Shown here: one piece after another, positions 1 through 64,000 of the stretch
Layout: every line of letters begins with the position of its first letter
How positions within the stretch are numbered: the stretch's first letter is position 1
Notes under the pieces: generated by a model
The model's database searches: none
The model's input: only the letters and a program-made list of their open reading frames with translations
Told to the model about the DNA's origin: nothing
Translations under genes and position numbers: made by a program
Assembly (NCBI GenBank): GCA_003209895.1
Contig: QCOH01000006.1
Location: 1-64,000 of the forward strand
DNA length: 64,000 bases
Source: Pelagibacteraceae bacterium AG-430-I06
GTDB taxonomy: Bacteria; Pseudomonadota; Alphaproteobacteria; Pelagibacterales; Pelagibacteraceae
Reading direction: 5' to 3'

Positions 1-286
1 TCGTATGGGAATGAGATTAGAGGGCCAAAAACTTGAAAATATAATTAATAAAAATATTAAATCCGAAGGTATCACAAAAGGATCAATACAAGTTCCTGGC
101 GACGGCCAACCTATAATTCTTCTTTCAGATCACCCAACAATTGGTGGATATCCAAAAATAGCAAATGTGATAACCGCTGACTATGATAAATTAGTTCAAA
201 AAACTCCTGGTACAATTATTAATTTCAAATTGGTCAATTTGGCTGTTGCGGAAAATGCTTTTCAAGACTATGTAAGAAAATTCTAA
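1..286 (+). CDS. Biotin-dependent carboxyltransferase / 5-oxoprolinase subunit C (KipA/PxpC, allophanate hydrolase subunit 2) family, 5'-truncated by the window edge
   Basis: Frame stays open to the window edge (..R-MGMRLEG); family-like C-terminus GDGQPIILLSDHPTIGGYPKIANVI. Confidence 0.8.
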   Translation, partial: RMGMRLEGQKLENIINKNIKSEGITKGSIQVPGDGQPIILLSDHPTIGGYPKIANVITADYDKLVQKTPGTIINFKLVNLAVAENAFQDYVRKF

Positions 287-1144
287 ATGAATTTTGTTTA
301 TAAAGTACCTGGACCACTACTTATTCTCATAGGCGGATTTTGTCTAAGCTGGGGCGGTCTCATTTTAAGAACTTTTGAAAGCGCGAGTATCTGGCAAATT
401 CTTTTTTATAGATCAATATTCTTTCTCTGGGTGTTAATAGCTTTTATTTTGTTAACTTATGGAAAAAAGACATTTAAAAAAATTAAAGAAGCAGGAGTAC
501 CTGGCCTTATAGGTGGAATATTTCTATCAACTAACTTTGTTGCTTATATGTATTCTATGATGGAAACGACTGTCGCAAATGTAGTTTTTATTATAAGTAC
601 TCAAACAGTTTTTTTACCGATAGTAGCCTACATTTTTTTAAAAGAAAAAATTTCATCGCGGGGATATGTTGCAATTATGTTAGCAATGATTGGTGTAACT
701 TTGATGATTGGTGACTCTCTCGGGACTGGATCTTTAAAAGGAAATTTAGCCGCTTTGACTATTCCAATTAACTTTTCGGTTTTAGTTTTAATAATTAGAA
801 AATATCCGAAAGTGGATATGATACCCGCAATATTTTATGCGGGTATATTGAGCTGCATATACGGTTTGCTTTTACTTGAAAATTTTTCTATATCCACAAA
901 AGACATTTGGTTATCATTTTTGCTTGGTGTTCCTCAATTAGCCTTTGGTTTTATTTTTATAACTATAGGTTCTAGAACAACACCAGCAGTTATGGTTGGT
1001 TTATTAATGCTAATGGAGTCAATATTCGCCCCAATATGGGTTTGGTTATTTTACAATGAAATACCACCAGCAAGTGTACTTATTGGAGGTATTATTATTT
1101 TGTCTGCTGTAGTAATGAAAAGCTTAGATTATAAAAAAGTATAA
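287..1144 (+). CDS. DMT/EamA family transporter
   Basis: 285 aa, about 10 hydrophobic segments, EamA-like repeats (FYRSIFFLWVL, FLKEKISSRGYVAIMLAMIGV). Confidence 0.85.
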   Translation: MNFVYKVPGPLLILIGGFCLSWGGLILRTFESASIWQILFYRSIFFLWVLIAFILLTYGKKTFKKIKEAGVPGLIGGIFLSTNFVAYMYSMMETTVANVVFIISTQTVFLPIVAYIFLKEKISSRGYVAIMLAMIGVTLMIGDSLGTGSLKGNLAALTIPINFSVLVLIIRKYPKVDMIPAIFYAGILSCIYGLLLLENFSISTKDIWLSFLLGVPQLAFGFIFITIGSRTTPAVMVGLLMLMESIFAPIWVWLFYNEIPPASVLIGGIIILSAVVMKSLDYKKV

Positions 1145-1171
1145 TTAATTTACATTTTGTGTTATAAAAAA

Positions 1172-1341
1172 AGAATAACGGGAGAGACTATTTTAATATA
1201 GCGCCGAAGGAGCAACCTCCCTGGAAACTCTCAGGCAAAAGGACCGTTATTGTAATAACTCTGGAAAGCAGGCATAGCCTCACCGAAGGAGTAAATCTCT
1301 CAGGTTCTTAGACAGATGGGGAAAAAAAGGGTTATTACAAA
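1172..1341 (+). ncRNA. Tandem glycine riboswitch (two aptamers) in the gcvT leader
   Basis: Aptamer-1 core gggagag...gcgccgaaggagcaa...ctctcaggcaaaaggacc; aptamer-2 core tctggaaag...caccgaaggagtaaatctctcaggt...gacagatgggg; P1 stems aataacgg/ccgttatt (1174-1181/1244-1251) and tgtaataac/gttattaca (1251-1259/1331-1339). Confidence 0.95.
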
Positions 1342-2430
1342 ATGGAAAAAACAGCTTTATATAATTTTCATAAAAACTCAGGAGCTAAGTTCGTTCCTTT
1401 CGCTGGTTATGAGATGCCTATCCAATATAAAGATGGCATAGTTAAAGAACATATAAATACAAGACAGTCCGTAGGTTTTTTTGATGTATCACATATGGGG
1501 CAGTTTTTTGTCTCTGGAGGTCGATCAACAGAACTTAGTTTAGAAAAAATCATACCATTAGATTTTAAAGAAATTAAGATGAACCAGTCTAAATATTCCT
1601 TTTTAATTAATGATGAAGGAGGAGTTATAGATGATCTTATTATAACAAGAGTTGAAAATGGTTTTAATATAATATTGAATGCAGCTTGCAAGGATAACGA
1701 TATTAAAGAAATTGCAAAGTGTCTAAATTCTGAAAGCAAATACGAATTAAGAAAAGATTTATCTCTTATAGCTTTACAAGGTCCTAAAGCGGAAACAATT
1801 CTAGAATCAATTATAAAAGGTGTAAAAGAACTTAAATTTATGAATGGTAATTATTTTAAATTTCTTGAAAAGAAAGTTTACATAACTCGTTCTGGTTACA
1901 CAGGCGAAGATGGTTTTGAGATTTCAGTTCCAAATGTAATTGTTGAAAATCTTATCAAACTACTTACAGATAAAGATGCTAAACCTATAGGTTTAGGAGC
2001 AAGAGATACACTTAGATTAGAAGCGGGTTTATGCTTGTATGGTCATGAATTAAATCAAGAGATTAATCCGATACAAGCAAATTTAAAATGGGCAATTTCA
2101 AAAAAAAGAAGAGAAACAGGAGGATTCAAAGGCTGGGAAAATATTAAAAAAGATTTACAAAATGGAGTTTCTAAAATTAGAGTTGGCATTAAACCGGCAG
2201 GCAAAATTATCGCAAGGGAGGGTACAAAGATTTATTCTAATACTGGTGAGGAAATAGGAATTATAACAAGCGGTACATATGGACCAAGCGTAAATAGTCC
2301 AGTTGCCATGGGATATGTAAAAAGTAAATTTTCAGAAATTGATAATAAAATTTTAATAGAGGTAAGAGGAAAAAAGCATGAGGCCAAAGTATCTAAATTA
2401 CCGTTTTATAAAAAGAGTTATGTCAAATAG
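1342..2430 (+). CDS. gcvT: Glycine cleavage system aminomethyltransferase GcvT
   Basis: GcvT motifs ([41 protein letters not shown]); operon context. Confidence 0.97.
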
Positions 2431-2438
2431 GAGGATAT

Positions 2439-2819
2439 ATGAGTGAAAAAAAATATTCAAAAAAACATGAATGGATCATGTTGAACGGTGAGTATGCAAC
2501 TGTAGGCATTAGCAAGCATGCAACAGAAATGCTCGGTGATATCGTTTTTGTTGAATTGCCTGAGAAAGGCAAGAGCTTAAACAAAGAAGAAAAAGCTGCT
2601 GTGGTAGAGTCCACAAAGGCTGCAAGCGACGTTTATACACCAGTATCTGGAGAAATTATGGAAACAAATCAACCAATTGTTGATGACCCATCAAATGTAA
2701 ATAAAGATCCAGAAAATAATGGCTGGTTTTTTAAAATAAAAATTAAAGATAAATCAGAGCTAGATTCTTTAATGAGTCAGCCAGATTATGAAAAATTTGT
2801 AAAGGACAATCCAAATTAA
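2439..2819 (+). CDS. gcvH: Glycine cleavage system protein H
   Basis: Lipoyl motif [18 protein letters not shown]. Confidence 0.97.
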
Positions 2820-2820
2820 T

Positions 2821-5688
2821 ATGATAGACGATACTTCAAAAGAATTTATTAGTAGGCATATTGGTCCGAGCACTGAAGATCAAAAAGATATGTTAAAAGC
2901 AATATCTTCAAAATCAATTGATAATTTAATTGAGAATACTGTTCCAAAGAATATTTTAATTAAAGATGAACTTAAAATTGATGAGCCTATGTCAGAAAAT
3001 GATGCTCTAAAAAAATTGAAACTTTTGTCAAAAAAAAATGAAGTTTTCCGTAATTTTATAGGCATGGGTTACTATAATACTGTTACCCCAAATGTCATTT
3101 TAAGAAATATACTCGAGAATCCTGGTTGGTATACTTCTTATACTCCATACCAACCTGAAGTAGCTCAGGGAAGATTAGAAATGCTTATTAATTTCCAACA
3201 AATGATAATGGATTTAACTGGTATGGATATAGCAAATGCTTCGTTATTAGATGAAGGAACTGCTGCTGCTGAAGCAGTGGGTTTATGTCAAAGATTAGAC
3301 AAAAATAATTCAAAAAAGATATTTGTATCAAGCTCATGTAACCCTCAAACAATAGATATAATTAAGACAAGGGTTGAGCCATTCAATATAGAGCTAATTA
3401 TTGGTGATGAAGAAAAAATTTTAAGAGGTATTAAAGATAAAATTATTTGTGGTGTTTTAGCTTACCCTGGAACTTTAGGTGAAATAAAGGACCCAAGTGA
3501 GTCTATAAGCTTAATTCATAAAAAAGAAGGTAAAGTAATTATTGTTAGTGATCTGTTATCTTTAACAAAACTTAAAACTCCAGCAGAGCTCGGGGCAGAT
3601 ATTGCTGTTGGAAGTGCACAAAGATTTGGAATACCTATGGGTTATGGAGGTCCACACGCAGCGTTTTTTGCAACTAAAGAAGAGTTTAAAAGATCTATGC
3701 CAGGTAGAATTATTGGAGTATCAGTTGATAGACATGGGAAAAAAGCGTTTAGATTATCTCTTCAAACAAGAGAACAGCACATAAGAAGAGATAAGGCTAC
3801 AAGCAATATTTGTACTGCTCAAGCACTACTTGCAATTCTTTCAGCTGCTTATGCAATTTATCATGGACCTGAAGGAATTTTAAAAATAGCTAACAGGACA
3901 TCAAAGTTAGCAAAAATATTTGCTGATGGACTGAAATCAGGTGGTTACCAACTACACTCCCAAAATTTTTTTGATACAGTTACTGTCAAAACAAATGAGA
4001 AAACAGACACTATAAATAATAAGGCCTTATCAGAAAAAATTAATTTGAGGGTAGTAGATAAAAATACATTATCTGTAGCTTTTGATGAGGTTAAGAGAGT
4101 TGATCATGTAAATACTCTACTAAAAATATTCGGAATAAAAAAAACATTTAGTAATACTGATACAGTTGATTTAACTAATTTACCAAAAAATCTTTTAAGA
4201 ACATCTAAATATCTTACCCATCCTATTTTTCATAAATATCATTCAGAAACTGAGATGCTTCGTTATTTAAAAAGATTAGAAGATTGTGATATTGCTTTAA
4301 ATAGATCTATGATTGCACTTGGATCATGTACTATGAAGCTAAATGCTACAGCGGAACTTATCCCTGTGACTTGGAAAGAATTCTCCTTACCACATCCTTT
4401 TGTGCCCCAAGATCAAATGAAAGGGTATAAGGTTTTATTTAATGATTTAGTTAATGATTTGAAGGAAATCACAGGTTTTGATGCAGTTTCCCTTCAACCA
4501 AATTCAGGTGCTCAAGGAGAATATTCAGGATTAATGACAATACGTAAATTTCATTTAAATAATAATCAAAAAAATAGAAATGTATGTTTGATACCAGAGT
4601 CAGCACATGGCACAAATCCTGCAAGTGCACAAATGTGCGGGATGAAAGTAGTTGTTGTTAATTGTGATGACGAAGGCAATGTTGATTTAAAAGATTTAAA
4701 AGATAAGGTGAACAAGTACTCCAAAGATATCGCGGCTTTAATGGTAACTTACCCGTCAACACATGGAGTATTCGAGGAAAAAATTAGCGAGATCTGTGAT
4801 TATGTTCATAAAGCAGGTGGTCAAGTTTACATGGATGGTGCAAATCTAAATGCGTTAGTTGGTATTGCAAAACCTGGAAAATTTGGACCAGATGTTTGTC
4901 ATATTAACTTACATAAAACTTTTTGTATTCCACATGGAGGTGGAGGTCCAGGTATGGGTCCAATTGCATGCGCTAAACATTTGAAAGATTTTTTGCCAAA
5001 TCATAATATTACCAAAAGTAATAGATCAGAAAAGAGTTTAGGTTCTGTATCTGCGGCTCCATGGGGTAGCGCAAGTATATTACCTATTTCTTGGATGTAC
5101 ATAAAAATGATGGGGGCCGAAGGTTTAAGAAAAGCTTCTCAAGTAGCAATTTTAAATGCAAATTATATATCAAAAAAATTATCTAATCACTATAAAGTAC
5201 TTTACAAGGGCAAAAATGGAAATGTTGCCCACGAATGTATAATCGACCTTAGACCAATAAAATCTAAATCTGGAATTTCAGAGGAAGATATTGCTAAAAG
5301 ACTCATAGATTATGGATATCATGCACCAACAATGTCCTGGCCAGTTGCTGGAACACTTATGGTTGAACCTACAGAGAGTGAAAATTTAGCTGAGATTAAT
5401 CGTTTTTGTAATGCACTAATATCTATTAAAAAAGAGATCGACAAAGTAGATAATGGCAGTTTTGACAAAAAAGATAATCCTTTGAAAAATGCACCACATA
5501 CTCATCTTGAATTAAGTGCAAATGAGTGGAAACACATATACAAAAGAGAAGAAGCCGCATTTCCAAACGAGTATTTAAAAGATAATAAATATTGGCCTCC
5601 AGTTGGAAGGGTAGACAATGTTTATGGAGATAGAAATTTAGTTTGCTCTTGCCCGAGTCTTAATGAATATAAAGACGAGGCAGCTTAA
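2821..5688 (+). CDS. gcvP: Glycine dehydrogenase (decarboxylating), single-chain P protein
   Basis: 955 aa; PLP motif NLHKTFCIPHGGGGPGMGPI; follows gcvT-gcvH. Confidence 0.97.
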   Translation: MIDDTSKEFISRHIGPSTEDQKDMLKAISSKSIDNLIENTVPKNILIKDELKIDEPMSENDALKKLKLLSKKNEVFRNFIGMGYYNTVTPNVILRNILENPGWYTSYTPYQPEVAQGRLEMLINFQQMIMDLTGMDIANASLLDEGTAAAEAVGLCQRLDKNNSKKIFVSSSCNPQTIDIIKTRVEPFNIELIIGDEEKILRGIKDKIICGVLAYPGTLGEIKDPSESISLIHKKEGKVIIVSDLLSLTKLKTPAELGADIAVGSAQRFGIPMGYGGPHAAFFATKEEFKRSMPGRIIGVSVDRHGKKAFRLSLQTREQHIRRDKATSNICTAQALLAILSAAYAIYHGPEGILKIANRTSKLAKIFADGLKSGGYQLHSQNFFDTVTVKTNEKTDTINNKALSEKINLRVVDKNTLSVAFDEVKRVDHVNTLLKIFGIKKTFSNTDTVDLTNLPKNLLRTSKYLTHPIFHKYHSETEMLRYLKRLEDCDIALNRSMIALGSCTMKLNATAELIPVTWKEFSLPHPFVPQDQMKGYKVLFNDLVNDLKEITGFDAVSLQPNSGAQGEYSGLMTIRKFHLNNNQKNRNVCLIPESAHGTNPASAQMCGMKVVVVNCDDEGNVDLKDLKDKVNKYSKDIAALMVTYPSTHGVFEEKISEICDYVHKAGGQVYMDGANLNALVGIAKPGKFGPDVCHINLHKTFCIPHGGGGPGMGPIACAKHLKDFLPNHNITKSNRSEKSLGSVSAAPWGSASILPISWMYIKMMGAEGLRKASQVAILNANYISKKLSNHYKVLYKGKNGNVAHECIIDLRPIKSKSGISEEDIAKRLIDYGYHAPTMSWPVAGTLMVEPTESENLAEINRFCNALISIKKEIDKVDNGSFDKKDNPLKNAPHTHLELSANEWKHIYKREEAAFPNEYLKDNKYWPPVGRVDNVYGDRNLVCSCPSLNEYKDEAA

Positions 5689-5693
5689 ATTAG

Positions 5694-6980
5694 ATGAAGA
5701 TAGCAGTTATTGGATCAGGAATTTCAGGATTGTCATCCGCATATTATTTATCAAAAAATTATGAAGTAGATCTTTTCGAAAAAGATGATCATTTTGGCGG
5801 ACATTCATACACGTTTGACATAAAAGAAAAAAATAAAAAAGTCCCAGTAGATTTAGGTTTTATTGTTTTTAATAAGCTTACATATCCGAATTTAATTAAA
5901 TTTTTTGAGGAATTAAGGGTTCCCTATGAAAAAAGTGATATGTCATTTTCTGTATCTGTAAAAGACTCAAACATAGAATACGGAGGCACAGGATTTAATT
6001 CACTATTTGCAAGAAAAAATAATCTGTTTAATTTTAATTTTATTAAAATGATTTATGAAATTGTATCTTTCTATAAATCCGCACCGATTTTACTAAAAAA
6101 AGATTTAAAGAATCTAACACTAGGTTATTATTTGGATAATTCCAAGATTTCAAAATATTTTATTAATTATCATATAATTCCAATGGTAGCCGCAATCTGG
6201 TCTATGCCATTCTCTAAAGCCAGGGATATTCCACTAGAACTTTTTTTAAATTTTTTTAACAATCATGGTCTTTTTAAGCTTAAGAATAGACCTCAATGGT
6301 ACACAGTTACAAATAGAAGCAGAAATTATGTTTCAAAAGTTTTAGAAAAAATTAATGGTGAATATTTTAAAAATTATGAAATTAAAAAGATTATAAGAAG
6401 TAATGATAATGTAAGAATTTTTGTTAATACATTGGGCGAATATAGGGATTACGATCATGTAGTTTTAGCATGTCATGCCGATCAAAGTTTGAAACTCATT
6501 GAGAATCCATCAAATAATGAAAAAAAAATCCTCAATGAATTTACATATATATCGAACGAGGCTTATCTACACACAGATGCAGATTTGATGCCAAATAAAA
6601 AAAATGCTTGGTCAAGTTGGAATTCAATATCAAAAAAAGATTTAACAAAAACATGCGTAACCTATTGGTTGAATAGACTTCAGAATTTAGAAACAAATAA
6701 AAATTATTTTCTTACTTTAAATCCGATTACAAAAATAAAAGATGAAAGAATTATTAAAAAAATAAACTTTACTCATCCTTACTTAAACAATAAAAGTTTT
6801 GAGATGCAAAATCGTTTAAAAGAGTTACAAGGTAATAAAAGACTTTGGTTTTCAGGAAGTTATTTTGGTTATGGTTTTCATGAGGATGGATTAAAATCAT
6901 CTCTTGAAATGTTAAAACAATTCGAAGGTAATAATGGAGACATGTATATACAAAGGTATAGTAACGCATCGCAGATTTAA
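5694..6980 (+). CDS. FAD-dependent oxidoreductase (NAD/FAD-binding amine-oxidase-like)
   Basis: N-terminal IAVIGSGISGLSSAYYLSKNYEVDLFEKDDHFGGHSYTF; syntenic with DUF1365 and CFA synthase. Confidence 0.9.
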   Translation: MKIAVIGSGISGLSSAYYLSKNYEVDLFEKDDHFGGHSYTFDIKEKNKKVPVDLGFIVFNKLTYPNLIKFFEELRVPYEKSDMSFSVSVKDSNIEYGGTGFNSLFARKNNLFNFNFIKMIYEIVSFYKSAPILLKKDLKNLTLGYYLDNSKISKYFINYHIIPMVAAIWSMPFSKARDIPLELFLNFFNNHGLFKLKNRPQWYTVTNRSRNYVSKVLEKINGEYFKNYEIKKIIRSNDNVRIFVNTLGEYRDYDHVVLACHADQSLKLIENPSNNEKKILNEFTYISNEAYLHTDADLMPNKKNAWSSWNSISKKDLTKTCVTYWLNRLQNLETNKNYFLTLNPITKIKDERIIKKINFTHPYLNNKSFEMQNRLKELQGNKRLWFSGSYFGYGFHEDGLKSSLEMLKQFEGNNGDMYIQRYSNASQI

Positions 6981-7695
6981 ACCGAAAAGGCATTTTTTTT
7001 CTTACAAAACCTTTTCTATTTTTTTTGATTTGGATGAATTTAAGGATTTACAAAAAAAAATATCAATTTTTTCATTTAATAAATTTAATATTTTCAGTTT
7101 TTACAACAAAGACCATGGAGACAGAGATGGGGGTAACCTTAGACACTGGGTTATAAAAAATCTTAAAAAATATAATATTAATTTTAAAGTATCAAAAATT
7201 AAACTTTTGTGCTTCCCAAGGATTTTTGGCTATGTTTTTAATCCATTAAGTATTTTTTATTGTTTCAACGAAAATAACGAACTCAGAGCAATTCTTTATG
7301 AGGTAAAGAATACTTTCAATGAGCAGCATACCTATATTTTTCCAGTGCAAAAAAACAAAAAAATAATTACTCAAACTTGTAACAAGAAATTTTATGTATC
7401 TCCATTTATAGAGATGGAGACAGCTTATAATTTTAGGTTAGCTGAACCAAAAGAAACCTTAAGTATTTTTATTAAACAAACCGATAATAATGGATTGCTG
7501 CTTTCGGCATGTCAGATAGGTAAAAAAGAGCAAATATCCACAATAAAATTGGTTCAAAACTTCTTTAAACACCCAATGATGACTATCAAAATTATAATGG
7601 CGATACACTTTGAAGCATTAAGGTTGTGGAAGAAAGGTATTAAGCTTGTTAAGAAAAATTCTAAAATTAAAAACAATTTATCTGTAGAAAAATGA
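6934..7695 (+). CDS. DUF1365 domain-containing protein
   Basis: IYKGIVTHRRFKPKRHFFSYKTF and RIFGYVFNPLSIFYCF, typical of DUF1365; overlaps the upstream CDS. Confidence 0.9.
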   Translation: METCIYKGIVTHRRFKPKRHFFSYKTFSIFFDLDEFKDLQKKISIFSFNKFNIFSFYNKDHGDRDGGNLRHWVIKNLKKYNINFKVSKIKLLCFPRIFGYVFNPLSIFYCFNENNELRAILYEVKNTFNEQHTYIFPVQKNKKIITQTCNKKFYVSPFIEMETAYNFRLAEPKETLSIFIKQTDNNGLLLSACQIGKKEQISTIKLVQNFFKHPMMTIKIIMAIHFEALRLWKKGIKLVKKNSKIKNNLSVEK

Positions 7696-8879
7696 ATTTA
7701 AGTCCATATAAAATATCTGAAAATTTTGTTCTAAAGAAGTTGAGCTCTATTAAGGATGGAAAGCTTACATTAGAAAACTTTGATGGAAAAATATATCAAT
7801 TTGGAAATCATGAAAAATTTTTAAATGTAAAAATTAAAATTCTTAATCCAAAGTTTTATTTCAATATCATAAGGGGAGGAAGTACAGCTTTGGCTGAGAG
7901 TTATATCAAGAATGAATTTGAAACTTCAAGTTTACCCTTATTAATAGAGTTAACTGCAAAAAATATAAACATAACTCACGAATTCTCAGGAATATTAAAT
8001 ATTTCAAGTATAAACACTTTTTTCAAAAAAATGTTTATATCAAACACAAGGGAAAAAAGTGTTGAAGATATTTCTAAGCATTATGATTTAGGTAATGAAT
8101 TTTTCTCTACTTGGCTAGATAAAACTTTAACATATTCTTGTGGTATTTTTGAAAAACCGGATCAAGAATTAGAAAAAGCTCAAATCAATAAATATAATAA
8201 ACTCATCAATTTAATAAAACCTAAATCAGGTGATAAAATTTTAGAAATTGGATGTGGATGGGGCGGCTTTGCCGAACACCTTGCAAAAAATTACGATGTT
8301 CAGCTTGATTGTATCACAATTTCACAAAAACAATTTGAGTTTACAAAAAAAAGGATAAATCTTTTAGGCCTACAAAATAAAGTTAAAGTAAAGTTTTTAG
8401 ATTACAGAGATCTAAAGGATAAATACGATGCAATAGCATCCATAGAGATGATTGAAGCTGTCGGCGAAAAAAATTTAAATAAATATTTTAAGACAATTAA
8501 AAATAATCTAAAACCAAATGGAGTCGGGGCTATTCAAGCGATTATTATTAAAGACGAACTTTTTGACAGATATAAAAAAAATCAAGATTTTATACAAAAA
8601 TATATTTTTCCAGGAGGTTTTTTACCCTCTTTACAATCTATAAAGGATTATACCAAAAAAACTGGGCTCACATTAAGAGGGTATAATTCTTATGGAACAC
8701 ACTATTCACATACGTTAAGTAAATGGAGAGAAAACTTTATAGGTTCTTGGAATAATATTTCACAACAAGGTTTTGATAGTTCATTTAAAAAAATCTGGGA
8801 TTTTTATTTTTCTTATTGTGAAGCTGGTTTTAGAGCAAAAAATATTGATTTAATACAATTTTCATTTAGGAATGAATAA
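7692..8879 (+). CDS. Cyclopropane-fatty-acyl-phospholipid synthase family SAM-dependent methyltransferase
   Basis: ISKHYDLGNEFFSTWLDKTLTYSCGIF; ILEIGCGWGGFAEHLA; IEMIEAVGEKN. Confidence 0.93.
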   Translation: MNLSPYKISENFVLKKLSSIKDGKLTLENFDGKIYQFGNHEKFLNVKIKILNPKFYFNIIRGGSTALAESYIKNEFETSSLPLLIELTAKNINITHEFSGILNISSINTFFKKMFISNTREKSVEDISKHYDLGNEFFSTWLDKTLTYSCGIFEKPDQELEKAQINKYNKLINLIKPKSGDKILEIGCGWGGFAEHLAKNYDVQLDCITISQKQFEFTKKRINLLGLQNKVKVKFLDYRDLKDKYDAIASIEMIEAVGEKNLNKYFKTIKNNLKPNGVGAIQAIIIKDELFDRYKKNQDFIQKYIFPGGFLPSLQSIKDYTKKTGLTLRGYNSYGTHYSHTLSKWRENFIGSWNNISQQGFDSSFKKIWDFYFSYCEAGFRAKNIDLIQFSFRNE

Positions 8880-8882
8880 AAA

Positions 8883-9407
8883 ATGAGATATATTTTAACT
8901 TTATTTTTAACATTATTTTTAACTAATTGTGTAGCAGGTATGAAACCAGAAGATTTTAAAGATCAAAAGCCAAGATTAATTATTGAGGAATTTTTAAGTG
9001 GCAATGTTAAAGCATATGGCGTGCTTCAAAATAGAGGTGGTAAAGTCACAAGACAATTTTCAGCTGACTTAGATGGAAAATGGGATGGTAAACAATTAAT
9101 TCTTGACGAAAAATTTAATTGGTCAGACGGAGAAATTCAAACTAGACAATGGAAAATTATAAAAAAAGATGAAAATAACTACGAGGGCACAGCCGCAGAT
9201 GTTGTTGGAACAGCCAAAGGTTTCTCTTATGGATCAGCTTTCAAATTAGAGTATGTTTTACTTGTTCCTGTAAAAGGGAAAGAAATTAAAATTACTTTTG
9301 ATGATTGGATATTTAAACAAAGTGACACAATTGCAATTAATAGAGCCAAAATGACTAAGTTCGGTTTTAGAGTAGCTGATTTGACTGTAGTTTTCGTAAA
9401 AAATTAA
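8883..9407 (+). CDS. DUF3833 family lipoprotein
   Basis: Lipoprotein-like N-terminus (LTLFLTNCVAG); FxxGNVKAYGVLQNRGGKVTRQF; cluster context. Confidence 0.8.
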   Translation: MRYILTLFLTLFLTNCVAGMKPEDFKDQKPRLIIEEFLSGNVKAYGVLQNRGGKVTRQFSADLDGKWDGKQLILDEKFNWSDGEIQTRQWKIIKKDENNYEGTAADVVGTAKGFSYGSAFKLEYVLLVPVKGKEIKITFDDWIFKQSDTIAINRAKMTKFGFRVADLTVVFVKN

Positions 9408-9408
9408 T

Positions 9409-10161
9409 TTAACGGTTAACAAATTTATTAATCAAAAAATTATAAACTTTATTTGGTAAAATCTGGAAGATTTTATAAATAAAAGCTATTTGAGGAGGGA
9501 ATATAATTTCGAATGATTTTTTATTAATCAAACCATCATATATTTTTTCAGCAGCATATTTAGTATCTTTTAAAAATGGCATTTTAAAATCATTTTTGTC
9601 TGTTAAAGCTGTCTTGATAAATCCTGGAGAAATCAAGGTTACTCTTACATTAAATTTTTTAAAATCAAAATATATTCCTTGTGTAAAATTATTTAATGAA
9701 GCTTTTGAAGCGGTATAACCAGATGACTTTGGCAAACCTCTGTAACCAACGGGTGAAGAAACAATTGAAATATGTCCACTTTTTTTATTTTGAAAATATT
9801 TTTGAACTGCTTTCACACAACCAACCACTCCTAAAAAATTTACCTCCATTACTGTTTTTACATTATCTACGTTTAATCCTTTTTCTGACTTTCTTTCATA
9901 AGTGCCCGAGCTGAAAATACATAAATCTAAATCACCAAACTCTTTTAAAATTTTATTAAAAGTTTCTTCGGTTTTGCCTTGGTTAGTTACATCCATTGGA
10001 AAAGCAAAAATATTCTGTTCTTTTGCCATTTCATTTAAAATTTCCTCTCTTCTAGCAGAAATTGCAACTTTCCAATTTTCTTTTGCAAACTTTTCAGCAA
10101 CTGCTTTTCCAATACCACTGCTTGCACCGGTAACCCATATTTTTTTCTGGTTTTCACTCAT
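9409..10161 (-). CDS. Short-chain dehydrogenase/reductase
   Basis: IWVTGASSGIGKAVAEKFA; catalytic GYTASKAS. Confidence 0.93.
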   Translation of the reverse strand: MSENQKKIWVTGASSGIGKAVAEKFAKENWKVAISARREEILNEMAKEQNIFAFPMDVTNQGKTEETFNKILKEFGDLDLCIFSSGTYERKSEKGLNVDNVKTVMEVNFLGVVGCVKAVQKYFQNKKSGHISIVSSPVGYRGLPKSSGYTASKASLNNFTQGIYFDFKKFNVRVTLISPGFIKTALTDKNDFKMPFLKDTKYAAEKIYDGLINKKSFEIIFPPQIAFIYKIFQILPNKVYNFLINKFVNR

Positions 10162-10182
10162 AATAAATTATATCTCATACTT

Positions 10183-10647
10183 ATGTTGAATAATAAATAT
10201 CTATCTTTCACATTTATAGTTTTAATTACATTTTCAGCTTCTGCAATAGGCGGAGTTGTTACATCGGTTTACAAAGAACCTTGGTACTCTCAAATAATTC
10301 AACCTTTTTATAGTCCACCTTCTTGGGTTTTTGGCCCCGTTTGGACAACCTTATATATTTTTATGTCAATGGCAATTTGGTTGAACTGGGTCGCTTTTAA
10401 AGAAAAAAGAATATTAATAATTTATTTTGTTCACTTATTCTTTAATGCAATTTGGAGTGTTATTTTCTTTGGTTTTCATGAAATTCTTTTGGCGCTATTT
10501 GATTTAATAATAATTCTTATTTTTATCATTTGGCTTATGAAGATTTATTACAAGAATAACAAATTAAGTTTTTTACTAATGATACCTTATTTGCTATGGT
10601 CAAGTTACGCTTTGATACTTAACGTTAGTATTTTTTATTTAAATTAA
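10183..10647 (+). CDS. TspO/MBR family tryptophan-rich sensory protein
   Basis: YSPPSWVFGPVWTTLYIFMSMAIWL and FFNAIWSVIFFG. Confidence 0.93.
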   Translation: MLNNKYLSFTFIVLITFSASAIGGVVTSVYKEPWYSQIIQPFYSPPSWVFGPVWTTLYIFMSMAIWLNWVAFKEKRILIIYFVHLFFNAIWSVIFFGFHEILLALFDLIIILIFIIWLMKIYYKNNKLSFLLMIPYLLWSSYALILNVSIFYLN

Positions 10648-10649
10648 AT

Positions 10650-11753
10650 ATGGATGATATTGTAATAATTGGTGGAGGAATAATTGGCACTGCATCTGCC
10701 TATTTCTTATCTAAAGAAGGTAGAAAAGTAAAAGTAATTGAACAAGACCCTACTTACAAAAAAGCTTCTTTCCCTTTGTCATTGGGTGGCTTTCGAAGGC
10801 AATTTTTTCAAAAAGAAAATATTTTACTAGGAAAGTTTGCAAGAGAATTTATTTTTCAGGTACCAGAATTACTTAAAACAAAAAAAAATCCAAATCCAAC
10901 AACGAGTGTGATACCAAATGGATACTTATTTCTTTTTGGTCCAGATCATGCACCAGAACAATACGAAGCACTTAAAAATCACAAACAATGTGAAGCTGGC
11001 ACTAAAAATATTAAAGGATCAGATCTAAAAAATAAGTTTCCTTATGTAAATGATGAAGGCATAGAGACTGTAACATATACAGATGACAAAAAGGAGGGTT
11101 GGATAGATCCTTATTTATTCCATAGTGCCTTAAAAAATAAAGCTTCTGAGCAAGGTACTGAGTTTATTAAAGGAGAAGTTAAAGATATTTCAGAAATTAG
11201 TTCTAATATCGTGATATGTGCTGTCGGATATAATACAAACAATTTACTTAAAGATGTTCCGGTTGTTCCTCAAAAACATACTGTTTTTAGAGTGAGCTGC
11301 CCACAACATATACCTGAAATGCCTTTAACATCTGATTTTACAACTGGAGTGTATTGGAGACCGGAGGGTAAGGAATATTTAGCAGGCTCACCAATATCAA
11401 AATTTAACGCAGAAAATTTAGAACCCGACTGGGATCATTTTGAAGACTTAGTCTGGCCAGCCTTAGCTAAAAGAATTCCAATTTTTGAGAAACTTAAATT
11501 AACGGGTGGATGGGCTGGTTTTTATGATTGTAACAAATTAGATAATAATGCAGTGGTTGGAAAACATCCAAAATATAAAAACGTTTACTTAGCTTCAGGT
11601 TTTACAGGCAGGGGTCTAATGCAGGCACCAGGGATAGGAAGAGCTTTAACTGAGCTTATAACGACTGGATCTTACCAATCAATTGATTTAAGTGCTCTTT
11701 CAGTAAGTAGAGTTTTAGAAAATAAAAAATCTCCAGAACCATATGTGCTTTAA
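10650..11753 (+). CDS. FAD-dependent oxidoreductase, DAO/FOXRED1-like
   Basis: IVIIGGGIIGTASAYFLSKEG; SLGGFRRQF; C-terminal YLASGFTGRGLMQAPGIGRALTELI. Confidence 0.85.
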   Translation: MDDIVIIGGGIIGTASAYFLSKEGRKVKVIEQDPTYKKASFPLSLGGFRRQFFQKENILLGKFAREFIFQVPELLKTKKNPNPTTSVIPNGYLFLFGPDHAPEQYEALKNHKQCEAGTKNIKGSDLKNKFPYVNDEGIETVTYTDDKKEGWIDPYLFHSALKNKASEQGTEFIKGEVKDISEISSNIVICAVGYNTNNLLKDVPVVPQKHTVFRVSCPQHIPEMPLTSDFTTGVYWRPEGKEYLAGSPISKFNAENLEPDWDHFEDLVWPALAKRIPIFEKLKLTGGWAGFYDCNKLDNNAVVGKHPKYKNVYLASGFTGRGLMQAPGIGRALTELITTGSYQSIDLSALSVSRVLENKKSPEPYVL

Positions 11754-12269
11754 ATGAAAACAAGTTTTATTAAAAGAATTTTTAGGGCTATCAAGATCGA
11801 TCCAGATCTCTATGAAGAAGTTGAGCATGATAAGTCTGCAACTTTTCAAGCTGCTGCGGTTGTTGTTTTGTCTAGTTTAGCAGCAGGAGTTGGTGCAATT
11901 CATCTAGGAGTATCAAACTTTATATTTGGACCAATTATCTCACTTGCTAGTTGGTATTTCTGGGCCTTCCTTATATTTATTGTTGGAACTAAGCTTTTTC
12001 CAGACAAACAAACTAAAAGCGATCATGGGGAATTACTTAGAACTATTGGTTTCTCTAGTGCACCGGGTTTAATAAGAATTTTTGGCTTTACACCTGAACT
12101 TATGACCGTAACCTTTATCGGCTCGTCTTTTTGGATGTTAGCCTGTATGGTTGTGGCAGTTAGACAAGCTTTAGATTATAAAAGTCTGTGGAAAGCTCTA
12201 GGAGTGGTAGTGGTATGTTGGTTTATACAGGCAATTCTTCTTTTTTTAATCTTATTAGCCCTCAGATAG
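11754..12269 (+). CDS. Yip1-domain-like membrane protein
   Basis: 171 aa, multiple TM segments, ATF..A..VV.LSSLAAGVG pattern. Confidence 0.65.
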   Translation: MKTSFIKRIFRAIKIDPDLYEEVEHDKSATFQAAAVVVLSSLAAGVGAIHLGVSNFIFGPIISLASWYFWAFLIFIVGTKLFPDKQTKSDHGELLRTIGFSSAPGLIRIFGFTPELMTVTFIGSSFWMLACMVVAVRQALDYKSLWKALGVVVVCWFIQAILLFLILLALR

Positions 12270-12393
12270 GAAAAATAGTTTTTGATATATTACAACTATC
12301 ACAAATTTTGTAACCGTACATAAGTAAATTTTGCGAAACACTTTCATCTTTTTTTTTACACTCTTCGCAAATACAGTCTAATTCTTCAATCAT
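12262..12393 (-). CDS. Small Cys-rich (zinc-ribbon-like) protein, 43 aa, 1 nt after the hisI stop
   Basis: MIEELDCICEECKKKDESVSQNLLMYGYKICDSCNISKTIFPI; two Cys clusters; hisI TAA then T then ATG. Confidence 0.6.
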   Translation of the reverse strand: MIEELDCICEECKKKDESVSQNLLMYGYKICDSCNISKTIFPI

Positions 12394-12394
12394 A

Positions 12395-12862
12395 TTAGAT
12401 TTTTGTAGGGTTAGGTTTCCCTTTATATACTTTTTTTGGATCAAATTTTTTTTGCTTTTCTTTAAAATTCATTTCTATATTTTCAGAGTCATTAATTTTT
12501 CCAAGAGGCACAGCTCTGTAAAAACATGATTTATATCCTACATGGCAACTTGCACCGTCACCTATGTCAACTGTTAACCAAATAGAATCCTGATCATCGT
12601 CTATTCTTATTTCAACAACCTTTTGTTTAAATCCACTTGTCAATCCTTTGTGCCACACTTCTTTTCGCGATCTACTCCAATAGTGAGCTTCTTTTGTTTC
12701 AATTGTCTTTTTTAATGCTTCACTGTTCATATATCCTATCATTAAAACTTCACTAGTTTTGTGATCCGTAGTAACTACTGGTATAAGGCCCTCCCCATCA
12801 AATTTTGGAGATAACAACTTACCTTCCTCTATAGTAGCGACATTTTCTCTCTTTTTAAACAT
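12395..12862 (-). CDS. hisI: Phosphoribosyl-AMP cyclohydrolase
   Basis: VLMIGYMNSEALKKTIET..HYWSRSR..VWHKG; DGASCHVGYKSCFYR. Confidence 0.95.
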   Translation of the reverse strand: MFKKRENVATIEEGKLLSPKFDGEGLIPVVTTDHKTSEVLMIGYMNSEALKKTIETKEAHYWSRSRKEVWHKGLTSGFKQKVVEIRIDDDQDSIWLTVDIGDGASCHVGYKSCFYRAVPLGKINDSENIEMNFKEKQKKFDPKKVYKGKPNPTKI

Positions 12863-12936
12863 TTGTTTAAACTATAAAAAAAATAGTAGAATAGCAATTT
12901 GCAATACTAACATTTATTATATAAAAGGTTCAAATT

Positions 12937-13548
12937 ATGAAGATTGTTAAAAGTAATGATAAGATTATTGAAAAATTTGATAAGATTTCCGACAAAGAAG
13001 CTGAAGAAGCTTTAAGGACAATATTAAAATGGATAGGAGAAGATCCGAGCAGAGAAGGTTTGCTTGAAACCCCAAGAAGAGTCACAAAAGCATTTAAAGA
13101 ATATTTTAAAGGTTATAATCAAGATCCTTCATCTGAATTAAAAAAAACATTTGGCGATGTAGAGGGATATGACGATATGGTTTTACAAAAAAACATATCC
13201 ATACAAAGTCATTGCGAACACCACATGGCACCAATTATTGGTGTAGCTCACGTCGCATATATACCCAATAAAAAAGTAGTTGGATTAAGTAAACTTGCAA
13301 GAACTGTAGAAGTTTTTTCAAAAAGGCTTCAAACACAAGAAAGACTTACTATGCAAATAGCAAAAACTTTAATGACGGGTTTAGACGCTAAAGGTGTAGC
13401 GGTGACAATTGATGCAACGCACCAGTGTATGACCATGAGGGGAATCAAAAAAGAGAAGGCAACAACTGTTACAAATTATTTTCTTGGAAAATTTAAAGAC
13501 GATTTAGGAATTCAAAATAGATTTTTAAAATTTATATCAGAAAATTAA
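12937..13548 (+). CDS. folE: GTP cyclohydrolase I
   Basis: SHCEHHMAPIIGVAHVAYIP; GLSKLARTVE; QERLTMQIA; HQCMTMRG. Confidence 0.97.
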   Translation: MKIVKSNDKIIEKFDKISDKEAEEALRTILKWIGEDPSREGLLETPRRVTKAFKEYFKGYNQDPSSELKKTFGDVEGYDDMVLQKNISIQSHCEHHMAPIIGVAHVAYIPNKKVVGLSKLARTVEVFSKRLQTQERLTMQIAKTLMTGLDAKGVAVTIDATHQCMTMRGIKKEKATTVTNYFLGKFKDDLGIQNRFLKFISEN

Positions 13549-13751
13549 TCCTCATCATCTCTCCAATTGTCTATATAAAATTTATAACAAGCATATGTTA
13601 CAGCTATAATTCCATAACAAAAAGCAAGTAACAAACCATCTTTCTTTCCTAAAAAATACCAACCGATTTGAAAAACAAAAATTGGTGATATCAAAATCAA
13701 CATTATTATGCTTAATTTAAGATAATACGGAAGTTTGAACTTCATAACCAA
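13545..13751 (-). CDS. Small hypothetical membrane protein (68 aa)
   Basis: Two hydrophobic helices; convergent with folE. Confidence 0.5.
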   Translation of the reverse strand: MVMKFKLPYYLKLSIIMLILISPIFVFQIGWYFLGKKDGLLLAFCYGIIAVTYACYKFYIDNWRDDED

Positions 13752-13809
13752 AGTATACGATTTAAAAAAATTAATTGTTATATTTATTTGTCACATGTAA
13801 GATAATATT

Positions 13810-14811
13810 ATGTCAAAAAACTTCAAAGCAATCATAATAGATAACCAAAACGAAAAATTTACCAGGGAAGTAAAAGAACTCAATTCAGACCAACTTAAAG
13901 ATGGAAATGTTTTGGTAAAAATTGAATATTCAAGCTTAAATTTTAAAGATGCTTTAATATTAAATAATGGCGGCAGAATTGTAAAAAATTATCCATTTGT
14001 TCCGGGTATAGATTTTTCGGGCGTGGTTGAAGAATCTGAGGACTCTAGGTTTAAAAAAAATGATAAAGTAGTACTCACTGGATTTAGAGTAGGAGAAGTT
14101 TTTTATGGTGGTTTTTCTCAATACGCAAAAGTTAATTCAGATTTTCTTGTAAAAATACCTAATAATTTAAATACTATTAAAACAATGATGATGGGCACAG
14201 CTGGCCTAACGGCTTTATTATGTGCTTTTGCTGTAAAAGCAAGAGAAGAACTTTTAATGGGACCAAAAGTTAATGATGTTTTAGTGACCGGAGCAACAGG
14301 TGGTGTAGGAAGCTTTGCTGTTATGGCGTTATCTAAAATGGGATACAATGTTCACGCAGTAACTGGAAAAAAAGAAAAGCACGAATATCTTAAAAATTTA
14401 GGAGCAAAAAATATTTTGGAAAGAAACCAGTTTTTAGGAGAAAGTAAGCTTTTAGAAAAAGGATTGTGGGATTGCGTTGTAGATACCGTTGGAGGCGAAG
14501 GTCTTACTAAAATATTAGCCCAAACAAAACCCGGTGGTATAGTAGCACTACCTGGAAATGCCGGAGGGAATAAAATATTAACTAATGTTATGCCCTTTGT
14601 TGTAAGAGGCGTTAAACTATGGGGAATAGATTCTTCTGGCGCCTCAACAAAAAGAAAAGATTTTGTGTGGAACGAAGCATCAAAACTAATAGATTTTTCA
14701 TTAATAGAAAATTCTATAAAAGAAGTTTCTTTAGAAGAACTGTTACTAACATTCCCCAAAATACTTAAAGGTGAGTTAGCAGGAAGAATTCTGGTAAATC
14801 CCAATAAATAA
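13810..14811 (+). CDS. acuI: MDR-family oxidoreductase, acryloyl-CoA reductase-like (YhdH/AcuI)
   Basis: SSLNFKDALILNNGGRIVKNYPFVPGIDFSGVV; TGATGGVGSFAVMALSKMGY. Confidence 0.8.
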   Translation: MSKNFKAIIIDNQNEKFTREVKELNSDQLKDGNVLVKIEYSSLNFKDALILNNGGRIVKNYPFVPGIDFSGVVEESEDSRFKKNDKVVLTGFRVGEVFYGGFSQYAKVNSDFLVKIPNNLNTIKTMMMGTAGLTALLCAFAVKAREELLMGPKVNDVLVTGATGGVGSFAVMALSKMGYNVHAVTGKKEKHEYLKNLGAKNILERNQFLGESKLLEKGLWDCVVDTVGGEGLTKILAQTKPGGIVALPGNAGGNKILTNVMPFVVRGVKLWGIDSSGASTKRKDFVWNEASKLIDFSLIENSIKEVSLEELLLTFPKILKGELAGRILVNPNK

Positions 14812-14814
14812 AAT

Positions 14815-15705
14815 ATGGATTGGGATAAATTAAAAATTTTCCATACGGTCGCTGAGGCTGGAAGTTTTACAAAAGCCTCTACAATTCTTAATCTAAGCCA
14901 ATCAGCAATAAGTCGTCAAATTCAGTCATTAGAAAACGAATTAAAAATTCATTTATTTGAAAGACACGCAAGAGGTTTGGTACTTACTGACAATGGGGAA
15001 TATTTATACAAAACAGCTCATGAAGTCATATCTAAACTAAAGGATGTTGAGGCTACTCTCGGTGATGAAAAAGACAAACTTCACGGAAAACTTACTGTTA
15101 CAACTGTTGTTAGTTTTGGAACAACCTGGCTTACACCAAGAATTAAAGAATTTATGAGTTTACACCCAGATATCGAAATTGAATTAATATTTGATGATAA
15201 AGAATTAGACTTAAGCACTAGACAGGCAGACATAGGAATTTTTATGCGTAGACCTAAGCAATTAAATTATATTCAAAAAAAATTAATAGATCTCCACTAT
15301 CATATTTATGCATCAACAAAATATTTAGAAAAAAATGGTCACCCAAAAAACTTAAAAGATTTAGATAAACATAAATTTATTACTTATGGAAGAGGAGCTC
15401 CATCGCCTGTTTTTAATCCAGACTGGGCTCTGAAACTTGGCTCCAAAGATAATAAAAAAAGAAAACCAGTTATGAAAGTTAATAGTGTTTATGGATTATT
15501 ACTCGCAGTGCAAAGCGGTGTTGGTTTAGCAGCATTACCAGATTATATAACTGTAAATATACCTAATATAGTTAAAATTTTGCCAGATGTAGAAGGACCT
15601 TTAACAGAAACCCATTTCGTTTATCCCCAGTCTTTAAAGAACGTTGCTAAAGTAAAAGCCTTTAGAAATTTTTTATTTAGTAAAATAAGTGAGTGGAAGT
15701 TTTAA
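14815..15705 (+). CDS. LysR family transcriptional regulator
   Basis: N-terminal wHTH DKLKIFHTVAEAGSFTKASTILNLSQSAISRQIQSLE. Confidence 0.95.
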   Translation: MDWDKLKIFHTVAEAGSFTKASTILNLSQSAISRQIQSLENELKIHLFERHARGLVLTDNGEYLYKTAHEVISKLKDVEATLGDEKDKLHGKLTVTTVVSFGTTWLTPRIKEFMSLHPDIEIELIFDDKELDLSTRQADIGIFMRRPKQLNYIQKKLIDLHYHIYASTKYLEKNGHPKNLKDLDKHKFITYGRGAPSPVFNPDWALKLGSKDNKKRKPVMKVNSVYGLLLAVQSGVGLAALPDYITVNIPNIVKILPDVEGPLTETHFVYPQSLKNVAKVKAFRNFLFSKISEWKF

Positions 15706-16017
15706 TTAATAAGTTTCAGCTTTAATCTTAAGCTTGGCACCTTCTTCAATAGAAAGATTTTTTTGGTTTAAAACTCCATCAACATCAGCTGTAGACTTTA
15801 TATTTATATTATCTGAATTAATGTTTCCTTTTGAAGCTCCACCTAGAGTTGCACTTGATGAATTAATGTTACCATTAATTTTGCTACCTGGATAAGTAAC
15901 CAGCTTTTCAGAAGTAATATCACCATCAATTTTTGAGTCGGTAATTAATGTTTCTTTCTCAATCACATCACCTTTGATCGTAACATCCGATAGCAAGACA
16001 GTTGTTTTATCGCTCAT
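15706..16017 (-). CDS. Bactofilin family protein
   Basis: Beta-helix repeats (VTIKGDVIEKETLITDSKIDGDITSEKLVTYPGSKINGNIN); start set at MSDKTT inside the longer ORF. Confidence 0.8.
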   Translation of the reverse strand: MSDKTTVLLSDVTIKGDVIEKETLITDSKIDGDITSEKLVTYPGSKINGNINSSSATLGGASKGNINSDNINIKSTADVDGVLNQKNLSIEEGAKLKIKAETY

Positions 16018-16114
16018 AACGATTATTCTACAATTATAAGTTGATAAAATCAAATATTTAAAATATAGCAAAAATTGCTATTAAAGGTTTATATCCTTAA
16101 ATATTAAAAATTAG

Positions 16115-16843
16115 ATGATACCGTTAAAAGACGATAATCCCACTAAAAACAGACCAATAGTTAGTTACAGTATAATTTTTTTTTGTGTAATAATATTTTT
16201 TGCACAATTAGGATTAAATGATCAAGAGTTGAGAGAATTCACATACTCTTATGGACTAATTCCATCAGTCTTAATTGGTATTGACCAATTGCCCAATGAA
16301 ATTGATAAAATTTCACCTATAGCAACAATATTTACTTCAATGTTTATGCATGGTGGTTGGATGCATCTTATCGGCAATATGTTGTATTTATGGATTTTTG
16401 CAGACAATATTGAGGATGATTTAGGCACACTTAACTTTGTTATTTTTTATTTTGCATCTGGAGTTGGAGCTGCAATGTCCCAAGTTCTCGTTGATGTGAA
16501 TTCACAGATCCCCATGATAGGAGCAAGTGGTGCAATAGGTGGAGTTCTGGGGGCATACCTAATCAACTATCCAAATGCGAGAGTATTAGTTTTAATTCCA
16601 TTGGGTTTTTTTAGTCAACTAATAAAAATTAGAGCTTTATATGTGCTTGGTTTTTGGTTTATTTTACAATTTATAAATTCTTTTTTTTCACAAGCATCTG
16701 GTGGAGGAGGAGTGGCATATGCCGCACACATAGGAGGTTTTATATCAGGGTTAATTTTGATATTATTCTTTAATAAAAAAAGTAAAAAACAAAACTATCA
16801 ATCTAGAAATAAAAAAACAACAAAAGGACCTTGGGAAAAATGA
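16115..16843 (+). CDS. Rhomboid family intramembrane serine protease
   Basis: GWMHLIGNMLYLWIFADNIED; GASGAIGGVLGAY; AAHIGGFISG. Confidence 0.93.
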   Translation: MIPLKDDNPTKNRPIVSYSIIFFCVIIFFAQLGLNDQELREFTYSYGLIPSVLIGIDQLPNEIDKISPIATIFTSMFMHGGWMHLIGNMLYLWIFADNIEDDLGTLNFVIFYFASGVGAAMSQVLVDVNSQIPMIGASGAIGGVLGAYLINYPNARVLVLIPLGFFSQLIKIRALYVLGFWFILQFINSFFSQASGGGGVAYAAHIGGFISGLILILFFNKKSKKQNYQSRNKKTTKGPWEK

Positions 16844-17937
16844 GTTTTATTATTCCATTTATAATCTTGATAACAATCGTTGTATTTATTCACGAATATG
16901 GACATTATTATTTTGCTCGTAGGTATGGAGTAGGCGTAACCGATTTTTCCATAGGTTTTGGAAAAGAAATTTTTGGGTTTAACGATAAAAATGGAACAAG
17001 ATGGAAATTTTGCCTTATCCCACTAGGCGGATATGTTAAATTTTTTGGAGACAGAAACGTTTTCAGTCAAGCTGAGCAAGAAGAAGTTTTAAAAAAGTAT
17101 AATAAAAATGATCAGAAAAAATTATTTATTTTAAAACCATTATATCAAAGAGTATTAATTGTTGCTGGAGGACCATTAGCAAATTTTTTATTAGCTATTT
17201 TTATTTTTTCATTTATTTTTATGTTTGTAGGGAAAGATTTCACCCCTGCTAAAATTGATGAAATTTCATTAGAAAGTCCTGCAGAAAAAGCTGGGTTAAT
17301 GAAAAATGACATTATAACTTCAATTGATGGAAAGAAAGTTGAAAGTATACTTGAAGTCTCAATGTTTATAAATACTAGTTCTTCAGATACAATTAATGTA
17401 ACCGTAAATAGAGATGAAAATGAAATTTCACTTTTAGTGAAACCAAATATAATAGACGCAACCGACCCATTTGGTAATTCTATAAAAAAAAAGATTATAG
17501 GAATTAAAATAGCTCCGACTACAAATGAGTTTAATAAAAAAAAATTAGGTCCATTTAATGCAATTTACTATTCTTTAAAGGAAATCTGGTTTGTATGTAG
17601 TACAACAATCAAATTTGTTGGTTCTTTATTTCAAGGAAAAGGAGACACATCTCAATTAGGCGGACCCATCAAAATCGCTAAAATTTCTGGTCAAGTTTTT
17701 GAATTTGGCCTTTTAGCTTTTTTGAGCACAATTGCTTACATTTCAATAAGTCTTGGTTTGATTAATTTGTTTCCTATACCGCTTTTAGATGGAGGACATT
17801 TAATGTTTTACTTATTTGAAAAAATATTAGGTAGACCACTCAAACAAAGTACTCAGGAAGGATTTTTTCGAATCGGTCTTTTTTTGATAATTTCGCTTAT
17901 GGTTTTCACAACTTTTAACGATTTAAAATATTGGTAA
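16840..17937 (+). CDS. rseP: Site-2 protease (RseP/M50-like) with PDZ domain
   Basis: HEYGHYYFARRYG (HExxH), PDZ segment, NLFPIPLLDGGH; ATG overlaps the rhomboid TGA (ATGA). Confidence 0.9.
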   Translation: MSFIIPFIILITIVVFIHEYGHYYFARRYGVGVTDFSIGFGKEIFGFNDKNGTRWKFCLIPLGGYVKFFGDRNVFSQAEQEEVLKKYNKNDQKKLFILKPLYQRVLIVAGGPLANFLLAIFIFSFIFMFVGKDFTPAKIDEISLESPAEKAGLMKNDIITSIDGKKVESILEVSMFINTSSSDTINVTVNRDENEISLLVKPNIIDATDPFGNSIKKKIIGIKIAPTTNEFNKKKLGPFNAIYYSLKEIWFVCSTTIKFVGSLFQGKGDTSQLGGPIKIAKISGQVFEFGLLAFLSTIAYISISLGLINLFPIPLLDGGHLMFYLFEKILGRPLKQSTQEGFFRIGLFLIISLMVFTTFNDLKYW

Positions 17938-17964
17938 CACTAAGTTTTTGGACAATAACGTTTA

Positions 17965-18061
17965 AAAAACACAGTAAAATCAATGCTTTTTTAATATATA
18001 CTATATATTGTGTTAATATTTACAAATAGTACTAAATTATCGTTGATTTTACTGTGTTTTT
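17965..18061. repeat. Long inverted repeat (19-nt perfect arms) upstream of HU
   Basis: aaaaacacagtaaaatcaa (17965-17983) vs ttgattttactgtgttttt (18043-18061). Confidence 0.9.
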
Positions 18062-18097
18062 GTAGAGATTAAAAATAACAACAAAAAAGGGGCAAAA

Positions 18098-18373
18098 ATG
18101 AACAAAAAACAGCTCGTTAACAAGATCGCTGGAAGCATGAACCAAAGTAAGGCAGATGCAGAGCGAACTTTTGATACTATAACTGGGATAATCTTAGATT
18201 GCTTAAAAAACGACGAAGCCGTTAAAATCGCGGGTTTTGGCACTTATAAGGTAGCAAAGAGAAAGGCTAGAGTAGGCCGAAATCCTAGAACTGGAGAACA
18301 AATCCAGATAGCAGCTTCTCAGAAGGTTAAGTTTTTACCTGCTAAAGGCTTAAAGGACATGTTTAACAGATAA
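18098..18373 (+). CDS. HU family DNA-binding protein
   Basis: MNKKQLVNKIAGSMNQSKADAERTFDTI..GFGTYKVAKRKARVGRNPRTGE. Confidence 0.97.
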   Translation: MNKKQLVNKIAGSMNQSKADAERTFDTITGIILDCLKNDEAVKIAGFGTYKVAKRKARVGRNPRTGEQIQIAASQKVKFLPAKGLKDMFNR

Positions 18374-18381
18374 TCGATTTT

Positions 18382-18419
18382 AACAACCCTTAAAAAACTA
18401 ATTTTAAGGGTTGTTTTAA
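18382..18419 (+). terminator. Rho-independent-like terminator after HU
   Basis: aacaacccttaaaa / ttttaagggttgtt hairpin (14 bp), short T tract. Confidence 0.7.
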
Positions 18420-18516
18420 TGCCATTCTGACACACCTCACAAAAACGCACGACTAAGTTTCAAACAACGCACTTCTTAAAACTTACCAATAAACTACTGT
18501 TTTATTTGGAGGTATT

Positions 18517-19809
18517 ATGAAAAAATATATAGGTTATTTCTTTGCAGGTACGGCAATTTATTTTGCTTTTGCTGGTTTGGGTTACGCCGAAACTACTGTA
18601 TCTGCCGAAGTTCAGTACATTTTTAATACAATATTATTTTTAATGTCAGGTTTTCTGGTTATGTGGATGGCAGCAGGTTTTGCCATGCTCGAGTCTGGGT
18701 TGGTTACATCTAAAAGTGTATCAGCGATCTGCGCAAAAAATATAGGTTTATATTCAATTGCTGGAGTAATGTTCTGGTTAGTTGGGTACAATTTAGCATA
18801 CGGTATACCTGAAGGTGGATGGATAGGTTCATTCTCTTCATGGAGCGACTCGTCATCATTGGAAACAGGTTATTCCGATGGATCAGACTGGTTCTTCCAA
18901 ATGGTATTCTGTGCAACAACAATGTCAATCGTATCAGGAACATTGGCTGAAAGAATTAAAATTTGGCCATTCTTCTTATTTGCAGCAATTTTAACTGGAT
19001 TTATTTATCCAATTGAAATGGGATGGCAATGGGGCGGTGGCTGGTTATCAGCTGCTGGTTTTTCTGATTTTGCAGGTTCAACATTAGTACATGCTGCTGG
19101 AGGAGCTGCTGCTCTTGCTGGTGCTATAGTACTTGGTGCTAGATCTGGAAGATTTACTTCAGGAGGTGGCGTGAAAGCTATGGCACCTTTTGCGGCTTCT
19201 TCAATTCCATTAGCAACACTCGGAGTATTTATACTTTGGTTGGGCTGGTTTGGATTTAACGGTGGTTCGCAATTAGCTGCAGGAACTCTCGAAGACGTAA
19301 GTTCAGTTGCAACAATATATATTAATACAAACTTAGCTGCAGGTGGTGGTGTATTAGCCGCTGCTACAGTGTCTAGACTTGCCGGAGGTAAAACCGATGT
19401 GGTCATGATGCTTAACGGTGCAATCGCTGGCTTAGTTGGTATAACAGCAGAACCTTTAACACCAAGCCCACTTGCTGCAATAGTGATTGGAGCAATTGCT
19501 GGTGTGTTAATGTACTACTCAACAAAATTATTGTACAAAATGAAAATCGATGATGTTGTTGGCGCAATTCCTGCTCACTTAGTAGCTGGAATTTGGGGTA
19601 CGTTAGCAGTTCCGTTTACAAACTCAGATGTAGGTTTTGGTTCACAATTCCTCGGAACAATTTCAGTAGTAATATTTGTTTTCGTAGTCTCATACATTGT
19701 ATGGTCACTTATGAAAATGACTATTGGAATTAGAATCAGTAAAGAAGCTGAAAGGCTCGGAACTGATAAGTCCGAAGTTGGAGTAATCGCTTACGGAATA
19801 AGAGACTAA
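18517..19809 (+). CDS. amt: Ammonium transporter
   Basis: GFAMLESGLVTSKSVSAICAKNIG; DFAGSTLVHAAGGAAALAGAIVLG; HLVAGIWGTLAVP. Confidence 0.97.
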   Translation: MKKYIGYFFAGTAIYFAFAGLGYAETTVSAEVQYIFNTILFLMSGFLVMWMAAGFAMLESGLVTSKSVSAICAKNIGLYSIAGVMFWLVGYNLAYGIPEGGWIGSFSSWSDSSSLETGYSDGSDWFFQMVFCATTMSIVSGTLAERIKIWPFFLFAAILTGFIYPIEMGWQWGGGWLSAAGFSDFAGSTLVHAAGGAAALAGAIVLGARSGRFTSGGGVKAMAPFAASSIPLATLGVFILWLGWFGFNGGSQLAAGTLEDVSSVATIYINTNLAAGGGVLAAATVSRLAGGKTDVVMMLNGAIAGLVGITAEPLTPSPLAAIVIGAIAGVLMYYSTKLLYKMKIDDVVGAIPAHLVAGIWGTLAVPFTNSDVGFGSQFLGTISVVIFVFVVSYIVWSLMKMTIGIRISKEAERLGTDKSEVGVIAYGIRD

Positions 19810-19847
19810 TTTAAAAATTACCTTCCCTTTCGTTTTGGTAATAATTA

Positions 19848-19876
19848 AGGCCCGAGAAATCGGGCCTTTTTATTTT
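19848..19876 (+). terminator. Rho-independent terminator after amt
   Basis: aggcccga gaaa tcgggcct followed by a T tract. Confidence 0.9.
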
Positions 19877-20334
19877 AGAGACTTTATAAAATCGAGAACT
19901 TCCTGAGCATGGCCATTAACCCTAACATTTGGCCATATTTTAATAATTTTACCCTTATTATCTATAACTATAGTAGATCTAATTGTTCCCATGAATTTTT
20001 TACCTAAAAAAGATTTCATTGCCCAAATACCATATTTTTTTTGGAGTTTAATTTTTTCATCAGATAAAAGCTGAAAAGGAACCTTAAATCTTTTCTTAAA
20101 ATTTAAATGACTTTCCATGCTATCTTTAGAAACCCCCACAACTTCATATTTTAAAGTTTTAAATTTTTTATAAAGTTTTGAAAAATCTATAGTTTCTAAC
20201 GTGCACCCTGGAGTGTTGTCCCTTGGGTAAAAGTAAATTACTAGACCACACTTTATTTTTGATAATTCGAATATTTTAGAGTTGGTTGAATTAAGTTTAA
20301 AATTAGGAGCATTTTGGTTTAATTTAATTTTCAT
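19870..20334 (-). CDS. bcp: Thioredoxin-dependent peroxiredoxin (BCP/PrxQ type)
   Basis: VIYFYPRDNTPGCTLETIDF. Confidence 0.93.
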   Translation of the reverse strand: MKIKLNQNAPNFKLNSTNSKIFELSKIKCGLVIYFYPRDNTPGCTLETIDFSKLYKKFKTLKYEVVGVSKDSMESHLNFKKRFKVPFQLLSDEKIKLQKKYGIWAMKSFLGKKFMGTIRSTIVIDNKGKIIKIWPNVRVNGHAQEVLDFIKSLK

Positions 20335-21352
20335 TTTCGTCCCATAGTTTTTTCCAATTTACATTTGGAGATAAACCATAAATTGAATTAATATTTGTAA
20401 AGTGCACTGCTAAAGATGGTATAGGCGAAATACACAATTCATTCTTATAAATTTTATGCAAAGGTTTCTCAAAAGGGTAGTGTTCAAATTTACACATGCT
20501 GGTCAATTCATTCCAATGTTTTTCAACTATATTTTTACTTGTTAAAAACGTACATAAACTTTGGTCAACTTGACGCCAGTGCCTTGTCTCTCCCATAAAA
20601 ATACGCGCTTTATCAGTCTGAGTATATAAATATGGATAGTCTGTAGGGCAAATTATCAATTCTTTTTTAAGCTGAGACGATATTCTTTCATATGTAAACA
20701 ATATTTCCGTAAAACTATTTTTTTCATGAACATAATCATCTTCAACAAAATATATTAAGTCTTCGCTTTTAGCTTTAGCAAGAAACAAAGATTGATGAAT
20801 ATTTGACATATTTGATTTTTGGTTTGAAGTTACTTCTTTGTTTTCCTCGTTTATGTTCTTAATTTCTCTTGAGAATTTATCTAATTCGAGTTTTATAATC
20901 TCAAAATTAATATTAGATTGTACCAACATTTTTTTTATACTTTCGATTTGTTTTTCTTGGGAATCGTGGTCAATTATATAAATTTTAAATTTCACATTTT
21001 TAAATGAAATTTTTGCTTGGTTTACGCTTTTGATAATTGAACGTAAAGTTCTTTTTGTATATTCATCTTTATCTTGTTCAAAAACTCTTTTTTTGGATTG
21101 AGACAACATATTTACGGTCATGCAAGTTCTTAATATTATATCAAGCGATTTAATGGACCTTGTAATTTCTACTTTACCCAAAGGTAAGACAACAGACTTT
21201 TTGCCCGGAATACTAATTTTTTCTTCAATATTTCTACTAGAAGTTGGTATGTTCAAATTACTTTGATCTATAATCTCATACCCAAATAACCTAGATAATT
21301 TGATAAAAAATTTTGTTAAAATATTTTTTTTGTTGGACTTAATTTCTCTCAT
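20324..21352 (-). CDS. Glycosyltransferase-like hypothetical protein
   Basis: Central DLIYFVEDDYVHEKNSFTEIL (GT-A-like acidic motif). Confidence 0.5.
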   Translation of the reverse strand: MREIKSNKKNILTKFFIKLSRLFGYEIIDQSNLNIPTSSRNIEEKISIPGKKSVVLPLGKVEITRSIKSLDIILRTCMTVNMLSQSKKRVFEQDKDEYTKRTLRSIIKSVNQAKISFKNVKFKIYIIDHDSQEKQIESIKKMLVQSNINFEIIKLELDKFSREIKNINEENKEVTSNQKSNMSNIHQSLFLAKAKSEDLIYFVEDDYVHEKNSFTEILFTYERISSQLKKELIICPTDYPYLYTQTDKARIFMGETRHWRQVDQSLCTFLTSKNIVEKHWNELTSMCKFEHYPFEKPLHKIYKNELCISPIPSLAVHFTNINSIYGLSPNVNWKKLWDENEN

Positions 21353-21387
21353 TTTAATTATTTATATAATAGTTTATATTACTTTTA

Positions 21388-21786
21388 ATGAATATAAAAT
21401 CTTCTAAAGAGCTAGTTGATGGGGCATTAAAAGAAATTAAAACGCTTGAGCCTAAAGAAGTGAAAGATTTGGATAATGTAAATCAGTGCACACTCATAGA
21501 TATACGTGATATTAGAGAACTCTTAAGAGATGGAACAATAAAAGGATCTCATCATATACCTAGAGGGATGTTAGAATTTTGGCTGGATCCTCAAAGTCAA
21601 TATTATGATTCATCAAAATTTTCAGAAAAAAAAAAATTAATCCTTTTTTGTGCAGCTGGCATGAGGTCTGCTTTGGCAACAAAAACACTTAAAGACATGG
21701 GCTATAAGAACATCGCCCATGTAAAAGGCGGTTTCAGTTCATTGGTAAGTGAGGGATTTGAAGTTACTATTAAAGAAAAGAAATAA
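21388..21786 (+). CDS. Rhodanese-like domain protein
   Basis: LIDIRDIRELLRDGTIKGSHHIPRGML; LFCAAGMRSALATKTLKDMGY. Confidence 0.92.
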   Translation: MNIKSSKELVDGALKEIKTLEPKEVKDLDNVNQCTLIDIRDIRELLRDGTIKGSHHIPRGMLEFWLDPQSQYYDSSKFSEKKKLILFCAAGMRSALATKTLKDMGYKNIAHVKGGFSSLVSEGFEVTIKEKK

Positions 21787-21787
21787 A

Positions 21788-22375
21788 TTATTTCTTTACC
21801 TCATCTAAAGCATACAAGAGCCTATCTTGTCCCCAAAAAATTTTTTTATTTACAACAAAAGTTGGTGCCCCAAAAATTCCTTTTTTAAGAGCTTCATCTG
21901 TTAATTTTCTTAATTTATCTTTAATCTTTTTATCTATTGCTTTGGTTAAAAATATTTCAGGATTAAGATCAATATTTTGAAGAACTTTATTTATTATTAT
22001 TGGATCATTCATATTTAAACCATCTCTCCATATTGAATTAAATATTTTCTCAATAAAAATTTTTTCTGAATTATCTTCTTCTGCAATTATAACACCACGC
22101 ATTAAATTAACTGTTTTAATCGGGAAATATGAATTAAAAACAAATTTTATTTTTTTTTTTTCAGATACAAGTTTTGTATCATCTTGCATAAATTTAGACT
22201 TAAGTTTAATAAATGCAGCAGGAGTTATCCCTGCAGAATTATGAAGCCCCCCCAGCAAAATAGGCATATACTTTATTTTAAAAGGATATTTTTTCTCTAA
22301 TTCCTTAATTTCTTTATATCCAATATAGGCGTATGGACTACTAAAATCGAAGTAGAACTCAATTGACTTAGTCAT
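21788..22375 (-). CDS. 2-hydroxychromene-2-carboxylate isomerase / DsbA-family protein
   Basis: IEFYFDFSSPYAYIGYKEIKEL; GIFGAPTFVVNKKIFWGQDRL. Confidence 0.9.
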   Translation of the reverse strand: MTKSIEFYFDFSSPYAYIGYKEIKELEKKYPFKIKYMPILLGGLHNSAGITPAAFIKLKSKFMQDDTKLVSEKKKIKFVFNSYFPIKTVNLMRGVIIAEEDNSEKIFIEKIFNSIWRDGLNMNDPIIINKVLQNIDLNPEIFLTKAIDKKIKDKLRKLTDEALKKGIFGAPTFVVNKKIFWGQDRLLYALDEVKK

Positions 22376-22838
22376 AAAAATTTATTTTTTTTGCATAGAA
22401 GACTCTTATTAACCAATACACCAATAATCCAATGGGCCCGGTAAAATAGGTTAATATTAATGACAAAATAACCAAAAATTTTGGAACTAGAAAAATTTTG
22501 GAGTCACTTGCAATCCAATTACCTGCAAATAAATTAATTGATAAAAAATGCAGCCAAAAAATTAAAAGAAAGGCTTCGTTTGCAAATAAAGCATAAAGTT
22601 CATTTAGGCCCAAATATAGATTAAAAATTTCAAAAATATTTTCTGTTATGTAAATTTGGTAAACAATAAACAAATATGCTGTGGATAATAAAAGTGGAAT
22701 TATTACAGATTTTACAAAAAATTTTGTAATAATATGATTAGGTATAAAAATTAGAAGGAGCCAAAACGGTATAACGCCTATATTAGTTATATAGTAAATT
22801 TTCTCGTAAGTTAAAAAAGATAGGAGGTTATCAATCAT
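22368..22838 (-). CDS. ABA4-like family membrane protein
   Basis: Four hydrophobic segments, WLHFLSINLFAGNWIASDS, FTGPIGLLVYWLIR. Confidence 0.7.
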   Translation of the reverse strand: MIDNLLSFLTYEKIYYITNIGVIPFWLLLIFIPNHIITKFFVKSVIIPLLLSTAYLFIVYQIYITENIFEIFNLYLGLNELYALFANEAFLLIFWLHFLSINLFAGNWIASDSKIFLVPKFLVILSLILTYFTGPIGLLVYWLIRVFYAKKINFYD

Positions 22839-22844
22839 AAAAAC

Positions 22845-23423
22845 TTGTATAATATAAAAGCAATGGATTCAATTTCAAATAAAAAAGATTTTAATGATTT
22901 AACGGTTAATTTAAGAGATTTAGCGTACTCTTATATTGAAAAATATAATCCTTCAAAACAACAAACCAAAACATATTTATTAAAAAAGTATTTAACGAAA
23001 TTTCAAGGAACAAAACAAAGAAAAGAAGTTACCGAAATAATAGACAACATAGTATCCAACCTTGAAAAAAGTCATTTTTTAAATGACAGCTTATATTCAG
23101 ATTCAAAAGCAAGAGTGCTATTTAGGAGAGGATATTCTCTAAATAAAATTAATCATTCACTAAAGAGCAAAGGAATCGAACAAAAAAATATACAAATGAG
23201 TTTAAATAAAATTAAAAACGAGAAATCCGATCCAGATTTTTTGTCTGCAATGAAAATTTGTAAAAAACGTAGGATAGGCCCATTACGTCCGGAGCCAAAT
23301 AGAGAGATTTTTTATAAAAAAGATATGGGAATTTTAGCAAGATCAGGATTCAGTTACGATATATGTAAAAGAGTTTTAACGATGTACAAGGACGAATTCA
23401 ATAAACTAATAAAACTTATTTAG
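22845..23423 (+). CDS. recX: RecX family regulatory protein
   Basis: LRDLAYSYIEKYNPSKQQTKTYLLKK; GYSLNKINHSLKSKGIEQKNI repeats. Confidence 0.8.
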   Translation: MYNIKAMDSISNKKDFNDLTVNLRDLAYSYIEKYNPSKQQTKTYLLKKYLTKFQGTKQRKEVTEIIDNIVSNLEKSHFLNDSLYSDSKARVLFRRGYSLNKINHSLKSKGIEQKNIQMSLNKIKNEKSDPDFLSAMKICKKRRIGPLRPEPNREIFYKKDMGILARSGFSYDICKRVLTMYKDEFNKLIKLI

Positions 23424-23550
23424 TTTTCTTTTTTTCGTTTAATTTCAAATAATATTCTAATCTTTTCCTTATGAAATTTTTTACAAATACAAAAACTACA
23501 AGACCAAAAATTGATACAGATACAATTATTATTAAGATTGTCTTAAGCAT
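23416..23550 (-). CDS. Small single-pass membrane protein (44 aa), translationally coupled to cysQ
   Basis: MLKTILIIIVSVSIFGLVVFVFVKNFIRKRLEYYLKLNEKKKTK; ATG lies within the last codons of the upstream CDS. Confidence 0.55.
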   Translation of the reverse strand: MLKTILIIIVSVSIFGLVVFVFVKNFIRKRLEYYLKLNEKKKTK

Positions 23551-24322
23551 CTAGTTTTTCATTACGTTTAATTATTAAACTTAAATTCTTGTAGTCGCTT
23601 TTACCATATTTGAATTTTTTATTCTCTAAAGTTGTGATAATTGCACCAGCACCTTCAGCAACCGCATGCCCTGCTGCGTAGTCCCATTCATAAGCTCTTT
23701 CTTTGGCAGCATAAAAATCGAACTCTCCTGTAGCAATCACACAAAATTTATATGAGCTGTGCATTGGTGTAAAAGAATTTATTTTGTGTTTTTTAAAAAC
23801 ATTTAATATTAATTCTCCTGGATCAGAACTTCCACTAACCGCAAAAACTTTACCCTTTTCAGTCTTTTTTTTACAGTCAAGCTTAATGGTCTTTTGTTCT
23901 TCAATCATATAAGAATTATTTTTACCGTATGAATAAAACAATCTATTTTTTTTTGGTGCTCCAAGCATACCTATTATCGGATTGTTATTCAAAATAAGTG
24001 CTGCATTAATGGTATACTCATCTTTACCTGCAATATATTCTTTTGTGCCATCAATTGGGTCAATCAGCCAAAAAGTATCTAAATTATTTTCTTTTTTAAA
24101 ATCAACTGTTTCTTCAGAAATAATTGGAATATTTGGTGTTAAAGTTTTTATTTTTTCAGTAAGTAGTTTGTTGACCTCCAAATCACCATTTGTCACTGGA
24201 GAGTTATCTGGTTTTATAATTTTTTTCAAACCATTTCTGTAAAGATCTATCGATGTTTTTCCAGCGATAGCTGTAGTCTCTATTAAATTTTCAGCTAGTT
24301 GTTTTAATTCATTTTCATTCAT
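23543..24322 (-). CDS. cysQ: 3'(2'),5'-bisphosphate nucleotidase (inositol monophosphatase family)
   Basis: DTFWLIDPIDGTKEYIAGKDEYTINAALI; EWDYAAGHAVAEGAGA. Confidence 0.9.
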   Translation of the reverse strand: MNENELKQLAENLIETTAIAGKTSIDLYRNGLKKIIKPDNSPVTNGDLEVNKLLTEKIKTLTPNIPIISEETVDFKKENNLDTFWLIDPIDGTKEYIAGKDEYTINAALILNNNPIIGMLGAPKKNRLFYSYGKNNSYMIEEQKTIKLDCKKKTEKGKVFAVSGSSDPGELILNVFKKHKINSFTPMHSSYKFCVIATGEFDFYAAKERAYEWDYAAGHAVAEGAGAIITTLENKKFKYGKSDYKNLSLIIKRNEKLDA

Positions 24323-24488
24323 TTTCAATTTTTTCAAGTTTAATATTATCTAAGTTAATAACTAGTTTGCCAGCATTTTGAAAATTAACTGTAGCTTTAT
24401 TCTTAATTATAGATTGAACTTGTCCAATACCCCAGCTTTTTTTGGATGTATTAATGACAAAATTACCAGGTTCTAGATCATATTGCAT
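24315..24488 (-). CDS. DUF3553 domain protein
   Basis: LEPGNFVINTSKKSWGIGQVQSIIKNKATVNFQNAGK. Confidence 0.8.
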   Translation of the reverse strand: MQYDLEPGNFVINTSKKSWGIGQVQSIIKNKATVNFQNAGKLVINLDNIKLEKIENE

Positions 24489-24526
24489 AATGGAAAGTTT
24501 CAATTTTTTATAATATATAACAGTTT

Positions 24527-25672
24527 ATGATTAACTCACTAGGTATAAAAAAGTCGCCAAAAAATACAAAAATCGTTGTAGCTATGTCAGGGGGTGTAGA
24601 TTCCTCGGTTGTAGCCGGGCTTATGAAACAGGAAGGCTATGATGTTACAGGGATAACTTTAAAACTATATGACGACACTAAAACTTTAACTGATTCGAGA
24701 CAGTGCTGTGCAGGAAAAGATATAATTGATGCTAAAAGAGTTTCTGAAACTTTGGATATCAAACACAAAATTTTGTACTATCAAAAAAAATTTAAAAAAG
24801 AAGTTATAGACTCTTTTATTGACAGTTATGTTGGAGGAGAAACACCAATACCTTGTGTTCAATGTAATCAAACCGTAAAATTTAGAGACCTATTTAAATT
24901 TGCAAAGGAACTAGGTGCTGACGCATTAGTCACCGGACATTATGTGGTGAGATACGAAAAAGATGGAAAAGGGAAAATGTATCGAGCAAAAGACACCACA
25001 AGAGACCAAAGTTACTTCTTATTTAATACCACGCAGGAACAATTAAATTACTTAAGGTTTCCATTAGGATCTATAAACAAATCAGAAACAAGGAAAATAG
25101 CAAGTAAACTAAATTTAAATGTTGCAGAAAAACCAGATAGCCAAGACATTTGTTTTGTACCCAACGGAAACTATGCCTCGGTAATTGAAAAATATAGGCC
25201 ACAGTCTTTTAAAAAAGGGAATATATATGATTTATTTGGTGAAAAACTTGGATACCATGATGGAATTATTAATTATACAATTGGTCAAAGAAAAGGAATT
25301 AAGATTTCGAGCAAAGAACCTCTATATGTAATAGATATAATAGCAAAAGATAATTCTATAATTGTTGGACCACAAGATTGCCTGAATGTAAAAAAATTGT
25401 ATTTAAGAAATGTAAATCTATTATCAGATGACAAATTTTCAAATAATAGTGTTTTTATCAAAGTAAGATCAACCGGCAAACTTTTAAAAGCCAAAACTAT
25501 ATTTAAAAAAGATGAGAGAGTTGTTGAAATATTACAAGACGAAAGGGGAATTTCTCCAGGACAAGCATGTGTTTTCTATCACAAGGACGATATAGGAGAA
25601 AGATTACTTGGCGGCGGATGGATAGATAGAACAGTTAATAAAAATTTATCCACACAATTCACAGAGCAATAA
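24527..25672 (+). CDS. mnmA: tRNA 2-thiouridine(34) synthase MnmA
   Basis: [41 protein letters not shown]. Confidence 0.97.
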
Positions 25673-25676
25673 AAAA

Positions 25677-25710
25677 AACAACTAAAAGGTGATAGCTGTT
25701 TTTTCTTTTT
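25677..25710 (+). terminator. Terminator-like hairpin after mnmA
   Basis: aacaacta...tagctgtt stem (one mismatch) followed by ttttcttttt; A-rich flank also permits bidirectional use. Confidence 0.6.
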
Positions 25711-25730
25711 ATGTTTTAATGTATATGAAT

Positions 25731-25905
25731 TAAGAGGCAACTCTTAACTGGCCAGTTAAGGAAAAACCGAGAGGTTCAAGCTTAACGGGCAGAAAATTCT
25801 GCAGAGTAGTACTAAAATTGCAGGATGGTGGGCTTGGCGGTAGTACTAAAACGACGGGCCAAAACTTAAGTCTGCGCACCGAAAGGTGTGTAGACATGGG
25901 TTTTA
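25731..25905 (+). ncRNA. Candidate structured non-coding RNA, family unknown
   Basis: Markedly GC-enriched intergenic island with several hairpins; 11-bp stem with GAAA tetraloop and two G.U pairs only on the + strand; no plausible ORF. Confidence 0.65.
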
Positions 25906-26604
25906 AGATCTTCTCCAAAACAAATAAGTAAGCAAATAAAAAATAATCACACCAAAAAAATAGTTCCATTCTAATGCGTGTTTAAAATGCGTATTCCCGC
26001 TAGTTACAACTATCGGTAAACTTATTAAAGCTACCAAAACTAAAACCGTTACTAGAATAATTTTAAGGGTTAAGACATAATTATTTATGTGTTTCATCAT
26101 AAAAGATTTTAATTTAAAAAGTCTATATACTAATAAAGATTGAGCTATCACTTCAAAAATAATAAAACTTAATAAAACAAATCTTCTAAAAAATTTATAT
26201 AAATCATTATCGAATTTTACACCTAGTAACAATGAATGTATCACAAGAAATATTGCTGATATTATACCTAGGGTTTTGAAAAGATTTTTTTTATTTTCTA
26301 AGCCCTGATAAAAATTTATTATCTTATTTGTTTTTGTCCAATAAATTATAAGAAGAATAGAGGTAAAAATCATTCCAGGTTTAAAAATTAAATAAGCAGG
26401 ATAAGTTCTAGCGGTTCTACTTATAGAAACTCCTCCATCAAAATATGGAAAAGTAGAACCTGATCGTCCAATCTGATCAACGCTTAAAAATGTATTGTCA
26501 AAAATTTGGTAATTTACAGATATAAACAAACATAGATTAACAGCAATGAATGGAATAATAAATATCCATAAACTCAACTTTTTAATTTGAGTTCTCAGTT
26601 CCAT
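25903..26604 (-). CDS. Hypothetical multi-pass membrane protein (possibly Frag1/DRAM/PGAP2-like)
   Basis: About 6 TM helices; GGVSISRTARTYPAYLIFKPGMI and HFKHALEWNYFFG motifs. Confidence 0.5.
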   Translation of the reverse strand: MELRTQIKKLSLWIFIIPFIAVNLCLFISVNYQIFDNTFLSVDQIGRSGSTFPYFDGGVSISRTARTYPAYLIFKPGMIFTSILLIIYWTKTNKIINFYQGLENKKNLFKTLGIISAIFLVIHSLLLGVKFDNDLYKFFRRFVLLSFIIFEVIAQSLLVYRLFKLKSFMMKHINNYVLTLKIILVTVLVLVALISLPIVVTSGNTHFKHALEWNYFFGVIIFYLLTYLFWRRS

Positions 26605-26615
26605 TTTGAGTAAGA

Positions 26616-26699
26616 CTATTTTCTCTTGTTTCTTTTTCTAGCCCGTCTTTTTTTTGAGCCAATTTTACGTCTTCCTCTATGTTTTTTTGGGTATCCCAT
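26616..26699 (-). CDS. Very short, highly basic peptide (27 aa), possible ribosome-associated protein
   Basis: MGYPKKHRGRRKIGSKKRRARKRNKRK*; below the length cutoff of the supplied ORF track. Confidence 0.5.
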   Translation of the reverse strand: MGYPKKHRGRRKIGSKKRRARKRNKRK

Positions 26700-26751
26700 A
26701 ATTAACTTTTAATATCATTTAAATAATTGCTTATCAATTTAAATAGTTATT

Positions 26752-28089
26752 TTAGTAAAATTTTTCTTTTCCAAGCCAATTAGTGTCAAACTCAGAGGTA
26801 ATGAATTTCTCATGAGATAGTATTTTTTTATGTAGATCAATAGTTGTTACAATTCCATCAATTACAAATTCATTTAATGATCTCATAGTCCTTTGTATAG
26901 CTTCAGTCCTATTTCTTCCTTTGCATATTAATTTACATATTAGACTATCGTAATATGGAGTAATTTTACATCCCTGAAAAATTGACCCATCTACCCTTGT
27001 TCTAAAACCCGAAGGTTGATGGCAAACTGAAATTATTCCCGGACTAGGCTGAAAATTCTTTGATGGATCCTCTGCATTAATTCTGCACTCGATAGTATGT
27101 CCTCTTGCACTTATATCACTCTGTTTTAAAGCTGTATTACCGGAATTTGCGATCCAAATTTGCTCTTTAACTATATCTATACCTGTTTGAACTTCAGTGA
27201 CTGGATGCTCAACCTGTACTCTTGTATTCATTTCTAAAAAGTAAAATTTTCCATTTTCATATATATATTCAACTGTTCCCGCACCCTCATAACCAATAGC
27301 CTCAACCATTTTCACTGTTTTATTAAGCAAGTCAGTTCTAACTTCGTCTGTAAGGACTGGGCTCGGCGTTTCCTCAATAAGTTTTTGATGTTTTCTTTGA
27401 ACGCTACAATCTCTCTCGTTTAAGTGTACAGTTCTATTTTTACCTGACAAAATCTGAACCTCAATATGTCGCGGGCTTTTAAAATATTTTTCAATATAGA
27501 CCTCATCATTTCCAAAATACTTTTTTGCCTCCAAACGTGCAAGGGAAAATAACTCCGCCAATTTGGTTTCTTCTTCAACTACTTTCATTCCCTTTCCTCC
27601 GCCACCTCCAGAAGCTTTAATTAAAATAGGATAACCTGTTGATTTACAAATTTTTTTTGCTTCCTCAAGATTTTTAACCCCTCCTTCAGAACCCTCGATA
27701 ACTGGGAGACCATTTTGTTTAGCAACTTTCTTTGCCTCTATTTTGTCTCCCATTTTTCTAATAATTTCTGAATTAGGTCCAATAAATTTTATTCCATGCT
27801 TTTGAACTATATCTGCAAATTTATAATTTTCAGATAAAAAACCATATCCCGGATGAATTGCTTCAGCACCAGTCACATCAACCGCTGACATAATTGCAGC
27901 CATATTAAGATAACTATTTCTTGGTTCGTGAGAACCTATACAAACACTTTCATCAGCTAAGCGAACATGCATAGACTCAGAGTCAACATCAGAATGAACT
28001 GCAACCGTTCCTATTCCCCACTCTTTACAAGCTCTTATAATTCTAACCGCTATCTCACCTCTATTTGCGATTAAAACTTTTTTAAACAT
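26752..28089 (-). CDS. accC: Acetyl-CoA carboxylase biotin carboxylase subunit
   Basis: MFKKVLIANRGEIAVRIIRACKEWGI; KASGGGGGKGMKVV; FLEMNTRVQVEHPVTE. Confidence 0.97.
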   Translation of the reverse strand: MFKKVLIANRGEIAVRIIRACKEWGIGTVAVHSDVDSESMHVRLADESVCIGSHEPRNSYLNMAAIMSAVDVTGAEAIHPGYGFLSENYKFADIVQKHGIKFIGPNSEIIRKMGDKIEAKKVAKQNGLPVIEGSEGGVKNLEEAKKICKSTGYPILIKASGGGGGKGMKVVEEETKLAELFSLARLEAKKYFGNDEVYIEKYFKSPRHIEVQILSGKNRTVHLNERDCSVQRKHQKLIEETPSPVLTDEVRTDLLNKTVKMVEAIGYEGAGTVEYIYENGKFYFLEMNTRVQVEHPVTEVQTGIDIVKEQIWIANSGNTALKQSDISARGHTIECRINAEDPSKNFQPSPGIISVCHQPSGFRTRVDGSIFQGCKITPYYDSLICKLICKGRNRTEAIQRTMRSLNEFVIDGIVTTIDLHKKILSHEKFITSEFDTNWLGKEKFY

Positions 28090-28092
28090 TGA

Positions 28093-28503
28093 TTATTTTA
28101 GAAGAACTAATATTTGGCCAAATTCCACAGCCTGACCATCTTGAACTAAAACTTTTTTTATTTCACCGTTTGAAGTAGAAGGAACGTGATTCATTGTTTT
28201 CATGGCCTCAACTATCATTACCGTTTGTCCTTTTTTAATTTTTTGACCAACCTCAACAAACTTTTTTCCTCCAGGCTCAGGCGCCAAATATGCAGTACCT
28301 ATTATTGGAGAAACAATCTTTGTTCCAGTCTCTTCTTCTTTTGTTTTTGTTAAACCAGTTTTATGTGCAGTAACCGGGGCACTAGATATTACGCTTTTTC
28401 CTACCTTGATTTTCTTGTCACCATCTTGGTATTCAATTTCTGAGAGACCAAATTCCTCTAAGTATTCTTTAAGTTCTTTAATTAATTTTTTATCAATTTT
28501 CAT
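28093..28503 (-). CDS. accB: Acetyl-CoA carboxylase biotin carboxyl carrier protein
   Basis: Biotinyl motif VEAMKTMN; upstream of accC. Confidence 0.95.
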   Translation of the reverse strand: MKIDKKLIKELKEYLEEFGLSEIEYQDGDKKIKVGKSVISSAPVTAHKTGLTKTKEEETGTKIVSPIIGTAYLAPEPGGKKFVEVGQKIKKGQTVMIVEAMKTMNHVPSTSNGEIKKVLVQDGQAVEFGQILVLLK

Positions 28504-28939
28504 TATCTATAATTTTTTTAATTCCATTAAGTGCCATAATATAACCATCAACACCCAAACCACAAATTATTCCACTTGCTGCCTTACTAATCAAAGATTT
28601 ATGCCTGAAATCTTCTCTTTTGTAAATATTAGTTATGTGTAACTCTATAGTAGGTTTTTTTACTGCAAGTAATGCATCAAGAATAGCTACAGATGTATGT
28701 GTGTAACCGCCTGCATTAATAATTATACCGTGGTAATTTTTTCTTGTTTCTTGAATAAAGTTGACTATCTCTCCTTCAACATTGGACTGTTTAAATTCAA
28801 CTTGAATTCCAATCTTTTTGGAGTGGATTTCACATTTGTTTTTAATATCCCCAAGGGAGATATTTCCATACTTTTCTTTTTCTCTTGTACCAAGCAAGTT
28901 TAAATTAGGTCCATTAATAACAAGGATTTTTTGACTCAT
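28493..28939 (-). CDS. aroQ: 3-dehydroquinate dehydratase type II
   Basis: ILVINGPNLNLLGTREKEKYG; GIIINAGGYTHTSVAILDAL. Confidence 0.96.
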   Translation of the reverse strand: MSQKILVINGPNLNLLGTREKEKYGNISLGDIKNKCEIHSKKIGIQVEFKQSNVEGEIVNFIQETRKNYHGIIINAGGYTHTSVAILDALLAVKKPTIELHITNIYKREDFRHKSLISKAASGIICGLGVDGYIMALNGIKKIIDNEN

Positions 28940-28972
28940 TTTGATATAATAAAAATTAAAAATATCTCAATT

Positions 28973-29176
28973 ATGGCAAAAATACAATTAAATGGAAAAA
29001 AAATAAAAATTTACAATGGTTCAAATATTAAAGATCTTGTAAAAAAATATAGATTAAATGAAAAGAAGATAGCAATTGAGCTCAATGGAAGAATTTTACC
29101 TCAAAATCAGTACACCAAGAAAAAGCTTAAGGAAAATGACAAAGTTGAAATTGTCCAATTTATAGGAGGAGGTTAA
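28973..29176 (+). CDS. thiS: Sulfur carrier protein ThiS
   Basis: Ubiquitin-like, C-terminal [10 protein letters not shown]; next to thiG. Confidence 0.93.
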
Positions 29177-29949
29177 TGAAATCAGATATCCTTAAGATTG
29201 AAAAGTATAAACTTAAATCTCGTTTAATTGTAGGAACAGGGAAATATAAAAATTTTAAACAAACAGCAGAAGCAGTGAAAGCCTCCGGCGCAGAAATGGT
29301 AACAGTAGCTGTCCGAAGAGTAAATATTTTAGATAAGAAAAAACCTGTTTTGATGGATTACTTAGATCCTAAAAAAATTATTTATTTACCAAATACAGCA
29401 GGATGTTTTAACTCTAAAGATGCTCTAAGAACTTTACGACTTGCAAGAGAAATGGGTGGTTGGAAACTTGTAAAGCTAGAAGTTCTCGGAGACAAAAAAA
29501 CTCTGTATCCGAATATGGTAGAAACAATTAAGTCAACAGATGTTTTGGTTAAAGAAGGTTTTAAGGTTATGGTTTATTGTTCTGACGATCCAATAATTGC
29601 AAAAAAATTAGAAGATTTAGGTGCTGCAGCTATTATGCCACTTGGCTCACCTATCGGATCTGGAAGAGGTATAAAAAATAAACTTAATATATCAATTATA
29701 GTAAAAAATTCAAAAGTCCCCGTTATTGTTGATGCTGGTATTGGCACAGCTTCAGATGCAGCAATAGCTATGGAACTTGGATGTGACGGAGTACTAGTTA
29801 ATACAGCTATTGCTGAAGCTAAAAATCCAATAATGATGGCTTCATCAATGAAGGATGCAGTTATAGCAGGTAGAAAATCTTTTTTGGCAGGGAGAATAGA
29901 TATACAGGATTATGCATCACCTAGTACATCTTCCAAAGGATTAATTTGA
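29176..29949 (+). CDS. thiG: Thiazole synthase ThiG
   Basis: [58 protein letters not shown]. Confidence 0.96.
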
Positions 29950-31746
29950 TATTTTCTTTTTCCTTCTGGTCCAAAGAATTTTACCAAGAGAAACGTTCTT
30001 ATCAGATTTTTTTGTATCTAAATTAAAATGATTTTTACTATTCTTTTGAGGAATATTTTTTCCATTGATTTTTAACAAGCTTTCTACCTTATTAATTACT
30101 TTTTTACCTTTATTTAGTAATAAAATTTTATACTCAGGTATAATAAGGTTTTGATTTGAATTTATAATTATCTTAATTTTATATTTTTTTTGAAAAAAAT
30201 CTATTTCATTCCCAAAATACGACTCTAAATAATCTTTTACTTTTTCAGCTACACTAGCCTCGACAATCTTCGTTTTGTTCGAAAAGGCAAGCATCTCAAT
30301 TTTTTTTATAATTTTTTGCGCAAAAGACTCAAGCGAAAGGTTAACCTCCCATTTAATAGAGCTCTCTTTCAATCTTTGACGAGTCATTTCTAAGAGTCCA
30401 AAATTACTTATTCTTCCAATTTGGATTCTTGCTCTGTCTAATTTTAATCTCTCTTTAATTTTTCTTTCAACGGCTCTTTTATTATGGAAGTTTATCATAT
30501 CTATAAAGTCTATAACTATTAATCCAGACAAATCTCTAATTTTAATTTGTCTTGCAATTTCCTCTGCAGCCTCCAAATTTGTATTAAGAGCAGTTTTTTC
30601 AATATTTAATTGTTTTGTTGATTGGCCAGAGTTAATATCAATAGCAACCAGAGCCTCTGTAGGATTTATAACTAGATAACCTCCTGATTTTAATTTGACT
30701 GTAGGCTCAAAAATTTTATTGAGGCTTTGCTCAATGTCCTCGCTATGAAATAAAGGAATTTTTCCCCTGTATTTTTTTATAAATTTTGTATTTCTCGGCA
30801 TTAATTGCTTCATGAAATTTTTTGCCTTTTGATATCCGTCATTTCCCTCAACATAAATATACCGAGTATTATTATCGTACATGTCACGAAGAGCCCTTTT
30901 TATAATATCTCCCTCTTCATGAATTAAATTTGGTGCAGTAGAATTAATTGTTTTATTTTTAATTTCTTCCCAAATCTTAATTGTGCCTGAAAGGTCATTA
31001 CTTATTTCATTTTTTGTCTTACCTGATCCTGCTGTTCTGACAATTAAACCCATATTTTTTGGAATATCTATTTCATTCAATATAGATCTAATTTTTTTTC
31101 GCTCTTCATACTTAAAAATCTTTCTAGATATACCTCCTCCTTTAGCAGTATTAGGCATTAAAACTATATACTTCCCTGCCAAAGATATAAAAGTTGTAAG
31201 AGCCGCTCCCTTTTGACCTCTTTCTTCCTTTATTATTTGTATCAGTATAACCTGTCCAGGTTTAATTACTTCTTGGATCCTATATTTTCTTACTCCATAT
31301 CTGCTCTTAAGATTTTCTCTTATCTTATCGGATTGGTTATTTATATTTTCTTTAATACTTGGAGTTTCCTCAACATCATTTTTTGTTTTATTTAATGCTT
31401 CGTCTTTACTTTTATCCTCTACCTCATCACTTTCAGTTTTTTCTTTTAAATCTTCCCTTATTTTTTCTTCAACTTTTTTTAGCTCATCTTTGTCTTCGGT
31501 AGGTATTTGATAATAATCAGATTGAATGTCGCTAAAAGCTAAAAAACCATGTCTCTCTCTACCGTAGTTAATAAATGCGGCCTGCAGAGAGGGCTCAACT
31601 CTACTAACTATTCCCAGATAAATATTATTTTTTAAACTTAAATTGTTCTTGTTTTCCGATTCGTACTCTTCGATATAAGATTTTGATTTAAGTACAACTC
31701 TAGTTTCTTCTGGATGCGATGCATCAATATATAAATTTTTTTCCAT
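29941..31746 (-). CDS. Ribonuclease E/G family protein (short form)
   Basis: S1-like [33 protein letters not shown]; catalytic [14 protein letters not shown] and [22 protein letters not shown]. Confidence 0.93.
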
Positions 31747-31904
31747 AATAAATGAATTCCGTTGGTGAATTTTGCTTCAACTGATTTGATATTTGAATAA
31801 TTCTTCATAATTTCACTATACATTTTTTTTGTATCAATTGTAAGTTTATAAATTATAAAATGCCTTAAGATAGCCAAAATTAAGCATATATTTTTAGATG
31901 TATT

Positions 31905-34259
31905 ATGAAAATATCAAAAGTCTCAGGTTATTTTATCAAGATTTGTCTAAGCCTTTTTTTAGGAGGTTTCTTTCTTTTATTTTCAGCTTTTTGGTATTTT
32001 TCAGCAGGTCTCCCGGATTATAAAAAATTATCCAATTATGAACCATCCGTACTTAGTAGAGTTTATACTGAAAATGGCGAACTTATCGCAGAATACGCTA
32101 TAGAGAAAAGATTGTTTATTCCATACGACTCGATACCAGAAAAAGTAATAAATGCCTTTTTATCCGCAGAAGATAAAAATTTTTTTAGCCACCCAGGCGT
32201 AGATGCAAAAGGTGTAACCCGAGCTGTTATAAAAAATATTAAAAATATTGTTTCAAACAAAAGACTCGAAGGGGCATCGACAATTACACAACAAGTTGCA
32301 AAAAACTTTTTGTTAACTAATGAGGTTTCTCTTAAAAGAAAAATTAAAGAAGCAATCCTTGCTTTTAGAATAGAAAAAGCATTTACCAAAAAAAGAATTC
32401 TTGAATTGTATTTAAACGAAATTTATCTTGGACAAGGAACATATGGGGTAGCATCTGCAAGTTTAGAATATTTTGATAAATCTGTTAAAGAATTAAATTA
32501 TATTGAAGCTTCACTCTTAGCAGCTCTACCCAAAGCACCCAGCAAGTATAATCCTTTTAAATCACCTGAACTAGCAAAAAAAAGAAGGAATTTAGTCTTA
32601 ATAAATTTAAAAGATAATGGATATATCAATGCAAAAGATTTCAAAAAATTTACTAAATCCGATATTAAACTGAAAAATAGGAAGGTTTTTTTACTAGAAG
32701 AGGCAAAATCATATACCGAAGAGGTAAGGAGAATTGTTAAAACAGATTATGGGTTTGAAAAACTATATTCACAAGGTTTGTCAATAAGCACTCCTTTAAA
32801 TCCATCTTATCAAATAACAGCTTTAAAATCATTAAGATATGGAATTGAAGAGTATGACAAAAGGAAAGGGTGGAGAGGTCCTATCACAAACATTTTTTTA
32901 AATAAAAATTGGAAAGAAACTGTTAATAAAATAAATCTTGATAAAACTTTAAAATGGGAAGTTGCACAAGTTTTAGATGTTCAAGAATACACCTCAAAAA
33001 TTAAATTATTAAATAACAATAGTCAAATTCAAATAGTATTTGAAAATTTAAATTGGACTAACAAAAAAAACTTTAACGAATTATTAGAAATTGGTGATTT
33101 AATTTTTTTAAAAAAAAATAAAAAAGGTAATTGGGATATAAAACAACTTCCATTAGTAAATGGAGCAATAGTTGTTATGAACCCGCATAATGGAGAAGTG
33201 AAAGCTTTAGTTGGTGGTTATAGTTATATATCCAGCGAATTTAATAGAGCTACCCAGGCAAGAAGACAACCCGGGTCTGCATTTAAACCAATTGTATATG
33301 CCGCAGCTTTAGAAAATGGATATTTACCAAATTCATTAGTCCTTGACGCCCCATTTGTAAGCGAACAAGGAGCCGGTTTAAAAGATTGGAAACCAGAAAA
33401 TTATGGAAAAAAGTTTTACGGTCCATCAACTCTGAGGAAAGGTATAGAGAAATCAAGAAATCTTATGACGGTTAGAATTGCTCAAGATTTAGGATTTGAA
33501 AAAATAGAAAATATTTCAAAAAATTTAGGAGTCTACGATAAAACTCCCGAACTTCTATCTGTATCCTTAGGATCAAACGAAACTACATTATTAAAGTTAA
33601 CAACAGCTTACTCAACATTTGTTAACGGTGGAAAAAAAGTTAAACCTAAAATAATTAAAAGAATTCAAGATAGACGCGGAATTACAATATTTAACTCCGA
33701 GGAAAGACTGTGTAGTGGATGTGATATTTTTTTGGAAAAAAATAAACCCATGTTAAAAATTTTAGATGATAGAAAACAGATAATAAGTGAAGAGACCGCT
33801 TATCAAGTAACATCTATGCTAGAAGGTGTTATTAAAAGAGGAACTGGGAAAAAATTAAAAAGTTTAAATTTACCTTTGGGAGGTAAAACAGGTACCACAA
33901 ACGACAACTTTGATGCTTGGTTTATTGGTTTTACATCAGATTTAGTTGTTGGTGTATATGTTGGATACGATGATCCAAAAACTTTAGGTAAATATGAAAC
34001 AGGATCTAAAGCAGCTTTACCCATTTTTAAAAAATTTATCGAGACAGCTTTATATAAAGAGGATGTAAAACCTTTTAAAGTTCCAAATGGAATTTATCTT
34101 TATCCAGTGAATTATGACAATGGTGAAATTACAGATTTTAGTGATAAAAGCTCAATTACTGAAAGTTTTAAAGAAAGTTCGTCTAAAAGTATAAAATTAA
34201 AAAATTTAAATTTTCGAAGGAATCATGGTAAATTTTCTAAATTTAAAGGATTTTATTAA
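31905..34259 (+). CDS. mrcA: Penicillin-binding protein 1A (bifunctional transglycosylase/transpeptidase)
   Basis: GT51 AEDKNFFSHPGVDAKGVTRA, GASTITQQVAKNFLL; transpeptidase SAFKPIVY, GKTGTTNDNFDAWF. Confidence 0.96.
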   Translation: MKISKVSGYFIKICLSLFLGGFFLLFSAFWYFSAGLPDYKKLSNYEPSVLSRVYTENGELIAEYAIEKRLFIPYDSIPEKVINAFLSAEDKNFFSHPGVDAKGVTRAVIKNIKNIVSNKRLEGASTITQQVAKNFLLTNEVSLKRKIKEAILAFRIEKAFTKKRILELYLNEIYLGQGTYGVASASLEYFDKSVKELNYIEASLLAALPKAPSKYNPFKSPELAKKRRNLVLINLKDNGYINAKDFKKFTKSDIKLKNRKVFLLEEAKSYTEEVRRIVKTDYGFEKLYSQGLSISTPLNPSYQITALKSLRYGIEEYDKRKGWRGPITNIFLNKNWKETVNKINLDKTLKWEVAQVLDVQEYTSKIKLLNNNSQIQIVFENLNWTNKKNFNELLEIGDLIFLKKNKKGNWDIKQLPLVNGAIVVMNPHNGEVKALVGGYSYISSEFNRATQARRQPGSAFKPIVYAAALENGYLPNSLVLDAPFVSEQGAGLKDWKPENYGKKFYGPSTLRKGIEKSRNLMTVRIAQDLGFEKIENISKNLGVYDKTPELLSVSLGSNETTLLKLTTAYSTFVNGGKKVKPKIIKRIQDRRGITIFNSEERLCSGCDIFLEKNKPMLKILDDRKQIISEETAYQVTSMLEGVIKRGTGKKLKSLNLPLGGKTGTTNDNFDAWFIGFTSDLVVGVYVGYDDPKTLGKYETGSKAALPIFKKFIETALYKEDVKPFKVPNGIYLYPVNYDNGEITDFSDKSSITESFKESSSKSIKLKNLNFRRNHGKFSKFKGFY

Positions 34260-35354
34260 TGAATGATTTCGAAAAAAAACTAAATTTATCACAGGCCTCT
34301 TTGAGTAATATTCGGGGGTATCTTTGATTCACAATTGGCAGAAAAAAAAGTTAGTAATTTAGATCAAGAAATATCAAAAGAAGGTTTTTGGAAAGATAAA
34401 ATTAAATCTAAATCAGTTATTAGAGAAAAAAACTTCTTTGAAAGCATAATTAATTTTCATTCTGATACAAAAAAAAATCTTGAAAATCTTAAAGATCTAA
34501 ACCAATTAGCCTTAGATGAAAACGACTCTGAAACCCTTATCGATTGTTTTAATAAAATATCCACAATATTAATCGAGACTAAGAAATTTGAAATAAAATG
34601 TTTTTTATCTGGAGAAAATGATCACATGGGTATTTATATTGAAATACATGCTGGAGCGGGTGGCACAGAAAGTCAAGACTGGGCTGAAATGTTAAGAAGA
34701 ATGTATCTTAAATGGTTTGATAAAAAAAATTTCAAATCCCAATTGATAAGCGAACACAAAGGAGAAGAGGCAGGCATTAAATCTTCAACTTTAAAGGTAA
34801 TGGGTGAAAATTTATATGGACTAATGAAAAAAGAATCTGGTGTTCATAGGTTGGTACGAATTTCCCCATTTGACTCAGGAGCAAGAAGACATACAAGTTT
34901 TGCCAGTATATGGGTTTATCCAAGTATAGATGATTCAATTGAAGTTGTTATAGATAATAAAGATTTAAGAATTGACACGTACAGATCTAGTGGAGCAGGT
35001 GGTCAGCATGTTAATACTACTGACAGCGCTGTAAGAATAACACATTTGCCAACAAAAATAGTTGTACAATGTCAGAACGAGAGATCCCAACACAAAAATA
35101 AAGAGACTTGTTTTAAGATGCTTAAGGCAAGGCTTTATGAATTTGAGTTAAAAAAAAGAGAGGAGAAAAGTAACAAAGAAGCTAATTCTAAAACTGATAT
35201 AGGTTGGGGACATCAAATAAGATCATATGTTTTGCAACCATATAGGCTCGTAAAGGATTTAAGATATAATATTGAAGATACAAATCCAGATTCTGTTTTA
35301 AACGGAAATATTGATAAATTTATCGAGGGTTCAATTTTTAAAATTAAAAGCTAA
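34259..35354 (+). CDS. prfB: Peptide chain release factor 2, programmed +1 frameshift at in-frame UGA (34325-34327)
   Basis: ATG at 34259 (TAATG overlap with the upstream stop); cgggggtatctttga frameshift signal; continues in +1 frame; GGQ motif SSGAGGQHVNTTDSAVRITH. Confidence 0.95.
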
Positions 35355-37183
35355 TGAAAAAAACTTTCATCTCAACTTTTCTATTTATTATATTCATTTT
35401 TTTCATATCATTAATATATTTAAGTTTTTATGGCTACGAAACAGATAGGTTTAATAGTTTAATTAAATCTGAAATAAAAAAGTCTAACAAGGATATTAAT
35501 ATTAATTTTCAAAAAATTTCAGTATTACTAGATATAAAAAAATTTACAATATTTATTAGGTTCATAAATCCTGAAATTATTTACTCACAGGTTCTAATAC
35601 CACTTCAAAATTTAAGAACAGATGTTGATTTGGAAGCATTATTAAAAAAAAAAGTTGGCATCAAAAGAGTTTTGTTATCTTCAAATTATATAGATTTTAA
35701 TGAAATAAAGACACTGGTTAAAAAAACAAAAATTAAGAGAGAAAACCTAAAATATATAAAAAATGCAAGATTTAAAATAAATAATTTGGAATTAAATTTT
35801 AACGAAGATTTTAAATTAAAAAAAGATTTCATTTTGAATGGTATTATTAATACTGCTAATATTAAAATTTCTGAGGAATACGAAATAAAAAATTTGATAA
35901 CTAACTTTCGTTACGAAAAAGATCATCTCTATTTAGATGAAGCATCTTGGAGTTTGAATAATTTAGCCAATGCTGAAAAAGATTTTTTCAGTGGAAAAAT
36001 GGATGTCAAAAAAATAAAAAAAAATTTTAATATATACCTTAGCTTCAAAACTAATAAATTATCCAGTTTTATTAAAATACCATTAATAAATTATTCATTT
36101 TCTGATGAAAATATTGCCTCTGTAGAAAGTGAAATTTTATTTAATCAAAAAAATATTTATTTCAAAAATTTATCTATAAAAAATAGCGACAATCAATTTA
36201 AAGTGATTAATCTTAGATTAAGTAATAACTTCCAATTTATAAATTTTGATCAAATATCAATAAAAACTTCCATAGATAATAGTACTAATAATGAATTTAA
36301 AATTATAAATAAGGATATTATTAAAATAGAGGGTAAAGTCTTTGATGCAAAAATGTTAATAAAAGAATTAAGCAAAGATGATGATAAAAATAATTTACTT
36401 AAAGATTTTTCAAAAAGTATAGAGATTGATTTTCAAAAAGTATTAAAAGGTGCAAAATTTCCAATTAAAAATTTTAGATTAGTTGGTAAAATTAAAAATG
36501 GCATTTTCGAAAAAATTTCAGCCAAGAGTGATTTTTCTAGTGAAGAACATTTAGATATTTCATTAAAAAAAAATAAAGAAAGTAATGAAAAAATTTTAGA
36601 AATTTTCTCAGATATAGCTACACCTGTATTAAGTGACTATAAATTTTTTAATGGCCTTGAGGGTGGAAACTTAATATACGTATCAAAATTTGATAAAAAT
36701 AAATCTTCAAATACATTAACTGTAAATAACTTTAAATTAAACGATGCTCCTGCATTGGCTAAGCTTTTAACACTTGCTGATCTCAAAGGTTTAACAGACT
36801 CATTGAAAGGTGAGGGAATAACTTTTGATACTCTTTCAATAAAATATAACACGGATCCGTCGACAATGACTATTAATGAAATATTCATGATTGGACCCTC
36901 AATATCTATTTTAATAGACGGCTATATAGAAAAGAAAAGTGGATTAGTAAGTTTAAGAGGAACTTTGGTTCCAGCTAAAACTTTAAACAATCTAATATCT
37001 AAAATTCCAGTTGTAGGAGAAATTTTGGTTGGAAAAAAAATAGGTGAGGGAATTTTTGGTTTAAGTTTTAAAATAAAAGGGATGCCAGATAATTTAAAAA
37101 CCACTGTAAACCCAGTCAAAACATTAGCTCCAAGATTTATAACAAGAGCAGTTGAAGCCGCAAAAAAAAGAAATGCTAAATAA
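35354..37183 (+). CDS. AsmA-like C-terminal region / DUF3971-like membrane-associated protein
   Basis: N-terminal TM, C-terminal GTLVPAKTLNNLISKIPVVGEILVGKKIGEGIFGLSFKIKG. Confidence 0.75.
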   Translation: MKKTFISTFLFIIFIFFISLIYLSFYGYETDRFNSLIKSEIKKSNKDININFQKISVLLDIKKFTIFIRFINPEIIYSQVLIPLQNLRTDVDLEALLKKKVGIKRVLLSSNYIDFNEIKTLVKKTKIKRENLKYIKNARFKINNLELNFNEDFKLKKDFILNGIINTANIKISEEYEIKNLITNFRYEKDHLYLDEASWSLNNLANAEKDFFSGKMDVKKIKKNFNIYLSFKTNKLSSFIKIPLINYSFSDENIASVESEILFNQKNIYFKNLSIKNSDNQFKVINLRLSNNFQFINFDQISIKTSIDNSTNNEFKIINKDIIKIEGKVFDAKMLIKELSKDDDKNNLLKDFSKSIEIDFQKVLKGAKFPIKNFRLVGKIKNGIFEKISAKSDFSSEEHLDISLKKNKESNEKILEIFSDIATPVLSDYKFFNGLEGGNLIYVSKFDKNKSSNTLTVNNFKLNDAPALAKLLTLADLKGLTDSLKGEGITFDTLSIKYNTDPSTMTINEIFMIGPSISILIDGYIEKKSGLVSLRGTLVPAKTLNNLISKIPVVGEILVGKKIGEGIFGLSFKIKGMPDNLKTTVNPVKTLAPRFITRAVEAAKKRNAK

Positions 37184-38414
37184 CTTTTACTTTTATGTGT
37201 GTTTTTTTTCCAACTGATATTTTTATTTGATTATTTGAAATATCCTCAATATTTACGATTTTATTCTCATCGCTAACCACTAAATCATTTACCCTTATAC
37301 CTTTATTTTTTAATATTCTCCTTGCTTCACTTTTGGATTGGGTCAATCCATTCTGAAAAATCAAATCAATAATTTTTATTCCTTGTAACATAACTTTTTT
37401 AGTAATTTTTTTTTCTGGTATGTTTTTTCCCAAACCACCCTTAACAAAAGTCTCATTTGCCGTTTCAGCACTTTCAATTGCTGCTTTTGATCCATGTAAA
37501 ATAGTAGTTGCCTCATTAGCGAGTAATATTTTCAATTTATTAACATCAGTCTCATTGTCTATTTTTGGATTTAGTTCCTCTAATTCGATTTCTGTAAAAT
37601 ACTTAAGAAATTTTCTTACGTCTTGATCCGAAACATTTCTCCAAAATTGCCAATAGTCATATGGAGAAAATAATTTCCTATCAAGCCAAACAGCCCCTTT
37701 TTCAGTTTTTCCCATTTTTGCACCAGAAGATAGAGTTATCAAAGGCGTTGTAATACCGAATGTTTCTTTTTGTGAAGTTCTTCTAATTAATTCTACTCCA
37801 TTCACAATATTCCCCCATTGATCTGAACCACCCATTTGTAATACACATCCGTGTTTTGTAAAAAGTTGATAAAAATCATATGATTGTAAAATCATATAAT
37901 TAAACTCCATGTAACTAAGAGACTGTTCTCTTTGTAATCGAAGTTTAACACTATCAAAAGTCAACATTTTATTTATCGTAAAGTGTTTTCCGATGTTTCT
38001 TAGAAAATCAATATATTTAAGTTTGCTCAACCAGCTATAATTGTCTACATAAATTGGTTTCGTTTTTTTATTCTTCGTGTGCAAAAGTTTTTCAAATATC
38101 TTTTTAATACTTAAAATATTTTTTTTTATATCTTTGTGTTTTAAAATTTTCCTTGTGGAGTCTTTACCAGATGGATCTCCTATAAGTGTAGTTCCACCAC
38201 CTAGCAAAACTATTGGTTGGTGTCCGTGCTTTTGTAGAAGTCTTAAAATCATAATTTGCATAAGGCTTCCGACATGCAAGCTAGGTGCTGTACAATCAAA
38301 TCCTATATATGCTTTTATAGAACCTTTACTAGTAATTTTTTCAAGTGAGTTTAAATCTGTGCATTGGTTCAGAAATCCCCTTGATTTCATGTCAGATAAA
38401 AAAGTATTTTTCAT
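37176..38414 (-). CDS. tyrS: Tyrosyl-tRNA synthetase
   Basis: YIGFDCTAPSLHVGSLMQIM; GGSDQWGNIVNGVELIRR; SGAKMGKTEKGAVWL; C-terminal S4 domain. Confidence 0.97.
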   Translation of the reverse strand: MKNTFLSDMKSRGFLNQCTDLNSLEKITSKGSIKAYIGFDCTAPSLHVGSLMQIMILRLLQKHGHQPIVLLGGGTTLIGDPSGKDSTRKILKHKDIKKNILSIKKIFEKLLHTKNKKTKPIYVDNYSWLSKLKYIDFLRNIGKHFTINKMLTFDSVKLRLQREQSLSYMEFNYMILQSYDFYQLFTKHGCVLQMGGSDQWGNIVNGVELIRRTSQKETFGITTPLITLSSGAKMGKTEKGAVWLDRKLFSPYDYWQFWRNVSDQDVRKFLKYFTEIELEELNPKIDNETDVNKLKILLANEATTILHGSKAAIESAETANETFVKGGLGKNIPEKKITKKVMLQGIKIIDLIFQNGLTQSKSEARRILKNKGIRVNDLVVSDENKIVNIEDISNNQIKISVGKKTHIKVKVI

Positions 38415-38471
38415 AGAACTTTACGTGCTAAAGCTACTATTATACAAAAATTGGTATAAATAAATATAAAT

Positions 38472-39572
38472 ATGATTAAACAGTATACAGCTTTAGGTCT
38501 TATGAGCGGAACGTCAATGGACGGTGTTGATGCCTCGATTATTCAATCTGATGGGGAGATGAAGCATCAACTGCTAATAGATAAATATTTTGAATATCCA
38601 CAGAAAATTTATGACAGCTTAGTAGAGGTTAGAGAAAAGATTAATAGTTCAAAAGATTTAAAAATTCTTTCTAAAGAATTAAATAAATTAGAAAGGGATA
38701 TAACTTTATTTCACGCAAAAGTCGTAAATGAAATTTTAAAGAAGTCAAAAACAAATATAGATATTATAGGTTTTCACGGCCAAACAATTTTTCATAATTC
38801 ATCGGAAAAAATATCTAAACAACTTGGTGATGGTAGATTATTATCTCAGCTCACGAAGAAAGATATTGTTTATAACTTTAGGCAAAACGATTTAAATAAC
38901 GGAGGTGAAGGAGCACCATTGACCCCAATCTATCACAAAATTTTAGCAAACAAATTTAATGTTAAACCTGTAACTCTTATAAATATTGGAGGAATATTAA
39001 ATAGAACAACTATAAATGCGCACGGAGAATTATCTGCTAAAGATGAAGGACCCGGCATGTGTTTGATAGACAAGTGGATAAGAATTAAATCTAAAAAAAA
39101 ATACGATATAAATGGAGATTTAGCTAACTCAGGTAAAACAAATAAGATAATCTTAGATCAATATATTGATAACTTCTTGTCAAGAAATGAAAATAAGAAT
39201 TCTTATGACACGAATGATTTTGATCTATCATTTGCAAGAGGTTTATCATTAGAGGATGGCACCTCAACTATTACCTCTATTACAATAAATATTATTAATT
39301 CATTAGCTTTAATTAATAAAGATCCTGAAATACAGAAAAGAATGATTTTGTGTGGAGGCGGTAGAAAAAATAAATTTATAGTTCAGGGAATTAAAGATTT
39401 TAATAGCAAGGTTAAATTAATAGATGATTATGGAGTCGATGGAGATTTTGTTGAGTCCCAGGCATTTGCTTATCTTGCTATTAGAGCTCTTCTTAAATTA
39501 CCAATTTCTTTTCCTAAAACAACAGGTTGTTCCAATCCATGTACTGGCGGAACTATTATAAAAGCTACATGA
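38472..39572 (+). CDS. anmK: Anhydro-N-acetylmuramic acid kinase
   Basis: LGLMSGTSMDGVDASII; IGFHGQTIFH; CGGGRKN. Confidence 0.96.
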   Translation: MIKQYTALGLMSGTSMDGVDASIIQSDGEMKHQLLIDKYFEYPQKIYDSLVEVREKINSSKDLKILSKELNKLERDITLFHAKVVNEILKKSKTNIDIIGFHGQTIFHNSSEKISKQLGDGRLLSQLTKKDIVYNFRQNDLNNGGEGAPLTPIYHKILANKFNVKPVTLINIGGILNRTTINAHGELSAKDEGPGMCLIDKWIRIKSKKKYDINGDLANSGKTNKIILDQYIDNFLSRNENKNSYDTNDFDLSFARGLSLEDGTSTITSITINIINSLALINKDPEIQKRMILCGGGRKNKFIVQGIKDFNSKVKLIDDYGVDGDFVESQAFAYLAIRALLKLPISFPKTTGCSNPCTGGTIIKAT

Positions 39573-40221
39573 TTTGGGTTTTATCTTTAATATACTGATC
39601 TATAACTTTCCTTAAATTAGCTTCCTTATTTTTAAAAAAATGATTTCCATTTTTAATTTCTTCAAAATTTACCTCTATTCCTTTTTGGTTTTTGAGCCTT
39701 GCAGATAATTCATTGATGCTTTCTTTGGAAACAAGCTCATCTTTTTCGCCAATAATAATTTGTCCTGATATTGGACAAGGAGCTAAAAAAGTAAAATCAT
39801 AAACATTTGGCTGAGGAGATACCGATATAAATCTTGTCACCTCGGGTCTTCTCATAATTAATTGCATACAAATAAGTGAGCCAAATGAAAAACCCGATAC
39901 CCAACATTGACTAAAATCTTGATTCTCCCTTTCAATCCAATCTAAAGCTGCCGCAGCATCAGACAACTCTCCTTGACCGTTATCAAAAGTACCATCGCTT
40001 TTTCCAACACCTCTGAAGTTTATTCTTAAAACAGAAAAACCACTTGAGAGAAAAGAATTAAAAATTTCTAGAACTACCCTATTATTCATTGTGCCAGAAT
40101 ATTGAGGGTGAGGTTGCAATACAATTGCAATCGGTGATTTTTCTTTTTCATTTTTATAGTACCTTCCTTCAAGTCTGCCAGCCGGGCCAGGTATAAAAAC
40201 TTCAACACTTTTTTGGTTCAT
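39565..40221 (-). CDS. Alpha/beta hydrolase
   Basis: IAIVLQPHPQYSGTMNN; VLRINFRGVGKSDG; VSGFSFGSLIC. Confidence 0.93.
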   Translation of the reverse strand: MNQKSVEVFIPGPAGRLEGRYYKNEKEKSPIAIVLQPHPQYSGTMNNRVVLEIFNSFLSSGFSVLRINFRGVGKSDGTFDNGQGELSDAAAALDWIERENQDFSQCWVSGFSFGSLICMQLIMRRPEVTRFISVSPQPNVYDFTFLAPCPISGQIIIGEKDELVSKESINELSARLKNQKGIEVNFEEIKNGNHFFKNKEANLRKVIDQYIKDKTQIM

Positions 40222-40301
40222 AATTAATAATGATAATTAGTTTCAAAAAAAAAATAGATTTATAACATGTTTTAGCAGTGACAATTTTTTTTTTTATGAA
40301 G

Positions 40302-40348
40302 TTGACTAATTTACTAGGAATACCTAAATAAGTATTGAAAATACTTAA
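40302..40348 (+). promoter_or_regulatory. Candidate Rrf2/IscR-type operator region upstream of the SUF operon
   Basis: ttgactaatttactaggaata (40302-40322) and inverted repeat taagtatt-gaa-aatactta (40329-40347), just upstream of ATG 40353. Confidence 0.4.
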
Positions 40349-40352
40349 TTTT

Positions 40353-40778
40353 ATGAAATTAACAACTAAAGGAAGATACGCAGTTATGGCCATGGCAGAC
40401 TTGGCGGCCAATCAAAGTGGCAAACCAGTGAGTTTGACAGATATATCTTTAAGGCAAAATATATCTTTATCTTACCTTGAACAACTCTTTTCTAAATTAA
40501 AAAATCAAAAATTAGTTAAGAGTGTGCGTGGGCCATCTGGAGGATATGTTTTAGACAAGAACCCTAAAGAAATTAGAATCTCAAATATAATTTCAGCTGT
40601 GGATGAACAGATTAAAACTTTAAATTGTAAAAAAGATTCTAAAAAGAGCTGTAACGGAAAAACTATTAAGTGCATAACCCATAATTTATGGGATGATTTA
40701 GAGAGCCATATAAATAATTTTTTTGAAAAAATAAGTTTGAATGATGTGATTAAACAAAAAAGTATAGATATTAAATAA
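40353..40778 (+). CDS. Rrf2/IscR family transcriptional regulator
   Basis: MKLTTKGRYAVMAMADLAANQ; LSYLEQLFSKLKNQKLVKSVRGPSGGYVL; Cys residues in the C-terminal half. Confidence 0.93.
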   Translation: MKLTTKGRYAVMAMADLAANQSGKPVSLTDISLRQNISLSYLEQLFSKLKNQKLVKSVRGPSGGYVLDKNPKEIRISNIISAVDEQIKTLNCKKDSKKSCNGKTIKCITHNLWDDLESHINNFFEKISLNDVIKQKSIDIK

Positions 40779-42215
40779 ATGAAAAATCAGAGTATAAATA
40801 CTAATGAAGAGTACAAATATGGTTTTACCACTGATATTGAAAATATTCGTGCGCCAAAAGGACTAAACGAAAAGTCAATAAAATTTATATCTGAAATGAA
40901 AAAAGAGCCAAAGTGGATGCTTGAATGGAGACTCAAGGCATATAAAAGACTTAAAAACTTAGTTGAGCCTAACTGGCAAAAACCTAAATACCCAAAAATT
41001 GATTACCAAAATCTATACTATTATTCAGCCCCTAAAAGCGCTTCTAACAAGCCCAAAAGTTTAGATGAGGTTGACCCTAAACTTATTGAAACATACAAGA
41101 AACTTGGAATTCCGCTCAATGAACAAAAAAAACTTAGCGGTGTTGCAGTTGACGCAGTTTTTGACTCGGTTTCTGTAGCAACAACTTATAAGGAGGAGCT
41201 AACAAAAAAAGGAATTATTTTTTGTTCAATATCTGAGGCAATACAAAAACATCCAGATTTAGTTAAAAAATATATTGGTTCTGTAATACCAATTACAGAC
41301 CATTATTTTGCAACCCTAAATTCAGCAGTTTTCACAGATGGCTCTTTTGTTTACATTCCTCCGAATGTGAGATGTCCAATGGAGCTTTCGACTTATTTTA
41401 GAATCAATGCATCAGAAACAGGTCAATTCGAAAGAACATTAATAATTGCAGACAAAGGTAGTTACGTTAGTTACCTAGAAGGTTGTACAGCACCAATGCG
41501 TGATGAAAATCAATTACACGCTGCCAATGTAGAGTTAATAGCTTTAGACGATGCCGAAATTAAATATTCTACAGTTCAAAATTGGTATCCAGGTGATAAA
41601 GATGGTGTAGGTGGAATATATAACTTTGTAACTAAAAGAGGAGCTTGCCGGGGTAAAAATTCAAAAATTTCATGGACGCAGGTTGAAACAGGTTCTGCTA
41701 TTACATGGAAATATCCAAGCTGTATTCTGCAAGGAGACAATTCTGTTGGAGAATTTTACTCAATAGCCATTACTAATAATCATCAAAAAGCAGACACTGG
41801 TACAAAGATGATACATCTTGGAAAAAACACAAAAAGTAAAATTATTTCAAAAGGAATATCAGCTGGTAAAGCTGACAATACTTACAGAGGTTTAGTTGAT
41901 ATATCCAGAAAAGCAAAAAACTCAAGAAATTATACTCAATGTGATTCACTTTTAATGGGAAATAAGTGTGGAGCTCATACTGTTCCTTACATTAAAAATA
42001 AAAATTCATCTTCAACAGTTGAGCATGAGGCGACCACATCAAAAATAAATGAGGAACAATTATATTATTGCAATCAAAGAGGACTTAACCAAGAAGAGGC
42101 AGTGAGTTTAATAGTAAATGGCTTCTGCAAAGAAGTTTTACAACAATTACCTATGGAATTTGCTGTGGAAGCTCAAAAATTAGTTGGTATTAGTTTGGAA
42201 GGAAGCGTAGGTTAA
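40779..42215 (+). CDS. sufB: Fe-S cluster assembly protein SufB
   Basis: [39 protein letters not shown]-terminal [22 protein letters not shown]. Confidence 0.97.
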
Positions 42216-42646
42216 TGGAAAATAGATTTCATTTAGCTATACCCGCAGGTGACTTGGACAAAGCAATAAAATTTTATTGTGATACTTTAGGTTGTAGTAG
42301 AGGTAATGCAGAATTTAAATATCCAGATGCTTGGGCTGATATTAATTTTTGGGGAAATGAATTAACATTGCATGCAACAGATCCTAATAAAAAAAATGTA
42401 AGTGAGAGACATAACGTAGATATGGGAAATGTTACTGTCCCACACTTCGGGGTTCATTTAGATGCAGAAACTTTTAAAAATTTGAAAGAAAGACTTATAA
42501 GTAAAAAAATTAAGTTTATAGATCCACCATATATAAGGTTTGAAGGTGAAGATATTGAACAAGAGACCATGTTCTTGGAAGACCCAAACGGAAATTGTAT
42601 GGAAATCAAAACTATGAAAAATCCTAATACATTATTTAAAAAGTAA
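42215..42646 (+). CDS. VOC family (glyoxalase-like) protein
   Basis: FHLAIPAGDLDKAIKFYCDTLGC; MFLEDPNGNCMEIK. Confidence 0.9.
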   Translation: MENRFHLAIPAGDLDKAIKFYCDTLGCSRGNAEFKYPDAWADINFWGNELTLHATDPNKKNVSERHNVDMGNVTVPHFGVHLDAETFKNLKERLISKKIKFIDPPYIRFEGEDIEQETMFLEDPNGNCMEIKTMKNPNTLFKK

Positions 42647-42647
42647 A

Positions 42648-43061
42648 ATGAAACTAGATATCAAGCTTGACGAATACAAAAACAATATTGAGACTCTAAA
42701 GGCTATAGAAAGTTTAGAAGTTTATAGATGGCTTATTTCGTTAGGCGAAAAATTAAATGACGACCCTCTTAGTGAAGAAAGACGAACAATAAAAAATAAA
42801 GTAAAAAGTTGTCAGTTTGAATTATTCGTAGATTATGAAAATGGACGCTTTAAATCTTGGAGTAAGGCCATGGTCTCAGCTGGATATGCTTATATTTTAA
42901 TAGACATTTTCAACTCTTTGCCAATTGAGGAAGCAAAAAAAATTACAATAGACGATTTTAAGAAAATTAAAATGGACGAGTTACTGACTATGAGTAGAAA
43001 AACTGGATTCTATGAAATGATAGAAATCATGATAGGTAAATTAAAAAATGTTGGAAATTAA
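42648..43061 (+). CDS. sufE: SufE family cysteine desulfuration protein
   Basis: YRWLISLGEKL; IKNKVKSCQFELFVDYENGRFKSWSKAMVSAGYAYIL. Confidence 0.93.
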   Translation: MKLDIKLDEYKNNIETLKAIESLEVYRWLISLGEKLNDDPLSEERRTIKNKVKSCQFELFVDYENGRFKSWSKAMVSAGYAYILIDIFNSLPIEEAKKITIDDFKKIKMDELLTMSRKTGFYEMIEIMIGKLKNVGN

Positions 43062-43782
43062 AAATCTTAAAGCTTCGATTAACAACAGGAGTATTCTTAA
43101 AGGTTTAAATTTAAAAATAAATCCTGGAGAAGTCCACGCGATTATGGGCCCAAATGGATCTGGTAAAAGCACTTTAGCAAATATTTTATCCGGGAAGAAT
43201 GGTTATGAAATAACAGGTGAACTAAAATATCAAGGCAAAAATCTAAAAGATATACCTGTTGAAGAAAGAGCACAGAAAGGAATCTTTTTGGCGTTTCAAT
43301 ACCCATTAGAAATTCCTGGTGTTAATACCAACAATTTTCTTAAAACCTCCTTAAATACTATAAGAAAAGCTAGAGGACAAAAAGAAATTGATACAATTAA
43401 TTTTTTAAAATTAGTAAAAGAAAAATCAAAGGAATTAGGTATTGATGAAAAGATTCTTTCTAGACAACTTAATGTGGGTTTTTCGGGAGGAGAAAAGAAA
43501 AAAAATGAAATTCTCCAAATGAAAATTTTAGATCCAAATTTAATTGTTCTAGATGAGACAGACTCCGGATTGGATATTGACGCACTGAAAACTATTGCTG
43601 AAGGTGTAAATTCATCAAGAAACAAAGAAAAAGCTTTTTTAGTTATAACTCATTATCAAAGACTTCTTGATTATATCAAACCAGATCATGTTCATGTTTT
43701 ATCAGATGGTAAAATAATTAAATCAGGAAACAAAGAACTTGCATTAGAGCTAGAAAAAAAAGGTTATAAAAAAATAAATTAA
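43048..43782 (+). CDS. sufC: Fe-S assembly ATPase SufC
   Basis: Walker A GPNGSGKSTLANIL; NVGFSGGEKKKNEILQM; DETDSGLDIDALK. Confidence 0.97.
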   Translation: MLEIKNLKASINNRSILKGLNLKINPGEVHAIMGPNGSGKSTLANILSGKNGYEITGELKYQGKNLKDIPVEERAQKGIFLAFQYPLEIPGVNTNNFLKTSLNTIRKARGQKEIDTINFLKLVKEKSKELGIDEKILSRQLNVGFSGGEKKKNEILQMKILDPNLIVLDETDSGLDIDALKTIAEGVNSSRNKEKAFLVITHYQRLLDYIKPDHVHVLSDGKIIKSGNKELALELEKKGYKKIN

Positions 43783-45036
43783 ATGATTGAAAACTTTAAA
43801 ATCAATTCTAATGAAATTGATAAAATAAATTTCATAAATAAAGAAGACAAAAATTTTAGGATTGAAAATTTAAATGCCTTTAATAGCACAGGTTTTCCAA
43901 GTAAAAAAGAGGAAGATTGGAAGTTTTCCGACACTCAAGCAATATTTTCAAAAAACTTTAAAAAGTTAAATTTAGATAATTCAAACTCTAAAGAGACAGA
44001 TATTAAATTAATAAAGGATTTTGATCATAACTATGTGTTTTTAGTTAATGGCAAACTAGTTAATAGTGAATTTAAATTTGAGGATAAAAGTAAAATAAAA
44101 ATATCCAACTATCATGAGGAAAAATTTTCTGAAACAAATAGTAAAAATCCATTTATTTGTTTAAACCATGCATTATCTAATAATGGATATTATTTAGAAA
44201 TAAAAGAGGGATATAAATTTGAAAAAGTATTAGTCATTTATAATCTTTTTACGAAAGATCTTTCGAGCCAAATACTCAATAATAAAAATAAAATAGTAGT
44301 CGGAAAAAATTCAGAACTACATACTGTTAATTACACTATAAATCGTTCAAAAAACAAGTTTATAAATAATTCATATGAGAGCACTATACTTTTTGAGAAC
44401 TCCAAATACAAAAATATTTGCATTCAAGCCAGTAAAAGTGATGGCTACTTTCACAAGTTTTCAAATAATAAACTAAGATCTGACTCCAATTTTTCAAGCT
44501 TTATTTTTTCTTCTGGTTTAAAATTTTATAAGCAGGATATTAATATTGATTTAGAGGGTGAAAATTCTGAATGTGATATTAAAGCTGCTCTTTTTTTAGA
44601 TAACGATGAGCACCAAGAAATTAAAACCAAAATTAATCATCTAGTTCCTAATTGTAAAAGTTATCAAAAAATCAAAAATGTTTTAGATTCGGAAGGCAGA
44701 GGAATTTATCAAGGAAAAATTTATGTTAAAGATATTGCTCAAAAAACAAACGCATATCAATTAAGTAAAGCATTACTTTTAGATGATAATTCTGAATTTA
44801 ATTCTAAACCCGAACTTGAAATTTATGCCGATGACGTGAAATGTTCCCACGGTTCAACATCAGGAAGTATAGATGAGAATTCAATTCACTACTTAATGAC
44901 AAGAGGATTGACCAAGAAGGAAGCAACTCAACTATTAATTAATGGATTTCTTAACGAAATAATCAGTGAAATAAAAAGTTCCACTATAAGAAAATTTGTT
45001 GAAAACAAAATAGAACTTCAAATACATGGATACTAA
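43783..45036 (+). CDS. sufD: Fe-S assembly protein SufD
   Basis: DDVKCSHGSTSGSIDENSIHYLMTRGLTKKEATQLLINGF. Confidence 0.95.
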   Translation: MIENFKINSNEIDKINFINKEDKNFRIENLNAFNSTGFPSKKEEDWKFSDTQAIFSKNFKKLNLDNSNSKETDIKLIKDFDHNYVFLVNGKLVNSEFKFEDKSKIKISNYHEEKFSETNSKNPFICLNHALSNNGYYLEIKEGYKFEKVLVIYNLFTKDLSSQILNNKNKIVVGKNSELHTVNYTINRSKNKFINNSYESTILFENSKYKNICIQASKSDGYFHKFSNNKLRSDSNFSSFIFSSGLKFYKQDINIDLEGENSECDIKAALFLDNDEHQEIKTKINHLVPNCKSYQKIKNVLDSEGRGIYQGKIYVKDIAQKTNAYQLSKALLLDDNSEFNSKPELEIYADDVKCSHGSTSGSIDENSIHYLMTRGLTKKEATQLLINGFLNEIISEIKSSTIRKFVENKIELQIHGY

Positions 45037-46243
45037 AGAGATTAAATTAAAATTCCCGATTTTTAAAAATAAAGTAAACGGTAAACAGCTGGTTTATCTT
45101 GATAGCGCTAATTCATCACAAAAACCAAAAACTGTGATTGATAGAATTTCAAAATTTTATTCTAAAGAATTTTCAAATGTAGGTAGAAGCGTACATTCGT
45201 TAGCAGTAACAGCCACAAATCGTTTCGAAGAAACGAGAGACCTTATGCAAAGATATGTTAATGCAAAATCAAGAGAAGAAATTATTTTTACCAAAAATGC
45301 AACAGAGGCTATCAATTTAGTTGCATCAACTTATGGTGAAAAATTTATTGAAAGCGGAGATGAGATTTTAATAACAGAATTAGAACATCATGCAAATTAT
45401 GTTCCATGGCACTTTATCAGAGAAAAAAAGGGGGCAATTATTAAGTTTGCCAAGTGCAATGATAAGGGAGAAGTTGATATTGATGAGATTAAAAAATTAA
45501 TTACCAATAAAACAAAAATTATTGCCGTAACTCATATATCAAATGTAACTGGAGCTATAATGCCAATTAAAAAGATCGTTGATCTTGCAAGCCAGAAAAA
45601 AATTCCTGTTTTAGTAGATGGTTGCCAAGGTGCACCGCATGTAAAAGTAGACATGCAAGAATTAGGTTGCGATTTTTACGCTATCTCATGCCACAAAATG
45701 TACGGACCTACTGGTGTGGGTATTCTTTATGCTAAAAAGAAATGGCTAGATATTTTGCCTCCTTACCAGGGTGGAGGCGGCATGATAGAGGAGGTAAAAA
45801 AAGATAATATTACATTTCCAGGAAGTCCAACAAAATACGAGGCGGGAACATTACAAACTGCAGAGGTAGTTGGATTTTCTGAATCTATAAAATTTATAGA
45901 GGATGTTGGGATAAAAAATATTATGAAACATGAGAAGGAAATTTTAGAGTATGGTTTAGAAAAAATTAAAAAAAATAATTCTGTAAAAGTTATTGGTGAA
46001 CCAAAAAATAGGGGATCAATAATATCCTTCACCATTAAAGGAATTCATCCACATGACATAGCGACTATTTTAGATGAAGATGGTGTTGCGATAAGAGCTG
46101 GACATCACTGTTGTCAAATTCTACATGATAAAATGGGACTTGCAGCATCAGCCAGAGTATCTTTGGGTATTTATAATTCAAAAGAAGATATAGATATTTT
46201 AACTAACGCAATAAAAAAATGTAATAAGATATTTAATAATTAA
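45026..46243 (+). CDS. sufS: SufS-type cysteine desulfurase
   Basis: VYLDSANSSQKP; FTKNATEAINLVA; CHKMYGPTGVGILY; RAGHHCCQ. Confidence 0.97.
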   Translation: MDTKEIKLKFPIFKNKVNGKQLVYLDSANSSQKPKTVIDRISKFYSKEFSNVGRSVHSLAVTATNRFEETRDLMQRYVNAKSREEIIFTKNATEAINLVASTYGEKFIESGDEILITELEHHANYVPWHFIREKKGAIIKFAKCNDKGEVDIDEIKKLITNKTKIIAVTHISNVTGAIMPIKKIVDLASQKKIPVLVDGCQGAPHVKVDMQELGCDFYAISCHKMYGPTGVGILYAKKKWLDILPPYQGGGGMIEEVKKDNITFPGSPTKYEAGTLQTAEVVGFSESIKFIEDVGIKNIMKHEKEILEYGLEKIKKNNSVKVIGEPKNRGSIISFTIKGIHPHDIATILDEDGVAIRAGHHCCQILHDKMGLAASARVSLGIYNSKEDIDILTNAIKKCNKIFNN

Positions 46244-46708
46244 ATGGACATTAAGGAATTATATCAAGAGATAATCTTGGATCATGGAAAAAATCCGAGA
46301 AATAAAAATATATGTAAGGATTTTAATAAAGATGCCAAAGGTCATAATCCACTTTGCGGTGATAAAGTTCATATTTATTTAAAACTGGATAATCAAAAGA
46401 AATTGGAAAATATTTCTTTTGAAGGCGAAGGTTGTGCAATATCAATGGCATCTGCCTCTATAATGACTGAGATAATTAAAGGAAAACAATTCAATATAGC
46501 TAAAAAAATTCAAGAAGATTTTTTAAATATGATTAAGGAGGGTTCAAAACTTAACATGAACAGTCTCACTGATACTGAAAATATGACCATGATGTCACTA
46601 TCTGGTGTTAAGAGATTTCCAATGAGAGTCAAATGTGCTACTCTAGCTTGGCATACATTTATAGAAGCAGTTGAAGGAAATAAAAAAATAGTAAATACAG
46701 AAAATTAA
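46244..46708 (+). CDS. sufU: SufU/NifU-like Fe-S scaffold
   Basis: HGKNPRN; NPLCGDKVHIYL; FEGEGCAISMASASIMTE; RVKCATLAWHT. Confidence 0.93.
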   Translation: MDIKELYQEIILDHGKNPRNKNICKDFNKDAKGHNPLCGDKVHIYLKLDNQKKLENISFEGEGCAISMASASIMTEIIKGKQFNIAKKIQEDFLNMIKEGSKLNMNSLTDTENMTMMSLSGVKRFPMRVKCATLAWHTFIEAVEGNKKIVNTEN

Positions 46709-46711
46709 TAA

Positions 46712-47014
46712 ATGGACGATTTAAAACAAAAAATTATTAAAGAAATAAAAAAAGTTTACGATCCTGAAATACCAGTAAATATTTACGAGCTGGGCCTAAT
46801 ATACAAGATAGATATTGATAAAAAAAATAATGTTAAAGTAGATATGACTTTAACAACACCTAATTGCCCAGTAGCCGATAGTTTGCCAAAACAGGTAAAG
46901 GAATATATAATGAGCGTAAAGGGAGTTTCTGATGTTAAATTAAATTTAGTTTGGGACCCACCATGGGATAAATCCAAAATGTCAGAAGCTGCTAAATTAG
47001 AATTAAATTTATGA
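46712..47014 (+). CDS. sufT: SufT-like / MIP18 (DUF59) family protein
   Basis: VYDPEIPVNIYELGLIYKI; MTLTTPNCPVADSLP; LVWDPPWDKSKMSEAAKLEL. Confidence 0.93.
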   Translation: MDDLKQKIIKEIKKVYDPEIPVNIYELGLIYKIDIDKKNNVKVDMTLTTPNCPVADSLPKQVKEYIMSVKGVSDVKLNLVWDPPWDKSKMSEAAKLELNL

Positions 47015-47346
47015 GCGAACAAGTAATTAAATTAAGCGAGAACGCTGCAAATAGAATTAAAGAAATAATGTCAAAAGCAGATAATACAACTATTGGAGTT
47101 AGAGTGGGCGTAAAATCTGGTGGATGTGCAGGAATGTCTTATATTATGGAGTATGCTAAAGAAGCTAAAAAAAACGAGGAGGTTATAGAAGATAAAGGCG
47201 TTAAAGTTTTCATTGATGCTAACGCTGTTATGTACCTCTTAGGAACCGAAATGGACTATAAGACAGATAAGTTTTCCTCACAATTTGTATTCAAAAACCC
47301 CAACGAAACTGAACGATGTGGTTGTGGAGAGTCTTTTAAGGTATAA
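47011..47346 (+). CDS. sufA: HesB/IscA-family Fe-S carrier
   Basis: GVRVGVKSGGCAGMSYIMEY; C-terminal CGCGESF. Confidence 0.95.
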   Translation: MSEQVIKLSENAANRIKEIMSKADNTTIGVRVGVKSGGCAGMSYIMEYAKEAKKNEEVIEDKGVKVFIDANAVMYLLGTEMDYKTDKFSSQFVFKNPNETERCGCGESFKV

Positions 47347-47352
47347 TGAATC

Positions 47353-47535
47353 ATGAGAGATACTAAACATTTAGAGAGCTTTGCTAGACAAAGGGTCGCT
47401 AAAGAAAAAGAGAAAACCCTTTTTAAAAATAAAATCAAAGCTGTTCATAAAGGTGCCAATGGTACTTTCGAATATACAATTAAAGAAGGTATTAATAAGG
47501 GCAAGATTGCCGACCAAAGAATTTTAAAAAAATAA
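47353..47535 (+). CDS. Small basic hypothetical protein at the end of the suf operon
   Basis: 60 aa, 6 nt after sufA, same strand. Confidence 0.55.
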   Translation: MRDTKHLESFARQRVAKEKEKTLFKNKIKAVHKGANGTFEYTIKEGINKGKIADQRILKK

Positions 47536-47544
47536 ATTTGAAAT

Positions 47545-47865
47545 TTATTTGGGAAGTTTCGTAGCACCAGTTTCTTGGCGAATTATTTTTCCGTCTTTAA
47601 ACTTGTAATAAGACATAACTGCTTCTTTATTACCATCATTATAACTTGCAAAAGCGTGCATAAATCCAACTTCATTATTCTCGAAAAGAACTCTATGTTT
47701 ATCTAGCTTTACATCTTTCATTCCAACCCATTTAACCACATCATCTTTAGACAAAGTCTTTCCAGATGAGTGCATTAAAAATTTAAAATCATCGTGCATA
47801 ACTTCTTTCGCACCATTTGTATCACCTTCATTTACTACTTTTACTAATTTTTCAATTATAGACAT
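47545..47865 (-). CDS. SnoaL/NTF2-like hypothetical protein
   Basis: EKLVKVVNEGDTNGAKEVMHDDFKFLMHSSG; FKDGKIIRQE. Confidence 0.75.
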   Translation of the reverse strand: MSIIEKLVKVVNEGDTNGAKEVMHDDFKFLMHSSGKTLSKDDVVKWVGMKDVKLDKHRVLFENNEVGFMHAFASYNDGNKEAVMSYYKFKDGKIIRQETGATKLPK

Positions 47866-47874
47866 TATGTTTAT

Positions 47875-48261
47875 TTAACCTTGGTAAATTGTCCTAGATA
47901 GTTTTTCTATTTCTTCTTTTGAACCTGGAATTAAGTCGTAAGTAGATTTATTACATTCTTCATTCTTTTTTTTATTAAAAGGTTTACCGTAAACTTTATC
48001 TACATACACGTTCATTCCCTTATTGATTTCATCATTTTTAATACCTTCTTTGTTAAGGTATTCCCGGATTACTTTAGATGCTGCTAAAGCTATCTCAATA
48101 TCCTTCACCTCAACTTTATCTGCTGGCAATACAGCTGTAGCAGTGTAATGACCAAGACATTCGATAGCATTTTCTTTTTGTGCTTTAGTTAAGTGACCGG
48201 CTGCAAAAGATGATATTATTATTGAGCTAACTAAGATCAGTGATATAAAAATTTTATTCAT
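47875..48261 (-). CDS. Secreted hypothetical protein
   Basis: Signal-peptide-like N-terminus MNKIFISLILVSSIIISSFAAG. Confidence 0.6.
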   Translation of the reverse strand: MNKIFISLILVSSIIISSFAAGHLTKAQKENAIECLGHYTATAVLPADKVEVKDIEIALAASKVIREYLNKEGIKNDEINKGMNVYVDKVYGKPFNKKKNEECNKSTYDLIPGSKEEIEKLSRTIYQG

Positions 48262-48328
48262 AAAAAAACATACTCCTTTATTTTAAATAGTTTTTAAAAA
48301 AATTGTCACACCTTTAATGTATTCACTT

Positions 48329-49735
48329 TTAGCAGCTGTAGTACATTTGAAACTCCATTGGATGTGGAGTGTGCTCAAAATTGTAAATTTCTTCATATTT
48401 AAGAGCAATGTAAGCATCTATTTGATCGTCAGTGAAAACATTACCTTGAGTTAAAAATTTTCTATCTTTATCTAAACTTTCCATAGCTTCTCTCAAAGAA
48501 CCACAAACTGTTGGAATTTTTTTAACTTCTGACTCACTTAATGCATATAAATCTTTATCTAAAGATTTACCTGGATCAATTTTATTTTTAATTCCATCAA
48601 GACCTGCCATTAATAATGCAGAAAATGTTAAGTATGGATTTCCAGCTGCATCAGGGAAACGAACTTCACATCTTGCAGCTTTTTTACTTTGCGTGATTGG
48701 AATTCTACAAGACGCAGATCTATTTCTAGCCGAGTAAGCTAGCAGCACCGGCGCTTCAAAGCCTGGTATTAATCTTTTATAACTATTCGTTGTTGCATTA
48801 GAGAAAGCATTTATCGCTCTAGCATGTTTTAATATTCCACCAATATAGTGTAATGCGGTATCAGATAAACCGGCATATTTATTTCCAGAAAATACTGCTG
48901 TACTTCCTTTCCATATTGATTGATGACAGTGCATTCCAGAACCGTTATCTCCTTTTACTGGTTTAGGCATAAAAGTAGCTGTCTTACCGAACGAATGTGT
49001 AACCATATGTACAGCGTATTTATAAAGTTGAAGATTGTCTGCTTGATCAACTAATGTACCAAAATACATCCCAAGTTCATGTTGGCTTGGAGCAACTTCA
49101 TGGTGATGTTTTTCAACTTTTATTCCCATATCTTTCATCGCTTTTAGATATTCACTTCTCATATCTTGTGCACTATCAACGGGTGGCACCGGGAAGTAAC
49201 CTCCTTTAATTCCAGGACGGTGACCCATGTTTCCGTTTTCGTATTTTTTTCCCGTGTTGTAGGGACCTTCGGAACTATCAATTTGAAATCCTGTATGATT
49301 CATATCGTTTGCATATCTTACATCATCAAAAACAAAAAATTCAGGCTCTGGTCCGAAGTAAGCTTTATCTCCGACACCAGTTTTTTTTAAATAAGCTTCT
49401 GCTTTTTTGGCTGTACCTCTTGGATCTCTTTCGTAAGGGTCTTTTTTAATTGCATCAAGGATGTCGCAAAATATATTAAGTGTATTGTGTGAAGTAAAAG
49501 GGTCTACGACTGCTCTTGATAAATCTGGTTTCAAAATCATGTCTGACTCATTTATTGCTTTCCAACCAGCAATAGATGAACCATCAAAGAAAACTCCTTC
49601 ATTTAACATATCTTCATCGACTATTGTTGCGTCCATAGTGACGTGTTGAAGTTTTCCTCTTGGGTCAGTAAATCTTAAATCTACATATTCGATCTCTTTA
49701 TCTTTTATAATCTTTTGAACTGAACTAGCACTCAT
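48329..49735 (-). CDS. glnA: Type I glutamine synthetase
   Basis: [36 protein letters not shown]-like and NRSASCRIP. Confidence 0.97.
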
Positions 49736-49819
49736 AAATTCCTTTCATATTGTTTGAAAAAACGTTTAACATTACCAAATTTTTACATTTCAAGTAGACA
49801 AAAAAATATATGGCTGGTA

Positions 49820-49840
49820 TGCGTTTTTTACATTATACAA
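49820..49840 (-). promoter_or_regulatory. Candidate glnA promoter -10 element
   Basis: Perfect TATAAT on the minus strand at 49832-49837, divergent from the nnrD start. Confidence 0.45.
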
Positions 49841-49851
49841 TTCTTAATTGA

Positions 49852-50694
49852 ATGAAATTGATTAAAAACACGCCAAAAATTTGGGTCAAAAAATTTCCAT
49901 GGAAAAAAAAGTCTAGCAACAAATATTCTAGGGGCAGAGTTCTTATTCTAGGAGGTCAAAAGAATATGATTGGGGCCACAATTCTTGCTGCTGAAGCTTG
50001 TTTAAGGGTCGGTGTTGGTTCGGTTAAAATTATCTGTACCAAAGAGACTATTCGAATTTTATCACTAAAATTTCCGTCTGTACTTAAAGTAGAAATTAAT
50101 AATATCTCTTATTTAACAAGTTTTCTCAAAAAAGAAAAAAAACACACATCGGTTGCATTAGTTGGACCAGGCGCAGGAAGTAACTCTAAAACAATGAAAT
50201 TTACTGAGGAGGTTTTAAAACATATAAAATATGTAATTTTGGATGCTGATGCTTTAAATTCATTTCAAAACAAAACAAAAAAACTTTTAAAATATTTAGA
50301 TAAATTTAAACTCATTACTCCTCACAAAGCTGAATTTCATAGACTATTCCCATCAATTAAAAGAAATTTGGAAAATAAAGAAAAAGTTTTGAAATTTTTA
50401 AAATTGTGTAAATCAAATATTTTGTTTAAAGGAAATACAACTCTAATAGGCTCAAATCAAAAAATTATAAAAAATTCACATTCTTCAAGTGAGTTAGCCG
50501 TTATCGGATCAGGCGATGTACTAGCAGGAATTATTACAAGTCTGGTAGGGGACGATAAAATGCCAGTTGTGGAAGCTGCTGCAGCTGGAGCATGGTTACA
50601 CGGAGATATTGCAAAAAAATATGGCAGAGGTTTAATTTCTGAGGATTTGATTAAGGGTATCCCAGATGCGTTGAAAAGATTAAAAAATGAGTGA
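49852..50694 (+). CDS. nnrD: ADP/ATP-dependent NAD(P)H-hydrate dehydratase
   Basis: RGRVLILGGQKNMIGATILAAEACLRVGVG; LITPHKAEFHRLFP; GSGDVLAGIITSLVG. Confidence 0.93.
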   Translation: MKLIKNTPKIWVKKFPWKKKSSNKYSRGRVLILGGQKNMIGATILAAEACLRVGVGSVKIICTKETIRILSLKFPSVLKVEINNISYLTSFLKKEKKHTSVALVGPGAGSNSKTMKFTEEVLKHIKYVILDADALNSFQNKTKKLLKYLDKFKLITPHKAEFHRLFPSIKRNLENKEKVLKFLKLCKSNILFKGNTTLIGSNQKIIKNSHSSSELAVIGSGDVLAGIITSLVGDDKMPVVEAAAAGAWLHGDIAKKYGRGLISEDLIKGIPDALKRLKNE

Positions 50695-51169
50695 ATTGTT
50701 AAATAAAGAAACAGTAAAAAGAGTCGAAAAATCATTAAAAGAATTTGATAACAATTTAAAAGTTATTGCATTAGACAAAACCGCAAGAACTGCAAAAGAT
50801 GCTGCTAGTAGTTTAAAATGTGAATTAGGTGCTATTGTTAAGAGCTTAGTATTTAAAGCTGAAGATGAATTTTTGGTTTGTTTAGTATCTGGTGACAAAA
50901 GATGCTCCTTGAATAAACTTAAGAAAATTTTAAACAAAAAAGACGTTGCTATGGCAAATGCTGACGAGGTCAAAGATCATACTGGGTTTTCAATTGGCGG
51001 TGTTTCACCAACTGGTTATTTAAAAAAATTAAATATTATTGTAGATAAATCTTTAAGTAGATTTAAATATGTGTATGGTGCCGCAGGTCATCCTGATTGT
51101 GTATTTAAAATTACCTATTTAGAATTAATAAAACTAACAAGCGGACAAGAGGCAGAAATAATTGAATGA
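50687..51169 (+). CDS. YbaK/EbsC-type aminoacyl-tRNA deacylase
   Basis: TARTAKDAASSLKCELGAIVKSLVF; GFSIGGVSPTGY; VYGAAGHPDCVFKIT. Confidence 0.92.
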   Translation: MSELLNKETVKRVEKSLKEFDNNLKVIALDKTARTAKDAASSLKCELGAIVKSLVFKAEDEFLVCLVSGDKRCSLNKLKKILNKKDVAMANADEVKDHTGFSIGGVSPTGYLKKLNIIVDKSLSRFKYVYGAAGHPDCVFKITYLELIKLTSGQEAEIIE

Positions 51170-52059
51170 AAGAACCGAAAACTATTGATGTATTATTGTT
51201 AATTTTATTAGGAGCGATTTGGGGGTCAGCTTTTTTTAATATTAAAATAGCAACTTACACATATGATCCTGTAACTTTAGTTTTTTTAAGAGTATTTTTT
51301 GCATTAGTTGCCTTAGGTCTTTACTGCTTATACAAAAAAATTAAAATTTTAGCTTTTTCAAATAATTGGAAAATGTATGCTGTTGTTGGGCTTACCAATA
51401 TTACTATACCATTTCTACTAATTGCTTATGGTACAAATGTAGTCGATAGTTATTTGTCTGCGATACTGATGAGCACAACCCCACTTAGTGGAACTTTACT
51501 TGCACATTTTTTTACAAAAAATGAAAAGTTAAATATATTTAAATCAGCAGGGGTCTTAATTGGTTTTTTAGGTATTGTTTTCTTATTTTTCGATAAACTA
51601 GTTATTACTGAAAGTAATTTATTTTATGCTTTAGTTATTCTTTGTGGTTCAACTTTTTATGTAGTTGGAGGTATTTTAACATTAAAATTTTTAAAAAACG
51701 AAGGTAATGAAAATGTTTCAACTTCAACAATTTTATGGTCGTTAATTTTTCTCCTACCTTTCTGCCTTTATCAAGAACCTTGGCAAAATTTAAATCCCTC
51801 ACTGGAATCTACAATTGCATTAATTTATTTAGGTGTTTTTCCAACTGGGGTAGCATGGCTGCTCAGATTTCACATTTTAACTAAAGTTGGAATGGTATTT
51901 CAAACCCAAGTTGCTTACTTGATACCAATATTTGGAGTTATATTTGGTTATTTAATTATGGATGAACAGATTACTTGGAAAGTTTTAGCTTCTTTAATAA
52001 TAATCATTTCAGGTATATATATTGTCAAAAGAGGTAATAAGGGTATCAAAAATAGATAA
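51166..52059 (+). CDS. DMT/EamA family transporter
   Basis: LLLILLGAIWGSAFFNIKIATYTYDPVTLVFLRVFFA. Confidence 0.92.
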   Translation: MKEPKTIDVLLLILLGAIWGSAFFNIKIATYTYDPVTLVFLRVFFALVALGLYCLYKKIKILAFSNNWKMYAVVGLTNITIPFLLIAYGTNVVDSYLSAILMSTTPLSGTLLAHFFTKNEKLNIFKSAGVLIGFLGIVFLFFDKLVITESNLFYALVILCGSTFYVVGGILTLKFLKNEGNENVSTSTILWSLIFLLPFCLYQEPWQNLNPSLESTIALIYLGVFPTGVAWLLRFHILTKVGMVFQTQVAYLIPIFGVIFGYLIMDEQITWKVLASLIIIISGIYIVKRGNKGIKNR

Positions 52060-53123
52060 TGATAAACGACTCAGCACAATTAAACTTACTTTCTATAATT
52101 TCTTTATTAAGTTTTTTTATCGCCTTTATAATAAGTAAGTATTCAAACAAAATTGGAAATGGAATTTTATTAGACCAAGATTTTGAAAAACCTCAGGCTT
52201 TTCATAAAGAGCTAATTCCAAGAAGTGGAGGATTAGCTTGCATAATATCTCTTACTATTTTTTTTATTTTGTATAATTTTTTATTTAATATATTTTTATT
52301 TAATTACTTTGTTTTATCAATACTTCTTTTCTCAATTGGTTTTCTAGAAGATATCAAATTTAAAATAAGTCCTAAGTATAGACTGGGATTAATGATTATT
52401 GTGTTGTCTTTTTTTATATTATTTTCTTCAATAACAATTCAATCAATTGATCTTAAATTTTTAAATACACTAATGAATTATAAGGCTTTTTCTATTGCTT
52501 TTACTCTTTTATGTTTATTGTTTATTATAAATGGAGCTAATTTAATCGATGGCTTTAATGGTCTATTAGCTATTCATTTACTATTAATAAATTTCATACT
52601 ATTTTTTATAAATCTAAATAATGGTAATGAAAACCTTACTGTAGCATTAACAGCTCAAATAGTTGTTTTAGTCACTTTTTTATTATTTAATTTTCCAAAA
52701 GCTAAAATGTTTTTAGGTGATAGTGGTTCTTATTTATTTGGCTCATTAGTAGCCCTAAACATAATCAATACCAACAACTTAAACCCTCAAATTTCATCTT
52801 TTTTCTTTTGTATACTATTATTTTATCTATTTTTTGAAGTTTTTTTTTCTTTTTTCAGAAAATTATATCTAAGAAAGTCTCCACTGAAACCGGATAATTT
52901 ACATTTACATATGCTATTGTATAATTTTTTGGATAGATCAAAAAAATTTAAAGATAGCAATTATCTTAGTTCTCTAATAATCAATGTCATATATATATCA
53001 TTAGTTTTACCTGTTATTTTTTTAAATAATAATGCATTAATTTGTAAGTATTGGTTTTTCCTTTTGTTAGTTATTTATATAGTTTTTTATTATCTACTTT
53101 ATAGTTTCGCAAAAAAGCAATAA
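52059..53123 (+). CDS. Glycosyltransferase family 4 (MraY/WecA-like polyprenyl-phosphate sugar-1-P transferase)
   Basis: HKELIPRSGGLACI; NLIDGFNGLLA; KAKMFLGDSGSYLFGSLVA; LHLHMLLYNFL. Confidence 0.9.
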   Translation: MINDSAQLNLLSIISLLSFFIAFIISKYSNKIGNGILLDQDFEKPQAFHKELIPRSGGLACIISLTIFFILYNFLFNIFLFNYFVLSILLFSIGFLEDIKFKISPKYRLGLMIIVLSFFILFSSITIQSIDLKFLNTLMNYKAFSIAFTLLCLLFIINGANLIDGFNGLLAIHLLLINFILFFINLNNGNENLTVALTAQIVVLVTFLLFNFPKAKMFLGDSGSYLFGSLVALNIINTNNLNPQISSFFFCILLFYLFFEVFFSFFRKLYLRKSPLKPDNLHLHMLLYNFLDRSKKFKDSNYLSSLIINVIYISLVLPVIFLNNNALICKYWFFLLLVIYIVFYYLLYSFAKKQ

Positions 53124-53160
53124 TTTTTATACGCGCTAGTTTTACGAGATAAATTAGTGG
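53123..53160 (+). repeat. Partial/degenerate tRNA-Leu-like segment (putative att-like remnant)
   Basis: tatacgcgctagt (53129-53141) identical to 56374-56386 in tRNA-Leu, with weaker flanking similarity (aatt upstream, tta and tagtg downstream). Confidence 0.4.
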
Positions 53161-53270
53161 TAGAGATATCTAAAAATGGAATACTTTAAAACCATATTAT
53201 GCAAGAGACAAACTAATTTTTTTTGTTAAAATACTTTTCAAATTACATTTTTTTGATAAAATATTTTTTT

Positions 53271-53966
53271 ATGTTTAAAACATCAAATTTATCTATTTAT
53301 AAAGCGATTTGTATAATCATTATAATAAGTTTATCAAATTTTTTAATAATTTCTAATTCAGTTTCAGATGAAAAAAATGAAATTATTAAACTTGTGAATA
53401 TTAAGTTAAAAGAGATTGGTGAATTTCAAGAGCCAAAAAATTATCCAGAAGGGTTTTTGAAAAGTACAGCCAAAAAATGCAAAAACAAAAAATTTTATTG
53501 TATTCAACAAAGAGCGGTTAAAGAAATGTCTTTAAGATTTAAAAGATCAAAAAAATATAATTTAAAAAACCCTGGGAATCAGATTTATGCTATGGCGCAT
53601 TTTGAAATTTTTTATCTCAACAAATTGAGAAAAGAAAAAGAAAATATTGAAAAATTTAAAAAGAATTGGCCTGAAAAAAAAGTAAAAGGTAAAAATATCG
53701 CGAGTTTAATTAAATTAAACGAGTCAAGAAAAATAATGAGAGAAGCTCTAGGAATGAATTTGCAAACAAATATTGATGTTGCGTTAGACACATATTGGAC
53801 AATTGCAGATTTCCTACAGCAAGGTGATATAAAGGAACACAAAGTGGATAAAAATTTAATATCAAGAGGAAAACTGTTAGACGACTATAAATCAACAGTA
53901 AATAAATTAAAAAGGACTTTAGAGTCACAAAAATTAATACAAATTTACGATTATTTAGAAAGTTAA
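53271..53966 (+). CDS. Hypothetical membrane/secreted protein
   Basis: Hydrophobic N-terminus then Lys-rich domain; start moved to ATG MFKTSNLSIY. Confidence 0.6.
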   Translation: MFKTSNLSIYKAICIIIIISLSNFLIISNSVSDEKNEIIKLVNIKLKEIGEFQEPKNYPEGFLKSTAKKCKNKKFYCIQQRAVKEMSLRFKRSKKYNLKNPGNQIYAMAHFEIFYLNKLRKEKENIEKFKKNWPEKKVKGKNIASLIKLNESRKIMREALGMNLQTNIDVALDTYWTIADFLQQGDIKEHKVDKNLISRGKLLDDYKSTVNKLKRTLESQKLIQIYDYLES

Positions 53967-53969
53967 TCT

Positions 53970-56249
53970 ATGAAATTTTTAAATATTTTATTAATTTTTT
54001 TCTTACTGACCACAAACTTATTAGCAAATCAAAATCAGGATTTAGAAAAGGCATTTAAAGAGTATAAAAAAAGTATAGAAACAATACATGGCAAAATAAA
54101 AAAATTCAAAACTTCTAATTCAAAAGAGGCTAAGATAATTGATGAAAGTATTAAAGAAATACAAACATTAACAGATTACTCACTTAAAAATTTAGACATA
54201 ACTAAACAAGATGCTTTGATTAATTCACTAAAAGCGATTGATAATTATTTAAGTGATATCTCAAAATTTGTCCCACAAGAATTTTCGAGAGAAGCTCCCA
54301 ATACTCAAGCAAACTCAATTGACGAAAAATCATTAAAAAAAATGGTATCGTTTGCATCTACAATGCAAAGTAAAAAAAATAATAAAAATAAAGATTTAAT
54401 GAAAACTTATAACGCTTTAGAAAAAAAAGGCTTTGATATTTCAAAAACAAATGAAAAATTAAATTCAATAAAAAATGTTTCATTAGTAGATACCAAAAAA
54501 AGAGTAGAGGATATCTTTGAAAAACCTGAATTTATAAGCAAAGAAGTTAATGAAACAAGATTGTCAGATTTTGCTACCGCAAGAGTTCTTCAAAAATTTG
54601 ATTTTAGTTGGGAGAAAAATAATTTTAGAATTTCAGTTGGTAAACCTGTCGATGAGGCTTTAGGGGTTAAAAAAACTGTTTTTGATGAAGCTATAAAATT
54701 TGGATTTTCTGAAGAAAAAGCTAATCTTATTTCCAATAACGCATATTCTGCATATTACGATATGTATTTTCATGCTGACGAAGTTTCAGAAAAGGTAAGA
54801 GCTGCAGGCGGCAGTTGGGAGGAAGCCGACAAAGCATTAGAGAATTGGTTATTAGATGATAAAAATCGATATAAGGAATGGGCTCTCAATTTGTATGATT
54901 TAAATGATTTAGAAGAGGATAAATATTTGCCCGATCCTAAAGCACTAAAAGATTGGTTTAACAGAATCGGAAATAAAGAAGTGAAAGCTTATCAAATTTC
55001 AAAAGATAGAATTGAAAAAGAAGCCATGGCAAGAACTATTGATTATTTGACCCAAGATTTTATTGATGGACAGAAAGCATCCGCAGAAAGTGATCCTTAT
55101 AAAGAAGCAGATGAAGTTTTTAATTTTGTAAAAGAAATGGCTATAGAAAAAGGTTTTAGTACAGATGAGGCCGAAATTATAAGTGAAAATGCAAAATCAA
55201 AATATTTGGATATTTGGTTGGATGCTACTTTAGAGATGGAAAAAGTTCTCGCATCTGGCAAAGGTTATGATGTTGCCGATAAAGCGGTAGAAAAATGGGC
55301 CATGACAAATGAAAACAAATACGGGAAATGGTTTGAAGCTTGGGGGGAACCAGAGAACCCTGATAAAGACTGGATACCTAATAAAGAAAATTTTGGTAAG
55401 TATCTTGATGATTTAAAAGGCAAAACTATTGAAAGAGTAGAAATATCAGATAGCAGAAAAGATATAGAGATTAGCATGAAAGTTTATGAGAACATTAATT
55501 ACAATAACAAACTACAACAGTGGGAAGGTGATGTTTTTAAAGAGGCCAATCAGGTTGCCGATGCTTTCTATAATAGGGCATTAAATGATTTAGAGCTATC
55601 ACAGAGTGAGGCTAACAAAATCAAGCAGAACGCATATAATACTTATGTTGATACTTGGTACGAAGGAACTTATGTATCAGAAGAAGTCAGATATAGAGGA
55701 GGCTCCTGGGAAGATGCAGACAAAGCTGTAGAAAGTTGGTTTCAAAAAAGTAAATACAAAGATTTTTGGGAAAAAAATGAGAAAAATTACGGAATTAAAA
55801 TTGAGGAAGATGATCTAGGAAAAATTACAGTTATTGTTCAACCAATTGAAGAAATTTATCTAACACCAAAACCAATGCTAACTAAAAAAGAACCAATAGA
55901 GCCTCAAAAACCAAAAGTTGATGATGTAAAAAAAGAGCTTGTAGATACTGATATTGGAATTGATAAAGGTGATTTAAAAGCAGCACAAGAGAGTTTACCT
56001 GATGGAAATACTTTGGCTGAAATTCAAGGAGAAATTAAGGAATTAAATATCTACGGAGAAGTTATGGCGAGCGCTGAAGCACTAACCTCTGTCCAAGAAG
56101 CTGCTAGAGACGCAGCCGCAGCTGCTGGTCAAGCCAAAGCTGCAGCAAGTGAAGCAGCTGCTCCACAAGGCGAAGGATCAGGAATTCCTAACCAAGCTGC
56201 TAATGGAAAAGCAAGTGACACACCCCATCAAGCAAGTAATGACGATTAA
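53970..56249 (+). CDS. Large secreted hypothetical protein with three internal repeats and a Pro/Ala-rich C-terminus
   Basis: Signal peptide MKFLNILLIFFLLTTNLLANQ; repeat core ..AN.IS.NAYS.Y.D.W..A...SE.VRA.GGSWE.ADKA.E.W.. at aa ~238-305, ~382-455, ~523-600. Confidence 0.75.
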   Translation: MKFLNILLIFFLLTTNLLANQNQDLEKAFKEYKKSIETIHGKIKKFKTSNSKEAKIIDESIKEIQTLTDYSLKNLDITKQDALINSLKAIDNYLSDISKFVPQEFSREAPNTQANSIDEKSLKKMVSFASTMQSKKNNKNKDLMKTYNALEKKGFDISKTNEKLNSIKNVSLVDTKKRVEDIFEKPEFISKEVNETRLSDFATARVLQKFDFSWEKNNFRISVGKPVDEALGVKKTVFDEAIKFGFSEEKANLISNNAYSAYYDMYFHADEVSEKVRAAGGSWEEADKALENWLLDDKNRYKEWALNLYDLNDLEEDKYLPDPKALKDWFNRIGNKEVKAYQISKDRIEKEAMARTIDYLTQDFIDGQKASAESDPYKEADEVFNFVKEMAIEKGFSTDEAEIISENAKSKYLDIWLDATLEMEKVLASGKGYDVADKAVEKWAMTNENKYGKWFEAWGEPENPDKDWIPNKENFGKYLDDLKGKTIERVEISDSRKDIEISMKVYENINYNNKLQQWEGDVFKEANQVADAFYNRALNDLELSQSEANKIKQNAYNTYVDTWYEGTYVSEEVRYRGGSWEDADKAVESWFQKSKYKDFWEKNEKNYGIKIEEDDLGKITVIVQPIEEIYLTPKPMLTKKEPIEPQKPKVDDVKKELVDTDIGIDKGDLKAAQESLPDGNTLAEIQGEIKELNIYGEVMASAEALTSVQEAARDAAAAAGQAKAAASEAAAPQGEGSGIPNQAANGKASDTPHQASNDD

Positions 56250-56354
56250 TTATAATTAATAAACAAATTACTTGTATCTATAGGTGAATTTAATTAAACA
56301 CTTAAAAATAATAATTTTGACAGTTTAGTTATAGAGAGCTAAAAAAGTTAATAA

Positions 56355-56439
56355 GGGCAAGTGGCGGAATTGGTATACGCGCTAGTCTTAGGAACTAGTG
56401 CCGCAAGGCTTAAGAGTTCGAGTCTCTTCTTGCCCACCA
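56355..56439 (+). tRNA. tRNA-Leu (UAG), CCA encoded
   Basis: Acceptor gggcaag/cttgccc + acca; anticodon arm ctagt-cttagga-actag; long variable arm; T arm gagttcgagtctc. Confidence 0.95.
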
Positions 56440-56446
56440 TAGAATT

Positions 56447-57793
56447 ATGAAAGTAAAAGTAACTTCAAAAAAGGGTCTTAAAACCAGTTTATCTGTTTTA
56501 GTTGACAAAAAAATAATACAAAACAAATTAGATGAAAAACTAGAAGAACTTAAAGACAAAGTCCATCTTAAAGGTTTTAGACCTGGCAAAGTTCCTCCGC
56601 AAGTCATAAAGAATCAGTTTGGTAAAGCAATTTATGGTGAAGTTATAGACAAAATTTTAAAAGAGACGTCAACAAAAGCAATTGAAGAAAACAAGCTCAA
56701 AGTAGCCGGGCAACCAAAAATTGATCTAAAAACATTTGGAGAAGGTAAAAATCTTGATTACACGATTGAAGTCGAGACTTTGCCAGAAGTCAAACTTAAA
56801 TCTTTAGATAGTATTAAATTTGTAGATTATGAAATTTCAGTTGATCAAAGCACTATAGACAAAAGGATTGATGAAATATCAAAAAGTCAACAAAATTTTT
56901 CTGATAAGTCAAAATCTGAAGTAGCAAAAAACGGTGATATGGTTATTTTTGATTACAATGCAAAAATCAATGGAAAAAGTTTTGAAGGTGGAGATGGAAA
57001 AAATTTACAGATTGTTCTCGGCAGAGACTTATTTATCAAAGGCTTTGATAATCAACTTATTGGAGTTAAAATTAATGAGAGCAAAGTTGTTAAAGTTAAA
57101 CTTCCACCAAATTACCCAAAAAAAGAATTAGCAAATCAAAATGCTGAATTTAATTGTAAAATTAATAATTTGAAAAAACCTATTGAAACAAAAATCGATG
57201 ATGATTTTGCAAAAAAAATCGGTGCAAAAGATTTAAAAGATTTAAAAGATTTGGTAAAAAAACAAATCACCGGTGAATACAAGAGGAGTTTAGATTCATT
57301 AACAAAAAAAAATTTGTTGGATCAGATAGAAAAATTACACACTTTAGATTTACCACCAAACCTTGTCAACCAGGAGACTAAAATTCTTACACAAAATCTT
57401 AAAAAAGAAGATATTGAAAAAAATAAAGAAAAAAACGAAAAAATAGCAAAATCCAGAATTAAAATTGGAATAATCCTAAATGAAATAGCAGAAAAAAATA
57501 ATCTGAAAGTAAACGATGAAGAAATTAAAAATGAAATACAAAAGCAAATTAGAAGTATGCCCGGACAAGAAAAAATGATTATGGATTATTATAAAAAAAA
57601 TTCAAATGCAGCCGCAAGTCTTAAAGGAGCACTATATGAAGAAAAAATCATAGATCTTTTAAGAAAAAAAAGTAAATCAACCAAAAAAACTGTTAGCCTC
57701 TCCGAAGCAGAAGAAATAATTAAAAAAAATGCTAATTCTAATCAAGTAGAGACAAAAACCGTAAAAAATCCAAAAAATAAAAAGAAAAAATAA
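56447..57793 (+). CDS. tig: Trigger factor
   Basis: KGFRPGKVPPQVIKNQFG; FKBP-like region; precedes clpP-clpX-lon. Confidence 0.95.
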   Translation: MKVKVTSKKGLKTSLSVLVDKKIIQNKLDEKLEELKDKVHLKGFRPGKVPPQVIKNQFGKAIYGEVIDKILKETSTKAIEENKLKVAGQPKIDLKTFGEGKNLDYTIEVETLPEVKLKSLDSIKFVDYEISVDQSTIDKRIDEISKSQQNFSDKSKSEVAKNGDMVIFDYNAKINGKSFEGGDGKNLQIVLGRDLFIKGFDNQLIGVKINESKVVKVKLPPNYPKKELANQNAEFNCKINNLKKPIETKIDDDFAKKIGAKDLKDLKDLVKKQITGEYKRSLDSLTKKNLLDQIEKLHTLDLPPNLVNQETKILTQNLKKEDIEKNKEKNEKIAKSRIKIGIILNEIAEKNNLKVNDEEIKNEIQKQIRSMPGQEKMIMDYYKKNSNAAASLKGALYEEKIIDLLRKKSKSTKKTVSLSEAEEIIKKNANSNQVETKTVKNPKNKKKK

Positions 57794-57839
57794 AAAAAAT
57801 TAGCAAAATCTTTATTTAAAATGTATAAGCGATATTGCT

Positions 57840-58451
57840 ATGATTCGTAAAATTGAAGAACAATTAAATAACCTCATACCAATGGTTGTTGAGCAAACTA
57901 CTAAAGGTGAGCGAGCATACGATATATATTCAAGACTTTTAAAAGAGAGAATTGTTTTTTTAGTTGGAGGCGTAAACGACAATGTAGCTTCATTAGTTAC
58001 TGCACAATTACTTTTTTTAGAGTCAGAAAATCCAAAAAAAGAAATATTTTTTTATATTAATAGCCCTGGTGGACTAGTAACTTCTGGTCTTGGTATCTAC
58101 GATACTATGCAATATATTAAATCTCCTGTATCAACATTGTGCATTGGACAAGCATCATCGATGGGCTCTTTCTTACTGGCAGCAGGAGAAAAAGGTAAGA
58201 GATTTTCACTTCCAAACTCTAGAATAATGGTGCACCAACCCTCAGCGGGATTTCAAGGACAAGCAACAGATATACAAATTCATGCCAAAGAAATTTTGTC
58301 TTTAAAAGAAAGATTAAATAAAATCTATTCCAAGCATACAGGAAAATCTGTTAAAGAAATTTCATCAGCCCTTGAAAGAGATAAATTTATGACCGCAGAA
58401 GAGGCAAAAGATTTTGGATTGATAGATAAAGTTGTTGAGAAAAGAAATTAA
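57840..58451 (+). CDS. clpP: ATP-dependent Clp protease proteolytic subunit
   Basis: [31 protein letters not shown]. Confidence 0.97.
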
Positions 58452-58531
58452 TACACAATATATAGACTTAGGCACAACTTACGCTTGCTTTAGTCAACAC
58501 CAACATTTAAATTAATTGAAAGTGATTCGAT

Positions 58532-59785
58532 ATGTCAGACAAAAATAATAAAAATATACTCTATTGTTCATTTTGCGGTAAAAGCCAGCACGAAGTAAAA
58601 AAACTTATCGCTGGACCTACAGTTTTTATTTGCGATGAATGCGTAGAACTTTGTATGGACATTATTAAAGAGGAAAACAAGACTTCTTTAATCAAACACC
58701 AAGAAGGAGTTCCTACTCCAAAAGAAATTTGTAAGATTTTAGATGATTATGTTATTGGACAATCTTTCGCTAAAGAAGTCTTATCTGTAGCAGTTCATAA
58801 TCATTATAAGAGACTCAACCATGAGTCTAAAACAAACAAAGATGTTGAACTATCAAAATCAAATATATTACTTGTAGGCCCAACAGGATGTGGAAAAACT
58901 CTTTTGGCACAAACTTTAGCTAGAATTTTAGATGTACCTTTTACTATGGCTGATGCAACGACTTTAACAGAAGCTGGGTACGTTGGTGAAGATGTAGAAA
59001 ATATAATTTTAAAACTTCTTCAAGCTGCCGATTATAACGTTGAGAAAGCCCAAAGAGGCATAGTCTATATTGATGAAGTTGATAAAATTAGTAGAAAATC
59101 TGAAAACCCATCAATTACAAGAGATGTATCAGGAGAGGGAGTTCAACAAGCATTATTAAAAATAATGGAGGGTACTATAGCGAGTGTTCCACCCCAAGGT
59201 GGAAGAAAACACCCTCAACAAGAATTTTTACAAGTAGATACAACTAATATTTTATTTATTTGTGGCGGTGCCTTTGCAGGACTGGACAAGGTTATTGAGA
59301 GTAGAGGAAAAGGAACTTCTATAGGATTTGAAGCAAAAGTAAAAAGCTACGAAGACAAATCTGTTTCAGAGATAATTACAAAACTGGAACCAGAAGATTT
59401 AATTAAATACGGCCTTATACCGGAATTTGTTGGAAGAATGCCAATATTAGCTACATTAAAAGACTTGGATGAAAAATCATTGGTAAGAATTTTAAAAGAA
59501 CCAAAAAATTCTCTCCTCAAGCAATACAAAAGGCTCTTTGAATTTGAGAATGTTGAATTAGAATTTAGAGAAGATGCTTTACAAGAAATAGCAAAAAGGG
59601 CTATTAATAAAAAAACAGGTGCCAGGGGTTTAAGATCTATATTAGAATCGATATTGTTAAAGACAATGTTTTCATTACCAGATATGGAGAACGTAGAGTC
59701 CGTGACTGTTGATAAAACAGTAGTAAAAGGCAAGACTGAACCAATTATTACTTATTCAAAAAACAAATCTACATCTGTTGCATAA
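58532..59785 (+). CDS. clpX: ATP-dependent Clp protease ATPase subunit ClpX
   Basis: N-terminal Zn finger [16 protein letters not shown]; Walker [16 protein letters not shown]. Confidence 0.97.
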
Positions 59786-59862
59786 ATAATTCTCTAAAAA
59801 TAAATTTTAACTGCGCTATAATTTTCACTTGAAATAGTTGCTTTAAATGCCATATTAGATTT

Positions 59863-62244
59863 ATGTTATCTGATAATAAAAAGCCACTTTTACCATTAAG
59901 AGATATAGTTATATTCCCGTCAGTTGTAGTACCACTTTTTGTCGGTAGAAGAAAATCTATTAGAGCCTTAGAAGAAGTTATGAAAACTGATAAATCTATA
60001 ATTTTGGTAACTCAGAAAAATTCTGAAGTTGATGACCCACAGGAAAAAGATATTTATTCTTTCGGTTGTTTAAGTAAAATACTTCAATTGTTAAAGCTAC
60101 CAGATGGAACAGTAAAAGTCTTAGTCGAGGGAATAAGGAGAGTAAAAATTAAGGAAATTAGTGACGAATATAAAAAATACTTAAGCTGCAATACTGAAAA
60201 CATAGATAGCGAAAAAGAAACTGAAGAAAATAAAGCTTATGCCATTAGTTTAATAAAGAAGTTTGAAAAACTATCAAACTTAGCAAAAAAAGACTCTTTA
60301 GATTTAGTTAAAAACTTAAAATCATTAAAAAATGCAGAACAAATTTCTGACAATATAGCCTCAAACTTAAACATACCTATTAATGAGAAGCAATTTTTGC
60401 TTGAGATAAATAGTTTAAAGAAAAGATTAGAAAAAATTTTTGAAATTCTTGAAAAAGAAACTAGTGTAATTAGCATGGAAAAAAGAATTAGAGGTCGAGT
60501 AAAAAATCAAATGGAAAAAACTCAAAGAGAATATTATTTGAACGAACAATTAAAAGCGATTCAAAAAGAGCTTGGTGAAATTGAAGACGGTAAAGATGAA
60601 ATATCAAATCTCTCAAAGTCAATAACTAAAGCTAAAATGACGAAAGATGCTGAAACTAAATGTTTAGCTGAATTAAGAAAGCTTAAGGCGATGAGCCCAA
60701 TGTCAGCAGAAGCAACGGTAGTAAGGAATTACTTAGATTGGATGATAGATCTTCCATGGAGCAACAAAAGCAAAATTATAAAAGATTTAAATGCAGCCCA
60801 AAAAATATTAGACGAAGATCATTATGGCTTAGAAAAAGTTAAAGAAAGAATCATTGAATTTTTAGCAGTTCAAAAAAGAATAGAAAAACTTAGAGGACCA
60901 ATTCTGTGTTTAGTTGGCCCACCTGGTGTAGGAAAAACTTCTTTAGGTAAATCTATTGCAAGGGCAACCGGTAGAAAATTTGTCAGAATTTCTCTTGGAG
61001 GAATTAGAGATGAAGCTGAAATAAGAGGTCACAGAAGAACGTATATTGGTTCTTTACCCGGAAAAATTATTCAGATGATGAAAAAAGCAGGAACAAAAAA
61101 TCCTCTATTTTTACTTGATGAAATTGACAAAGTCGGAAGCGACTACAGGGGCGACCCATCATCAGCATTACTAGAGGCATTGGATCCAGAACAAAACAAA
61201 CAATTTAATGATCATTATTTAGAAGTTGATTATGATTTATCCGATGTGATGTTTGTAACTACTGCAAACACTCTTAATATTTTACCTCCATTACTAGATA
61301 GAATGGAAATTATAAGATTACCTGGATACACTGAGGATGAAAAAACAAACATAGCCCAAAAATTTCTTATCCCTAAACAAAGTAAGGATAACGGATTAAA
61401 AAATGATGAATGGAAAGTTTCTCCAGAGGTTGTAAAAAAAATTATAAGGGATTACACAAGAGAGTCTGGAGTAAGAAATTTAGAAAGAGAAATTTCTAAA
61501 ATCGCAAGAAAAATGGTTAAAAAAATTGACTCAAGTGAAAAAGTTAATCGTGAATTATTAGAAAAAGATTTAAATAATTATTTAGGTATAAAAAAATTCA
61601 ACTACGGTGAAATCGAAAACGAGAATAAAATTGGAGTTTCAACCGGTTTGGCCTGGACTGAAGTTGGGGGCGAAATATTAAAGATAGAGTCTGTGAACAT
61701 GCCCGGCAAAGGAAAGATGCAAATTACTGGCAAACTAGGAGAAGTCATGCAAGAGTCAGTAAAAGCAGCTAAGTCATACGTGAGGTCAAAATCACTTGAA
61801 TTTGGAATTATTCCTCCTCTTTTTGAAAAGAAAGATTTTCATATACACGTACCAGAGGGCGCAACACCAAAAGATGGCCCATCTGCAGGTATTGCGATAG
61901 TAACTTCAATAATTTCTTCAATCACAGGTATACCGGTTAACAAAGATGTTGCGATGACCGGAGAAGTAACATTGAGAGGCAATGTTCTTCAAATAGGTGG
62001 ATTGAAAGAAAAATTATTAGCGGCCCACAGAGCAGGTATTAAAAAAGCATTAATTCCAATGGATAATAAAAAAGACTTAGTAGAAATACCAGAGGTCATT
62101 AAAAAAAGTATCGAAATAGTTTGCGTAAATACTGTAGATGAGGTGTTAAAACAGGCTCTAACAAAAGAGTTAAAACCAATCAAATGGGCAGAGATAGATC
62201 CCTCATCAAACAAACAAAAGACGGAAATTACTAGTAGACATTAG
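59863..62244 (+). CDS. lon: Endopeptidase La (Lon)
   Basis: LVGPPGVGKTSLGKSIARATGRKFVRISLGG; PKDGPSAGIA catalytic Ser. Confidence 0.97.
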   Translation: MLSDNKKPLLPLRDIVIFPSVVVPLFVGRRKSIRALEEVMKTDKSIILVTQKNSEVDDPQEKDIYSFGCLSKILQLLKLPDGTVKVLVEGIRRVKIKEISDEYKKYLSCNTENIDSEKETEENKAYAISLIKKFEKLSNLAKKDSLDLVKNLKSLKNAEQISDNIASNLNIPINEKQFLLEINSLKKRLEKIFEILEKETSVISMEKRIRGRVKNQMEKTQREYYLNEQLKAIQKELGEIEDGKDEISNLSKSITKAKMTKDAETKCLAELRKLKAMSPMSAEATVVRNYLDWMIDLPWSNKSKIIKDLNAAQKILDEDHYGLEKVKERIIEFLAVQKRIEKLRGPILCLVGPPGVGKTSLGKSIARATGRKFVRISLGGIRDEAEIRGHRRTYIGSLPGKIIQMMKKAGTKNPLFLLDEIDKVGSDYRGDPSSALLEALDPEQNKQFNDHYLEVDYDLSDVMFVTTANTLNILPPLLDRMEIIRLPGYTEDEKTNIAQKFLIPKQSKDNGLKNDEWKVSPEVVKKIIRDYTRESGVRNLEREISKIARKMVKKIDSSEKVNRELLEKDLNNYLGIKKFNYGEIENENKIGVSTGLAWTEVGGEILKIESVNMPGKGKMQITGKLGEVMQESVKAAKSYVRSKSLEFGIIPPLFEKKDFHIHVPEGATPKDGPSAGIAIVTSIISSITGIPVNKDVAMTGEVTLRGNVLQIGGLKEKLLAAHRAGIKKALIPMDNKKDLVEIPEVIKKSIEIVCVNTVDEVLKQALTKELKPIKWAEIDPSSNKQKTEITSRH

Positions 62245-62251
62245 TTTAATT

Positions 62252-63142
62252 TCATTCGACCCAATCTTTATAATTTTCTATATTTTCAATTAAATATTTC
62301 GGTAAAATTCCTCTTTTAGCAATTTCAAGTTTTATTTGTGATTTAAATCTATTTTTATTTTTATCAGAAAAATGATCGTAAAAAACAACTCTATTTTTGA
62401 TAAAGTTTTTCATATCATTTTCTGAAAAATTACTTTTTTCATATTCAAAATGATGAGCAAAGTTAATCATTTTATTGTGTATTTGCTCTGGACTTTTTAT
62501 ATTAGTGAAATGCCATCCACCATCTTTTAAAATACATATATTCTGATATTTTTTTTTTGAAAAAAAGGTGTCAAATCTCCAAAAGGGATATTTCTTGTTT
62601 TTTATATTTCTTAGCCATTGTGGATATAAAAAATTTTTCTTTTTACATGCTTTTGATCCGTACCATAAAAAATTTGGATATAATAAGTTAAATTTGTAAT
62701 AAAAAATTTTTTGTTCAAATAACAAAATGTTATTTTTAATTTTTTCAAATTCTACATTTTCTAAATTAGGTATCTCATCTAAATCAGATAAAATAATCAG
62801 ATCTTCATCGTTTGCATCTCTAATACCATCAGATAAACAATTTCTTTGAAAATTATCTCTAGCCATAGCATTTAGAATTTTTTTATTATTTTTTTCATCT
62901 TGGGAATCCGCATCTAAAATTTTGGATATATTTTTTGGTTCTTTTTCAATATAAAAATAATTGATTTTATTTTTAAATTTTGAGAATTTGTTAATATCGA
63001 AATTTTTGTCTTTAATTTTACCGCTATGTGTAAATTTGCTCTCTGCTACAATAAATTTATCTACGTATTTATTTAATATATTTAGACGAAGATTCAACAT
63101 TTCATCTTCGTCATAATACATAAAACAGTCATAAATTTTCAT
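62252..63142 (-). CDS. Glycosyltransferase, GT17-like
   Basis: KIYDCFMYYDEDEMLNLRLNIL..VDKFIVAESKFTHSG; LIILSDLDEIPN; GWHFTNI. Confidence 0.85.
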   Translation of the reverse strand: MKIYDCFMYYDEDEMLNLRLNILNKYVDKFIVAESKFTHSGKIKDKNFDINKFSKFKNKINYFYIEKEPKNISKILDADSQDEKNNKKILNAMARDNFQRNCLSDGIRDANDEDLIILSDLDEIPNLENVEFEKIKNNILLFEQKIFYYKFNLLYPNFLWYGSKACKKKNFLYPQWLRNIKNKKYPFWRFDTFFSKKKYQNICILKDGGWHFTNIKSPEQIHNKMINFAHHFEYEKSNFSENDMKNFIKNRVVFYDHFSDKNKNRFKSQIKLEIAKRGILPKYLIENIENYKDWVE

Positions 63143-63194
63143 AATTATTTGAATAAAAGTAAGATATAATATATCAAATTATCTAAATAAAATT

Positions 63195-64000
63195 ATGAAA
63201 AAAATAGTTATTACAGGCGGTATTGGCTATATTGGTACCGAACTTTGTAGAATCTATTCTGGTGAAAGCTGGAACAATCAAGTTACTGTAATTGATAATC
63301 GCTTCATCTCAGAGAGAGTTAACCAACTGAGAAATTGGAATATGAATTTTGTTCACGCTGACATTAGAAATTTAGATATAGTAAAAAAATATTTAAACGA
63401 AGCAGATGTAGTCCACCATTTAGCTGGAATAACAGATGTTGCTAGAACTGAGGAAGAAAAAAATTCTAATAAAGATAAAGAGATGAATGACGTAGCTGAA
63501 AAAGGCACTTCAATTGTATTGTCCCAAACTCCTGAAAAATGCAAAATTATATTTCCCTCAACGCATGTTGTTTTTGAAGGAAAAGATATCTTGACAGAAG
63601 GTATTGAAGAGGACTTTGAAAAATTTCCTTTATTACCTTATGCAAAGGGTAAAGATAAAAACGAAGAGCAGATAAAAAATTCAGGAAAAAATTATGTTAT
63701 ATTAAGATTGGCCTCGGTGTACGGTTATTCTAATGATGCTACTAGACTAAACATAATGCCCAATTTATTTTCTATGATCACATCTCAAAATGGAACAATT
63801 AGGTTATTTGGAGGAGGAAAGCAGCTCAAAACATTAGTTCCATTAATTGATACAGCAAGATGTTTTAAATTCATGGAAGAAAATGATCAAATAAAGTCTG
63901 AAATATTTAATGTGTCTAAAGAAAAATCCACAGTAGAGGAAGTGGCTGAAATATGTAAAAAATTTAATCCAAAAATAAAAATTTTAAAAACTAACGATAA
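63195..64000 (+). CDS. NAD-dependent epimerase/dehydratase (3'-truncated by the window edge)
   Basis: MKKIVITGGIGYIGTELCRIYSG; frame open to the window end (absent from the ORF track); ILRLASVYGYS. Confidence 0.9.
   Translation, partial: MKKIVITGGIGYIGTELCRIYSGESWNNQVTVIDNRFISERVNQLRNWNMNFVHADIRNLDIVKKYLNEADVVHHLAGITDVARTEEEKNSNKDKEMNDVAEKGTSIVLSQTPEKCKIIFPSTHVVFEGKDILTEGIEEDFEKFPLLPYAKGKDKNEEQIKNSGKNYVILRLASVYGYSNDATRLNIMPNLFSMITSQNGTIRLFGGGKQLKTLVPLIDTARCFKFMEENDQIKSEIFNVSKEKSTVEEVAEICKKFNPKIKILKTND

Follow-up and report, generated by a model that had tools for sequence, protein, structure and literature searches.

A gene for the catalogued marine RNA IMES-2 in a SAR11 genome, with covarying kissing loops and conserved gene ends

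Results

The GC-rich patch downstream of mnmA is a gene for IMES-2 RNA

The window analyzed here is a 64,000-nucleotide stretch of DNA from Pelagibacteraceae bacterium AG-430-I06. Between mnmA and a convergently oriented membrane-protein gene lies a patch (25731-25905) with a GC content of 45.7%. The window as a whole has 30.1%, the end of mnmA 30.8%, and the downstream gene 25.5%. A preliminary description, made from the sequence alone, had remarked on this enrichment and proposed a gene for a structured RNA, read from the + strand of a Pelagibacter-type genome. A covariance-model scan taking in all 4227 Rfam families places a match to IMES-2 (RF02035) here, at 151.7 bits (E 1.2e-39) against a gathering score of 54.7 bits, and IMES-2 is the sole family above its gathering score at this locus. 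The patch is the gene for an RNA family already catalogued from marine sources.

Table 1. Features of the IMES-2 locus in the window
Feature	Position	Strand	Remarks
mnmA (tRNA 2-thiouridylase)	24527..25672	+	Upstream neighbor; absent in other contexts, so outside the RNA gene
Conserved upstream box CAACTAAAAGGTGAT	25679..25693	+	Center about -42 from predicted start
Extended -10 element TGTTTTAAT	25712..25720	+	Predicted transcript start about 25727-25728
IMES-2 RNA, Rfam RF02035 span	25723..25862	+	151.7 bits, model 1-141 of 141
Hairpin 1	25730..25747	+	7 bp, GCAA (GNRA) loop; paired in 100% of cells, two-sided changes at four pairs
Hairpin 2	25748..25792	+	4x4 internal loop GAAA/CAAG, GAGA (GNRA) loop; 97% paired, ten pairs two-sided
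Hairpin 3	25796..25826	+	First kissing loop; two parts 98.1% and 82.7% paired, 8 of 8 pairs two-sided
Kissing strand 1 (GUACU)	25809..25813	+	Pairs with 25842-25846
Hairpin 4	25831..25860	+	Second kissing loop; 98.6% of cells paired, six pairs two-sided
Kissing strand 2 (AGUAC)	25842..25846	+	Pairs with 25809-25813
3' hairpin with U-rich 3' arm	25861..25904	+	Fold and terminator scan; outside the Rfam model
Convergent membrane-protein gene	25903..26604	-	Stop codon (25903-25905) overlaps the RNA 3' end

The locus agrees with the Rfam model from end to end, in its four hairpins, loops, and linkers as well as in its marine origin. Beyond the model, it carries a kissing helix that joins loop 3 to loop 4, a 3' hairpin, and an upstream box. 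The family was known beforehand, having reportedly been described first in a 2009 paper, and the finding adds no new RNA class; the novelty that the preliminary description had entertained for this RNA falls with the confident match. IMES-1 (RF02034) belongs to the same marine naming series but is a separate family. As a possible replacement for IMES-2, it was sought in 15 SAR11 genomes, the window's own among them, and did not turn up in a search run without a positive control. Identity with RNase P, SRP RNA, or alpha-tmRNA, already doubted in the preliminary description, found no covariance-model match above the gathering score at the locus; in P. ubique, RNase P, SRP RNA, and tmRNA sit at other loci (PMC2704228). 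Elsewhere in the window lie a glycine riboswitch aptamer (RF00504, 1169-1256, + strand, 77 bits) and a tRNA-Leu gene (56355-56439, + strand).

The RNA is on the + strand, as proposed. This strand carries the RF02035 match and folds at -69.1 kcal/mol (z -6.96, with 0 of 200 shuffles as low), compared with -48.0 kcal/mol for the - strand. An open reading frame of 79 amino acids on the minus strand that crosses the RNA has nothing to support its being coding, in keeping with the earlier view that the patch holds no credible frame.

Four hairpins and a loop-loop helix are supported by covariation

We tested the structure with 52 aligned representatives. The four hairpins and the loop-loop helix together comprise 43 base pairs, in which 97.6% of cells are paired and 30 of the 43 pairs show two-sided changes; none of 500 shuffles was as good, and slid controls gave 30-42%. 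The comparison with related genomes that had been suggested at the outset is thus positive, and the window RNA folded alone agrees with the consensus. Conserved unpaired bases are found in the GNRA tetraloops, the GAAA/CAAG internal loop, and the A-rich linkers, and no long conserved unpaired run of seed length occurs in the alignment outside the kissing loops.

All four sequence elements singled out in the preliminary description are present where it had placed them, but two of them are not conserved as structures. The 18-nt palindrome (25743-25760) runs from the 3' arm of hairpin 1 into the 5' arm of hairpin 2; taken as a hairpin of its own, it shows no covariation. The gcagaa/ttctgc element (25789-25802) joins hairpin 2 to hairpin 3; read as a conserved hairpin, it has 60.8% of cells paired and no two-sided change. 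The 11-bp stem (25870-25895) is real and forms the upper part of the longer 3' hairpin. The direct repeat is likewise real, the two copies of its exact 12-nt sequence gtagtactaaaa being the loops of hairpins 3 and 4.

These two loops match each other closely across the family. In 51 of the 52 representatives, loop 3 (GNNCU) is perfectly Watson-Crick complementary to loop 4 (AGNNC), compared with a mean of 25.7 and a maximum of 37 over 20,000 partner shuffles (a gap misalignment in one row, L135, was corrected by hand from the sequence before this comparison). The loops are usually palindromic (AGCGCU, or the AGUACU of the window RNA), which alone would leave the pairing partner ambiguous. In nine representatives, the loops are not palindromic, and each matches its partner (AGCACU/AGUGCU, AGUGCU/AGCAC, AGAACU/AGUUCU, AGUUCU/AGAACU). 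A tree from which the loop columns were left out shows eight joint changes, against eight in each loop taken alone, so that every switch is matched. Judged by this complementary covariation, loops 3 and 4 are under selection to pair with each other. The kissing helix is absent from the Rfam structure line, and a covariance model cannot hold such a contact.

Side-by-side hairpins joined through their loops are known in purine riboswitches, which likewise hold two neighboring hairpins in parallel by loop-loop pairs. The likeness is an analogy only, since IMES-2 has no three-way junction, known ligand, or controlled downstream gene. It nevertheless favors a contact within one molecule, which is also the simpler arrangement for hairpins that are adjacent and separated by a short linker. 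Pairing between molecules, yielding homodimers or chains in an RNA-only assembly, seems unlikely to us, given that each loop in the nine non-palindromic representatives fits the other loop only. It would draw on the self-complementarity of the loops in 42 of the 52 representatives and on the precedent of the homo-oligomeric natural RNAs GOLLD, ROOL, and OLE (PMC12286853).

Conserved elements mark both ends of the gene

Of 140 distinct regions upstream of the RNA, 138 have a box with the consensus CAnnnAnAARGTGAT that ends 53-56 bases 5' of the CTGGCCA motif. Across the 140 regions, which include mnmA and non-mnmA contexts, GTGAT and the C 10 bases before it are near-invariant, and an extended -10 consensus (TGnTTTAAT or TGnTATTGT) follows at a fixed distance from the box. 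The box is retained at loci without mnmA and is therefore an element of the RNA gene, not of an mnmA terminator. The hairpin at about 25677-25702, originally taken for such a terminator, overlaps this box and is more likely part of the promoter of the RNA. The extended -10 element and a transcript start near 25728 are predictions from sequence; with this start, the center of the box would lie at the position of a class II activator site or of an unusual -35 element.

The box has a single match within the 64-kb window. Three other matches occur in the window's genome (G000:C2:9117, C4:54064, C24:2410) and may reflect chance or a small regulon. With these three as the total elsewhere in the genome, and their surrounding frames inspected, a genome-wide promoter element was rejected.

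At the other end, the 3' region folds to between -19.5 and -28.3 kcal/mol in 52 of 52 representatives, despite widely differing sequences. We regard the hairpin predicted at 25861-25904 as a terminator-like end of the RNA.

IMES-2 occurs in unrelated gene contexts

The surroundings of IMES-2 were surveyed at 158 loci, with neighbor gene names taken as readings of translated frames. mnmA is directly upstream at 136 loci, 129 of which also have the convergent membrane-protein gene; this gene is convergent at 131 of the 158 in all. At 18 loci, IMES-2 is instead flanked by a tyrosine recombinase on the opposite strand and by an ogt-like gene (L033, L034, L044, L047, L049, L058, L062, L064, L070, L075, L096, L097, L102, L123, L129, L134, L141, and L142); the recombinase raises the prospect that IMES-2 could have moved with an integrating element. 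Two further loci (L152 and L153) have it near selO, rmuC, thermonuclease, or SRAP genes. Locus L163 of genome G032 is an empty site, at which the convergent membrane gene comes directly after mnmA and IMES-2 is lacking.

The position directly after mnmA at most loci, together with the placement just upstream of, and in the same direction as, the ogt-like gene at the 18 others, might suggest a cis-acting element, either a 3' untranslated region of mnmA or the leader of a neighboring gene. This reading is largely refuted, and we consider it highly improbable. The neighbors vary by lineage while the RNA, the upstream box, and the 3' hairpin persist; the downstream gene is convergent in the mnmA context; and at the empty site the two flanking genes adjoin without the RNA. 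The retention of the box and the terminator-like hairpin in unrelated contexts therefore argues against cis-regulation of one gene. By all sequence indications, IMES-2 is an autonomous gene that relocates as a unit with its own promoter-like and terminator-like ends.

In the genomes sampled, IMES-2 is restricted to Pelagibacteraceae and patchy within them

A pattern scan of public genomes returned at least 120 stretches, and all 80 records among the matches listed are annotated as Pelagibacteraceae, Pelagibacterales, or Candidatus Pelagibacter. Within Pelagibacteraceae, 181 of 298 genomes carry IMES-2, in one copy each. It was found in none of 32 genomes sampled from a second family of the order and in 2 of 288 genomes across the class, both from the window's own family. 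Several complete Pelagibacteraceae genomes are without IMES-2 even by a broader model built here, which also gave no convincing divergent copy in the genomes that lack it. This patchiness shows that IMES-2 is dispensable for the lineage. Of the earlier suggestion of a stable sRNA or housekeeping RNA, the structured RNA gene holds; a housekeeping role is less credible, as about 40% of Pelagibacteraceae genomes, complete ones included, do without it.

A phage origin was rejected, with no match in 50,697 phage records. The only viral contig with IMES-2 is an IMG/VR contig of 2149 bp (L151), which is phage-like in encoding a clamp loader and a DNA methyltransferase. Its IMES-2 copy lacks hairpin 1 and lies at the contig end (2042-2149), inside a palindrome, and the contig is probably an assembly chimera.

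The usual partners of regulatory RNAs were not detected

Genes for Hfq, ProQ, and CsrA were sought in ten Pelagibacteraceae genomes with and without IMES-2 (G000, G026, G029, G094, G038, G046, G032, G045, G034, and G093). None of the three was found in any of the ten, of which the window's own is about 78% complete, and control genomes were positive. An sRNA dependent on Hfq or ProQ and a CsrA-sequestering RNA of the CsrB/RsmZ type were rejected on this basis. The lack of detectable Hfq, CsrA, and ProQ in these genomes is unusual for small-RNA regulation.

6S RNA (RF00013) was found neither in the window nor in any of 12 SAR11 genomes, although the same search was positive in Caulobacter and E. 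coli. IMES-2 shares with 6S RNA its size class and its single-copy, stand-alone gene but differs in architecture, with hairpins arranged in a row and a kiss between two of them in place of the long, bulged rod and large central bubble of 6S RNA. The divergent 6S RNA that the preliminary description had kept in view is therefore set aside. IMES-2 could still be a functional stand-in, binding the RNA polymerase holoenzyme and tuning transcription globally; its similar length, single copy, and own promoter-like region, along with the failure to detect 6S RNA in the 12 genomes, would fit such a role. We nonetheless rate this as quite unlikely, as the fold offers no rod with an open-complex bubble and the distributions of the two RNAs are not complementary, since genomes without IMES-2 also have no detectable 6S RNA.

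Discussion

To the known family, the present analysis adds a kissing helix backed by covariation, a conserved box and a hairpin that resemble a promoter element and a terminator, a patchy distribution in single copy that is confined to one clade and includes an empty site, and the movement of the gene as a unit. The open literature searched, which did not include the 2009 description, mentions IMES-2 once in passing and gave no account of the helix, the box, the hairpin, the patchiness, or the relocation.

IMES-2 is probably the product of an autonomous transcription unit of the SAR11 genome, a stable, trans-acting RNA about 177 nt long that works by binding a protein. Locked alongside each other by the kiss, hairpins 3 and 4 would make up a rigid body, on which the GNRA loops, the GAAA/CAAG internal loop, and the invariant single-stranded A's may form the binding surface. 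Such a body could sequester or scaffold one protein, rather than pair with mRNAs. Protein binding in trans is favored because the RNA has, outside the kissing loops, no conserved unpaired run that could serve as a seed, which is indirect evidence, and because no Hfq, CsrA, or ProQ was found in the ten genomes, and a rigid RNA body of this kind appears to be the most likely reading of the sequence data.

Hfq-independent pairing RNAs do exist, which counts against this explanation, as does the dispensability of IMES-2 for the lineage, and the autonomous gene with promoter-like and terminator-like ends is typical of sRNAs. A regulatory RNA that base-pairs with mRNAs without Hfq is still doubtful here: the conserved bases lie almost entirely in helices or tetraloops, the kissing loops are occupied by each other, and neither Hfq nor ProQ was found in the genomes searched. 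There is an outside chance that IMES-2 forms the core of a ribonucleoprotein or RNA-only regulator of SAR11 not described before. It would then exert global regulation without Hfq, CsrA, ProQ, or 6S RNA, the kissing-loop-locked body serving for recognition and a dedicated activator site driving the gene.

SAR11 bacteria count among the ocean's most abundant cells, and IMES-2 is one of the orphan RNAs catalogued from them. With a defined clade, gene ends, a testable tertiary contact, and several of the usual partners excluded, this orphan motif becomes an experimental question, for which the empty-site genomes provide natural controls.
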